Origin: Parietaria judaica
Taxonomy: Eukaryota > Streptophyta > Magnoliopsida > Rosales > Urticaceae
DNA length: 64,000 bases
NCBI GenBank assembly: GCA_954871525.1
Contig: OX940861.1
Location: 41,305,201 to 41,369,200, forward strand
Direction of reading: 5' to 3'
Positions 1-64,000 of this stretch are shown here, one piece after another. Made by a program: the position numbers and the translations under genes. The notes under the pieces were generated by a model that was given only the letters and a program-made list of their open reading frames with translations, did not search any database and was not told the DNA's origin. Position 1 is the stretch's first letter, and every line of letters begins with the position of its first letter.

Positions 1-2400
1 TATTGTTAATAGGGATTTAATAAAATGTGTGAGGTTTATTGTAGAAGAATATATAAATTTTGATCAAAATGGGCATTTGGCTAAATTATTTGTGTAAATT
101 TTGTGAATCTAACGTTCCCTTTCAATCGTTTGGGAAACATTGGTTGTGTTCTCGATCGAATGATGACTACAATTGTTTTTTGTTTCGAATTTATGAATCA
201 AATTTTGATTAAAGTTTCGTGTTTATAATTTTTTAGCTTGATTTCCCATTTTATAAACCATAACTACAATGTCATAATTTTATTTACATGTACATTTAAT
301 ATTGCTTTTCCAAAATTTATTTTCCTAATTATATATACAGTTACGGAATTACAATTATAGTAATCGTATATAAAGTTACGAAAATAAATTTATAATTATT
401 CTATACAGTTGCATAATTATAATTATTCTATAAAATTACGTAATTATAATTATATTATTTACATGTACTGATGTACATATATATAGTTATAATTATTCTA
501 TACAGTTACGAAATTATAATAATCGTATATAAAGTCACGGAAATAAATTTGTATATGACCTAGGCCTTAGGTATATAGATACAAGTAAAGCATTTTTTCT
601 CTAAATTATTACGAAATGTATGTCAATTATAAATTTAATTATATTCAATATTACGGAATGGTAAATATCACAATTACATAATATTAATTATAATTACAGA
701 TTAATAATATTCCAGCTATACAGTTCAGTTGTTTTGTAAAAATACATAAATTTTCACTATCACAGAATCGTATACAAAGTTACTTAAAAATTCGTAATTT
801 GTATTACTGTTTATTTATTTGAAGTTCATTATTTCTAGTAATTTTCAATTATTTACACAATAGTATAATCAATTCCCGAAACTGGTATTAGTATATACAT
901 ATACAACTTTTGTGATATTTACATAGTAGTAAAATCAATTCCCAAATCTGGTATTGGTATATACATATACAACTTCGTGATATTGGAATTGTTTCGAATT
1001 AGTGGAAAGAAAAACAAGCAGATACGATACAAAGATATGTTAATGAGTTTTTCAAACTTTATGATTCATGTGATATATCTTTGAACGATTTATTATATCT
1101 ACGTAAATACACTCAACAAGAATCACGCCGAAATATATGCCGTTCTTTGTAGTTCGAAAACGGAATAAGCTCAACCGACTGTCGGCGTTCAAACGAAGGC
1201 TTTCAATGGATCGATGTAGCAGCAAGTGTTGTTGTTGTTCTTGAGGGGATCATGTGATGTAGCCACAAAGGCTTTCAATAAGAGGAACTTTTGTTTTGAA
1301 AAAAAAAATCGTTGAAAATATTACGAATGATTTTGAATGGATTTTTTTAGAATTTTGTTATTTTTAGATTTTATTCCATTATAATCCTTTTTTAATTAAA
1401 AAAATATTTCGAAATATCCTATTAATTAGGTTATTCGAATAATTAAGCACATTTTATGTTTTTTTTTTCTTCTCATTAATTAGTTAGTCTGTTTAGCTAC
1501 ATTTAAGAGACATTTTTTTTTTAAATAAATCGAAAAAGATTTTAGGTAATTATAATTGATATTTGAATACCAAAGAAAAAAAGAATGAACGGTATATTAC
1601 TCCACAATTTAATTAATTGGCACTTTTAATTACTATAAAAAGATTTAGACATTTTATTAAAATTTTTTGCTTAAAATGAACATTTGACTCATTAACCTTA
1701 ATAAATAAAGATAGACAAACAAAAAAAAAATTAGAAAACAAATTTTAATTATATTATGTATTCTTCACAAATTTTTACCATTCATAATATGACCAACCAA
1801 ATAACCATTCATTTTACCAACGAGTAAATTGTCGAAAAAATAACCATTACACTTTATAATTGATGCTATTTCCGTCGAAACGCACCGATTGATAAACATA
1901 AGAGTAGAAATAATACTCGAATCGAAAATAAGAAAATACGCGGCTACTAAACCCTATTATATCCTTTCATTAAAAAAAAAAAAAAACCATATTATATATA
2001 TATATATATATATATTAAAATGCTCAATTTTATTAAAATAAATTGAAATAGTTGAAATCTTTTAAAAGAAGTCACATGTAGAATTTATGAAGAGGACTTG
2101 AAGCCTGCCTTCAATGATATATTTCCCTCAATTTAATATAATAGTCATGGCTCACGCATTCCCAGGACCTGATATCGAGAAGAAGAAAAGAAAAGAAAAT
2201 TATTCAGATTCCTCATGTTTGATTAATTATTAATAAATACCCACCACAAATTCAGAAGAGAAAAATTTCTCCATGTTTTTCCGGCTTCTGAGTTTCTTCT
2301 CCATTTCCGCATAGTTTCAAATTTCAAACTCAACTCCATAGTTGTTGTAGTGAAGAGCTTCGCTTGTTTCTTCCAGAATAAAAAAATAAAATAAAAATGG
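1..2400. other. AT-rich intergenic DNA with local direct repeats
   Basis: No coding region is supported. About 340-550 repeats a short AT-rich motif (ATTATAATTATTCTATA followed by cAGTTACG or similar) several times. A second direct repeat lies near 867-985, where a block containing CAATTCCC and GGTATT followed by TATACATATACAACTT occurs twice. A (TA)n tract lies near 1993-2016. These look like degenerate tandem duplications and give no hint of a coding element. Confidence 0.6.
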
Positions 2401-3712
2401 ATGAGGAAAAAGACAGCAGAAAATCTGGGTGTTGATGTATCAGTCAAAAGACAGGTAATACTTTACGGTCGTTTAGTTGCTTGGAAGTATGCCTAGATTC
2501 TCCAACACTCTTTGGGTCGTTTTCTTTGTCATTTGAATCCATTCTCTCTCCTCTCTCCCTCTCTCTCTCTAGCTGTGTATAAGCATGGAATGAAGTAAGT
2601 ATTTTTATAAACATTTGAACGAAGAAGAAGAAGGAGAATATACTGTGTGTATTTTCACTGACACGGTTGGAAAAAGAAATAAAGTTTCGAGCTTTGGAGA
2701 CTGCAATGAGGTTCTCAATACTTATCCTCTAACCATGGCTGTTTTACAGTCTTCTTCTTCTTCTTCTTGGATATTTTTGTTCTGTTTCAATGGCTTTGCA
2801 TGGCTGAGCTTCAATGGGGTCGGTCTTCTCAAGGGCATTTAATCAGGGACCACAAAGATTCAAGCTTTGGATTGATTCATTCACCTAATCATGTCGTATT
2901 TATTAAAACTTTTAATTCCCTTTGAAAAGCAAAAGCAGATAAACAAAACCCATTTGCGTTTTCTTTGACTCGCCTTTTGAAAGCTCGGAGCTTTCACTCT
3001 TGGATTGTTGTGGCCATAAATGCATCTTTGGTTGAGAGAATGGGGCAAAAGAAGCCACTTTTATTAACTATGTAGTGGGAAATTGCAACTTTTGATTTGA
3101 CTTGCTTGAGTGAGTGTCTGTGTCCCACATTTTCATCCTCTTTCTTTTTCACCACTTTTCTTCTTCTTCGTTCATTGGAGACATCATATCAATGTGAATG
3201 CCATGTTTGTTTTTTTACTGTTTCTTTTTTGTTGCTTAGCTCTGAATTTGATGTTGTATTACTATTGAGGACTTGACCCTTCACTAGCTCAAGACATGGT
3301 AAGTTCTTTTATTGTGTGTAATTTTTTTCTGTGATTTCTTTTTGGGGATTATGGATTAGATCTTGATTTGGTAAGCAAATCTTGGTTCACAAAGTTGGTG
3401 TTGATAATTTTTGTGTAGGGTTTTGTGTTTGAAAATGACTGGTAGCTGTGCATTCATGGATGTCTTTGTCATTATTATAAGCCTCACACTGCTCTTCCGA
3501 CTCCTGTATCTCATTAACCTGTCTCTCATCTTTATGCCTGAGATCTCGGCGACGATTTGTTTTCTTCGGATTTTTCCTTTCCGATCTCCCGCTCGCTGCG
3601 AATTTTGAGCGTCGGAAGAGTAAAAAGATTGAAGCTTGAATTGGATTTTTCAGGATTTTATGAGGCTCAGTAAGAATTTGGGTGAATAAAGCTGAAGCCT
3701 GTGATCGCAGAA
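2401..3712 (+). other. Probable promoter and 5' leader of the MIP1/DUF547 gene
   Basis: This stretch precedes the first coding ATG at 3713 and contains CT-rich runs (2545-2572, 3140-3175) and several possible GT and AG splice sites. The density of pyrimidine tracts is typical of a plant leader with one or more 5'UTR introns. No open frame here connects in phase to the coding exons. The transcription start cannot be placed from sequence alone. Confidence 0.4.
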
Positions 3713-6700
3713 ATGTGTGACTCGCTGGTTGTTCAAGCTTCCTTCAATCGGTAAGATTATAATCGGCGTAATTTTCCCACTAATTTTTGTCTTTTCGGTA
3801 TTTGGAATAAAGGGTTTTTGTTCCTTTTTGATGTACTACAATTTTACAGAAATGGTTCTTTGTGTGAATGTTCACCTTCTGGCCCGGTTTGTCCTTCGAA
3901 GCTGAGAAGTAATCCCGGTGATTTCGAGGTAATTAACAATGGGAAGTTCTTTTGGGTGATTCTAATGAAAGGGGTTTTGTAAGCTCTTTCGTTTGATCTT
4001 TCAGGTGAGAAATCGTGGAGGATGTTCTCCGAGGATGGGATCTTTCGGTAAAAGCAACGTGCCATTTCAAAACAGATTCCAACTCGAGCAGGATGTAAGT
4101 ATATTATCTCTGCATTGTATTCTCTTTGTTCATCTTCATCTATTTGATTTTTCTTTTTACGGTAGCTTAGTACCACCATGATCCTGCTTTAATTTTGTTT
4201 TAAACAAATTTTTACTATGCCGCCATGAGCATACTCGTCTCACATGTTATCGTTTTGTGTCAAGTAAAATCTGATCTCTGATAATCTATGAGACCTCTGC
4301 AATGTGTTACAGGCGTAACAATTAAATATTAGGAAGATGTTATAACGTTAATTGTCATTTAATTCATGTCTTAAGTCATTTGGTGTCTTATTAATGTCGG
4401 CCAGGTCCGGCCCATTAGGCGGCAATCCATCGGTCTATTTAAAAGACCTTATGCTAATGAGAAAAGTAGGCCGAGAACCTGTTTCGAGAACTGATTTTGG
4501 GCTGTAACACTAGGGTTTCATAAGACCACAAGCTTAATCAAAGCATTGATCACCGTGATTTGTGCTCATTGACGGCTGTTAATATTATGTAGGTACAAAA
4601 ATTACAACAGCAATTACTTGAAGAGATGGAGCTGCATACCGTTTTGGAGAATGCTATCGAAAAAGACGCTACCAAAATATCCAGCCCACTCGGCCTACCT
4701 CGCCATGTACGTTATTTTTCATATATTTTTTAGTAATATATGAAATTCTAATACATTACACAAGTTTTTATATATTGCTCTTTTTTCTTGTTGCCTTTAA
4801 ATTGTTTCTTCTTCTATATCGTTCACAGGCACAAGAACTCTTATCTAGTATTGAAGCATTGGAGGTCACCGTTTCGGGACTCGAACAAGAGATGGTATCT
4901 TTGCATTTTAAACTAAGTCAAGAGAGAAATGAGCGGAGACTCGCTGAATATCGTCTTAGAAATCTGTCTCCTCGGTTATCGTCTCCACGTTGCACCAATG
5001 TCACGAGTTTCCAGGTACTGCCACTATCACACCCTATTGAATCATATAGTTTTCTGATAGATCCCGATACACAAACGCAAACCAGATCAACGGAATTCAA
5101 CAATGTGTTGAATCCTAGAAACTTTATCCCAATTCCAATTACTACGAAATCGCGTCTTTCCTTTTAGTGTAAGACGAACTCTCCGATGATGTCTTGGAGG
5201 TGCAAATCGATCAAACAAAACGCGTCTGACGGCTGTCCAATGTGACACTTATATGGCTTGCCTAATCCTGATTAGGCTTATTATAATTACCCAAAATAAA
5301 GTCGACAACAATTAAATGTAAGAAGATAAAGAACTTGAATTAAAGCCTCGATTTCCCTATTTGCCCCTCCCTCTACACCGATACATGCACCCAAAAGAAG
5401 AAAAAGAAAAATGAGCAGAAAAAGCTACCAGACCGTCAGTAAGTCCATCTATTGGGATTTTACTAATATGTCCTCATATGTGGCTAAAAACTTAATTAGC
5501 ATTAGTTCTTAATTATACATGTCTTTAATGTTCTTCATCTTGTGCAATTTTTTCCTTTCACTGTACAGGTTTCACCATCTTCAAAGTGTTCGAAGAAATT
5601 GACTGCAGAAATGTTTGAAGCTAACACATATGACGAAGTGAAAGATCGAGAATCCGAACTTAGTGGAGAATCATCATCTATGCGATCAGAAATGGAGGTA
5701 TTCTTTGTTGCAAGTTTGCATTCCGTTTACAAATGGTACTTTGCGGTTTCAGTATGCGAGTAGAAAAGTTCTAATGATTTGAAAAATCTTGGACATGAAA
5801 TTCGTTTTTGTCTGTTGAATCTGAACTGTCCATGACGAAGATGATTAAGTTTTACTATTATGTTACAATCAGTGAAACCAAAATCAATCAAAATAGGCAC
5901 AATATAGAGTTAAGGTCAAATTTTTTATTTACTATTTTAGGGTTAAGAATCTATAATGCTTGATTTCGTTTTAATAATTAAGAATATAAAAGTAATTATC
6001 TAGATTCAGAAGCCGAAATTGATTGTTTTAGTGTTTGTGTTGCAACCTATTAGAACGAGGAGGACTCGGTTTCTAGATGCAATGATACGAGAATCTCCAC
6101 TACAACGACGGACTCTGAATCGTGTCGTTCGGCTGAGTTCCGAAAGTTTCTTCCGAAAGAAATGCAGCCAAGTGGGCTGTGGGACAACCCTAATCAACTC
6201 TCGGAAGAGATGGTCCGATGCATGAAAAACATCTTCATGTCTCTGGCCGATTATGCCACATCCCCGAAACCGGACGTGCAGGAGAATAGTTTGCCACTGT
6301 CGCCGCGTGGTCACCTCTCGTATTCGTCATGGTGGTCGTCAGAGCGATCGGTGATGTCATCGTGGGTCAGCAGCCCGCAGGTTGACGTCAGAAGTAACTC
6401 CGAAGTGTTGGCCAACGAGAATGTGTGTGATCCGTACCGAGTTCGGGGGAAGCTTAGCTGGGCGGATTGCGGAAATTATAGTTTGGCCACGGAAGTTTCG
6501 TGGATGTCAGTTGGGAAAAAGCAATTAGATTATGCAGCTGAAGCTCTTCGAAACTTCAGGTACGAGTCTCGTCTGACCGTTTCTCATTGACTTTTGCACT
6601 CCTTTGTTTTCCCAAATCTTGTGACAATGTTCTTTGTTTTGTTTGTTTTGTTTTGTTTTCGAGCATACTAACGGATATCGAGCATATTGACTTCCATTTT

Positions 6701-8265
6701 TACGTACTTATTTCACGTTTCTCTTGTTCTTTTGGGAGCGTAGAGCACTTGTCGAGCAGCTTGCGAAAGTAAACCCGATTCATCTGAACTGCAATGAGAG
6801 GCTCGCCTTTTGGATTAACTTATACAATGCGCTAATTATGCATGTAAGTTACTTTACACTCTAAATTTATCAGTAATAGAGAAATACGCTTGAGGCTCGA
6901 ACGACCTGTGGAATGATCATGATTTTGTGTATCATGCGATTGTGGACAGGCATATTTGGCGTACGGAGTCCCGAGAAACGACTTAAAGCTCTTCTCTTTG
7001 ATGCAAAAGGTTATTCACTCGCTTTGCTATTCTTTTTTCTCGGTGTCTAAATATCTCGAGTCGTGATTAGCAGTCATCAGTTGATTCATTTCGTGTTCCG
7101 AACTATATTAAGGTCTCGGAATTGGACTCTTTGTGAGAAGTGTATACTAGTTTTTGTCTTTTGTGCTTCTCTCTTGTCGGGGCCACACATATTCTTATTA
7201 CGTGATGGATCAGTTTATAAAATCCACGTGCTGCATTTGATGACAGTGCTGTTGAATAGATTCATAATCCAGGATTACACTTTATTCGCGGTTCTTGGTC
7301 ATATTTCAGGCCGCCTACACGGTCGGAGGGCATTCGTTCAGTGCAGCCGCAATAGAATATGGAATTCTGAAGATGAAGCCACCGGTCCATAGACCACAAA
7401 TTGTACGTTTTGGGGTCAAAATCTATTACTCGCTCGCATTGTTCTTTCTCTGTTCTAATCATACTTAAACCACAAAATCGCAGGCGTTGCTTCTCGCCCT
7501 TCACAAGCTGAAGCTCTCCGAGGAGCAGCGGAAATCTGCAATCGGTGTCCATGAGCCTCTCGTCACTTTCGCTTTAAGCTGTGGAATGTACTCGTCACCC
7601 GCGGTACCGCCAAAACTCATTTTATGCTTATTAAAATGGTTAATTTTTTCCGTTTCCTCGAGCATGATTGGTAGCTTTAGCTCTAAGGCCTTGCTTGGAA
7701 ATCAATTTTAAAAAAAAAAGTTTCTGAATCGAAAAAAGAGATGAACATTTTTTTGTTTGTTTAAAACTTCGGGATAAGGAAAAAAAAAACCTTTGTAGAA
7801 AAAATTATATTAGAACATCAAGATTTCTTTCAACGGATTTAGAATTTTTTATTTTTTCACACTTTTAAGCTCCCAAAAAGATCTAAGTTACAAAGACGGC
7901 AAAAAGCCCATAACTGCCTTAATAATACTTTGAATAAACAGGTGAAGATCTACACGGCAGGTAACGTGCGGGAAGAGCTCGAAGGGGCTCAGCGGGATTT
8001 CATCCGAGCCTCCGTGGGAGTGAGCGCCAAAGGCAAGCTTCTGGTTCCGAAGATGCTGCACTGCTTTGCGAAGAGCTTTGTGGACGACGCCAAGCTGGGG
8101 GTTTGGATGTCGCGTTACCTTCCGCCCCGCCAGGCCACCTTCGTCGAGCATTGCATGGCGCAGAGGCGCCACCGCCACGGCCTCCTCGGCACGCGCAACT
8201 GCGGCTTCCTCCCCTTCGACTCGCGCTTCCGCTATCTTTTCCTTCCCGACAATGCCCCTCTCTGA
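3713..8265 (+). CDS. Ternary complex factor MIP1 leucine-zipper / DUF547 protein
   Basis: Twelve exons read in phase: 3713-3750, 3850-3928, 4005-4094, 4593-4706, 4829-5014, 5569-5697, 6054-6559, 6744-6843, 6950-7009, 7310-7402, 7484-7603, 7942-8265, giving 612 aa. The start MCDSLVV was chosen because it joins in frame to exon 2 through a clean GT-AG intron. Residues about 66-150 form a coiled coil (VQKLQQQLLEEMELHTVLE, then a second heptad block), matching the Lzipper-MIP1 domain. Residues about 365-500 match DUF547 (LNCNERLAFWINLYNALIMH; YTVGGHSFSAAAIEYGIL). The C-terminal motif GFLPFDSRFRYLF is typical of the family. A polar, serine-rich linker (TDSESCRSAEF) joins the two domains. Family members are plant-specific and their biochemical role is poorly known; the name comes from an Antirrhinum MADS-interacting protein. 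All exons are open, so the gene looks intact. Confidence 0.9.
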
Positions 8266-8810
8266 TGGGGCTTTGAGGAGGCCGGCCGTGGGTCGGTTAT
8301 GGTCTTTTGCCTCGTAGACCGGTGTTGTACATGTTCGTGTAAAACGTTTGTACTGGTTTTGCTTAGTGTTTTTTCTTTTCATTTTTCTTATGTGGAATAA
8401 GAGTTCAAATAACCGGCGAGACAGGTTTTGTGATTATCAATTTCGCATTTGTTCTACGGGAAAATTTCTCGCTATTTATTGTGTAATTGGGGGTAATACT
8501 CCCTATTTTAAACTTTAGTGCAGTTTGCCTCTTAAATTTTAATATCTAGCCCGAAGTTTATTTTTTGTCAATTAATTATAGAAAATTAAAATATACGAGA
8601 TTTCGTAAAGCAATCAACAATTTTAAAAATGGAATGATGTATTGAATCCATTATCAATGGATTAACCACTTGTATATTCTATAACCAAATAATTACTACT
8701 AATAATCTCTTAAAAAAAAATACTACTTACAAGTTATAATGGTACTTTAGATTGTGTGTTAGGTGCAAACACTAGAGACCAAAGTCAAGTAAATTTATAC
8801 TTGTCAAATA
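8266..8810. other. 3' flank of MIP1/DUF547 gene and AT-rich intergenic DNA
   Basis: The first 150 bases are a likely 3'UTR (TTTGTACTGG, then T-rich sequence and AATAAGAG near 8397). After about 8480 the sequence is AT-rich with no open frame of note. Confidence 0.4.
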
Positions 8811-9435
8811 ACAGGGTGTTTAGATGCAACAGGTCGGTTAACCTATTATTATTTTTTTCTCACTATTTGGTATCCTTAATCTAATTCCGGTTAGTCATGT
8901 TTTAATAACCTTAACTTGTTTTTAAAAACAGGTTAACCTAATTTCCGGTTATCAAATTATGATTAACTTGTTTAATAACCTTAACTTGTTTTTTATTACT
9001 ATAACATTTAACACATTTTATCGCAACAATAAAACATATCGGTCCAAAATAAATGGCAAATAAAACAACTCATTCCAAAAAATAAAAAAATAAAAAAAAT
9101 ACCGGTCCATTATAGTATAAACATAAACCCAAAAAGTACAACAATTATAAAAATAAAAGAAAGAGGAGAAAAAGTCTAGGAGGCTTTGAGGGAAAAGACA
9201 CGTAACCCTACTTAATTTAATTCTAAAATATTTAAATAAAAAATAAATATTAATACCGGTTACAAAAATAACCTGTTTTGAAAATTAAATAACTTGTAAC
9301 CTTATCATATTTGAAACCGGATATGGTTAACCTTAACCCGTTTTCAAAAGAATTCGATTACGGTTATTTTAAACTGGGTAATTTTCGGTTACGGTTTCAA
9401 AATTTGGTTACCGATTTTTCCGCACAACCCTAGTT
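8811..9435. repeat. Candidate hAT-like MITE or degenerate repeat rich in GGTTAACC motifs
   Basis: The left edge reads AGGGTGTTTAG then GGTCGGTTAACC, and the reverse complement of the right edge reads TAGGGTTGTGCGG then TCGGTAACC. These are similar but imperfect inverted ends. The interior has repeated AATAACCTTAACTTGTTTT and GGTTAACC/GGTTACGG motifs that could fold on themselves. No convincing target-site duplication was found, so the class is a guess. Confidence 0.35.
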
Positions 9436-9592
9436 TAAACATTATGTTTTTGGAACACTTTAAGAGGCCTTCACGCAAGGCCTGACTTCGGGATGTCATA
9501 ACTCTTGACTCGAATGTCTTATTTGAGTGTTTGGCATCTCAAATAGCTACAAGTAAATGGGATTTGCCTATCTTGATTCCAACTTCTACGAC

Positions 9593-10830
9593 CTAGAGAT
9601 GCATTTTTTGTGGTTCGACGTGTTTTAACTTTGTGCGCGTTATTTGGTTCACTTTGTCCCTCTCAAGTAGACCTCTATTATGCAAAATCTTCAAGCCTTT
9701 CTCACTGACGTGCCTCAATCTCTGATGCCAGAGATTTGCCTTGTCATTTGAGCTTGAAGTAGGGCAGGCAGAGTTCTTCTTAGCAATACTGCCCTCGAGA
9801 AAATAAATCACATTGTATCTGTAGGCCTTTAGATACACCATAGCTCCCTTAGTTACCTTAGAGCCTCCCGGAATTGACTTCCATTGATAACCTGCTTGTC
9901 TCTTAAGTCCGGGAACATACCTCACATCTTCAAGCTTCCTGTAGGTCCCATCTTTAAGCTTTAGGGTGAGTGATCCCTTCCCTTGCACTTGGCAGATCTC
10001 CTCGGTCCCAGTCGCCACATTTCCCCCATTTGGGGTGTCCTTGAAAGTGTCAAACCATCCCTTGACATGGCACATGTAAAATGAGCCACCAGTGTCAAGT
10101 ATCCAAGCATCCCTCATGTTCTCGGGGACAGAAACACGCAGGACCTCTGCACTTTCATAGACATCTTGGCTGTGAGAGACATTTGCAGAGTCCTCCATGT
10201 TGTTCTGTCTCTTTTGAAAACCCTTGAACATCTTCTTCTCTGGGCAGTCTCTCTTGAAGTGTCCTTCCTTGTGACAATTGAAGCACTTCAAGCCTACCTT
10301 TCCCCAGGACTTTGACCTCGACTGTGGCCTGCTTCCATAGCTCTTCCTAGTATGTTGTCTGCCTCTTGTCACTACGCCTTCTCCATGATCTGGCTTGACA
10401 TTGGCTTTCTTATTAGCTTTGAGTAGATTGCCTCTATAACTTGATTCATACTGAGAGTCTCCATTCCTAGAACTAGGATGTCATAGAGATCCGGGAGAGA
10501 CCCTAAAAGCAAGAGGGCCTTGTCTTCTTCTTCAATCTTGACTTCACAGTTTTCTAAGCCCAAGATGATCCTCTTGAAATCATCATAGTGATCTTCAAAA
10601 GTTTTCCCGTGTGGCATCTTGAAAGAATACAACCTCTTATTGAGAACCAGTCTGCTTGATAGGCTTTTCTTCGAATAAAGCTCATCAAGCTTCTCTCAAA
10701 TTCCATGGGCAGTCTTCTCGTGTGAGATTTCCCTTAGAACCCTGTCATATAGGCTCAGTACTAGTGCACTATGTGCCCGAGAGAAGATGTCTTTCTTATT
10801 TTCTGTAGAGGAGAAGGTTGGCAAATCCTT
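9593..10830 (-). pseudogene. Ty1/copia retrotransposon gag-protease remnant (antisense, truncated)
   Basis: Read on the minus strand, 10830 to about 10632 gives the middle of a copia gag (RAHSALVLSLYDRVLREIS), followed by KMPHGKTFEDHYDDFKRI and the LLLGSLP motif. A zinc knuckle CFNCHKEGHFKRDC (CX2CX4HX4C) follows near 10275. A retroviral-type aspartic protease active-site motif DTGGSFYMC lies near 10080, where most family members have D-S/T-G-A. A GAG-pre-integrase segment (LWHQRLRHVSEKGLKIL) ends the fragment near 9640. The frame is broken: a TGA near 10697 stands where related gags have a conserved Trp (HGI-stop-ERL), and a second stop separates the gag and knuckle parts. Integrase, RT and RNase H are absent. 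The gag N-terminus is cut off at 10831 by an LTR insertion. It is a dead element. Confidence 0.85.
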
Positions 10831-10831
10831 C

Positions 10832-10843
10832 TGTAATGCCCTT

Positions 10844-10895
<52 letters not shown>

Positions 10896-12867
10896 TGTCA
10901 GAGAATGGTTCGAAACCCACCCTTTCTTCTGCCTCTTTTTTTTTTCCTTTCTTTCCTTATTCTCCTCCCGTAACTCTCTCTCTCTCTCTTTCTATTTCTT
11001 CTCTCCTCCCTCAATTGTTCAAAGCATCATAACTCCGTCACCGGAGCTCCGACCAACGAAATTTTGGTGCCGCCGGAAAGCTCTCGAGAAGGCGAACATG
11101 TTGATGGGCGGATGACGACCTGAAGTGGTGGTGTTTGGCCGGAATATTCGCCGGAAGGTGCGGGTTTAAAACTCTAGATCTTTTTAATTTCGGTTTGATT
11201 TTGAGAAATCTAACACCTGAATCATGTTCACGAAGCTTATTAGAGTCCGTTGGAGGTACCACCTCGCCGTTGCCGTAGCCGCCGGCCGCCATCATCATTT
11301 TCCGATCTCGAAATTTATTGAGGGGTTTTGAAGCCCTCGTCGAGGAGATCGAAAGCCCTCGATCGGAATTGTCATCGGACTCTCGGTAAGCCCGAATTTC
11401 CTTGCCCTAGTTTCTGATTGTAGATGATCAAATTAGGTGTGTTCTAGGCCTTGATTGATGAAATTGACTTCGCCATTGTGTTTAGAACAGTCGAATTAAG
11501 CTAGGGGAAGTGTTAAATTGTTGAATTGATGCCCGTTTTACTGCCTCGTTTTGCGTGCCCAATGGGAATTCGGCCCGGATTAAATTTTAGTGTATCGGGT
11601 TTTCAATTGACAATTTGAATTCCAATCTTAGTTACATTTGACTTATGGATGGTATCGGTGTTATAGTTGGCGCAGATAGTCGTCCCGTGGTCGCCTCGAA
11701 GACCGTGCTGCCCGAACCACCCATTTTGAATAGTTCAACAGATCCCGAAGTCTCTGATCATTGATCTCAGGGCCATGACGAACCCACATCTTCGACTAAC
11801 TAGTCGATCGATCAAAGTTTCCACAATTGGAGGTAGGGGCTATTACCTTTTCTCGCTATTTAAAATGAACGTAGAAACCAACGATTAAATAAAGATCGAA
11901 CCGGATAGGTTATTTTAATTAATGAAATGTTATTTTAATTGATGAATAAAAGTTAAGTTTGGAGATTGTCGTCGCTTGATAGCGAGGCTGGACACCAGGT
12001 ATTGTTGCATCGGTTCGATGCTCGTTATTATATTATATATATATGGTTACGTCAGGATGACGTGTGATGATATGGTACCCGCTTCGTGCGGATGGTGATT
12101 ATTATGATATGGTACCCACTTTGGGCGGATGAGCTGCTGACGAGCAGCTGTCTACTGCGCAGTAGGCCGGATATGGTTACGGTTAGGGACTTCTAGTCCA
12201 CATGTGCTCGTGCCTTGAGGACTCGATGGGATATAGTGGAGTAAAGGCGCGAGCTGACTTGGCATGGACCACCGAAATGATTTGACTTTTGTGGAGAATG
12301 TTTATTAATTTATTTCATTGTTGAAAATGGTTAAAATGATAATAAAATGATTTTATGATAACGTTTAATTTATTTAATTGGAATTTGATTAATAAAGGTT
12401 CGGTAAAGAGAATTGGTAATAGATTCCCTACTGAGCGTGTGGTGCTCACCCCTTCCATATACATCTTTTCCTTCCAGTTACATGTGATGCTCAGTGTCAG
12501 ATCCCAGACGAGGATTAGTCGATTTGGGAAGGTCCACGTGTTGATTTTGGCTACCCGTATCTAGTGATCGTCGAGGTGAATTCTGTGTTTGTGTCGATCT
12601 TTTATCTAGGACATGTAATGGGATTAAATGAGGGATGTTTGTGATGGTGGTACTTTGTAATTGTCGTTTTATGGTGTTGTATAAACTGTGGTCGTTGATG
12701 TTTGTATTGTCGTTTTAAGTCCCATGGGCAGGAACTATGTGTTTATCGATGTGGATGTTGAATATTCAACGGTGTCATTTATTTTGATGATGTGTCATTG
12801 ACCGGTCAAAGTTTGAAAAGTCGTTGTTTTTGTTTTATTCTACTAACCCCCATTTAGGGGCGTTACA
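10832..12867 (+). mobile_element. Ty3/gypsy-type long terminal repeat (2.0 kb) inserted in the copia fragment
   Basis: The left end is TGTAATGCCC and the right end is GGGGCGTTACA, the TG...CA inverted ends of an LTR. The ends resemble chromovirus LTRs that begin TGTAACGCCCC. A primer-binding site follows six bases later. The left junction lies inside the gag frame of the antisense copia fragment, so this is a nested insertion. A (TA)n tract sits just inside the left end (about 10850-10888). Short direct repeats (ATATGGTACCC twice near 12070-12120) occur in the right half. The Ty3/gypsy assignment rests on terminus and PBS style and is inference. Confidence 0.75.
10850..10888. repeat. (TA)n microsatellite
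   Basis: Uninterrupted alternating T and A just inside the left end of the LTR. Confidence 0.95.
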
Positions 12868-12873
12868 GTTTGG

Positions 12874-12890
12874 TGGTATCAGAGCCTAGG
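12874..12890 (+). other. tRNA-Met primer-binding site of the LTR retrotransposon
   Basis: TGGTATCAGAGC is complementary to the 3' end of initiator tRNA-Met, the usual primer of plant LTR retrotransposons. It starts six bases after the LTR terminus, which confirms that the LTR is a 5' copy with some internal sequence and not a simple solo LTR. Confidence 0.85.
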
Positions 12891-13210
12891 TTACGGCACC
12901 TGGGGTACAACACCATAAATTTATTTATTTTCTTCAAGTGTTTTGGTCGTGTTTTATTTTGTATCACCATCCTTACTCCTGACATTTTAAATCTGTTTAC
13001 AGTCGATCAACATGGTCCGGAATTCCCGAAATACCCCTGATACACGTCCCCCGTTCGATTTTGATCGAACCCGGCGAGCATGCAATGGGTCTACGACGAG
13101 CTCTCTCGCCTCAGTGAACTCGGAGGAAGCTGGCGACTGGAGTCCTTCACCTGGACGCGCGAGAGTCCTCCTCTGACACCACCACCTGAGGTACGAACTC
13201 TGGTTCTCTT
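12891..13210 (+). pseudogene. Internal region start of the gypsy-type element, truncated
   Basis: After the primer-binding site an ATG at 13011 opens a short frame (MVRNSRNTPDTRPP) that stops within about 60 codons. From about 13080 another frame reads MQWVYDELSRLSELGGSW and ends PPPE before a GTACGA that could serve as a splice donor. No gag, protease, RT or integrase motif was found, and no 3' LTR is visible downstream. The element is therefore 3'-truncated, possibly with a foreign piece joined at 13060-13190. Confidence 0.45.
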
Positions 13211-14513
13211 ATTCTTCTTTTCTTTCTTCTTCTCTGAGTTAATCTGGGTTTCTTCTAGAGAGACTCTTAGAGATCTGGGGTTAGCTATTAGGGCTTCGCG
13301 AACCCATGCGAAATCTTACTGGATGTTGTTTGTAGTAATTGTCTCTAGGGTTTTGACTGCAGGTAACCCTTAATCAGTTATTCCCCAGTCAATCACCTTG
13401 ATCCGTTAGCTTAGGAGCTAGGCTAGTGATTATAGGCTCGGTTAACTGATTTTCCCCCAAATCTAATTCTGTTATATTGCTGTGTTTTAGTTCTGAGAAG
13501 AGTATTCGAACTCTTCCTTCCCGAAATGATGACGTGGCTGGTGGAGTTCACCGTAGGACAATACAGTTTTCAAGCCATTTATGGCTTTTCTTGATGTTGT
13601 TTTGTATTAGGTAAGTTTGACTTAGACTGTCTATTAATTCTCATTTCGGGGCTGACTTAATTATTCGAAAACCTAACTGTTTTCCTCGATTTCGTGTTGT
13701 TCATGAACGAAGCCCGATCTTGATGCCCAATAAACATAAATTTGTGTGTGAATCATCGAGTGTTGAGAGCTTGCAATATGAATTGATATATGCTGACCTT
13801 AATCCGAGTTTTTTATTTTTATTTTTTATTTCCACTAATCTAAGTTGCATCAATTAATCCTATATTAAGCTCGCACTTTTTGAATTAAGAACTATACTAT
13901 CAGCAAAATTTATTTTCTGTTTTTCTCAGTTATTTCGCTTTTCTTGCTCAAAGAGAACCTATCATACATTATGCTATCTTTTGACTACAAAAGCTAAATT
14001 TTATTTAACAAAGATGGTTATCTAGTAAATAAAATAACAGAAAACAAATATAAAGTTGGGTTGTTGGGCTACTCGTTAAGTAGTCAATTCTTAATAGTAT
14101 TTATTAGTATTATTCGTGTTTATCACTTTTATCTACCCAAGTGTGCACCTACATTAAAATAAGCAGCTAATGATAGTGGTGAATGGTGATTATACACAAA
14201 TTACAATTTTAATAGCGGCATAAGTATTAATATTTTAATTATGTTATGATATATATTTTTTTGGAACGATCAAAGTTTTTAATGTTCATTGTTGTAGTTT
14301 TCTTTAAAATTATGTTTTATTTTATCAATTAATTTGACCAAATTTTAGCTGTTATTTTTAATAATTTCCAAACTGTTTTATTTTTAGTAATTTTTAAGAA
14401 TTTTTCATTCTTTCTTTCTGCAACTGGCGGAACTTTAACCACAAATGAATAAAATTTGTGAAAGAAGTAGAAAAAAAAAATTCTCTCTATACATTGATCC
14501 TATTATGTAACAT
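13211..14513. other. Intergenic DNA, no gene recognised
   Basis: T-rich sequence resembling an intron or leader occupies 13200-13700, then AT-rich DNA follows. No open frame resembles a known protein. Confidence 0.5.
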
Positions 14514-14521
14514 CATTTTGT

Positions 14522-15463
14522 TAGAGGTGTCAAGTGGGCCGGGGTGGGCCGGCCCGGCCCAAAATCCGTTAGCCCACATGTTAAACGGGGCGGGGCGGGT
14601 TTTGGAAGAGCCATTAAGGCCCATCCCGGCCTATGAACCAGAAACCACAATGCCACGGGGCGGGGCGGGCTTTCACGAATCGGATTTAGTGGGCTTTTAC
14701 GGGTCAAACAAAGTGGGCTTTTACTAGTCGAATTTAGTGGCATTTTCACAAAGCAAAACGGGTTGGGTTTTTTACGGGGAGCGATAATCTTTTATGAAAC
14801 CATTTTATCAATAATTTTACTAGATATTATGGGCCTTTAACGAACAACAGTACCTTTAATTTTATTTTATTTTGTGTTTGCTCGATATTCGAATACTTAT
14901 TTTGAAAGTCGAGTTATGTAATGTAAATAAAATTCAATCGCATATTTAGAAATTCAATCGCATATTTAGAAATTCAAAAATAAGAATTTAAAATAATTCG
15001 AAAGAAAAGTATCAACACAATAAATTATTCGTAAAAGAAATAAGCTAAATTCCTCCATGAACTCGTTCATAAAAACTAACCACAAACTCGATGATAGTTT
15101 GTGATTAGATTTTATGAACGAGTTGGTGCAAAGCTAAATTTTGAATAATTTTTTAAATATTTTTATTAGTATTAATATTATATCTTAATAGTTTTTTTTT
15201 ATATATAAAATATGGTTTATGTGTGCTTTTAAACGGGGCGGGGCGGGTTGGCTACGGGGCGGGTTTATGTGGGCTTCAGGGTGGGGCGTTCTTTTAGACG
15301 GGGTGGTTCGGGGCGGGCCTAGGAAAGCATAACCCAACCTGACCCTTTTGAAAGGGGCGGGCCTAGCCCGGCCCAAAAAAAACGGGGCGGGGCGGGACAA
15401 ACCCGCTTTTTTACGAGTAGGGACGGGTGGACCTGAGCCGGCCCGGCCCAATTGACACCTCTA
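14522..15463. mobile_element. hAT-superfamily non-autonomous element (942 bp) with exact 8-bp TSD
   Basis: The ends are TAGAGGTGTCAA and its reverse complement TTGACACCTCTA, typical hAT termini. The flanks carry an exact 8-bp duplication CATTTTGT at 14514-14521 and 15464-15471, the length hAT transposases leave. Both subterminal regions are strongly GC-rich (repeated GGGCCGG, GGGGCGGGGCGGG), while the middle is AT-rich. No transposase is present, so the element depends on another copy for movement. The frames seen in the GC-rich ends are compositional and not genes. Confidence 0.9.
15052..15130. mobile_element. Tiny hairpin insertion nested in the hAT element
   Basis: A 79-bp segment can fold into a hairpin: AACTCGTTCATAAAA pairs with TTTTATGAACGAGTT, and further in ACAAACT pairs with AGTTTGT. 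It is flanked by the exact direct repeat AAGCTAAATT (15042-15051 and 15131-15140), which looks like a target-site duplication. The family is unknown. Confidence 0.65.
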
Positions 15464-15471
15464 CATTTTGT

Positions 15472-18400
15472 ATGTCTTTTAAAAAAAATTAAAATTCTTA
15501 TATAAAAATCTTAATTCTCAATACATATTATATATCTTGCCATGTCACTACATCTTATTAGTGGTAAAGAATATAATGGTTTCTAACAAAAAATTTAAAA
15601 AATATGTGACACTTACGATTCTACCCTTTGCATTAATCAAAATAAAAAAATTATATTGGTTTTACTACATTGAATTGGTGGTATGAACTAAAAATCTTGT
15701 TAATAAATGTTTTAAAAAAAAATGTACCACTTCCAATTTAACTTTCATTTTAACCGACTTTGAATTCACAATTTCTCTTTTTTAAAATAGAATAATTAAG
15801 AAAAAAAAAATCTTTTGTTAGAGTTCATCATGTCTTAATTTTGAGTTTTCAGATTAGAATTGTTGAAATATGAATCGCTTATGTACTACCAGTTATTCAA
15901 GTTATCTTCTTGGCTTATTTATGGAAAGTATTGACGTCTTTGATGTCATGACAACTGGAAGATATTTCATGAAAGTCTTCAAGACGCACATGTCCAAGTT
16001 CTTGCGCACCCTCAATCAAGGAATGATTGAGCTGACCTGTCCTTGAAATGAATGTGGAATTATATGCTGGATTAATTGATGAATATTGCATGTGATTCCT
16101 ATGATTGAAGATATGGTTGGAAAAAACTTCTATAGGTCCCGACTATTGAGGTCCATCGATAGCACTTACAGAGATATTATAAAAAAAACCTTCGGGAGAA
16201 GGCAATCAGCAATTCACGAGTGAAGTGAAGAAGGACGGGCTGATTGGTGCAAGGGGATCTTGCTATCATCAAGAGTTCACGTGCTGGATGTCAAAGTTGT
16301 TGGTGTGACAACAAAGGGGAGTTTCTTTTTATGCTTTTGGGTCCATATGTATAACTGATTGTAATAATCTCTTGTAACTCTTGGTTGATTAAGGTGAGTG
16401 CCCCGAAAAAATAAGATAGGAAACTGCTTACCAAAAAGTATTGGTGTTCCTTTACTTTTCTGCACGCTCTTTACATTCCTATCGTTTTATGCTTATCACG
16501 TAATAATTTAAGTAAACGAGAAAATACGTCTTCAAAAAAATCCTCAATTTATTTTCTTTAAGGTTGATTAAGTTTCCCCTATAATTGAATTTTATAATTT
16601 ATATAGGTTAAATCATCCTCACCAAGCAACCAAATTATGTAGTCATGGTTAGCAAATTTTGTTTTTCTGTAATTATTTATACTTGTCAAGGAAATTTATT
16701 TGGCGATCAAGTTTATTAGGGTATGTTTGTCATTTCATATTTTAGTGTTTTCTATATACACACACTTGTAGCTTGTATTTGCAACTCCCCTTGTACATTC
16801 GACATTAAATCAAATCAGAGAGAAGAATCCTTTTCCTCCACCATCGATTCCTATACACTTTCATTTTCCTTTGATTATTTTGAACCCACCAATTCCAAAA
16901 TCCACTAATAAGGTGAAAGCTTCTTTCACTCAATTCAAAAAAAAAAAAAAAAAAAAGGTGGAAGCTAGCTTCTTTGTCGTTTTGCTTTGCTATCGTGGAA
17001 ACTTGCTGTGATTTATAGCCGTGGACTTTGGCATCGATCTAGAGCGGAACTAACAAATTAAAGGACTCAACGTCATATTCATCATAGTAATTAATTTACC
17101 ACTTGAATATGAAACTTCTTAAAAAAAGCACTCAAAGCCATTCATTTTTAGAGCTTGTTATGATCACAAATTATTGGTGCACATCACTCTTAGTCTTAGC
17201 ACCCTTTTAGAGAGCAAAAAAGGAAAAGAAAAAAAGATATACCCACACAAAAAAAAAAAAAAGACAATATGTTCAATTAAATTAATAAAGATTGTCAATT
17301 CAAATTCTATATTAATAAGTGTTTTTTAGTAGTCAATAAATTAGTACTGCTAGCATATTTGTTGAGTGATTTTCAAATCTTGGGTTGAAAAATAGAGCCT
17401 TAAATAGTGTAAATAATATATTTTTAAAAACATATGCATATATAATTGTTATCGAATATTTACTAGCAGTATATATCTAATCAACTTGGAAACCTAAATA
17501 TTGCCGTCTCTCTAGGTTTGTGTACTTATATTTCCTCACATTCGAACCTACTATATTTAAAAAAAAGAAAAAAAAGACATATTATAGGTCTTGAGTGGTT
17601 GTGGTGGGATACATTAAAATATAAATTGGTAAAAAAGTTGATGTATCGGTTCTATCATGTATCATCTAATGGGTTTACTTGTTTACAAATGTTCATCTAC
17701 TATTTAAATAATGTCTGAATGATTGACAGGAAAAATAACTATTTGTTTATTTATCGGTTATTAACGGCATAAATAAAAACGAGCTATGTGTTTTGGACCG
17801 GTTTGTTTCTCAAAAAGAAATTTCCCGCAAAAAGTATGTTATGTTACAAATGATTATCAACGTTAATGCGACCCACCTAAAGATGGAAGGATGAGATTAA
17901 TCTCCTCATTTTACAAAACTCTCTATGCTATCGGGATTGCGTTCATGAATGCATGGGACCGTAAATGAAGGAAATAAACGGCATCTCGCTCAATTAATTA
18001 GGCAATTTCCAGCCATATTCATTTCGATTATTGCTTATTAATTTTCGTTTATATAGCTTCCCATTTTATGCTTATTTGCTTTCCGGATTTTAGGTGATTG
18101 TTGCCTTATTTCTTTTTGTTTCTTTTATCGCTTTTGGAACTCTAGTTATTATGGGATGATTAGCTGTGTAATTCTTTAGTTGTCATTGCATAAAAAATTC
18201 AAACTTTTGCTTGAGAAAAGTCGAATTTCACTTCTCGAAGCAAAGTCGTGTTCATAGCATCGGTTCTACATCACTATATCACTCCATGTAAGCTTAACTT
18301 TGCAACATCATTAGCTTCTTAAAATACTAATTAGTTTAACTTCAAAGGGTTTAGATACTCACCTGCTTCATATAAAGTCAATCAGTTAAGAGTCTTGCCT

Positions 18401-19338
18401 TAGCAAAGAAAGTTGTAATACACATATAATAGTACTATGATTCTAAAATAAATTTTTTAGGTAAAATGTTGTTGTAAGAAAGGGAAATTATGATCATTCT
18501 TAGGAGTGAGTGGGACTTCTTAGTCAAGTGAAAGGTATCAATGGTTGAGACGTAAAACTAAAATGATACTAAAAGTGGGTGATATATTAAAAAAGATAAT
18601 TTAGGAACATAAGCATAACTCCAAGACTGAGTAATATAATCTAGGGTTATATGCTTCTTATTTGGCTTGATTCTAAAATGTTGATCGATAAACAACCAAA
18701 ATGAGACAAAAATTCACCTGCATTTGATGAAAAACTTGAATCAAATTCGATTCCTTTTTCCATTAAATTATATAAAAAATTCGCTTTCATATATTTTTTA
18801 ATAAAAAAAATCACGAACTAATAAAAAATTGTGTTAAATATCAACTTTAGTGCCAAAACTATTTCTTCTTAAAATTTGACCAAAATACCCTTAACATCAA
18901 TATAGATGATACTAACTCCGACATCGGAGATGCTAACTCTGGTTTCTTTATGTGTGTTAAGGGTATTTGGTTAGATTGTAGACAAAAATAATTTTAATAA
19001 TATTTATAAATTTTGAACATACAAATGTGTACTAGTCAGTAAATTTCTCTTTCAATCTTTTATTTTTTCATACACTTTTTTTTTTTAACAGTCTTACGAG
19101 TAAATTTTGAGGGTATATATTACTCATTACGGTTTACAAATATTTGTAAGTTATTTACCTAATAATTTTGAAGAGTTGTTATCCATCCTAGTCCTACGTC
19201 ATTTTTCCTGCGTTTCTAGCCAATGCATAGATTTTTCTTATATATATGTATAATATATATAAGCGTGTTAGAGTTAAAGAGTCATAATCATTATGCAATT
19301 TTAATGTCTATATCATTCAACTGCTAGATATTAAAAAT
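15472..19338. other. Long AT-rich intergenic stretch without a supported gene
   Basis: Only short, unconvincing open frames occur. Between 18879 and 18972 a short inverted repeat pairs AAATACCCTTAACA with TGTTAAGGGTATTT, which could be a small relic element. The segment 16190-16480 has higher GC and could be a decayed repeat but matches nothing I recognise. Confidence 0.5.
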
Positions 19339-19460
19339 AATTACAAAAAAATAAGTTTTCTTGATCGAGTAATTATAGTACCGGACTTAAACAAGCATTT
19401 CATTGCACAACAATTACAAAATCATTGTAACAAACTTATCACATCACAGAATCTATGCAA

Positions 19461-19503
<43 letters not shown>

Positions 19504-19712
19504 TATTATTAGTACGTATAATTACAAAAAAATAAGTTTTCTTGATCGAGTAATTATAGTACCGGACTTAAACAAGCATTTCATTGCACAACAATTACAA
19601 AATCATTGTAACAAACTTATCACATCACAGAATCTATGCAATGATATATATATATATATATATATGTATAGTATCTCGTATGGAAAATACGTACTAATAA
19701 TAAACATATATA
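19339..19712. repeat. Exact duplication (offset 181 bp) with (TA)n tracts at the BAHD 3' flank
   Basis: The block starting AATTACAAAAAAATAAG at 19339 and ending GCAATG near 19462 recurs without any difference I can see at 19520-19643. Each copy is followed by a (TA)n tract of different length. The second copy is also framed by an inverted repeat: GTTTATTATTAGTACGTAT at 19501 and its complement near 19688-19707. Confidence 0.9.
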
Positions 19713-19759
19713 TATATATATATATATATATACTGACATAGTAGTAGTACTGCTGATAA

Positions 19760-21579
19760 TCACTTGGTGACGTCATCAAGATAGTGAAAGGAGAAAGGCC
19801 TGAACACATGAGCAGCCTCTTTCTCAATCAGTTCCAGCTGCTTCCTGTGCAGGTGCATGTAGACGATCCAGTCCCCGTTGCCGGCTGGGACCGGCATCGG
19901 CATGACGTAACCGGCATCGCCACCCCACGGGAAGTGGTACGACCCGAAAACTGGCTTTCCGAACCCGAAATTGATCTCCGCTACCGGAAACTGCTGTCCG
20001 GACGAGACAACGAACGCGGGCCCGTCCTCGCTCCCCTGGCAGTAAATCTTTGCCAGGCCCGGGACCGGCCGGTGGGCCTCCACCCAGTCGATGAGCCCGA
20101 GGAAGTGCTCCCGTGTCACGGCGCCAGCCAAAAACTCGCGGACATCACCGGCAACGGCGCTCAGCGGCTGCTCGGTGAGTTCGGCGATGGTCTTCCCTCC
20201 ATAGGGGATCGAGAGGACGTTTCCGAAGTACCGCTCCATTGACGTCTCTCCTTCTTCACTCAGGCGGCGCCGCCCATCGACGACGACACCCATCTTGCAT
20301 AGCTTTTCCGGGTTTCCATCAGCGGCGGCGGCAATGAGCTTCCAGAGGAAGGCGCTGAAGGACTCGAGCTTTGTTCGCTGCCCGGCTAGGGTTTGAAGGC
20401 GGTGGAGCTGCGCAGCCTCGACGTGGTAGATGCGGCTGATGAGGTGGCTAACAGAGGGGGTCTCCGGCGGCGGAGGGAGCTCTGTGACGGGGACGTACAT
20501 GTCATCGAGGGACGGGTCGACGATGCCGGGGCGACGGGGGTTGAGGACGGAGCGTCGGAAGGAAGGGCTGAGAGGAGAGAAGGGTTTGGACTGGGCCATG
20601 TGGGCCCACGAGACCAAGAACATGTTGGCCGAGTAGGCGTCGGCGACGCGGTGGTCGAACGTGCATGCCACCACTAGGCCACCGCACCGGAGCTCGGTCA
20701 CCTACGGGGACGGAACTTAAGGTTAACGTGGCGTTAAGTTTTGAGTATTTGAATTAGTAAAATCCACTCATACACATATATATTGTTCTATATGAAAATG
20801 AAATGTTGTATTACAACTTGAAATGCCAAAACTGAAAATATCTATTATGACTAATAAACATGAGTACATGACACTTTATTCTCAAATATTAATAAATATT
20901 ATATATAGAATAAATATATATATAAATATATTTAAAAGCTCACAAATTAAAGAGGAGAGCAGCTTTTTTTAATACTTTTACAAAGATTAGAAAATATACC
21001 AATTAAACTGATTTCTATGACTTATCTTATTGAAAAAAAAAATTGTATCACTATAAATCATATATATATATATATATAGTATATTAGCAAGTAGCAACTT
21101 TATACATTTAAATATATCTCCGATACGTAACGTTCGAGAGTGTCACTATAGATACATACCTGCGCGGCCAGAACGCCGCGCTTCATGGCGGGCACGAGTA
21201 GGCCCTCGACGGAGGAGTCGGGGTTGTAGAGGTCGAGCTCACGGAGGTCGACGTCAACGAAGGCCTCAACAAAGTCGACGCCGCGGTTGTTGCAGCGCAG
21301 CTCAGGCTCGCCTACGGAGTTGGCCACGACCTCGCCGGCGAAGGCGTAGAAGGCGACGAGCGCCTGCGCCAGCGCCGTCTTGAGCGCAGCCACCGCGGGT
21401 ACGAAGCCGCCCACGCCGGCCGCGTCGTAGCAGAAGAAGACGCCGACGTCAACCGGCGGAAGGAGGAGGTCGAGGTTGGAGAGCGGCAGCCAGTGCTCCT
21501 GCAGCGGGAGCGCCGAGGCCACCACGACCTCGGTCTTCCGAGCTCCGCTCACTTTCACGGCCTCTCCACCAAAAGCCAT
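19760..21579 (-). CDS. BAHD-family (HXXXD) acyl-CoA-dependent acyltransferase
   Basis: Two exons on the minus strand, 21579-21160 and 20701-19760, join in phase across a GT-AG intron of 458 bp and give 453 aa, the usual BAHD length. The catalytic HXXXD motif is HRVAD at about residues 157-161 in the context FDHRVADAYSANMF. The structural DFGWG motif near the C-terminus is NFGFG here (about residues 383-387), so D and W are both replaced. BAHD enzymes transfer acyl groups from CoA thioesters to alcohols or amines in the cytosol and make phenolic esters, volatiles and related products. Substrate cannot be told from sequence; the N-terminal region resembles hydroxycinnamoyl or coniferyl-alcohol acyltransferase-like members. 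The exons are GC-rich and both are fully open. No paralogue is visible nearby. Confidence 0.92.
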
Positions 21580-21854
21580 ACTATATTCTCTCTTTTGGTT
21601 ATTACACCAAAAAAAAAAAAGTGTGGTTTTTTTGTTTTCTCTTTTTTGGGTTGGTGTGTTAGGCTAATGAAATGTGCATGTATTTATAATTACACGAGGT
21701 CATGTGTCCACTTTGGAAAATTAAATAATACATGGGATATATACTCTTGAAGACTCTTTGTTTTGTAATTTTGTTCTTTTGTACTCCTTAATTTTGTAAA
21801 ATGATCATATGGCATCAGCACTTTATGTTTTTGCTTATTTTAGTGTTTTACTTT

Positions 21855-22245
21855 GGGAAATTGCTTTTTTATACTCTTAGCTTTTATTTTTGACAAAAAT
21901 ATACCCTCAAGTTTCAAAAACAGCTAAAGTATACCCTCAAAGTCTATATTTTCTTTTTCTTTTATATACCCTCTAATAAATATAATATTTAAAAACTCAA
22001 AATTACTCCTTATTAACAATTTTTGAAATTTTTATATTTCTTCTACTTTCATTTTTTACCAAAATATATCTTATTTTTATAGTTTTATTTTTTGAATTGT
22101 TTAAATAAATAATTAAAAATTAGGAAGATATTGAAGGGTAAAATTATCAAATCATACACCAAGGGTATACTTTAATTGTTTTTGAAACTTGAGGGTATAT
22201 TTTTGTCAAAAATGAAAGTTGCGGGTATAAAAGAGGAAATTTCCC
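21855..22245. mobile_element. Mutator-type MITE (391 bp) with exact 9-bp TSD, BAHD promoter side
   Basis: The ends begin GGGAAATT and form inverted repeats of about 80 bp (both arms contain GACAAAAATATACCCTCAAG and CAAAAACA). The flanks are the exact 9-bp duplication TTTTACTTT at 21846-21854 and 22246-22254, diagnostic of Mutator-like transposition. There is no coding capacity. It sits about 270 bp upstream of the BAHD start codon. Confidence 0.9.
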
Positions 22246-22659
22246 TTTTACTTTTAACATAAGTCTAATGGTCTTTTAATTAACTTTTTAGGGGAATTTT
22301 AGATGCAATAAGAAAGATCCAACTAGATTTAAGTTTTTAAGAAAATATTCGACTCTAAAATTATATTTTAAATTGTCTTAGATATAATTTTAACTTTAAA
22401 AAATTATTTATTTATGATATTAATAGGATTATTATATATAAAATTTTGTGAAGATATATTATCTTATTATTACCTTAGTCATTGATGTTTTTTACACTGT
22501 TCTAAGTCAAGATGAAAGAAAAATATCATTTCAAACTTCTATTTTACGTGATTAAAATCTTATTGAGGCGTTTAGTTTACGGGTTTGTAAGTCAAAATTT
22601 ATAAAGCATTACGAAATATATGGAAAAAAAAAATCTACGATCCATGAATTTTTTTTGTC

Positions 22660-22745
22660 AATTTTTTTTTGTTTTTTTTTTTTTGTTTTTTTTGTTTTTT
22701 TTTTTTTTGGTTTTTTTGGTTTTTTTGGTTTTTTTGGTTTTTTTG
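22660..22745. repeat. T-rich tandem repeat (TTTTTTGG)n
   Basis: Runs of six to ten T interrupted by G or GG recur in near-regular order. Frames on both strands here translate as low-complexity Phe/Trp or Lys/Gln runs and are artefacts. Confidence 0.9.
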
Positions 22746-23153
22746 TGGTCTAAGAAAGGATAAGAAAATTGTAGTGAGTTTTACAACTGAAGATACTAAC
22801 AAGAAAAATAGTACATCGCATGTTATGTACGCAGTCCAAGTCCAACTACAAATACTATGGTGTTTTGCACGTGTTTTTTGTATTTTTGTTTTGTTTTGAA
22901 ACATTATGAGTAAGTTTTAATCTAAGTAAATTTAGAGTATTTTTTTTTTTTTACTAGTGTAGAATTTTCCTTGAAAGAGCATGTCTGTTTTTATTTATAT
23001 TATAATTAGGTGAGGTTGTTTTGGGAGGAAAGAAAGAAATTAGGTAAAGCTTAAAGACTAAATTATAATCCAAATAATGCAAAGGCGACTAGGCCCAAAG
23101 TCTCCACTCTCAACGACCGCGCCTCCACTTGCATTATTTAATTTGTCCTCTCA

Positions 23154-23184
<31 letters not shown>

Positions 23185-24400
23185 GTATTTAATTTAAGGA
23201 TCGATTACCGCAAACTATCCACAAATTTAATTTACGGATATATCGAGGATGATATAGGTATATTGATAGAAGTTTTACAACATTTTATAAAACCATTATC
23301 AATTGTGGTGATCTAATTTTACAAGTATACTACAAAAATCGATGGGTATTCGATAAAACGGCAAGTGAGTGGATTGAAATTAACCCACATTCCCACAATT
23401 TGCTGGTTGACAGCAATATATCTAGGGTATTTCACGACTTCGCTAAAACCTTGATTATCACTATAATATATCTTCTCTTCATTATATTTAGCATTACCTT
23501 AATTAGTTTGATATTTTTTTTTTTTCCAAATAGTTTTAGAATGTTTAGTAAAGTTTATTATACTTTAGCTGCATTTTTTCGATTTATGATATGGGCTCAC
23601 ATGCCATCAATAAAGCGGCCACGAGGCTCGGAACCACATCTTTGCAAATCCGGGCTTAAAGAATCCGAATGCCATGGCCCCAAGGCAACTTTCTATCATC
23701 TTGCCACACGGCGCAGCTTCATTGATTATAGTTATGATTTGTTATTGTTTCAAGTACAATGTGAATGTATTCTTTATAAATTCTCTGGACTGCAAGTCTC
23801 AAACCTGATTAGTGTTCGAACTAAAATTACTTATTTGTTATTCTCTCATTTTATGGATGACTTCTGTTCAAAATCATAAAGTCATTGGCTAAAAGTAAAA
23901 AAAAAAATCATTTGTCTCAACTATATCTTTGATGCTTCATTTTCACACAAACTCTCATACAGTTATTTTGAAAGAAGAAACTACAAAATCCTTCAAAACG
24001 AAGGTGAACGAGGAATTAGAGAGTGAAAGGAGTTCTAGTCGAGTCGTTCTTCGCAAGTGAATTTTGTTTCGTTAATCAACGAGCTCTTAGAAGCGAGTTG
24101 TGTTCAACAATTTTACAGCATTTAGGGGTGTTTTTTTTTTATAATATTTATTTAATGTTCAATATTCATAATAATAATAATAATATTAATCCGTACTGAT
24201 TAATCTGAGTTAGTGTTCCGATGTATTAACTATTCAATATGAGTTCTCACTAATTGCGTTAATAAAACATTTTGTATACTTCATCCATGTTTTAACTACA
24301 ATGATTAACATAAATTTAGAAAACGAATTTACAAATAAAACGGTGAGAAAGTATTTTTGCACAAAAATCCAATAAATAGTCATTATCGCTTATTTTTTTT
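22746..24400. other. Intergenic DNA, no gene recognised
   Basis: A (TA)n tract lies near 23155-23180. A patch at 23590-23720 has higher GC than its surroundings and may be a decayed repeat. The open frame across 23400-23879 is hydrophobic and low in complexity and matches no family I know. Confidence 0.45.
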
Positions 24401-24407
24401 TTTTTAA

Positions 24408-24630
24408 CGATGGTAACACTGTTGACCAATGTTACAATGCACTCTCACATTACTGATATATTCAGTGTAAAAACATGTGGCACTATTGACTAAGTTTACA
24501 TGTGTAAAGGGGTACACATTTGCGTCCCATAGGGTTTTGAACACGTAATCTCTCGGAGAGATATACAGTGAAGTTAGTGGAGTTAACACTAGGCCAAACA
24601 AACTTTGATTCTCGCTCAAGGGAACCATTC
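24408..24630. repeat. Dispersed repeat, copy 1 (SINE- or LINE-tail-like)
   Basis: It contains GTTACAATGCACTCTC, ATATATTCAGTGTAA and CACTATTGAC followed by AAGTTTACA, all shared with 25420-25520. This copy runs further, through TTTTGAACACGTAATCTCTC. The style resembles the tails of short plant retroelements, but no poly(A) or target duplication was confirmed. Confidence 0.55.
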
Positions 24631-25419
24631 TCGCACATACAAAGTGACTTTACTAGAGTGGGAGTTAGTAACTCATTCTATTTTATTTAAGGACGTTAGT
24701 TATCATGCAAAACTATGAACTATCTTAATTATTGTTTCTATGCATGCATCAATCCTATCAGCCGATAGTGGTGTGGTACCATATATATATAGTAAAACAT
24801 TATTGCAGTGGGTGAGTAAATTAATCACGTTTTTGGTGGGCTTCTTTTAATTTTTATATCTTTAATTTTGAAACGTCTCAATTCATAATATAGTTTGATG
24901 AACAATATCACTCAGTATTTAAAAAACAATGAACTTAAATTTTAGTGCAAGAATAAAGTTTGGTACTATAATTGTTTAAAGTTAGATATAAATTATAATG
25001 GAAAGATGATGCAATATTGAGAAACAAATTAAACCAAAAATTGGAAGAAAATGGACTCTATAATTCCATTGGATCAGATTTTTTATTTTTACAAACATAG
25101 GTTTGATTCAACGCAAGCTCATATAAATTTTCACGTGCTCTTAATATCCCGTAAAATAGGACTTTAGTAAATCCGAAAATGTGTGGGACACCTTCTTTCA
25201 AGCTCGACTTGGTAAAGTTTAAACATCGAGAGCGCTCATCTCAAACGTTTGACGTTGCAATTTACTCGAGGGTAACTTAATTTTAATTTATTCTCATTTT
25301 ATATCCGACATTTATTTCATTGTGTGTAATATATATATATAAAAGCTCAATTTTGAGGTCATTATATATATATATATATATATATATATCTTATATCTCA
25401 TTAACTATTTTTTTTTTTA

Positions 25420-25520
25420 ATGGGGTGACACTGTCGGCGAAGGTTACAATGCACTCTCGCATTATTAGATATATTCAGTGTAAGAACAGGTGACACTATT
25501 GACCAAGTTTACAAATATGT
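25420..25520. repeat. Dispersed repeat, copy 2 (shorter)
   Basis: Shares GTTACAATGCACTCTC, ATATATTCAGTGTAA and CACTATTGACCAAGTTTAC with 24408-24500 at roughly 85 percent by eye, then diverges. Both copies are in the same orientation about 1 kb apart. Confidence 0.55.
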
Positions 25521-27218
25521 ATCTCATTAACTAATTGAAAATGGATAAAGATCACTTTTCAAGAAACAAGACACATTTTCATGGACAACCGGAATAGACT
25601 GCAGAAAATAAACAAGAACATTTGAATCATCATTTATTTATGAAATATTATATATTTTTATAAATATTTTCATGAATATGTAGTCAATCTATAATACTTA
25701 TAATATAACATGACAATGAAAATAAAAGAGTCATTGTAAGACTGAGACCATATCTGTTGTTGGAGGATAATATTAAAAAGTTTATCGATCGGGTATAAAA
25801 TGGAGAGAGACATTGTTGAATTTATTAATAAAAAAAAGTAACAACATTATGAAATTTTCCATATTTATCAGTATAATTATTTTTTTAAAGAGTGGGCCAA
25901 ATAATTTAAAAGGAGAGTTTTATTAGGGGGAAAAAAAACTTAATGCAAGAAAGTGAAGATTACCGAAGAATATTCTTCGTAATTTCAGAACATTGGGAGA
26001 TTGAATGGATTAACATTGCATGTTTCAAAGGGTAGTTGTTGAAATATGATTCGAAGAATTCAATAAACTATAAGGTTTACTTTAACATTCTAATTTTAAA
26101 GTTAATAAAAATATTTATATAAAAATAAATTAAAAAAAAAAAGTTTGAGCTAAAGGAGTTTAAAACTTATTAAAAAAAACAAAAAATCAAGTGTGGTCGT
26201 CGTTGACTTGGTATATCTTTATAGCAATAAATAGCCCATTTAGTTTTAATCATCACGTTACATAAAACTTTAAACACGACTCTAATTAATCGATTAATTG
26301 GATAGTGGTTGATCTCTTTCATAATTAGGCTTTGAACTTGTAATCATGTTCAAACAACTTAATCGATATTAAAAAGATGGCAAAAATAACAAAGAAAGTG
26401 AATTCAAAATAAACGGTAGTGATTAGAGTGGGCGCATCTTGCCCGAGTCCGCCCGCAAGCTAAAACTAAATCCAATTTTTTTCTTTTCTCTTTATAAAAT
26501 ATAAAAAAGGAAACTAAGAAGTAATTCAGACGAATCGCCTGAATGTAACCGACCATCCGATGCCGAGCTATAGCAGTGAGTAAATGATAGAAAGAAAAAA
26601 AAAACCGGATCCGACCCGGGGCGTTATTTGGCTTAATGACATCAGTGGACAAGAAAGACTCTACACTCAAGTCTCACCAACCATAGTACAGTACAGTACA
26701 GTACAGAACAACCATTTTGGAAAATTTAATCACGTGAGGATCTCTTTCTTAAGCTTAGTGGCTGGCTGATATGAGTTGGATTGTCATTCGTCAAAATTGG
26801 TGGCCCATGAAAACGACAAGCGTTTCGGTCCACTTTGAAACATTCTTGTAAAGAGAGTCAAGTTTTGCTTCGTGAATCTGGGGTTAGGAGACGATTACTA
26901 AGACTAGACCAGATTATAACACACCATGTAAATTTTAAAAGAAGCACAACGTATATATTATAGAGAATATTAGACCGAAAATATTTGTTGCACTTTAATT
27001 TCCGAATCTAAAAATTTGCGATGATATTTCGTAACGTTAAGAAAATATAACAAATTGCCAAGAGGGCATGTGACATGGCTGTGGCACAAAACTTTACCTA
27101 CGTCAATTTTAAAAAAAAAAATTGTTTTAGTGTATGTAATCGTTGTAATTTATACTACTTGTTTGTGATGATTTTATTTTGTTGACAATTAATAATGTTA
27201 TTTCTTGTTATTTGATAA
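25521..27218. other. AT-rich intergenic DNA, no gene recognised
   Basis: Nothing beyond short simple repeats is visible, such as GTACA repeated five times near 26684-26705. Frames are short and of low complexity. Confidence 0.5.
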
Positions 27219-27523
27219 GGGAAACTTCATAAAATAACCCTTAATACATCATAAATCTTATCACTAACCATCAAGTTTTCATAATTCTCAAAACAACCTT
27301 TTTAAATTTCATGTACCAAAATACCCCTGCAAAATGGACATATCGCGTCCAAAAAAATGGACATATCGCATCTTGAAAAATGGACATATCGCGTCCTGAA
27401 AACTGGACAAGTTAAGACTATTTTGGTACATGAAATTTGAAAAAGTTATTTTGAGAATTATGAAAACTTGGGGGTTAGTAATAGAATTTGTGGTGTATTG
27501 ATGGTTATTTTATAAAGTTTCTC
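27219..27523. mobile_element. MITE, family A copy 1
   Basis: Ends are inverted: the left starts GGGAAACTTCATAAAATAAC and the reverse complement of the right starts GAGAAACTTTATAAAATAAC. The inner arms (CATAATTCTCAAAACAA and its complement) extend the inverted repeat past 100 bp. The centre carries three tandem units of TGGACATATCGCGTCC with small changes. No clear target duplication was found. Confidence 0.75.
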
Positions 27524-27669
27524 ATCTTATTTTATATCGATGTATTTGACAATTAAAAATGTATTTTTTTATTATTACAAATAAAGCACTAATATATAAC
27601 TTTGTAATATACTTTAAATTATAAATGATTGGCTCTGTTTAAAAGAAAAGAAAAAGTACAAAATCAATA

Positions 27670-27973
27670 GGGAAACTTCATAAAATATCCCACAGTACAC
27701 CATAAATTTTAAAATTATCCCCCAAGTTTTCATAATTCTCAAAACATCCTTTTCAAATTTCATGTTACCATAATACCCATAACTTGTCCATTTTTCAGGA
27801 CGCAATATGTCTATTTTTCAGGACTTGATATGTCCGTATTTCATGACACGATATGTCTATTTTGCAGGGGTATTTTAGTACATAAAATTTGAAAAAGCTA
27901 TTTTGAGAATTATAAAAATTTGAGGGATAATTTTAAAATTTGTGGTGTATTGAATGATATTTTATGAAATTTC
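27670..27973. mobile_element. MITE, family A copy 2 (opposite orientation)
   Basis: It has the same ends (GGGAAACTTCATAAAATA) and inner arms as 27219-27523, but its centre reads as the reverse complement, with CTTGTCCATTTTTCAGGACG on the left side and GCAGGGGTATTTTAGTACAT on the right. The two copies are therefore separate insertions in opposite orientation, 146 bp apart, and not a tandem duplication. Confidence 0.75.
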
Positions 27974-27974
27974 A

Positions 27975-28770
27975 TGTTAATGCGTAAAAAAGGCTTTAAC
28001 TTAGGGTCGGATCCAAGGTTCGGGTCCCGAGATTGACCCGCTGAACACGTAGATAATTGAATGCTGAGTCAATGCGGGTTGACTAATGATCGTCAAAGCT
28101 GGAGGCGAATCTGTCGTCTTGGATGAGTCTCCGGGCTGTCCTTGGCGATCCTCAGCGAACTTCCCTCGTGGGGGCGAAGTCCGTATCACGGCGAAGCTCT
28201 TCGTCCGGGCGGAGTCCTTGTCTCGGCGAAGCTCCTCGTCTGGGCGGAGTCCTCGTCTTGGCGATATCTTCGTTTGGCCGAACTCCTGTCTTTATGATTC
28301 TTCGTGATTTCCCTTCCTTGGCGAGCTCCTTCGGCGATAGAAAACTTGTAAAAAAGGGTAGATTGGGCCCGTTCCCCGTCGCTTATGGTTGGGCGAGGCT
28401 GCCTACGTATCTCAGTTTAAGAGAATCAGGTCCCACGTAGTTCGTGGTTAGTGATAAACGGTGGGTGAATGACGATGTGGTTTGACTCGTCGGAAGTGCC
28501 GATGTTGGCGGCGCCGGGGTGACCCTTAGCCAGGTGGCTGGGTATTACCGGCATGAAGTGTTCTTCGTCGACCCCGTCAGTGTAGGCGAGCTTGTTGTCG
28601 TGAGGGTCTTATCCCGACGAGGGATACTCCTTCTCTGTCGACCTTGTCGGGGTAGGCGAGGGCGCCTTAACCTTACGAGGGATGCTCCTTGTCGACCTTG
28701 TCGAGACCAATTCCCTGAAATTGCACCTCCAGGGGCCGAAATTATTAAAGAGGGATCGAAATTCCGACTA
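27975..28770 (+). mobile_element. LTR-like retroelement remnant, family B copy 1
   Basis: GC-rich block with repeated GGCGAAGCTC / GGCGGAGTCC motifs. It shares with 42462-43952 the start TGTTAATGCG, the motif GGGTTGACT, and the block CCTACGTATC ... GAATCAGGTC ... CACGTAGTT (about 28402-28442). No gag or pol frame is present. It looks like part of an LTR, truncated on the right. Confidence 0.5.
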
Positions 28771-28805
28771 GCCTCAAATTATTTAATTATACAACTAGAC
28801 GACAA

Positions 28806-28834
28806 GTATATATATATATATATATATATATAAT
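28806..28834. repeat. (TA)n microsatellite, left flank of GC-rich MITE
   Basis: Alternating T and A up to the left end of the GC-rich element at 28835. Confidence 0.9.
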
Positions 28835-29130
28835 AGAGTTGCAACCTGCGACGTCGGGATGGGTTGCAAGCAGAATCGCCAAAATTGCGAAGAGCTTCAT
28901 CGCGATGCGTCGCGAGGAGCTGCGTCGCATTGGTTTGCGATTCGCGAGAAAGCCAACGTGTCGTCCGCTATTGGTCCACGCCCCTCCCACGAATCAGCCT
29001 CCCACGGATCGCGACGCCCACACCTAATCGCGACGAATCGCGATTTTCGAGGCCAAATCGCGATTAATCGCGAACTTCCCAAATGCGTCGCGATTGGTCG
29101 CGAGCTGCACCAATCGGTCGCGAGTTGCAG

Positions 29131-29134
<4 letters not shown>
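28835..29134. mobile_element. GC-rich MITE packed with TCGCGA palindromes (300 bp)
   Basis: The left end AGAGTTGCAACCTGCGAC and the reverse complement of the right end AGAGCTGCAACTCGCGAC match at 15 of 18 positions. Inside, the six-base palindrome TCGCGA occurs 11 times. The element interrupts a (TA)n tract on both sides, so the target duplication cannot be measured. No coding frame is credible. Confidence 0.7.

Positions 29135-29196
<62 letters not shown>
29135..29196. repeat. (TA)n microsatellite, right flank of GC-rich MITE
   Basis: About 60 bp of alternating T and A directly after the MITE. Confidence 0.95.
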
Positions 29197-29200
<4 letters not shown>

Positions 29201-29228
29201 CAAATCACTAAATATATATATATATATA

Positions 29229-29490
29229 TGAAGGAAGAATTAAGGAAAATATATAAATCACCACCAACCAACCCACTATCGCACAAATCAATTAGCGAGA
29301 AAACGATATATAAAATTCCGACTTGCCCCAAATTATTCAACTATATAAATAAACGACAAGTCAATATATATGTATATATTATTTAAAATTCAAATTACTA
29401 AAAAATATATTAGAAGGAAGAATTAAGGAAAGATATCTAAATCACCACCAACCCATTATCGCACAAATCAAGCGAGAAAACGATAAATAG
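29229..29490. repeat. Imperfect tandem duplication around the GC-rich MITE
   Basis: GAAGGAAGAATTAAGGAAA then AAATCACCACCAACC then TATCGCACAAATCAA occurs at 29230 and again at 29412. The unit end (AATTCCGACT, CAAATTATT, CGACAAGT) at 28759-28807 also recurs at 29313-29362. Two diverged units are thus visible, and the MITE lies in the first one only. Confidence 0.75.
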
Positions 29491-30423
29491 AGATAGCAAG
29501 ATATTTATAATGAATCTGCAATTAACAATGAATAAAATATCACAAATATCACTTGTTTATAGTGGATTGCAAAGTCATTTGATTTACATTAATTTAAGCG
29601 AAAGAAAAACAGTTTGCTATAGAAAAACGAAGTATGTTTAACTCAAAATTACATTTTTATAAATCAGTAAACAAAAAACTTTAATTAAATAATATTTTTA
29701 TAAAATCTCGATTCTAATTAACATTACGAAATTATAATATGAATTAGTTATCTTGAAAATATATAAAATTATTTTATCTCAACTGTATTAATCTCTTAAA
29801 ATTATACTATATGACATATCACGGAATATCTTAAAGCATCGTATGTTTTCATGTAATTGTTATATGAGTTAGTGATGTTATAGGTCTTTTCTTCACGAAG
29901 AAGAATGTATGGATTTGATCTCTTTGTTTTTAAAATTATAGAAATAGTCTAAAATATAAATTATGTTTATTTTTTAAAATAAAAAAAATCATAAAGTATT
30001 TTATTAATTGATGGTCAAATAGCCGAAACAATAAATCATAAAAATTTAGAGATATTTGCTATTACTAAACCGGAGGAGTCAAATCGATTCATCAGTCCAA
30101 AAAAGGGCAAATAACGCTAAAATTGCTCTTATTGTTTTGGTATTTAAAGAAGCCACACTTTGAAAACAAAAATTAAACGCGTTACGCACTGAATTAGTTA
30201 TAGATTAAAAAAAATCAATTAAAGGCTCCTGCATCGAATAAGATTTTTAAATATCTTTGTTAAATTGTGTAAGAAAGTTTAAGAAAATGATATTGCCAAT
30301 GTATTTAGTATTAGATGGAGTTGGATTATACATTATTGAATGGGTCACACCTCATAATCATATTTGGTTTGTTCAACAAGCTAACTAGCTACGCAACACC
30401 TAGGTAAGTAGGCTCTATAGCTA
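29491..30423. other. AT-rich intergenic DNA, no gene recognised
   Basis: No open frame, inverted repeat or simple repeat of note was seen. Confidence 0.5.
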
Positions 30424-31009
30424 TAACAATTTAGCAAAATAACCAATCTTTTTATTAATGTTGTTAAATAGCCATTGAACCAAATTAATAAAGCACAAAA
30501 GACCTTATTACCCTCATATTTAATTATGATTTAATTTAAAAATCCAATAATAATCGTATTTTTTTAATTGGAAACTGATATTAATAGAAATTAAAAAAAT
30601 TAATTCCTTAAAAATCTCTTCTATTTTGACCACACCTCGACGCATGACCTAACTTTCCCCCTTTTTCTCTGTTCGACGACCACGACTGTAATCACTCCAC
30701 GACGACAGAAATCTCATCGGCGACGACAATAATCTGTAGACGACGACGGTTTCAGCTCGACGACGACAGTCATCGGCGAAGAACATTGCTACCGGAGAAT
30801 CTGTAGACCGGTAAGAAGAAGGCTTTTTGGTATTAATCGAATTTATAAAATCGTGTTTCTCACATGTATTAATCGAGTTTATTTGCGGTTGGTACAATTT
30901 CAACTCGACCGCGACAGTCATCTCTCGACCACGACAATCATCTCATCGGCTAAGAACAGTGCAACCAGAGAATTTGTCGACTGGTAAAAAGAGGGTTTTT
31001 TGGTATTAA

Positions 31010-32020
31010 TCGAGTTTATAAAATTGAGTTTTTCACATGTATTAATCGAGTTTATTTCCGGTTGGTCTTTGATTTCATTGTCTGTGACTACTTTATTTTA
31101 GGGTTTTTCAAATGTATTAATCGAGTTTATTTCCGGTTGGTCTTTGATTTCATTGTCCGTGACTACTTAATCATTACTCGATTTAGGATTTGTATGAATA
31201 GAATGATTAGGTTATAATACTCATGAACATGGACTAGTTAATAAGTAATGATTAACTCGATTAATTTAGTAAATAATATGGATAGTAGATTGTATTAAGC
31301 TGTATTAATGTGGTTAGTTCGTGAGTATGAAGATTAGTGGTAAAATCAATTTTTTTCACATGTATTAATGTATTTTTTCGATTGGTCTTTGATTTCATTG
31401 TCCGTTTTTTTCACATGTATTAATGTATTTTTTCGATTGGTCTTTGATTTCATTGTCCGTGACTAATCAAATTTGGATTTGTATGATTAGGGTGGATGAT
31501 TAGGTTGTATTAATCATGAACATGGACGAGTTAATCATGGACTTGGTAGATTAGGATAATTTTTAAGTTGTATTAATGTGGTTAATAGATTGATTAGCTG
31601 GTATACATGAACATGGACGAGTTAATTCTCAACACCTCCGAGCAGGTGTGATTTTTTTGATGTATTAATGTGGTTAATAGATGGATTAGTAGGATTCTGT
31701 CTATTTTGCTATACTTATTAATTTGGTTTATTCTTGTAATTTGAAGAAAATCTTAGAGGTTTGACTTCGTGCATAATCTGTTATTAATGATTAACCCAGT
31801 CAATTTAGTTAATAATGGGGTGTATTAATTTGGTTAATTCGGTTTTGTATTATTAATATAGGTTGTATTAAATCACGTTTTTGTTAGATATTAGGTTGTA
31901 TTAATTTTAACTACAAAGTTGTATTAATGAGGGTTGTATTAAATCACGTTTTTGTTAGATATTAGGTTGTATTAATTTTAACTACAAAGTTGTATTAATG
32001 AGGGTTGTATAAATTTAGCT
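31010..32020. repeat. Nested tandem duplications inside the MULE-like element
   Basis: GGTCTTTGATTTCATTGTC recurs four times between 31065 and 31460, twice with an ACATGTATTAATGTATTTTT leader. A second unit (AAATCACGTTTTTGTTAGAT ... TTGTATTAATGAGGGTTGTAT) is duplicated at about 31868-31945 and 31938-32010. Confidence 0.75.
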
Positions 32021-32113
32021 ATAGTTCACTTTAATGTAAGATTGTTTCAATTTGAATATTATGTATTAATGTGGTTAATTGATATTTTTGCAGCTCTGTT
32101 AACCACATTAACT

Positions 32114-32565
32114 ATGAGGAGAACGAGATCCAGTGCTGCGAAAACGGCTGCAGAAAAGGAACCGGAGGAATTGGAAACAACCAGAGTCGCAACGGAAACA
32201 GAAGCGACGGAAGTGGAAAAGGAAACGGAAGCGTCGGATTCGGAACCAGCATCTGGAACGGAAAAGCTCCGTATTATGGTGCATTATAAATAATTCTTCC
32301 GTTAAGTTTCATTAACATGTATATATAACATTCATTCTAACATTAAGTACAATTGTGAATTTTTCAGTCTTGTGAGTATTTGGTGCCTAAGACGGTTTGG
32401 AATCCGTCCCAAAAGATCCATTGCCACTCAAGAATAAAGTTGATGGACAACGTACGCACACAATTACGAACAGAAAATCTACGGAGTATTTTCGCTAGAG
32501 GACCGTTCAAGCATTTCTTGAAGATTAACGGGAATGTTTTCCTGGAAAAAAAATTAACGTATTAA
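32114..32565 (+). pseudogene. Partial DUF1985-like transposon-associated protein
   Basis: Two exons, 32114-32278 and 32368-32565, join in phase across a GT-AG intron of 89 bp and give about 120 aa. The first part is charged and repetitive (alternating Glu, Thr and Ala). The second contains RTQLRTENLRSIF and GPFKHFLKI, which resemble the start of the DUF1985 domain found in plant MULE-borne Ulp1-like genes. The frame stops soon after, so the domain and any protease part are missing. The assignment is from remembered motif style and is tentative. Confidence 0.45.
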
Positions 32566-33606
32566 CACATAATTATTAACATAATTATTCATGGATTAAA
32601 ACATATTAACACAGGTAATATAAACGTTCTGTAAAACAAGGAAACACATGTATGTATTAATTTTGTTAATACATGTGAATTCGATGACATATATATCTAT
32701 GTATTAACACATATTAAGACATATAATACAGTATGAATAACAACACAAAAATATGATCGGAAACATAAAAAAAAAAATTATAACAGAAAAACCTGATTCA
32801 AGTAATGAAAATCCATTGATCGGAGCCATTTGTAGAGATCTCGCTACATCAACACCCCTTCTTGATTGTGTCGTCAGAGCTTGATTTGGGGGAGTCATAT
32901 CTGTTTATACAGATTAATAAGCTTATTCTTTACGATAAACAACAATCCTGAATCTCATTCGAACATAGAAAAAAAGCACAAATTATCCCGAACCTGATTC
33001 AAACACAGAAATATCGTTCGAATGATCCGCTGCATTTGACATATCATCAGTGCTCATCGCGTGGGAGCTTTTTGAGGGTCGGAATAAACAGCGCGAATAC
33101 GAGTGCCGCTGACAGAACGATGAAAGCGGGAATGCGCTGACGGACTCCGATCACAACAATCTGGATAGGCCGAGAATGCGCTGATGGGACGATGAAGGCG
33201 GGAATACGTTGAAAATTTGAAACATGTTTAGCACATAATGAACACGATTTCATGGGGATAATTTTTTATTTTTTTTATTAATTAAATAATTAAAAACGAA
33301 TTAGAATAAGATCCACATTAATTGGTAATTAGTTAAAAAGTTGATTACGTGATTAGCCACATTAATATGGTTTCCATTTTAATTTTTAAAAAAATTAATT
33401 TTTGAAAATAAAAAAACACGCGTAGAAACTTTCTCATAATATAGCCATCGAGTTTTTTTTTTCTTTTTTATTAATTTCAAAAAATATATTACAAAATAAT
33501 TAAAAGGGTAATATAGGAATAAAATCTGAAAATAAAAAGTCACCTCATCCAATTGGCTATTTTGCAAATAAATGAGAAAGTTTAGCTATTTTGCTAAACA
33601 AACATA

Positions 33607-36321
33607 TCAATTTGGCTATTCGTCGTAAATCTTTATTTAGGTTATTCTTTACTTAGTTAAGGTTTATAGTTTAGAGTTTAAGATTTAGGGTTTAAATAAA
33701 TGGCCGTTTTTAATTTAACTTGATATGAAATCATGTAATTTAGTGCATTTTTGTGTTATTACGGTATTTTTCAGTAAAAAAACAAGTGATAAAATAATAA
33801 ATTTAAAACGGGATCATAGAACTAGTGATTATAGAGATCTTTTCTTTATGTATGTATATGTGTGTGTATATATATATAAGTTCTTTGATTGGTCACTTCA
33901 ACGTTTCTTGTTTTATTATATGGCTCGTTGATAGTATATCATGGAAATATATGTCACTACGATCACTACTACACAACAGCATAACACACCAAACGTGAGA
34001 AAGTTTGTTGCATAATTATAAAATATTAGTAGTGTATTTGAGATTATTTGACTTGAATTGAATACTTCCTAATTCCACCAACCAACTAAAGAAAAACCTT
34101 ATAGAGACAAATTGTTGGGCAAATGGGGAGCAATTGATTGGAACCCCTTTATTAGTGTATTATGCCTTTTTAGTTTTATTTATTTTTCCTTTAACTTTAA
34201 ATAATTTATTAGCAATGGAAGTACCCAATATTTTACTAAGTAGTGGAAAAGTTCCTAATTTTTTACGGCAAAAGTTTCTATTGTTATTAAATAATAGTGG
34301 TGAAAGTTTAAATCTTTTTTTGTGGTAAAAATTTCTATTGGCATGATATATTTGTGGCAAAAGTACTTAATCTTTTTTAAATATGGAGAAATTTCCCCAT
34401 ATCGTTATTTTTTCTTCCCCATTAAAATCCATCCATATTCTTTAAAAAAAAAAACATTAAAATTGGAAAAAGTACTTGATGCTTGTAATTTGTAAGTTGT
34501 ATTACATTTTTAGTACCAAATATATTTGTTTTAGTACTAAAGTAAAAACACTATGTAGTTATGCTGATTTTTTTTATGGTTGAATTCAATAAGAAAGGGA
34601 AAATTGTGCCATTAAGAACTTTCACCAAGAAAAAAATTAGGTACTTTTGTCGCTGAAAATTTTCAAAACTCTTAACATTATTCTATAATAATAATAATAA
34701 TAATAATAATATTCGGAACTATTATCGTGAAATAAATTAAAGTTTTTACTTTATATAAAACAATCTTTAGCCGCCAATATCCCTTTATAAAGTTATTAAT
34801 CGATTAAGCAATTATATTTCTTGTATAGCTTTTACTCCACGTGAACAAAGATGTTTGTATAATTTTTATACCCTTAGTAATGTCATTAATAAAGTTAAGG
34901 CAGTGTTATTACGATTAATATTAGAGATTAAAGAAAAGGCGGTACATTATCACATGCCTTGTCAAACTCAATCTTTTGTACTAATCTTGTTTAATTTGAG
35001 TGCTGTGACTAACACATATAATGCTTTGCGAGGCACTGTTGAATGAAGAAACTCTTTAAAATATTCGAGTTAATAATCAATTTACTTTAATTTTTTTACA
35101 CTCACTTTGCGTGATGATATGGGTATATGTGTTAATTAGCCATATAATGTCAACTTATTAGTTATTTAGGTACACTAATTCCACATAATTATAAAACCAT
35201 TGACTTAAATATATGATATCCACAAACTACGTCTAAAAAAGTCTGTTGAATGGGGTTGGCAAAGGGTAGACTAAGGTAAATTTGGATAAGCACCAAAACC
35301 CGGCCGGCGTAACAATCCGTCGATCAGGCATTACGTGTCCATACCAACGCATTACTCTTCAAGACATTTTCGAGACGAACTTTATAGTTATTAAAATTTT
35401 GTATTCTTGCAAGTTTAACTAAACTCCGTCGTGTTGTCATGTTCGTTTCATATTCACCAATTATTGAACCGTATTAATTGTGTTAAGCACAAATAGACTT
35501 AAATTCATTTAAATAATAATAAAATCCTTCTACTCTTTAAATATCATGAATTATATAGTGAATAGAGAGGTAATTTTACACGGAAGACACAACTACCGTA
35601 TGAATATTATTTTATTTAAAGTGGGATGGTTCTATATAATAAATTTTTAAATAGTGGGTCTCTAAAACAAAAATGTGTGGAAAATAATTATAAACGTATA
35701 CGATGGTTGGTGGGTGGATAAAACAAACAAATTTGGTCTTGCTTTATTCGACTTCACTTTGACTATTCTTCTTGGGAATATATCAGTGCATAATTCGATG
35801 ACGAGCTATTTTTGGACTTAATTTGCTGTGGGTTAGACCTAGCTACTTCAAGTTCATGTATTGAACATAGTTAAAGCAAAAACAAAGTTGTTGAATATTC
35901 AAAAAAAAAAAAAAAACAAAGTTGTTGAGTGCGTGAAAAAAAAAAACCCTCAGATTCCTTACGTCTTTAGACTATATATAAAATTTAAGCAATTAATTGT
36001 ACTTTGGAGGTTTTAATTTTTAAATCATAAAGTGTTCTAAAATAAAAATGAAGTGATTTATGGTGATCATGAACTCTAGAATTTAGTAAATCAACGATAA
36101 ATGATAGAAAGAAACAAAAAAGTGGTATTGACCTACTTCTGAATAGCTTTAATCTAGTTAATAATAAGATAATAAAATAAAATAAATTATGGAATATTGA
36201 TGACCAAGTAGTATAATCTAGTGAGCGGAGTATATGAGTCAGCCTGTTAGGTGGAATATGACGACCAGTATTATCTTATTATTAGTAAAAAGACAAACGT
36301 CCCTAACGAATTCTCAGAAAA

Positions 36322-36373
<52 letters not shown>

Positions 36374-36639
36374 TACGTGGACGTGGTCGAAAGAGTGAGG
36401 AAACTATATGCTCACGTTAAGCGTATTCAGTCAATATGAATATTATAAGAATATCATACGGAAATGTATTGTGATAAAAACATATTTTATTTTTTAATTA
36501 ATACAGCTACTTGTAAATTGTAATACGCATTAATAATCTCTAGTAATATTACGCACTGTTGTTAAGAAAATCACTTAAAAGAAGTTAATTAATTAGCATG
36601 TCATGTACAAGCCTATGGCACCGAGGCAAAACATTGATT
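33607..36639. other. AT-rich intergenic DNA, no gene recognised
   Basis: Contains an (ATA/ATT)n tract near 34688-34712 and a (TA)n microsatellite at about 36325-36365. No credible coding region was found. Confidence 0.5.
36325..36365. repeat. (TA)n microsatellite
   Basis: About 40 bp of alternating T and A. Confidence 0.95.
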
Positions 36640-36644
36640 TATAA

Positions 36645-37035
36645 AAAATATTCATTCGTGTCTCGGCATTTATAAAATTAAACTCACGGTTTGAATTTTG
36701 CAAATCAAAGGTGTCGTGAAGCTTTTTTCAATGATGAAGTTCCTCGGAGTTATTCATATCTTCACGAAGTGCTTCCAAAAAAATAATCTCTCTTCATTTA
36801 GTTTCCTTTCAAATTTATTATCTGCACGCATATATGATATTTTAAGAAAACATTTAGTCGTGTCTCGGCGTTTATAAAATTAAACTCACCGGCAAATCAA
36901 AGGTCTTGTAAGGCTTTTCTTCAATGATGAAGTTCCTTGAATTATTCATATATTCAAGAAGTGGAAGATTCAAGAAGTGCTTCCAAAAGAGAAATCTCCC
37001 TCTATTTAGTTTCATGTCTGTTGTGTGTATTTTTT
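36645..37035. repeat. Imperfect tandem duplication, unit about 190 bp
   Basis: GTGTCTCGGC then TTTATAAAATTAAACTCAC, CAATGATGAAGTTCCT and AAGTGCTTCCAAAA occur near 36658-36780 and again near 36855-36988. The second copy carries an extra 15-20 bp around AGTGGAAGATTCAAG. The copies are clearly diverged. Confidence 0.75.
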
Positions 37036-38249
37036 GGATTTTATAAAATATGGGTTTTATAAAATTTAGCAGAAAGTTTAACATTTTTATAAGTAGAGTT
37101 TGACAGTTTCTCAGAAAATGATGTTTTGTCTAAAATATTGCTAAATATAGATTGGGGAATAGATACTCAGATACATCAATTTGGAGAATAGAAAACTTAG
37201 AACATGCTTTTTAAGAATCGTTTTTTCAAGTTTCCATATATATAATTACCAATAGATGATTAGTGAATTTTAAATGGATTTTGGCGGGCATCGTAACATA
37301 TCAATGAACTCAAGATTTCGAAGATCCAAGTTCTAGTAACTTGGTCTGACAATTTGTCCACAATTCCATGTGAGCAAATCCAATTCTACGTGAGAGAACA
37401 AAGCATATAGAAATCAACTTACACTTGTTCGAGAAAAACTGCATCAAAAAGAAATTCAAGTTCAACGTATCCTTGCGAGATCAGCTTGCAGATCTCTTGA
37501 CAAATTCGAGTTCAAACAAAGAGCCGGTCAGTGAAAGTTCATAAAGCGCTACGAAAAGTAAAAGATTTCTACAGGAAAATGAGACTTATAGGCACCTTCG
37601 GCGACGAGCGGCTGAAATACGATGCTTTTGCCGGTACATTTAAGAAATGCGTCGCTGAAAGTCTATTCTACGACATTTTCAAACCGACTTTTGTATGGTT
37701 TAACATTATATTCACCGGTACATGAAAAGCAATAATAATAAAAAATAAAAATAAAAACATTTTCTTACGATCTTTTAAATTGCATTGCATTTTCATAATC
37801 GCGTTCAGGCATTTTAGGGGAAAAAAAAATAGTACCCTTAGTCAACAAGGAGCACGTGCCCTTCTAACCTAATAATTATACGGATTTTGATAGTTATTTT
37901 CACTAAAATTTTAGTTAATCAAATCCCAAAATAATAAAAATTAAAATATTCTTTTGATCAGAATACTCACTCTAATAAATTTCATATTATTTTTTATTTA
38001 ATCTTTCTTCACATTCAAATAATTTTCATATTAATTCGTTATTTTTTCTTAAGCTTTTTTTATTCAATTTTTTTATAAAATTATTTTGTATTTTTTATGT
38101 GCCCCTCCTACCTAACAGTGCTAGCTTCATCAATGTTGTTAGTTGCATTTTCTCAAAATTACACCTTAGGCCTATTACACCTTATTATACGCTATTTCTT
38201 TTCTTTCCAACAGGATCAATATATATTCAAGTAATTACATTAATCCCAA
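37036..38249. other. AT-rich intergenic DNA, no gene recognised
   Basis: A 64-codon frame at 37531-37725 has ordinary composition but no recognised motif and no splice partners. The rest is AT-rich. Confidence 0.45.
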
Positions 38250-38631
38250 TATATTAATGGGCTTATTAATAAAATACTCAATTAGAGTCAAACTATTTCA
38301 AAAAGATACTCAAAGGTTTGCTATAATTAAAGAAAACCTCATTTGGGCTGTTTAGGACATATATACCCTCTTCTTTCTTTTCAGTCACGTTCGATAGGCT
38401 TCGTCTTCAATCCTCAGCGCTCGATCACGGCTTCTTCCGCCATTGTTGTTCGACTCTTCTTCCACCATTGTTGTTCAACCAAGTTCAACGAACCGCGATT
38501 GTCGTCGCAGATCGATGGCTGTGATTTCAAGCACGGAGTTAGAGTTGAAAGAGCGAAAACAATCGCTCTCCATCACTGTCACTGATCCCAGAGGCGGGAA
38601 AGAGAGAGCAAGCTTTCTTCTCTGCGCAGCA

Positions 38632-39454
38632 ATGGCAGCTCCGACGGAAGAGACGGCGATGCCGACGGAGGACTTCGACGAGGAATACGACGAGCACGGC
38701 TCCAAGGAGAAGGTTCTCCAGAAGTACTTCCTTCAGGAGTGGGAGCTCGTGAAGTCCCTCTTGGACGACATCGTTTCCATGGGAGGAGTCCCTAATCCTT
38801 CCGTCACTCACAAGATCCGATCCATCTTACTCTCTCTCTTTCTCTCTCTGTGTGCAATTATATCGGTTTCGCTTTCGATGTTGATGGGTTTACGTTACTC
38901 TTTTGTTTCGGTTATGAAGCTTTATGTTGGATCAATAGGCTTAATTCTGAGATTTAGTTGTTGATTTGTGAATTTTTTTCGTTAAAAACTTGATCAAAGT
39001 ATACGAATTTGTTCAAATCGAACTATAAATGGAAACAAATTACTTAGAATTCTAGTTTTACAGACGATTTCTTTTGCATATTGAGGGACAGGGATCAAGA
39101 GCACGAAGTTTGATGTTGGATCAATTTGCTAATTATGAGATTTAGTGTTTGATTTGTTCAAACTTTATACAAGCAGACAAATTTATTCAAAATTAATTAG
39201 AGTTGTACTGTTAATGGTTGCAGAATCATGGAATTTCTATGTATTTGTGTGTGATTTTATAGATGGACAAGTACCAATAGCAAGGGCAGCTCATTGAGCC
39301 TTACTTGGAGAGCATTGTGTCGCCGCTGATGTTTATCGTCCGGTCCAAAACCATTGAATTAGGCGTGGCTTCGGGGAAGATTCTCGAAGTAATCAAGCCT
39401 ATTTGCATAATCATTTATTCCCTGTTCACGGTTTGTGGGTACAAGGCGGTGATC
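38632..39454 (+). pseudogene. Tubulin-folding cofactor D fragment captured in the Pack-MULE
   Basis: Segment 38632 to about 38829 encodes the N-terminus ([20 protein letters not shown], then [17 protein letters not shown], ending HKIRSI). After an intron-like stretch an AG at 39261 precedes a second exon reading [19 protein letters not shown], then IVSPLMFIV, ending VCGYKAVI. This is the start of plant tubulin-folding cofactor D (TITAN1/CHAMPIGNON type), a large protein that helps assemble alpha/beta tubulin. A TAG interrupts the second exon, and no GT stands at the expected end of the first exon. Only about 130 of more than 1200 residues are present. It cannot make the cofactor. The retained intron shows capture from genomic DNA and not from mRNA. 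Confidence 0.85.
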
Positions 39455-39461
39455 TCGCGTA

Positions 39462-39640
39462 AATCTCGTCAATGTCTGGATCGAATACTCCGGGTCGGGC
39501 CGGGTCCTGAACGTGTCGGTTTCGTATTTGAATATGAAGCCTAGTGACCCGGTTCTCTCCGTGCCGCTCGATATCGAAGAGTACGTCGCCGATTTTATGT
39601 TCGTCGAATTCTCCGGCTTGACGCAGGGGAGCACGGAGAG
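39462..39640 (+). pseudogene. L-type lectin-domain receptor kinase fragment captured in the Pack-MULE
   Basis: An open frame reads [20 protein letters not shown], then [13 protein letters not shown], then FMFVEFSGLTQGSTES. This is the C-terminal half of a legume-lectin beta-sandwich as found in L-type lectin receptor kinases; the FSGxTQGSTE motif fits the LecRK-S.7 group best by memory. No transmembrane or kinase part follows. It joins the cofactor D piece within about 10 bases, so two unrelated genes abut. It is a sense-strand fragment on the same strand as cofactor D but in a separate frame. Confidence 0.8.
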
Positions 39641-39642
39641 TA

Positions 39643-40430
39643 CATTGGGTAACTGGGGTTACACTTATGTAACTAAAGTTACATTTGGGTAACTACAGTT
39701 ACACTTATGTAACTAAAGTTACATTGTGGTAACTACAGTTACACTTGGGTAACTGCAGTTACACTTATGTAACTAAAGTTACTAAAGTTAAATTTGGGTA
39801 ACTACAGTTACACTTGGGTAACAAGAGTTACACTTATGTAACTAAAGTTACATTTGGGTAAGTATAGTTACACTTGGGTAAATTCAGTTACACTTGTGTA
39901 ACTAAAGTTATTAAAATTACATTTGGGTAACTACAGTTACACTTGGGTAACTGCAGTTACACTTATGTAACTAAAGTTACTAAAATTACATTTGGGTAAC
40001 TACAGTTACACTTATGTAACTGGAGTTACACTTATGTAACTAAAGTTACTAAAATTACATTTGGGTAACTACAATTACACTTGGGTAACTGCAGTTACGC
40101 TTATGTAACTAAAGTTACATTTGGGTAACCAAGTTACACTTGGGTAACAAGAGTTACACTCATGTAACTAAAGTTACTAAAATTACATTTGGGTAACTAC
40201 AGTTACACTTGGGTAACTGCAGTTACACTTACGTAACTAAAGTCACTAAAATTATATTTGGGTAACTACAGTTACACTTATGTAACTGGAGTTACACTTA
40301 TGTAACTAAAGTTACACTTGGGTAACTGGAATTACATTTATGTAACTGGAGTTACACTTATGTAACTAAAGTTACATTTGGGTAACTACAGTTACACTTA
40401 TGTAACTAAAGTTACTAAAGTTACATTTGG
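39643..40430. repeat. Minisatellite of GTTAC...GTAAC units inside the Pack-MULE
   Basis: About 790 bp of roughly 20-bp units alternating GTTACACTTATGTAACTAAA and GTTACATTTGGGTAACTACA variants. Every unit pairs GTTAC with GTAAC, so each can form a short hairpin. Variants with an extra TTACTAAA recur every third or fourth unit, which implies expansion of higher-order blocks. It separates the lectin fragment from the ISY1 fragment. Confidence 0.92.
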
Positions 40431-40431
40431 G

Positions 40432-40782
40432 GACGTCGACGATGTTGCCGTCGAGGTCGGTCATCTTGGAGGAGTGCTTGGCGTAGTTGGCGCCGCCGAG
40501 CTCGACGATGCGGCGCTCCCAGTGGGCCTTCTCGCGGATGAGCTTGTTGATCTCGTCGTTGAGGTCACAGAGGCAGTGCTCGCCGAGGCCCTCGTTCTGG
40601 ATCTCGGCGACTTTGCGGCCGATCTCGCGGAGGATCTGCTGGCGCCACTTGTCGGCGTCGGCGAGGTCGCGGCACTCGGAGGCCAGGAAGGGGCGGCGCT
40701 CCTTGGGCTTCTTCTCCTCCTCCTCCTTCATGGTGATGAAGCGGTTGAGCATGGACTGTACTTTCTCCTCGTTACGAGCCAT
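40432..40782 (-). pseudogene. ISY1 splicing-factor N-terminal fragment captured in the Pack-MULE
   Basis: From the ATG at 40782 the minus strand reads MARNEEKVQSMLNRFITMKE, then RRPFLASECRDLADADKW and KMTDLDGNIVDVP. This is the near-complete N-terminal third (about 117 residues) of ISY1, a conserved spliceosome protein of the NineTeen-complex-associated group. The frame is open but then runs into the minisatellite, where the family would continue NPSG and a YRYFGAA-type block. One conserved Arg-rich position reads GEHCLCDLN where relatives have Arg at both Cys sites. Sequence upstream to about 40850 looks like captured 5'UTR. Loss of the rest argues against normal function. Confidence 0.88.
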
Positions 40783-41148
40783 GGTCGCCGGACTGGTCGG
40801 AACTCCGGCGAAGGTTCTGGTTCGAAACCCTAACTAGGGAATGGGGGAGAGATTGGCGAAGAAGACGACTCTGTGAGTGGGCTTTTTGTGGGAGTATTTT
40901 TGGAAAATAATCTTTAAAATGAGTATGATTTGGATTAATTAAACCTTGAGTATTTTTTGAAATAGTTTGACTCTAATTGAGTATTTTGCTAATAAGCCCT
41001 ATATTAATTACTTAATCTGATTATGTATCATATTCAAATTATGGACCTCGATACAACTGTAACAACATATCAAGCCTAATAAATTCGTATAATCATGCTC
41101 AAAAACACATAATATGAAAAAGGTGGGCGTGTCAAGAAAAACACAAGC

Positions 41149-41172
41149 CACGTGTATATCCCCTGACACGTG
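41149..41172. promoter_or_regulatory. Pair of G-box / ABRE-like motifs
   Basis: CACGTG occurs at 41149-41154 and 41167-41172, both followed by T, which fits ABA-response or light-response G-box elements. They lie about 110-130 bp upstream of the start codon of the small gene at 41281. Confidence 0.6.
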
Positions 41173-41253
41173 TCAAACCAACGACACATGCAGAGAAAAA
41201 CGACCGAACAAACATCATCACCATTTCTCCACGTACGTACACAAAAAAAGATC

Positions 41254-41283
41254 AATGTCTCAATCCATCGGAATTAGAAGATG
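41254..41283 (+). promoter_or_regulatory. Upstream ORF whose stop overlaps the main start codon
   Basis: An ATG at 41254 opens a nine-codon frame (MSQSIGIRR). Its TGA shares bases with the main ATG in the overlap ATGA at 41281-41284. This arrangement can tie translation of the main frame to termination and re-initiation. Confidence 0.5.
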
Positions 41284-41948
41284 AGAAGCCTGAAAGAGAA
41301 AGATGGAGAATTATCATCCAAGAAATCACAGGGTGATAAGACCGCTGAGAGCACTGGAGTTGGCCAGGGAGAGCTCTACTCCCCGGAGTTTGCTCGAAAG
41401 CTTTCCGACGACGACGGCGGCGGCACGATGATCAGCTTGACGGCGCTGAAGGAGAGGCTTCTGGCGAAGCTGTCGGCGGCGGCCGTGCCCGCCGACGCGC
41501 TCGAGGGCGCGCGTCGCATGCTGGAGGGCATCGTCAGGGACGTCTCGGGGGCGGCGCAAGCGCTGTCCAAGGACGCGCTGCAGCGCATCAAAACGCGCCT
41601 CCGCGACGTCGTCCCGTCGCTCTCGCCCGACGTCGCCGCTAAGGTATCATCATGTTCGCAACGTGTTTTGTTGAATTATAATTTATAATTAATGTTGTTC
41701 AAGATTATAAAACTATATTATAAACTTGAGAAATGTTTTCTTTCGCTACTATAGAATTCTCTTGAAGAAATTTATGTGTAGATTATATGGAATACTTAAT
41801 TATTTGGAGTGAAAAGTAAGAAATTAAGAGGTTGATAATGTTTTGTTTGTTTATGCATATGAAGATGGTGGAGGAGGCAGAGAAGGAAACAAACAGTACA
41901 AGTAGTAGTAATATTGAAGATGATCATAAACCATCTTCAAGGCTTTGA
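41281..41948 (+). CDS. Small uncharacterised plant protein, helical and alanine-rich
   Basis: Two exons, 41281-41643 and 41865-41948, join in phase across a GT-AG intron and give 148 aa. The N-terminus is charged and polar (SLKEKDGELSSKKSQGDK), the middle is a run of likely amphipathic helices (LTALKERLLAKL, RRMLEGIVRDVSGAAQAL), and the C-terminus is acidic and serine-rich (EEAEKETNSTSSSNIEDD). No family was recognised. The alternating charged and alanine-rich helices and the two G-boxes upstream would suit a stress- or seed-expressed protein, but that is inference. There is no signal peptide or membrane span. The exon is GC-rich compared with its flanks. Confidence 0.7.
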
Positions 41949-42461
41949 CTCTTCAAGTTACACGTGGCAAGAGAATGACACGTCACAACCTCGTGCATGG
42001 GTTAATGCAACTCGGCAAGTCTAATGAATTGTTGTAATGAGATTGTGACTAGAATCGAGTCTCTTAGAATATTGTGAAAGTCTGCGTATAATAAGAGGCG
42101 GTGAATATGGGGTTTGTAATTTGTGAGTGGATTTGGGTTAATAACGAGTTGGACATGATTAAATAAAAGGGGAGCATACGATCAAGATGGGATTCAATAT
42201 ACGAATAAAGAATTAAATATTATTTTTATGCCTTCTTTACAGCATAAGTTTGAGTTTCTATTCCTAATTTCTAATTATACAGACAGATATTTTTGTTTCA
42301 AATTACAACAAACAAACAAAAAATCTTTGGCTTTGTAATTTCTGATCGTGCAAACAAATGTTATGAATTTGATTTCCTAAGTCGAGATAGACGAGAAATT
42401 ATCCATCGAGCTCTATTTATGTTTCAACTGAATTTATCATGTGATTTTTAATCAATTTGCG
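41949..42461. other. 3' flank of the small gene and intergenic DNA
   Basis: Nothing further is visible. An ACACGTGGCA motif follows the stop at about 41960. Confidence 0.45.
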
Positions 42462-43952
42462 TGTTAATGCGCGAATTTCGATTAACATGTACTTGTCTAG
42501 GCTCGAACTTTGTGGTCGCGTGGGCAGTCCGTTACGGTTCGAGCCCAGGGCCGGATTTTGTGGTCGCGTGGGCAGTCGGCTGGGGAGTCAACGTGGGTTG
42601 ACTGAGCTTGGGGAGTCAACGTGGGTTGACTGAGCTGAAGGCGAATCGTTGTCTTCAATACTACATAAATTGTCTTGTCGTCCTGTTTTCTTGTCTTGGC
42701 AATGACCCGGCGGCGAGGAGGCCTACAAAAAAGAAAATATTGATGTCGTACCCAATAGCAAGGCCACCTACGTATCGCCTAATAATCTAGGTGAATCAGG
42801 TCATCACGTAGTTTAGGGGTTAGTAAAATTCGAGGACTTAAGTCCTTGACGAGGGTATGAATCCCCGTGGGTGAGATCGTCAGCGATGGCGTCGCCTGAG
42901 AATCTCGAAGGCGAGGCGATCTTGAGATTTGGAGAGTTCCGATGGAGGTGATCGTTACGACGAGCTCAGATGCGAACTGTGCTTCCTGGCGAGCTCCGGG
43001 GCGATGTTGTGCTTCCTGGCGAGCTCCGTGGCAATGTAGGCACACTAGGCAAGGTTCGGAGTCGAGTCAACTCTTAATGGCAAGATTTCGTGGCGAAGAC
43101 GACCTTTCTGGCGAGGCTTAGTCCTTGTCAACGTCTTAGCTCAAATCGGGCCTTGGCGAGCTTCGGGGGCGACGTTGCGCGAGCCGAAGGTGGCCGGAGG
43201 AGAGGGGGCAATTTTTAAATGGAGAAAGTTGTGTTGAAAAGTGAAGAATGAATGCTCTTATTTTTGAAAGAAAAAAAAGTGTAACCACTTTTTCTTATTT
43301 TGGGGCATCTAAAAGAATATTCTTTGAAGTTGCCATCATAAAATTCGTGGGGCCTTGCCAAGGGGGATGTCGCCGGTTGTCGTCGTTAGACGTAGGGTTT
43401 GTCGAATGTACTTGCGAAGTGCGGGGGTCACCGGCTATCCGGAACGTTGTCCGGGGCCTCTCCAGGTGTCCTGTGTGCTTGCCGATCGGATCGCAGGGCG
43501 TCTTGGAGCATCTTTAATGTCCTTGTGGGCTCATATTGTCTTGAAGCTTGATCATGCTTGTTGAGTAATTCTGCTGGTTGGGTCCGTTGGCGATGTTTCG
43601 CATGTCGTCTTTGGAGTTTAACATCACCAGGAGAGCTTGTCTTCATTGGAACGTCGCCCGGAGAGATTGTCTCGATCGGGGATTTGTTGGGGGAGCTTCC
43701 TAAGTGTTTGCCTTCACACCGAGGATTCTCTAAGGTGGTTGTTTCCTCGCCGGGGCCTTTTAAGGTCACCGGGGACACCTTTAGGTCGTCGGGAAGTAGT
43801 CTTTGGTTTTCGAGCTCTGTCTTTTGTGCTTTTCTTTCTGTGCTTCATCTAACGGGCTTTGACTTGGGCCTCCGGACTTTGACTTTCTTTCGTGGCTTTG
43901 ACTTTTACCTTCTGTTCCCATATTTTCAGTTGTTCGAACAATATGCATAACA
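42462..43952 (+). mobile_element. LTR-like retroelement, family B copy 2 (possible solo LTR)
   Basis: It starts TGTTAATGCG and ends TGCATAACA, so the termini form TGTTA...TAACA. It shares the GGGTTGACT motif and the CCTACGTATC ... GAATCAGGTC ... CACGTAGTTT block (about 42769-42821) with the remnant at 27975. A segment containing GGTCGCGTGGGCAGTC is repeated at 42513 and 42560, and GGGGAGTCAACGTGGGTTG at 42582 and 42610. No gag or pol frame, primer-binding site or 5-bp target duplication was identified, so the solo-LTR reading is tentative. Confidence 0.5.
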
Positions 43953-44285
43953 CGTGTTTTTTTTTTTTTACAAGTTTCTATTTCTCATTATAATAAAAAT
44001 TGAAAAAAAAATTATAAAAATTGATCCTCGATTAATAAATAATTTTTTTTTTTTTGGTCATCTATCTTCTTACGTACGATAAAACTGAATATTGTCGAAT
44101 CTCAACGATCTTCGTACGTAGATAAACAAGAAAATATGTTATGATTGATATTTTACGAACGAGAATTGCGAGTTGGGGCGGGGTCATGCATCTTAGAAGA
44201 TGAGCTAATTACGAATTGAACATCTCAATCAAAATTGCTTAAAATAGTTGTATATTTCAAAAAGAATAAGTATATACATCTTGAG

Positions 44286-45481
44286 TTAAGGCCCATCGTC
44301 TTGATCTCCAATTAAGTTACACACATCTGAACACTCCACCAGGCTGCAAATTTTCAAATATACTTCCGATCATTTGAGAATTTATATTTTAAAAAAATTA
44401 TGAAAAACAATATGAACGCAGAGATTAATTAATGCTAAAATAAGTTACCAGTATCTACGGCTTCGAAACCCTTCCTTGAATACAATTAGAGGCCTGTCCA
44501 CCATAACAAAACACAAATTAGGTATTTGAAGAAATTCAATGTTAAATTTAAATAGATGTGAGTTCGATCTCGTGATTAATATGATTATATATATAATTAG
44601 TAAACATGACACAAATTCTATAGCACAATGTGATTTAATTAAAAATTAAGAAATAATATAAATATGTGTTATTGATTATTCTACAATTAATTTTGTGTCA
44701 ACTTTATCTTCTTAATATCAGTAATTAGTTTATATAGTTCATTATGTCATCTAAACTAAATGACTGTACATTACGTAATTTTTTAATAATACATTGCTAA
44801 ATTCAGTTTGTTAAATAAGTGGTAGACTCGGATAAATAAGACCGATCTGAGTTTTATCTTCGTACACGATTAGTAAATAGAACGTGTCTATATCTACATA
44901 AAATTAGTATTAAAAAAAAAAAAGACATTAAAACGCGTAACACGAACACAATAAATAATTCTCATTAAGTATGGTATTTATTGAGCTTGAATTCTTGAGA
45001 ATGATTCAAAGGCTGAGATTGACGTAAAAACAGTTAGAAAAAGTGAGTACTTTGAAAAAAACGCTCACCATTCATCGAACGGAACGTACCTCCGGACGTT
45101 GAAAGGGCCTTCGCCGGGGGAGCCGTAGCCGCCCTGAATGCAAGTGGTGACACATTTGCTCGTGCACTTTTCCGCTTTCCGCGAATTCGGCCGCTGAATC
45201 CTCGGCCGCCGGCACTCCCCCGGCGCTGAGCACTCCCCCGACAGCGTCTGCGGCACATTCTCCAGCGTCTCCGCCTCCGGTGGAGCGTCTAATGCCCACG
45301 CAGACGACGCCACCATCAATGCAGCCGCCATCGCTACACTCGCCTTGATCGCGCCGCCGGCTAGGCTCACTCTGTGGGCTGCTGTTGCGTCACCGTCGCC
45401 TCTCACGCTGCCAAGGGCCTGCGTCGGCGAGAGGCGGATCCTCCCGCGGAGATTCGGGCCGGCGGGGCCATGGAGTAGCAT
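44286..45481 (-). CDS. Small cysteine-rich chloroplast (candidate thylakoid-lumen) protein
   Basis: Three exons on the minus strand, 45481-45090, 44493-44449 and 44343-44286, join in phase and give 164 aa ending VCNLIGDQDDGP. The N-terminus is basic and hydroxylated like a plastid transit peptide, followed by a hydrophobic stretch (about residues 44-60) ending AWA at residues 61-63. That is a typical thylakoid-processing site and suggests export to the lumen. The mature part has eight cysteines (GEC, GEC, KC, KC, TC, YC, EC, VC) and the block KPxIQRP-like RPRIQRPNSRKAEKC. I recall a conserved plant family of this type without a settled function. The middle exon is only 45 bp and is easy for gene predictors to miss. 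It lies 0.9 kb downstream of HCF173 in the same direction. Confidence 0.82.
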
Positions 45482-46405
45482 GGTCTGAGGGTAGAAAGAG
45501 GGTTGTCTGCCATGTTGGCTTCTGTTGTCTGCAACCTTATCTCTTCAGCATGGGATTGGTGGTGGCCATGGACGCGTTTGTGTGGTCTCTCGGCTTCTCT
45601 TACGTGTCTCAATCTCAGCCCTCCGATGACAAGGAACGACCCTCTGCTCCTGATGATATACAGTCCCATCTCATCTCAGAGAACCATACTTGGATTATGA
45701 TTTACAGGTTTATCATATATATATATGAACAAGTCACCAACTTGGAAAATATTACAGTTATATTAAAATTGAACTAGAACCGAGAGAGTCGAAACGTCGA
45801 ATAATCGAGATGAGCACTCTCTTAGATACCGGGTTTTGTTCCGATGTAGAACATTATGAGGTTGTGAATATTGACTTCAATTTATTACGAGGCCCAACTA
45901 ACCCGGAAGAAATCAGCTCTCCCGAGTTCTCGTCGCCGCTTTCCCAGAGCAATCCTCGCTTCTCTCGCCTCCTAGCCAGCTCGGAGATGGGAATCTGGAC
46001 GAACGTGTCACGTGGGTGCGTAGCCATCGTCTCGTGAATTTTTTTTTATCACTAGTAACCGAAAACACCAAACTTCGTCAACCCTTGGAGAGCTTTGACG
46101 ATTGTTTCTCCCAAAAGACGCTCGACAATACGAGACAAATTAAATATGTCCAAAACTCTGGCCTTATTGCCCTTCTCCTTGTGAATGAAGTTTGAAGTAG
46201 CATCACTGTGAAATGTGCTAGTACAAGGTCTCTGAGAGGAGAGGAGATGAGATGAGAAAGGTGTATATATATATATAAAAAAGACAAATGAATTGGGGTT
46301 GAGAGTGATCGATCGAGTTGTAATTTACACTTTTGGGCCATCTCAGAGCGCGTATCTAAATTGAATTTACAAACATTCCTCTATATCTATACAAAATGTC
46401 AATCT
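45482..46405. other. Intergenic region between HCF173 and the cysteine-rich protein gene
   Basis: It should hold the 3'UTR of HCF173 and the promoter and leader of the gene at 45481, both on the minus strand. Frames here are shadows or low complexity. Confidence 0.45.
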
Positions 46406-49400
46406 TTAGGTGTTCTTCTCTAAAACCGACAGCGCCGGCGCCAGATAATTGTTCGCTTTGTCCGGCAAATGCGCTACCTGCACACGCCATGTTCAAATCC
46501 AATCTTAAACTCTTAACACACACACACACACATATATATTATATAGAGAGGGATGTATATATATATATACCAGCTCATAGAGCTCTTTCCCTTGCTCGGC
46601 GACATATTCATAGCACACCTGTAACCAATTTGGAAGAAATTAGTTCATAATCATCTCGTATTACAATTTACAGGTGTACCCCTGACTTTGTCGTGGCGTC
46701 GCACTAACCTCGCTAAACTAATTGACGGATTTCGTCAAATTTATGTGATGGTAAATTTTTCAATTTAATATGAAAATTGATGAACCTTTTGCAACTATGC
46801 CCCTTTGCACTTGTTGAGAATAATGTGGTAATAGTTCATCAATAAACAAATCACAGAAAACTCGAAATTCAACGAAAACTGATAATTTGACTCACATCGA
46901 AGCTCTTGTTTCTGGCGGAAGAGTCGTGCAGAGCCTTCACGCAGATATCGGCCACGTCAGCGCAGCTTATTCCCTGATTAGGATCACAGAAATAAGGCTT
47001 CAGACTTAACTTCATTACTGTTGTATCTCAGAAGCAGAATTTTAGAGGTGCGGTTTAAAATCTAGTAGGATTCGGCGTTTGTTCGTCGAAAAGCGAGAAT
47101 GAACGGACGATTCTGACCTGAGAAATCCTGTTGCCTTGGTCGAATATGAGCGCTCGTTGACCACCAGGCTCCTCCTATGTTACACAAGATTGAGAAAACA
47201 ATTCATAAGAACCTCACTATCCTAAACTATTACTTGCAAGAGAAGAAACCAATACACCGAGCGACTTTTATTTGCTGCATTTCATGATTTATTTCGGCAA
47301 TAAGTCTTTCTTTATGAAGTTAAATTGCTATTATTTGTGCTTTCTAATTATGTTGTTTTACGTAAAGCTTGGTTGTATTCGATTTAACTATGCATAAATG
47401 GGTCCTTCGAATCAATGGAGATTATCTTTTAGCCAATTCTAATCATAGATTAGGGAGGTTATGCTTGAAAGTTTAACGACGGCGCGGGAATGGTAGGAGA
47501 GATTGCTCGAGTTCTAGCTACTTTGGTCTAATTACGATATCAAAATGCGTGGCTAAGAGAATGCAAATTTGTTCACGGAAATGTGTAAATAAGGTACCTT
47601 TAGGGGCCCGGGGCGAACGATTGTGTATCCTAGCCCCGACTTTCGCAATGATTCTTCTCCAGCCTGTTACATATGATGTCAAATCTGATACTATAAATAA
47701 AAACATGTATGAGTAGAGAAAGAATAATTAGAGTAGAGGAATGTGCTAACCCTTTTGGCTTTAAGAACCTGCTCTCTCCTCGTGGGATCTAATCCCGACC
47801 CAGTACACGATACCAAGATAAAGTCCGTCTCTTGCCCACTCTGCACAATATCAACGGTCGAAATATTAACGAAAAATCCGAGAGACGGGCGCAGTCTGCA
47901 AACTCTAAACCCTTAACCCTAAATAATAGATATAGTTGGCTAAAGCCCGCTCTTCGACACTAATTAGCGGTTGCTTTGCTTTGCTAGTGACGAATCGAGT
48001 TCATAAAGTACAACGCTAAAATGAAATCTGAACGACTATAGGTGAAAATCGTAAAAGAAAGGAGTTTACAGGCAAAGCTTTTATATACTCCATTATAAGC
48101 TTAAAGGTTCTTGGATCTTGGTCTTTACTCGGTGGTGTCGACCCTTCCACGGATTTCTGCGAGAAAATAACAGAGTTTATCAGCTGAGAAGACCATAAAT
48201 TAGTCATATATAATCCAGTGAAATCATACACTAGTAAGTTATTACAGGGACTCTTATGAAGATGCATGGAAGTTTCCATACAGTACCTTCTTAATATATA
48301 AGTACGTGATAGAAACCGAAACCGAAAATAACGTAACCCAAAGCAATTCACCAAGATGGTGAATTCCGGGGTACTTCTATTGATAATCAAATCATAATAA
48401 CACTTTAATCGACAGTTCCTTCGAGTGCATGATCTAAGCTCTCTATAAACGTAAGAATGCGAAAGTCAACTCAAAGGTCCTAATTATTGGTGGTGTAACA
48501 ACAAAGAACCAACCTGTCTTCTGGGTTCAAAGCGGATGGTCAGTGTGTGAATAAGAAACGGATCAAGTTGCGGGTCTTCTGGTTTCACGGGCCGAAACGA
48601 CGAAAACGGTACTCTCACCTGCCAGTTGTTTACAAGAAATGACAAAACCAAAGATGAAACATGTCAGGAATATAATAGTAACATCAGAAGAAGCAACAGA
48701 AAGAAAATCCGTACCCTACAAAATCCGACTTTCGTGTTAATTCGGGCGAAATACAGTTTACTCTGTGACATGTCAGCCAACGGACCCGCTTCGAGAATCA
48801 AAACATATGACTTTCCATTGCCACCAACAGAGAGAACTAGACCTTCGTACCTAAACATCAAACATTATCAGTAAAACAGCCGTGTTAATTCGCTGTCTTG
48901 GCAAACGACACGAGCAAAATATTACGGTACCTGTCCAGAGTGCGTCCCATAGGAAGTGTAAGCCTCTTCGTAAGCTCGACATATCCTCCTCGGGTGAAAA
49001 CGTACCCTGCCGAACAGAAACCATATGGAAATCGAACACACTTCTTTTCCTTTGCATAAAAATTGTAAAAACAGAGTAGAATTATCCTTCTATATTTCAC
49101 ATTTATGTGATGCCATGAAGCCAGGGCTACATTACATGGATGCCGTGTCGGAAATTGACGTTACTTAGTAGATTTTTATTGGAAGGCCCGACGAGCAAAA
49201 CTCAGCGCTTCACCCTGACGTCCAAGGCCGAATCCCGGCGTTTTGACCTCCAAAAGGGAAGTTATCGATTTAGGAAGTTCTCTAATTTTGTAATAATTCC
49301 GGATTTGCTACCCGCTTATTACCGAATATATGCTAGCATTAATCCCTTTATTTCTTTTGGATGCTACCCGCTTATTACCCGGATTACGTTTTGGATGAAA

Positions 49401-50586
49401 TATAATCGAAACAATAGTGGCTCACAAATATAGAACACGGTGAATCTCACCTGAGAAAACGGCCTCTCCCGTCTCAGTAAACTCGAACTTAGCATCCATT
49501 CCTCCGTCGTACTTGGCCGCCACCACGTCTTGAAAGTAAGTGCCCTGGCGAACTTCCCAGCCGTCCAATGACTCTTCGGTCTTGAACTTCGCAAGCAAGA
49601 GCTTGCTCTTGCTGCTCTTCCCCGCTCGCATCTGCGCAAGCTCGTTGTTATAATCCTGCAAAAACACCCAAAACTACTTACTTCCCGAGATCGAAAAAGC
49701 CACGGACGAGGCAGTGATTTCATCGTTCGGGACCTGAAAGGCTTTTGTGAGGTTATAGACGCCCCGTTGATCGACCCTGAAGAGGTCCGCGGTGATGGCT
49801 GAGCGGGCAGTGGCACAGTAGATGATCTTGTTGCAGCCTTCCACGGCGGCTTTAAGGGTTGCCGGATCTCCCACGTCGCCCTCCACGATCTCCACCGACC
49901 TGGGAAGCATCCCCACGATTTCTTTGTCGGCCTTTCTGACCAGAGCCTGCTTACAATTAGACATGTAGAGCTTTGAAACAGAGTTCTTGACATTGATAAT
50001 TATAGAAAGCTGTTAGACGTTAGTTATGATGCCACACCTTGACGGAGTAGCCTCGGAGCATGAGCTTGCGGACGACGATTCGGCCGATGGAGGAGGTGGC
50101 GCCGACGACGAGCACCGTCGTGTTCTGCGCTCCGGCAATGGCAAACTCGCACATCGGCCCCTCCCTGATGAGCAGCGCATCCAGATCGGGGCGCGTGACG
50201 ACGCCCCCCCCGGAGATCTGCCCCAGCCCCGAGAATTTCCGCCACACCTCGTCGAAGAGCTGCCGCGACCGCCGCCCCAGCCCCACCGGGTTCACCACGT
50301 CCTCGAGATCCAGCCCCGCCTTCGGCTTCTCCTCCGCCGCCGCTGCAGGCGGCGGCGGCGGAGGAGCAGCGATCGGCGCCTCCGGCGAGGGCTTAGGAGT
50401 GGCGGGCGATCGGCGCTTCTTCTTGGGCTTCTTGCTGGAGGTGTCCGGCTGAGTGCTGGTGGCTCTGGGTGGAGGAGGAGCCGCCACGTGGCGGCGGCGG
50501 AAGGATGGTGGGAGGGGTTTCCAGGGCGGGGAGGCTCGGCGGTAGGCGGCGTTGCCGGTGGCGATGGCAGCTGAGGAGCAACTCAT
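46406..50586 (-). CDS. HCF173: HCF173, psbA translation factor (atypical SDR with CIA30 domain)
   Basis: Thirteen exons join in phase (593 aa): 50586-50038, 49946-49734, 49655-49451, 49006-48931, 48850-48715, 48618-48514, 48156-48070, 47840-47751, 47663-47598, 47174-47118, 46973-46896, 46618-46571, 46477-46406. Residues 1-90 are Pro/Ala-rich with a plastid transit-like start. About 156-183 hold the Rossmann motif VLVVGATSSIGR. A CIA30-type domain follows (LLLAKFKTEESLDGWEVRQG, about 275-430), then the second part of the SDR fold (ETDFILVSCTGSG, GYTIVRPGPLKEEPGG). HCF173 binds the psbA 5'UTR in the stroma and starts translation of the D1 protein, working with HCF244. MSCSS was chosen as start; an in-frame ATG lies ten codons upstream at 50616. 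Total length equals that of the known family. Exons 9-12 are very short. Confidence 0.95.
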
Positions 50587-50616
50587 GGTTGTGGAGGGTA
50601 TGTACACGTCACGCAC

Positions 50617-51917
50617 GCAGTTGTGGAGTGGATATAGTAATACTTATGTTTGGAATGGATAATGGTGGTTTTTGAATGTTTGTTTGTGTGGACAGGACTG
50701 GGATTCTGTTAGAAAAATAATTTAAAACAAAATGAAAAACGGTTGGAGAGAGGAAGTTGGAGTTGGACCACGGTTTGGAGAAGGAGAAATGGAGATTGTG
50801 GTGACACGTAAACGTTCTTGCTCTCCCACAAACTGATCGACTGTCAAGTCAGTCTGTGTCTGCAGAGCTGACCATGGAATCTTACTGCTCGACTTTTATT
50901 CACTTGATAAAAAAAATATTACTTCCTTCTTGTTTTCCTGTAAAATATGCATTTATTTTACGAGTATTCCAACTTCCAAGTATAGAACATTTTAAAATTG
51001 AAAAAACGGGAATTGAGACAGCACAGTACAAGTTCTAAGATATTTTTTTGAAAAACATGCAGTTCGAAAGAAAGTCGATTATAAGTTACTACTAACACTT
51101 ATTTTCATCGTACAACTATTTCACTGGGGTTGAATAATTTTGTATCCATCTGAATATTATAATATCAAAATCTTCATCTCCAACTCCCTATTCCCAAAAA
51201 AAAAAAAAAAAGATTTTTCGACTAAATATGTTTTCAGCATCCTAGTTTTTTTTTTCAGGACCAAGACAAAATACACACCCTAGTCCCCGAGTAACTTACT
51301 TGAGAGTTAAAAGAAGACATTCAGTATACGTAAAGTTGAAAAAGTAATTTATTTAGCTTTTCAGTAAATACAGGCTAAATAGCTGAATTCTGTCAACTAG
51401 AAACATAAGTAATTAAAAGTTTGTGTGAAGATCCGCATGAGTTTATAATACAAAACTATACACTAGATTATGCAAATAATAAACCAAAGAGAAACTACTT
51501 ATTTCTTCTACTTTAAATAAGGAGCGCATTCTACAAAATGGGTCAATGGAGCCGAACAAAAACGACAAAATCTATATTAGAAACAAAAATAGAAAACACA
51601 GCGCTATCGAATTTGGACAGATTATAGTACACTTGCCGGCCCACGCCGGGACGGCCTAATACGCTAAAATGAAAGAATCACCAGAGTGAGAGACACGCCA
51701 CTGCTCCAACGGGAAGTTAGCCATTGTTGAAGAACTCCTCCTCCGCTCGGTCCGACTTGTTTCTCCCCGAATCGGATCTTCGATGAAGAGGAAGAAAAAA
51801 AAATGAAATTACCAAAACCAATCTTCTGTACTCCCGCTCTGCTGCGGGCAAACGGAGCAATAGGTGAGAGTTCGGCAGATTCCGCCTAAGACATCCGTGC
51901 TTATATGTACACGACGG
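50617..51917. other. Intergenic region between HAC-like gene and HCF173
   Basis: The right part should contain the 3'UTR of the HAC-like gene and the left part the HCF173 promoter and leader (both minus strand). AT-rich, no coding frame recognised. Confidence 0.5.
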
Positions 51918-54900
51918 TCAACTGCCGTTGTTAAGCTCGGCAGCTCTCTGTCTCATCATCTCCATCACGGCGGCTCTTCTCCGCGAGTCTGACTGTTGTT
52001 GCAGCCTTCTCAAGTGTTCTTTCAGATCCCTATAAGAACAAAAAAAAAAATAAGTCGTGAGCAAATAGCACATTGATTCTAACACCAAGAAACTTGTACA
52101 TAGATACAAAAAACGAACCTGCAACGTGGGACATGGCACTCGGATTCCTTGCAAGCACGGGCGTGAAGTTGGAGGAGGTACCACATTCTCTTGCAGAGAA
52201 CGCAGCCACCGGAAGCACGGACTTTGCATTGGATTCCATGGCGGAAGAGGCCCTTCACCTTGCGACAGTTGGGGTACTGACACTGGGCTGATCGGCATTG
52301 CGATGCGTGCACCAGAAGATCCAGCATTTTCCTCAGCTGAAGAATAATAATAAAAATGGGATGAGAAGAGGAATATGGAACAAACTCCGCTCCGTTTAGA
52401 GATAATTGGACATAGTTACGAGGCAATGACATTGGCAAGGTGAAGGTTACTTAGAGTAAAAATCTTGTAATGAACATGGTGTTGCGCAATTCAGTATCTT
52501 AATTCCTACCAAAAAGACTATCACATGCTTATACTATAAAGGTAACGGAATAGAAAATAAGCGAGTTAGAAGATGAAAAATAATCACCAAGGTGATGATT
52601 ACCGGATACTTCATTCTTGCAACAATGATAAATAAAAAAAAAAAAAAAAGGACCGTTCCTTCACAAGAACACGGCCGAGACTCTCCAAACGATGTCTTAT
52701 GTCAATTTGGACAAACAAAACATAAAACGGCTCTAAGCCCTAGGCACCAATACAAAGAGAGATTACGGTTTCCTGATCTCTAACTTATAGCAAGCTACAT
52801 AATAACCAAACACAGATGATCTCGGAACAAATTAAAGTAGATACATAATACGTACCTGCTGAACTCTCATTTGCCTGGCCTCTTGGTTCTGTGCATCCCG
52901 GTCGGCGATGGAGGGATGGTTAGTCAACTTATGAGGATGCTGAGTGTTGCCTTCTTTCTGATAGCAAGCATTGCAAACGTCGTAATCAGAGCAGACTTCG
53001 CAGCGCCATCCTTGGCCGCTCTCAATATCCAGGTGGCACATGTTGCACGTCGTCACAAATGCAGGCGCCGTTGGGTTGTGAAGATGGTAAAGCACCATCA
53101 TCGAAGAATGCTTCGCCCGCCGCAGCGTGTCGTACTGGTAGTGATTGCCTTGGCACAGACTCAAAAACGCCTGTCTCGTGTCGAAGAATTCGCTCTCCAA
53201 AATCTCGTCTTTGTCCTTCGTATCTTCAGGTACGTTGATAATATCCACCTGCATCACATTGTGAATGCTCAAAAATCGAGAATAAATTCAGAAGAAAAAA
53301 AATAGAGAGAAAGAAAAATAAGCATACTGGGTGAAACGAATGTTTATCCCGATGGTTGACAGGGTGTCTCTCTCTTTCTTCACGTCTCTGCTCGATTTCA
53401 TAACACCTGCAAGCGGAAACCATGTTGTTTGAAATATGGAAAGACAAGCAGTGGAAACTGTAGAAATGTGTAAGTTACGAGTATTTTGTATTAGCAGTTA
53501 TATATAATTAGTTTTTGTAACTATAGGCTATAGCTAATAAGATGGGTTCATTTTGTTTAGGAATTAATTAGAGCTAATTCTTAATAGCATCGCTCATTAG
53601 CTTTACTAGTGCATAAGATGTATTTTCCTATTACTGAATAATATCAATCAAACAGCTATTCCATTATCTACAGAAACGAAATGGAATACGATTTGCAAGA
53701 AAAAATACGATATAGATTTGCTGCAAATTCATAAAGTTCCAAGGCAAAATAAAAAATGGCACGTCGCAGCGAAGATTGGAGTCGTTACTACTCTTTGGTG
53801 CATCTGGAATACTCGCAACAAATTCCTCTATAACGATATATCGTGGAATCTGAATGGGTTGATAGATGATATCAACTATTGTATGGCCCTTTGGCCTTTT
53901 TCCTCGTGCAACGATTTCACGATGTATTCTCTCGCGGACCTTTCAAGAGATTGGGCTGGTACCCTTTAAGGAGTAGTCCTCGTTGTTTTCTCTTTATGGT
54001 AGAGTTATGGTCTACATAGCCAAACCGATTGTTGGAATAGTTGATCGAAAACCATTCTCTAGCCTTGTATTGTAACTTATTTATATTAATATAATCGATG
54101 TTTCTTTTAAAAAAAAATTCAAAGAGCTTGCAACTAAATCAACTTAATAATCTAGTAGAAGGAGAAAAGAAGAAGGTGAATGGTTCGCTTTCAAGCAATA
54201 TTCAAAATTGAAGTGAGTCCTTACTTGTCACATAGCTGAAAATTTTTGCATTGATCACAAGCCCAGCGAGTTCCGGACACCATTAGAGTACAACAGTGAT
54301 TGCAACAGTGCTGAAGATGAACCATTATAAAGTCCTCCTTCATTGGGCTTATAGTTTCACCAAGCTGAAAGAAAACTTATTAGCCCCAAATCATATACAT
54401 ATATATGTAGACACCGAGTGAGGAAGATTGAGGAAATTACTTTATGCATCAGCAGCAGATCCTTCGAGGCGTTACCAGATAGATCTAACTGACCAGAGGC
54501 TTTAAGAGCCCGTTTTGTCATTGTCTTCTTCATTGAACCTTTCTTGTTCAGCTTTCTTCCGTCTTCTTCTTGACGAAACTGATAAATAAAATCCTCTGCA
54601 GCGCCGGGCCAGTAATCGCCATCAAAATATGGCAGCCTTGATGCAGTCACCTTGGCCTTGCTTTCACCGTTCGATACAAAGAAATGGTCATATAGATTAG
54701 TGAGTTCGACCACAATATTCTCCTTTGCAGCTTTCCTAAGCATTGCTAAATACCTACAATTGAGACATTCATGGATGTGAAATTCCTGAATTATGAGAGT
54801 ATGGTATTATTATTTTTTAATTGAAATCTATCCCATACTAGGCCCGTACCAATTAATAAACTAATTGAATAAAAAAACAGTTAAAAGAAACTAAAAATTA

Positions 54901-57900
54901 AAGAAAATATATATGAGATGCAAGTGATATTTCAACAGAAAGAAAAGACTGGAATAATTTTAACACTAAGAAAATTTAACAGATTCTCAAAAAGACGGGA
55001 ATAATTTCAACACTAAGAAAATTCAACAGATTCTCAAAATATTGGGCTCACCACTCCCGGAGCTTGTCAGATTTGGGTGTTTTCTGAATTTCTGGATGAC
55101 AGTACAATATGTAGTCTTCACCCTTCAATGGAGGACAAGCCCATATATAACAGCTCGTGTAACCCCGGACTTTGCAATACTCAAGGTAACCAATCTGAAA
55201 AGTTATTACGTATCGACAGAAGCACCGTCAGAAAAGTTTCAGAGAACTAAACACAACGCAAATAACAAATAAGAAAAAAGAACTTACCAAAATTTCATGA
55301 TAAACAAATGTACGGAGGGCCTCTCCGCTAACTGCTTTGATCTCAGGTCTAAAATACTTCACGGAATCGAGATAAGAGAGATAAACACGGCGCTGATTCG
55401 GATAGTGGACTTCAGATCCAAATTCTTGAACGTACATGCCAAATAGACATACTTCTACACCTTCAATCTTCTGGAACAATAAAACAACCTAGATAGAACA
55501 CGTTAAAAATGGAAACGTGTCATCCAATGTGATATCCTCAAAATAAAACTTACTTTCAAGTATTTAAGAAATGTTCAAAGTACGAAGATGAATTATCATA
55601 TTTCGTCTCAAACCTTAGATTTATAAGGGAACTCTGTTGGATAATTCTCTTCCTGAAAAATTTCAAGAAATCGCGGCTTCACTTCTAATTTTTTGTCAAC
55701 TGAGGAAACAACTCTAACCACAAGATGTTCCGCTGTAGGAATCTGACAGAACCCAAAAAAAAAAAAGGATTAGCAAAACAAGAAAAAACTTTCACATCCA
55801 TGATAAACTCTTTTTAACATTTTCTTTTTTTTTTTAATTAAAAATATCTTTTCATCTTACTTTATACGAGAAAAAAGATAAATGAAACCCAGAATGCAGG
55901 AGCAATCAGCAGCACAAGCTCAGAGAATGGAGACAACGATTAATTTGGCACATTTCATTTGATCAAAGAAACATAGAACATCCAATATTCATATGCTGCC
56001 ATTTTAAAACTTCTAAGCGTTATTTCTACATATATGAACGTAACTATCAGTGAGAATTAGGAGTAATCCCAATATTCTTCATAAAATAAGAATATAATGT
56101 GCAACTCTAAATTATCTTGAATAAGAGCAAACCAAAGAGTATAGAATAAAAATCGGCGCAAATAGGAGCTACGCTTAATAAATATGCTCTGTAGAAATTG
56201 TTAGCCTATCAACAAAGACAACCAGCTCCAACATGATAATTGAGAAGCATTAGATCTCTCAACATATAAATAACAACAGCAATGAAAATAAATACATTAA
56301 AAAGTTATAAGCAAGTGCATAAGAAAATAAGTTTATAACATCAGACTTTCAAATAAAAGGATGAAGAGGAATACCTGGTCAATGGGTTTCCCCAGAGCTT
56401 TTGCCCTTTCCATCCTCTCCTGCTTCAATCTCTTGAATAAACGGTTTTCAATTTCGTCACTGAGTTTAGTTCTTGGCAAATCTTTGGCTCCAAGAACAGC
56501 GCTTTGTGGTAAAGGCTTGCGCTCTCCCCTTTCAACCTCACCAATGTAGCAGTTAGGGCAAGTGTACTCAGCTTGGCCACCATCATTCCTCCGCCCGTTA
56601 AATAAAGCACAAATTTGATGCTGCCAAGCCTCACATTTGTCACATTGGACCCACTGCGAACACAAATTTATGGCTAAGTTGAGAAAAAATATACGTGACA
56701 AAGCAACAAATTAAATAGCAGTACGGAACACAGCACAACTACACACCCATTCCTCAGTTTCCTCGTCATTTTTCTTCTTTTCCAGCCTTGTTTTTGGAAT
56801 AGTAGTCCCGTCAACACTTATAGTGTCTCCACGAGGTTCGTTGTGGCATTGAATGCAAAAGTAGTGACGAGTATCTCCAGCTCCCACGCAATAATACATT
56901 GCATTCCTTTTTATTCTACCACCGCAAGGTGTACAATAAATTGGTGGGGGTTCAAAAGTAAGCTTCTCCACTGCGCACAGCTGGCACGAATTTTCACTCA
57001 TCGAGTGTTCCATAGCTTGATTCTTCTCTGCTTTTGCTTTACTCTGTAAAAAAATGCGTTATCAGGAATGTATAGCTCAAAGAGGTTTTGATTGTAGCTT
57101 CACTGGCTACAGATTCAGAAAGTGTTCCTTTGAATGTCTAATAAAACCAGTCCCTACATGTCTAAGCGGTACTATCGTGATTTCACTTAGATGGAGGATA
57201 TTTTAGACTACTGAATGTACTAAATTTAAGTTTTTGACTTCCCCAAAAAGCATAAAAACAATAGTTGAGGATAAAACATACCTGGCCTACCCACTGTCGC
57301 AAACCATATATGTGCTCTCTAACTTGCTCAGGTGTAAACAACTCAGTCAATGAAACCCCTTTTATCTTTGGTTTGCCAGACTTTGTTCCAGATGTCTGCT
57401 CTCCAGCAGGCTGCGTCACGATTTCTTGCTTAGCTGGTTCAATCTCTTTAACATCTTTAACTTCTTTAACATCTTTAATATCTTCCTGGTGAGCTAAACC
57501 AACAGGAGCTTGATGTGCATCAGGAACTTGGTTATCAAGAATGAGCTCTTTTTTCAACTCAGCCATAGTCTCTTGCACAGAGCTTGCAGAAACATCTCGC
57601 CTCATGTCTGTCGGCTCAGATTTGATCAGCACACCGTTCTCAACTGCCTGAAGCTCTTGATGTCTATCATTCTGCAACAATGGGATGTCACCCACAGCAG
57701 AAACCGAAGCAGCGTTGCTTTGATTGTCAGTATAAAGAGCCTGCGGGGTCTGATCTATCTTAATCCTCTTTTTAGACGGTTTTATCTCTTCTGGAACTTC
57801 TACCAGTGAAGCCTTTGGAATTATCAATCTCGGCGCCATGTCTCCATTATCAACGGATTTAATAGATCCATTCACTGAACTCGGCAGAACAGAATCATAA

Positions 57901-60878
57901 GCCAGACGATTCCGTGCCTTGGTGACTTGTCCATCAATAAATGCCCTCACTGGAATGCACACAGGGCAACATGAGTCGTTGCAACTCTTGCTATGGTGAA
58001 CCAACCTCTTGCTTTTCAAACAATGAGGATAAGGACAGCTGAGTGATTCACATTTCTCGATGTGTTTCCACAAGTTTTGCACCTTCGGACAATTGACTTC
58101 CATACACCTTCCATGTGGAGCCACACACTGACGAGCATGTCGCAAGAATAAAAGCCATCTCTGTTGATTCCGAAAGTCTTTCTTAGCCTCCATGTTAGAA
58201 GATTTACTCACAACGCTCGGTGCATGTAGAAGATGAGATTTACTTCTAGAAGCAGCAGTTTGGTCAACAAGAGAAGCTTCTGATGATAAATTATTGCGCT
58301 GAGCTTCATCCAGCCCCGATATTCTTTGGCGAAAATCTTCTTGCAAATGCTGATCATTTGATACATTACTCTGTCTATTACTCCTCTCTTCAGATTGAGA
58401 ATACCACTGACTCTGCAATAAGGAATCTGGCTGACTTCCAACAGCAACACAGTTAAAATCATTTTGAGTCTCCGCGGTCGGCTCATGGCTATGTATCATA
58501 TGTTGCATTGGCTGGGAAGTTTGAGAGAGAGGCGAGCAGATATCTTGCTGATCACCAGAGGAAATGGTTACATGTTGAGCACGCCTCAAATGGTCATCGA
58601 CAGAGACAGAAGAGTTCTGGAAATGATTCTGCATGTCAGACATTTGAAATTGCTCCTGTGCTTGAGACGGCATCATTTGACAGTGCTTGCTGAGATCAGA
58701 AGCCAGCTGAGAGTGACCAAAGGTGTCGTTATTCGCCAGGTGAGTTTGCTGAGCATGTAGTTTCAGCTGCCGTTGCTGGTGAGCAAACGATTGATGGTGC
58801 TGAAACTGATTAGCCTGTTGTTGTTGCTGATTAGGATGCATCGTGCTGTCTCTCATAGAGACTGAAGATTGAAAGCTCATCTTCTCCATTTGTTGCTCTG
58901 TCGATTGAGGCTTCATATGGACACCCTGTTGCTGTTGCATATGCATATTCGACTGATTACCCATGAGACTGGAGCTGGTTTTGGGTACAGGTGACAGATT
59001 AACTGAATTCACATTCTGAGGATTCGTCATTAATCCAACTGAAGTTGCAGACCCATTATAGTTGCCGGTCCCATAAGCATCAACATTGGTTAACCCATAG
59101 GCATCACCTGATAATAATAAAAAAATCAGAACTCCTCTCGGTAAATTTTTTTTTTTTTTTAACAAGGGAAGAAAATAGAGATTTCAATGCAAATCTAGAT
59201 ACATGCAAGAGGTAACCGAGGTAAAGGCCGTGGAGAGATGGAGAAAGCGGGGGTACCTTGCATAGCTGGTCGTTGATGTTGGTCGAATTGATGCTGTTGT
59301 AAGGGTTTAGATGAACTCACATAAGAAGAGTTGGTCAGATAGCCCTCCGAGGTTCCATGTTCATTTACAGCAGGTAAGTTGCTGTTGCCAATCAACCCTA
59401 TCCCACCATTAATAGCTCCATTAGAGAAACCATAGGATTTCTGCTGCAAATTAGACCTTATTCCACTTCCCATTTGACCGCCAAGATTGTGCAATATACG
59501 GCTGTTCTGACCACCAACGTGCTGCTTTTGCGGTTGAGACTGAGACACCATAGTCGTTTCAACAGTGGAAAAACCGCCACCATTGCTTGAGGATTCGAGG
59601 TTTCTGTAAGACTGATTAGAATTGCTACCAAACCCTGGAGTAGGAATCATGTGGCTAGTGACCCTTTGCACATTCATTGACGACATATTTCCTCCCGAGC
59701 CAACAGAAAAGTTGGCAGGAGACTGCTGATAACCATTTGACACTGAATGCACAAACCGAAATTATGACATGGGGCTAAAAGAACAACGGAATTGCAATAA
59801 ATAAGATCAGTTAATTAAACTTACCATCGTTTCTATTTAATGAACCCCCAGGTAAGCCACCAGATGGCAGTATGTTTCCACTGTTGACATTATTATGTGC
59901 AGCGCTGTTAACTCCACCTGAAGGAACCATTGAAGCATCGACAGAGGAGCTAACCATCATGTTAGAAGCCCCACTATGTTGCATGCCAGGAGTTGGTATC
60001 ATTGCACCCATAGGAAGGGGGTTATTATTGACAAGCTGTGTAGCATATTGTTGGTTTTGATTATTCACCGAAGGCCGCTTAATTAGATTCTGCATACGGA
60101 TCTCTAATGTGTCCAGGTTCATGTAATCCTCCTAAATTAAGATTAAAACAGAATCACGACAGGCTGAAATAATAAAAGGAACGCAATGAAAGCATCTCTG
60201 TTCCTATGCCATAATTACAAACAAAAAAATACATGGAAACCGAACCAACCTTTGAAGTAGAAAGTCTATATAAACCCTCCTCTAAGCGCCTAACGATATC
60301 CTTAAACTTCTTCTTCTGCATATCATTAATAGGCTGCGAATGCCGATGAGGCTGAATAACGATTTCATAACTGAAAGGAGACCAAAATTGAGCTCATGAG
60401 AAGTAATACAGTGTCAAATTAGTCAGGAAATAGACTTGCATATTATAAACAGCATACTTCCACAGTCAAAGCTGTCTTATTTCAACAAGTTAGTCTCTTA
60501 TACACTGTGTTTCCAAGAAATATAAAGAAAAAACTATTTAATTATCATAGGAAAATGAGTAAATGCAATTAGATCTTGAATTAACAGTCAAACAGCAACA
60601 CACTCGATAATATTTATGCTGCAAATATAGTTCAGAAGGTCGTGGAATTATACGGCATACATGAAGTTGAAGAAAAATTGTGAAGTCAACTAGTCAAGAG
60701 GCATTAATAACAGGTAAATAAATTGATCTTACATCTTCTCGAGCATGAGATGACGCGTTCGGATATCAATATCATGACGAGCAGGACCACCTAAGGTTTG
60801 CATCTGGGGAGGCATAACAGGCAACTGTGCACCTGCCTGATTAGATACCTTCCCGGACATGTGCGCCTGCACATTCAT
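51918..60878 (-). CDS. HAC1: HAC1-like histone acetyltransferase (p300/CBP type)
   Basis: Sixteen coding exons join in phase (1729 aa): 60878-60733, 60370-60250, 60131-59825, 59742-59257, 59107-57282, 57043-56747, 56653-56375, 55742-55614, 55488-55288, 55194-55052, 54753-54441, 54364-54225, 53406-53328, 53248-52856, 52336-52119, 52029-51918. Domains in order: Met/Gln/Asn-rich N-terminus with poly-Gln; TAZ1 zinc finger (about 666-741, RHARQC ... [10 protein letters not shown]); PHD finger (about 1062-1100, [15 protein letters not shown]); KAT11 acetyltransferase core (about 1155-1410, [36 protein letters not shown]); two ZZ fingers (about 1435-1475 and 1558-1605); TAZ2 (from 1621, [15 protein letters not shown]). 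Plant HAC proteins acetylate histones H3 and H4 in the nucleus and act as coactivators in flowering and hormone pathways. The symbol is by family; HAC12 or HAC5 types cannot be excluded. Confidence 0.95.
53650..54115 (+). mobile_element. 5'-truncated LINE remnant in an intron of the HAC1-like gene
   Basis: On the plus strand, opposite to the host gene, a frame runs to 53969 and reads [20 protein letters not shown] then [10 protein letters not shown]. This resembles the C-terminal zf-RVT/RNase H-end region of plant LINE reverse transcriptases (W-x-I-W-x-x-RN motif). A 3' tail follows with TGTATTGTAACTTATTT and a run of A at 54107. The intron (53407-54224) still has proper splice sites. The 5' edge and target duplication were not resolved. 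Confidence 0.6.
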
Positions 60879-61760
60879 CTTTCTTATGATTTACAACTCT
60901 TCTTCAAGATATCAAGCACCGCATTACTTGTTGACAAACCAAGCATACTTCACAACATACCAAGCGTACTTAACCGTGCCCTTGCTCGATCTGCATATAA
61001 TGGGGTTCAATCAAAATCAAGTAAGCTTATGAATATGATCAACTGGCTCCAAGAAGGAGAATTCACCAACTCGTCGATACTAAGTTATTAGTGAGCGATG
61101 AAGAGGATACCAAATTTCTTTACCAAGCAAAAATCAACATAATTGCCCAGACTTACGTAAACATACACGCGAATCACAGAAATTCAAACTCATACATCAA
61201 TCAAAACTGAATCAAATAGAAGAATTAAAATTCCCTGAGCAGCGATACACCTGAATTTAAAGCGAAACGAGATCGTGCCCTAACTTTTTGCCCAAATCAA
61301 CGACGATTAACCAATTGAGCAATCAATAAGCTAAATTAGACCAAATCACGCGATGACACAAGCTCCTACACTCCAGAACCGGCTCCAATTACAGAATCAA
61401 ACCCTAGGTGAGAGACGGGCCCGAACCTGACGGAGAGCGGAGGCGATCGAAGGACCGAATTGGTTGAGGGCTTCGAACGGCCCCGCGGCGAATCGAGGGC
61501 GGCGATCGGAGCGACGGCGATCGGCGATCGGACGGCGGAGAGGAGCGAGGAGAGAGAACGAGCGAGAGAGATGGAAAATGGAAGTGAGAGAGAAAAGGTC
61601 GGTCGAGAAGAGAGGAAGAAGAGGCCTTGGAATACGTGGAGACGCACGTGCGAATTATCGGCACGTGCGAAAGCCCGAAGCTGTTGCGAAGGCGAAGAGA
61701 GAAACTCAAAGCGCTTCAGATTGGCCACAACACAACACAACGCGATGAGTCGAAGAAGGA
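60879..61760 (-). promoter_or_regulatory. Probable 5' leader and promoter of the HAC1-like gene
   Basis: Upstream of the start codon on the minus strand the sequence becomes GC- and CT-rich between about 61420 and 61620 (runs of TCTCTC and CGATCGCCG read in the minus direction), as expected of a leader or proximal promoter. An intron in the leader is likely between 60890 and 61420. Confidence 0.45.
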
Positions 61761-64000
61761 AGCAATTTATCGATTATTAATATTAATTAATAATAATAAT
61801 TAATCCTAAGTGCCCTAAAACAATTAGTAACACTCGATTGATTATATATAGTTTTTAAAAGATATGATATGATACATAGGAAGGATATTCATGGTTTAAA
61901 ATTTTAAATAATTTTATCGACTATAATAGAAAGATATTATACATCGGATAATACATGGTTTAATTTAAGTTCTAAATAAATAAAACTCGATAAATTATTC
62001 TTATTTCTATTTATTTTTTATTTTTTAGTAAATACCGATGTAAGTACTAATGTTATGGTAATTAACGCAATTAAGGAGCATTTTTGGAGAATGACTTAAA
62101 GTGGTTTTCATTGTGTTGCATACCCTCTTTTGGCACTATTTAGTTTCTTAGTATGGGTATTTAAGGGTATGAATTTTAATGGGATCTCAATGGAGGTCTT
62201 TTAGCCAATTATTTCCGCAATTAAGTACTAAAGTTTTTTCTTATGACGCAAGTCTTTATGTTTTACTTTTGTTGAATTGAGGTACATATTTCAATTATTT
62301 AATTCTTTACGAAGTCGGGCTGGGATCCAGCCTAACGGGATGGGCTAAAAATCGGCAAGATAGGTGGGAGGGTTTTGGCGCATGCGGGTGCGCCTTCGGA
62401 CACGACCACTTTGTGCGGAGTGTTGTCTCCCAACAAGTTAAGCGCTAGCACCAACTACCTGCGTGCATAGCATTCGTGTTCGTTGTCGTACCATGTACTG
62501 AGTGTTGAGGGATAAAATCGCCGCTAACAATCACGGAGTGACACGTGTGAAACTCTGCTTTTAATTTTTAAAATGTGGGATCGGCCGGTCTTGTTAAAGT
62601 TAGTTCGAATGGTCGCGATCAACAAGAATGGACAATGGAAAAAGTAAGAGACAAGATGATTTTTTAAAAAGAGGTTTACCCTGTTTTGATGGTTACGTCA
62701 TCTGTTATGTATTTGATTTTTAGTACAAAATTAACAAGCAAAGAGAGGGAAGATTACAAAAGATGATAGATGAGAAGTTGGGAAATAAGCGTTTTCTCTA
62801 TACAATATTCATATATTTTCTCTCTATTTTCTTAGTTTTCCAGACTTCTTTCCGCTCTATTTATGCCTTCAAAACTGATGTTAAAGCTGTGTTTTTATAA
62901 TCTTCAACCAAGGATGCCTTGGGTTCTTTGTCTTCAAAGTGTTGAATAACTGGGCATTTAACTCCGTCTTGATGGTGAGTGCTTTTGGATGTCAAGAAGA
63001 GTATGTTAATCGTCATAAAACCTTTCTGTTGAGCTGAAATATTCTTTGAATTCCATCAATGATTATCGAGTTATCAATTGTGTGTTTTAAGGTGTTTAAA
63101 CGTGCCTTTGTTTGGGGTATTTGTTGTTGTTGTCGACGAGCTCGTCGACCATGCGACCAGGTTCGGCGCCATAACTTCTTGCTAAGTTGTCGAATTCACA
63201 CATTCTATAGATCAAATCGATGAGATGATAGCTACGCAAACATATGATCTGTTCTTCCATATTCTCATTATAAATGAGTCAATGAAGCGAGAAACAAGTA
63301 CTGTTTCGAAAAAGCGATAAGAATAGTTAATTCTTTTGGGCTACATTGGACTTGCAAAATATCCAACTAATTTTGCTAGGCCCATTGGGGATTTTGCTAA
63401 GAATTGATAGTAAAAAAGAGTTGTTGTTTATACCAATTTGTAAATGTCCAAATCGAGTATCAACACTCAGCGAGTCGAGATATTTATCATGATCCCGTTC
63501 TTTGAAATATTAATAATATTTTTTAATTATTATAAAAGTAAAAATTATTTAGAAAATTAAGTCTTTTCAAATTTTAAAGAATAAAGATTAAATGTTATCA
63601 CTCAACGTTAACTAATAATTTTTAATCCTCTATAATAATTGAAAATTTATTTTATTAAAAGCCTTCTCTCAGACACTAATTATTGGGAGTAGCATCGTAC
63701 TTTTGGAACTTTTGTAGCTAGTTCTTAGAGTGACTGATCTTTATAATTATTTTTACTCAAAAATGTCCCATACTACTTTTGAAGTCAATAGATTAAGGTA
63801 CTTTTGAAGTCAGTAGATTAAGGAACTAAACGATTCTTAAATTTACCGGAACTACATTAGAAAATAATTTCCAAGAATTAATTGCGGTTATTTTTGGTGT
63901 ATTACTTCATCCCGTTTATACAAACGACACGTCGTACAGATTCAATGCTTAATTAAATTATTACAACATACAATCGGTCAGATCAAAAGACCAATCGACG
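61761..64000. other. Intergenic DNA, no gene recognised
   Basis: Mostly AT-rich. A patch at 62300-62600 has higher GC (GGGCTGGGATCC, GGTGCGCCTTCGG) and could be part of a decayed retroelement. A second patch near 63130-63180 holds TCGACGAGCTCGTCGA, a 16-bp perfect palindrome. No open frame is convincing. Confidence 0.5.

Follow-up and report, generated by a model that had tools for sequence, protein, structure and literature searches.

Pack-MULEs, reportedly the subject of Jiang et al. in 2004, are a family of elements which leave target-site duplications (TSDs) of 9 bp. Helitrons leave no target-site duplication and possess no terminal inverted repeats (TIRs). The element examined here lies in a stretch of 64,000 nucleotides of Parietaria judaica DNA (the window) and is referred to as the window copy. 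It has both a TSD and TIRs, unlike a Helitron.

Like the Pack-MULEs and Pack-TYPE elements of rice, maize and tomato, as portrayed in the cited passages, the window copy has TIRs, lacks a transposase and carries genomic gene fragments (PMC8903248, PMC3310237). According to the same passages, the fragments of Pack-TYPE elements sometimes come from several loci and the elements are often multi-copy, as is the case here (PMC8903248, PMC3310237). Two features depart from the Pack-MULE literature to the extent that it is cited: the minisatellite that these elements share at their centre, and the low similarity of the two ends (59–78% over 41 bp) in 15 relatives with the array. Among the matches listed from the open-licence PMC literature, titles and abstract openings name no Pack-MULE family with a central minisatellite.

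Arrays of a comparable kind are described for the VANDAL MULEs of Arabidopsis, which carry non-coding tandem arrays of a short motif bound by VANC (PMC5735166, passage cited); the MULE-type elements here likewise hold tandem arrays of a short motif in their non-coding part. VANDALs encode VANC (PMC5735166, PMC10398659), and VANDAL MULEs with VANC-bound tandem repeats are also presented in the second source, in the part considered here (PMC10398659). VANDALs are called non-TIR MULEs in the relevant passage (PMC13317346), whereas TIRs are present here; the array unit GTAACTrnAGTTACAyTTrk likewise differs from the VANC21 motif YAGTATTAY given for VANDAL. Of the VANDAL traits, tandem non-coding arrays are found in our elements and the absence of TIRs is not. 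The Rehavkus MULEs, in the text cited, are also of Mutator type with a 9-bp TSD and a minisatellite; however, they belong to arthropods and annelids and their minisatellite lies ‘in Cterm’, whereas the present one is central, between host-gene pieces (PMC6446971).

The window copy and its captured gene pieces

The window copy extends over positions 38259–40999 (2741 bp; Table 1). A first-pass annotation of this DNA had proposed inverted ends of about 60 bp and an exact 9-bp flanking duplication. The ends align over 61 and 59 bp with two mismatches and two one-base gaps, and the duplication is identical on both sides. The window contains two matches to a 31-base end pattern, against 0 expected from 100 shuffles. 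In the 538.7-Mb assembly of the same plant, a 41-base end pattern occurs 95 times at three mismatches or fewer, and its reversed control 0 times. The assignment to the MULE class is based on the inverted ends and the 9-bp TSD.

Table 1. Features of the window copy (positions in the window)
Feature	Position	Strand	Details
Left TSD copy	38250–38258	.	9 bp, TATATTAAT
Left terminal inverted repeat	38259–38319	+	61 bp
Cofactor D piece	38485–39454	+	Upstream sequence, exon 1 (38632–38826), intron 1, part of exon 2 (begins 39263)
L-type lectin receptor kinase piece	39463–39638	+
Minisatellite	~39640–40427	+	36 units, mostly 20 bp, some 29-bp variants; bounds approximate
Deletion scar	40426–40427	.	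Roughly 1 kb internal, TTGGGG microhomology; joint read against A, D, F
ISY1 5′ end	40427–40865	-	CDS 40432–40782, 117 codons open
Right terminal inverted repeat	40941–40999	-	59 bp
Right TSD copy	41000–41008	.	TATATTAAT

The element had also been described as lacking a transposase. Its long open frames are gene pieces, and a Pfam search with four pieces returned no transposase. MULE transposase genes are present in the genome: 150 of 723 candidates were scored, all of them over the cut-off. None of those scored lies near the window copy, and none is closer than 20 kb to any of the 95 TIR sites or of 38 sites with an array or ISY1 piece, so that no autonomous partner emerged among the scored candidates.

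Several neighbouring features may be mentioned. An open frame without a Pfam match (41281–41688) starts about 270 bp past the element, and the element may thus precede a gene at short distance. A nearby acyltransferase frame has its best named matches in Parasponia, Ulmus and Humulus (70–74%), which suggests a host in the Rosales. A retrotransposon polyprotein remnant (Pol_BBD, gag_pre-integrs) at 9593–10231 is presumably of Copia type. Frames of a TAZ zinc-finger protein at 52832–59686, with the Pfam-matched frame at 57186–59030, we take to encode probably a HAC-type histone acetyltransferase.

The three host-gene pieces named in the annotation were recovered on the strands it had assigned to them (cofactor D and lectin plus, ISY1 minus), ISY1 and lectin by Pfam and cofactor D by a PDB chain and its DNA parent. 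Parent genes, which the annotation had suggested seeking in the host genome, were found for cofactor D and the lectin receptor kinase, and two for ISY1. The two cofactor D exon pieces have no Pfam match, the piece resembles the PDB entry for chaperone D (E 2e-4) and its DNA matches locus L014 on C6 at 87%. L014 diverges from the window copy beyond both breakpoints, where its own sequence, read over part of its length, continues. The intron is retained, which indicates that genomic DNA and not mRNA was copied. The splice donor is TT in all four copies of the piece (the window copy and copies A, B and C below) against GT in the parent. An in-frame TAG in exon 2 (39278–39280) is confined to the window copy; exon 1 of A and B holds a different TAG, and C has neither.

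The lectin piece matches Pfam Lectin_legB (E 2.3e-09) and is 95% identical to L055 on C6, whose 527-aa open frame is cut by the end of the fetched stretch. In L055 a lectin region is followed by a kinase-like region, presumably a kinase. A second candidate parent lies on C7 (93%). The ISY1 piece (Pfam E 1.4e-51) runs on into the array as a 136-aa frame (40372–40782). Its parents, L043 on C5 and L044 on C10, have 301 codons each, the ISY1 copies are 95–97% identical to them, and the stretch searched around both genes holds no family end sequence. Annotations in Malus, Mercurialis, Cornus and Persea include short ISY1-like proteins (123–186 aa), in a search admitting query-like lengths only, and ISY1 pieces may be duplicated in other species too. 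The minisatellite, the TAG at 39278–39280, the changed splice donor and the deletion scar are additions to the first-pass annotation.

Related elements and the central array

Five more elements with both ends (A, B, C, D and F) hold parts of the content of the window copy. In A, B and C, cofactor D, lectin, array and ISY1 follow in the same order, while in D and F an IPT-like piece replaces cofactor D (scanned in F: Pfam IPT E 0.0003, with 20.7 bits just over the cut-off of 20). The TSDs are exact in the window copy and C, and agree at eight of nine positions in D and F. A and B (L009 and L010, C5:8572984–8588479) are separated by about 8 kb, point in opposite directions and show swapped TSDs: the left one of A equals the right one of B (TAACTTAAT), and the right one of A equals the left one of B (TTTATATTA). 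These exchanged duplications point to an inversion of roughly 8 kb between two inverted copies.

Further copies with the same ends had been suggested as a check; the five related elements and the 95 genomic end matches supply them. The same gene order outside any element had been named as an outcome speaking against the annotation; the order occurs three times more, each time bounded by TIRs. The annotation had called the combination probably undescribed; it belongs to a multi-copy family rather than to a single event, and multi-locus Pack-TYPE elements are already described in the cited passage (PMC8903248).

The window copy is the shortest of the six: about 1 kb between array and ISY1 is missing relative to the five longer ones. 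At least 48 pieces in the genome match the ISY1 arm. Those listed include the six elements, both host ISY1 genes, another partial match on C10, the additional long copies L041 and L042, and twelve shorter pieces of ISY1 that extend into end sequence. A mosaic origin of the window copy was considered and dropped: a placement next to D and F, then C, then A and B fits both halves, an ordering which is our reading of the alignments with one arm replacement in D and F, and not a tree. Another element with the same right end was noted at L056 (1511–5863), with an exact TSD (TTAATACAT) and frames of more than 100 aa; its array cores number only five and lie close to one end.

Minisatellites of this kind (GTAACTNNAGTTAC arrays) recur inside other gene-carrying MULEs. 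We analyzed 20 further array loci, which are part of a genome listing and not a random sample. A 23-bp probe, allowed as many as seven mismatches, served to locate the ends, with one base-shuffled version per locus as control. The left end was found in 19 of 20 loci and both ends in 15 within the stretch; addition of the adjoining stretches (L015, L016, L017), and of L051 for L032, raised the latter to 19. The shuffled controls gave four single-end matches in all, and in L018 the probe found no ends. Exact 9-bp duplications flank 12 of the 20 and duplications with one mismatch two more, counts that are somewhat favoured since the end-pair score includes the duplication and those of L026 and L034 are simple sequence. 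In L016 and L019 a duplication fits or nearly fits, on our reading, if one end is shifted by a base; in L017, L020 and L021 the duplications do not fit.

Over 41 bp, the two ends are 59–78% alike in 15 of these array elements and 93–98% alike in the window copy, A, C and F; in the same comparison the printed 0.32 of B reflects a one-base offset, and the 0.83 of D a one-base insertion. At least 140 frames of 90 aa or more remain in the array loci after removal of array-like frames. Nine were scanned with Pfam: five matched (Myb-like, nodulin-like, FMN reductase/flavodoxin, legume lectin and, below cut-off, PPR), four had no match and none was a transposase. The lectin piece of L021 derives from a different region of the gene captured in the window copy, or of one closely related to it (92% to L055). 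Similar frames occur inside the array-bearing MULEs L028 and L016, and we take them to resemble geranylgeranyl diphosphate synthase; the scanned L028 frame has no Pfam match. The same holds for L019, L022 and L023, whose similar frames are presumably an AMP-deaminase-like N-terminus (scanned L022 frame without Pfam match). A special conservation of the palindromic core of the array unit was considered and dropped: spacer positions 15, 17 and 18 are equally conserved, and the claim is further weakened because the units were picked by core match.

Re-pairing of gene-bearing arms

The ISY1 arm is partnered by a cofactor D arm, by an IPT arm and, in L032, where the ISY1 piece is partly deleted, by a flavodoxin-like arm. 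L021 and L025 have right arms with 96% identity along the 2.25 kb that lead to the array, but left arms that are alike only in the first 110 bp. L028 and L033 have about 500 bp of right arm in common (88%) and left arms that differ; a left gene piece of 265 bp recurs in L033 and L024, whose right arms differ. In L017 and L033 both arms are common, at least in part. Shared arms with different partner arms indicate that gene-bearing arms change partners. L016 and L020, both in 5′ cluster 1, have a similarity confined to about 180–225 bp near the end (71–80%) and were not counted as re-paired.

Arms may have been exchanged through the arrays or by fusion of neighbouring elements. In L021/L025 the breakpoint coincides with the array or falls within it; in L028/L033 and L033/L024 it is located elsewhere. 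Exchange through the array predicts the pattern of L021 and L025, where the shared arm reaches the array, as masked, and the opposite arms diverge past the first 110 bp. Instead, neighbouring elements inserted in tandem may have fused and been re-mobilized by their outer ends, or arms may have been broken and rejoined at random, possibilities which together we rate just short of even. Fusion through tandem insertion has been proposed for Pack-TYPE elements in the cited passage (PMC8903248). Copy D has a second array at the end of its IPT arm, joined to the lectin piece and with units of mixed, mostly opposite polarity, as fusion would leave. The common stretches of L028/L033 and L033/L024 stop short of the main array, which also speaks for such a route. 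Similar arm pairs are same-side in 197 of 197 cases, and whole arms in 216 of 240, the cross-side ones lying near arrays. As proof of array exchange the former figure was set aside as weak, copies being counted repeatedly and ends looking side-specific.

Fate of the cargo and proposed history

In the five longer copies, the ISY1 piece matches parental codons 1–259 of 301 with in-frame gaps, followed by a foreign 19-aa tail, and its frame is open in all five (262–276 aa). The five indels are all multiples of three, by our count on the protein alignment. Such in-frame indels are rare under neutrality alone and may be explained by the sequence being rich in codon repeats. Among one-base codon changes for which the parental codon is still present among the copies, 25 are nonsynonymous and 13 synonymous (66% nonsynonymous); the neutral expectation is 66% in a deamination-weighted model (p = 1.0) and 72% in a plain one. 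Sites with the same base in both parents show 54 distinct changes, 40 of them C>T or G>A. Of these 40, 27 fall at CpG, a context that accounts for 219 of the 529 C/G contexts counted. The ratio and the CpG transitions are read together as neutral decay under methylation, and the ISY1 cargo thus appears to decay neutrally under what looks like cytosine methylation.

One alternative regards the element as a regulator: transcripts started at the TIRs or at captured promoters would yield chimeric or antisense RNA, or siRNAs, and cofactor D, the lectin kinase or ISY1 would be expressed less. On both sides of the element the captured 5′ ends face its interior, so that convergent transcripts are possible; judged from the sequence, chimeric or antisense RNA from the element is possible too. 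The 95–97% identity of the ISY1 copies to their parents would suit such a role. Captured sequence in maize Helitrons, Pack-MULEs and Sireviruses is presented as an siRNA reservoir for donor genes in the passage cited (PMC13317346). However, the neutral ratio and methylation-type decay of the ISY1 cargo are those of a silenced element. The functional reading is weakened by this pattern, by the multi-copy nature of the family and because multi-locus Pack-TYPE elements are already described in the passage cited (PMC8903248), and we consider it unlikely.

That the long copies encode a functional truncated ISY1 with a new tail, kept by selection, is very unlikely. The five open frames and in-frame indels suggest it, as do the dN/dS of 0.19 between A and B and of 0.18–0.44 between copies and the two parents, although the latter range includes constraint on the host-gene branch. 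Against it, the 25:13 ratio equals the neutral expectation, pairs of copies reach a dN/dS of 1.07 (range 0.19–1.07, one pair undefined) against 0.08 for the host ISY1 pair, L041 stops after 166 codons, L042 is frameshifted and the window copy keeps 117 ISY1 codons only. Selection on the frame was rejected on the ratio and the broken copies. Tandem arrays are hard to assemble, but an assembly artefact or chance assembly of repeats is hardly credible in view of six separately placed copies, exact TSDs and parents elsewhere.

The window copy is very probably a non-autonomous Pack-MULE of a multi-copy family, later shortened by deletion, and its captured gene pieces are passengers in neutral decay. 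The label Pack-MULE given in the first-pass annotation agrees with the TIRs of MULE type, the TSD of 9 bp, the lack of any transposase seen, the parents found elsewhere for the host-gene pieces, and the further copies that have these ends. The elements record that they inserted with 9-bp duplications, captured genomic DNA, multiplied, had arms replaced, suffered deletion and took on the mutation pattern described, and the TSDs establish that the element transposed. An ancestor would have copied genomic pieces of cofactor D (intron included), a lectin receptor kinase and ISY1, which flank an array common to related gene-carrying MULEs. The transposase of another MULE, a presumed enzyme acting in trans, would then move the element via its inverted ends and generate the 9-bp duplications. 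The element occupies at least four sites, and a side lineage carries an IPT-like arm instead of the cofactor D arm. In the window copy, a deletion of about 1 kb at a microhomology and a new stop codon would have followed, its gene pieces being passengers under neutral decay and, probably, cytosine methylation.

For the central GTAACTrnAGTTAC array, a double role may be envisaged as a functional module of a two-armed, TIR-bearing MULE group: as a VANC-like docking array for an anti-silencing or transposase protein and as homology for arm swaps which make new gene-fragment combinations; we regard this proposal, drawn by analogy, as doubtful. Its anti-silencing part is speculative and modelled on the VANC-bound VANDAL repeats of the passage cited (PMC5735166).

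A single genome thus holds many gene-carrying MULEs with a common internal array and different cargo arms, together with readable parents, rearranged relatives and insertion marks. This makes testable how Pack-MULEs acquire fragments of several genes, and whether an array in TIR-bearing MULEs may act in silencing escape, as reported for VANDALs.
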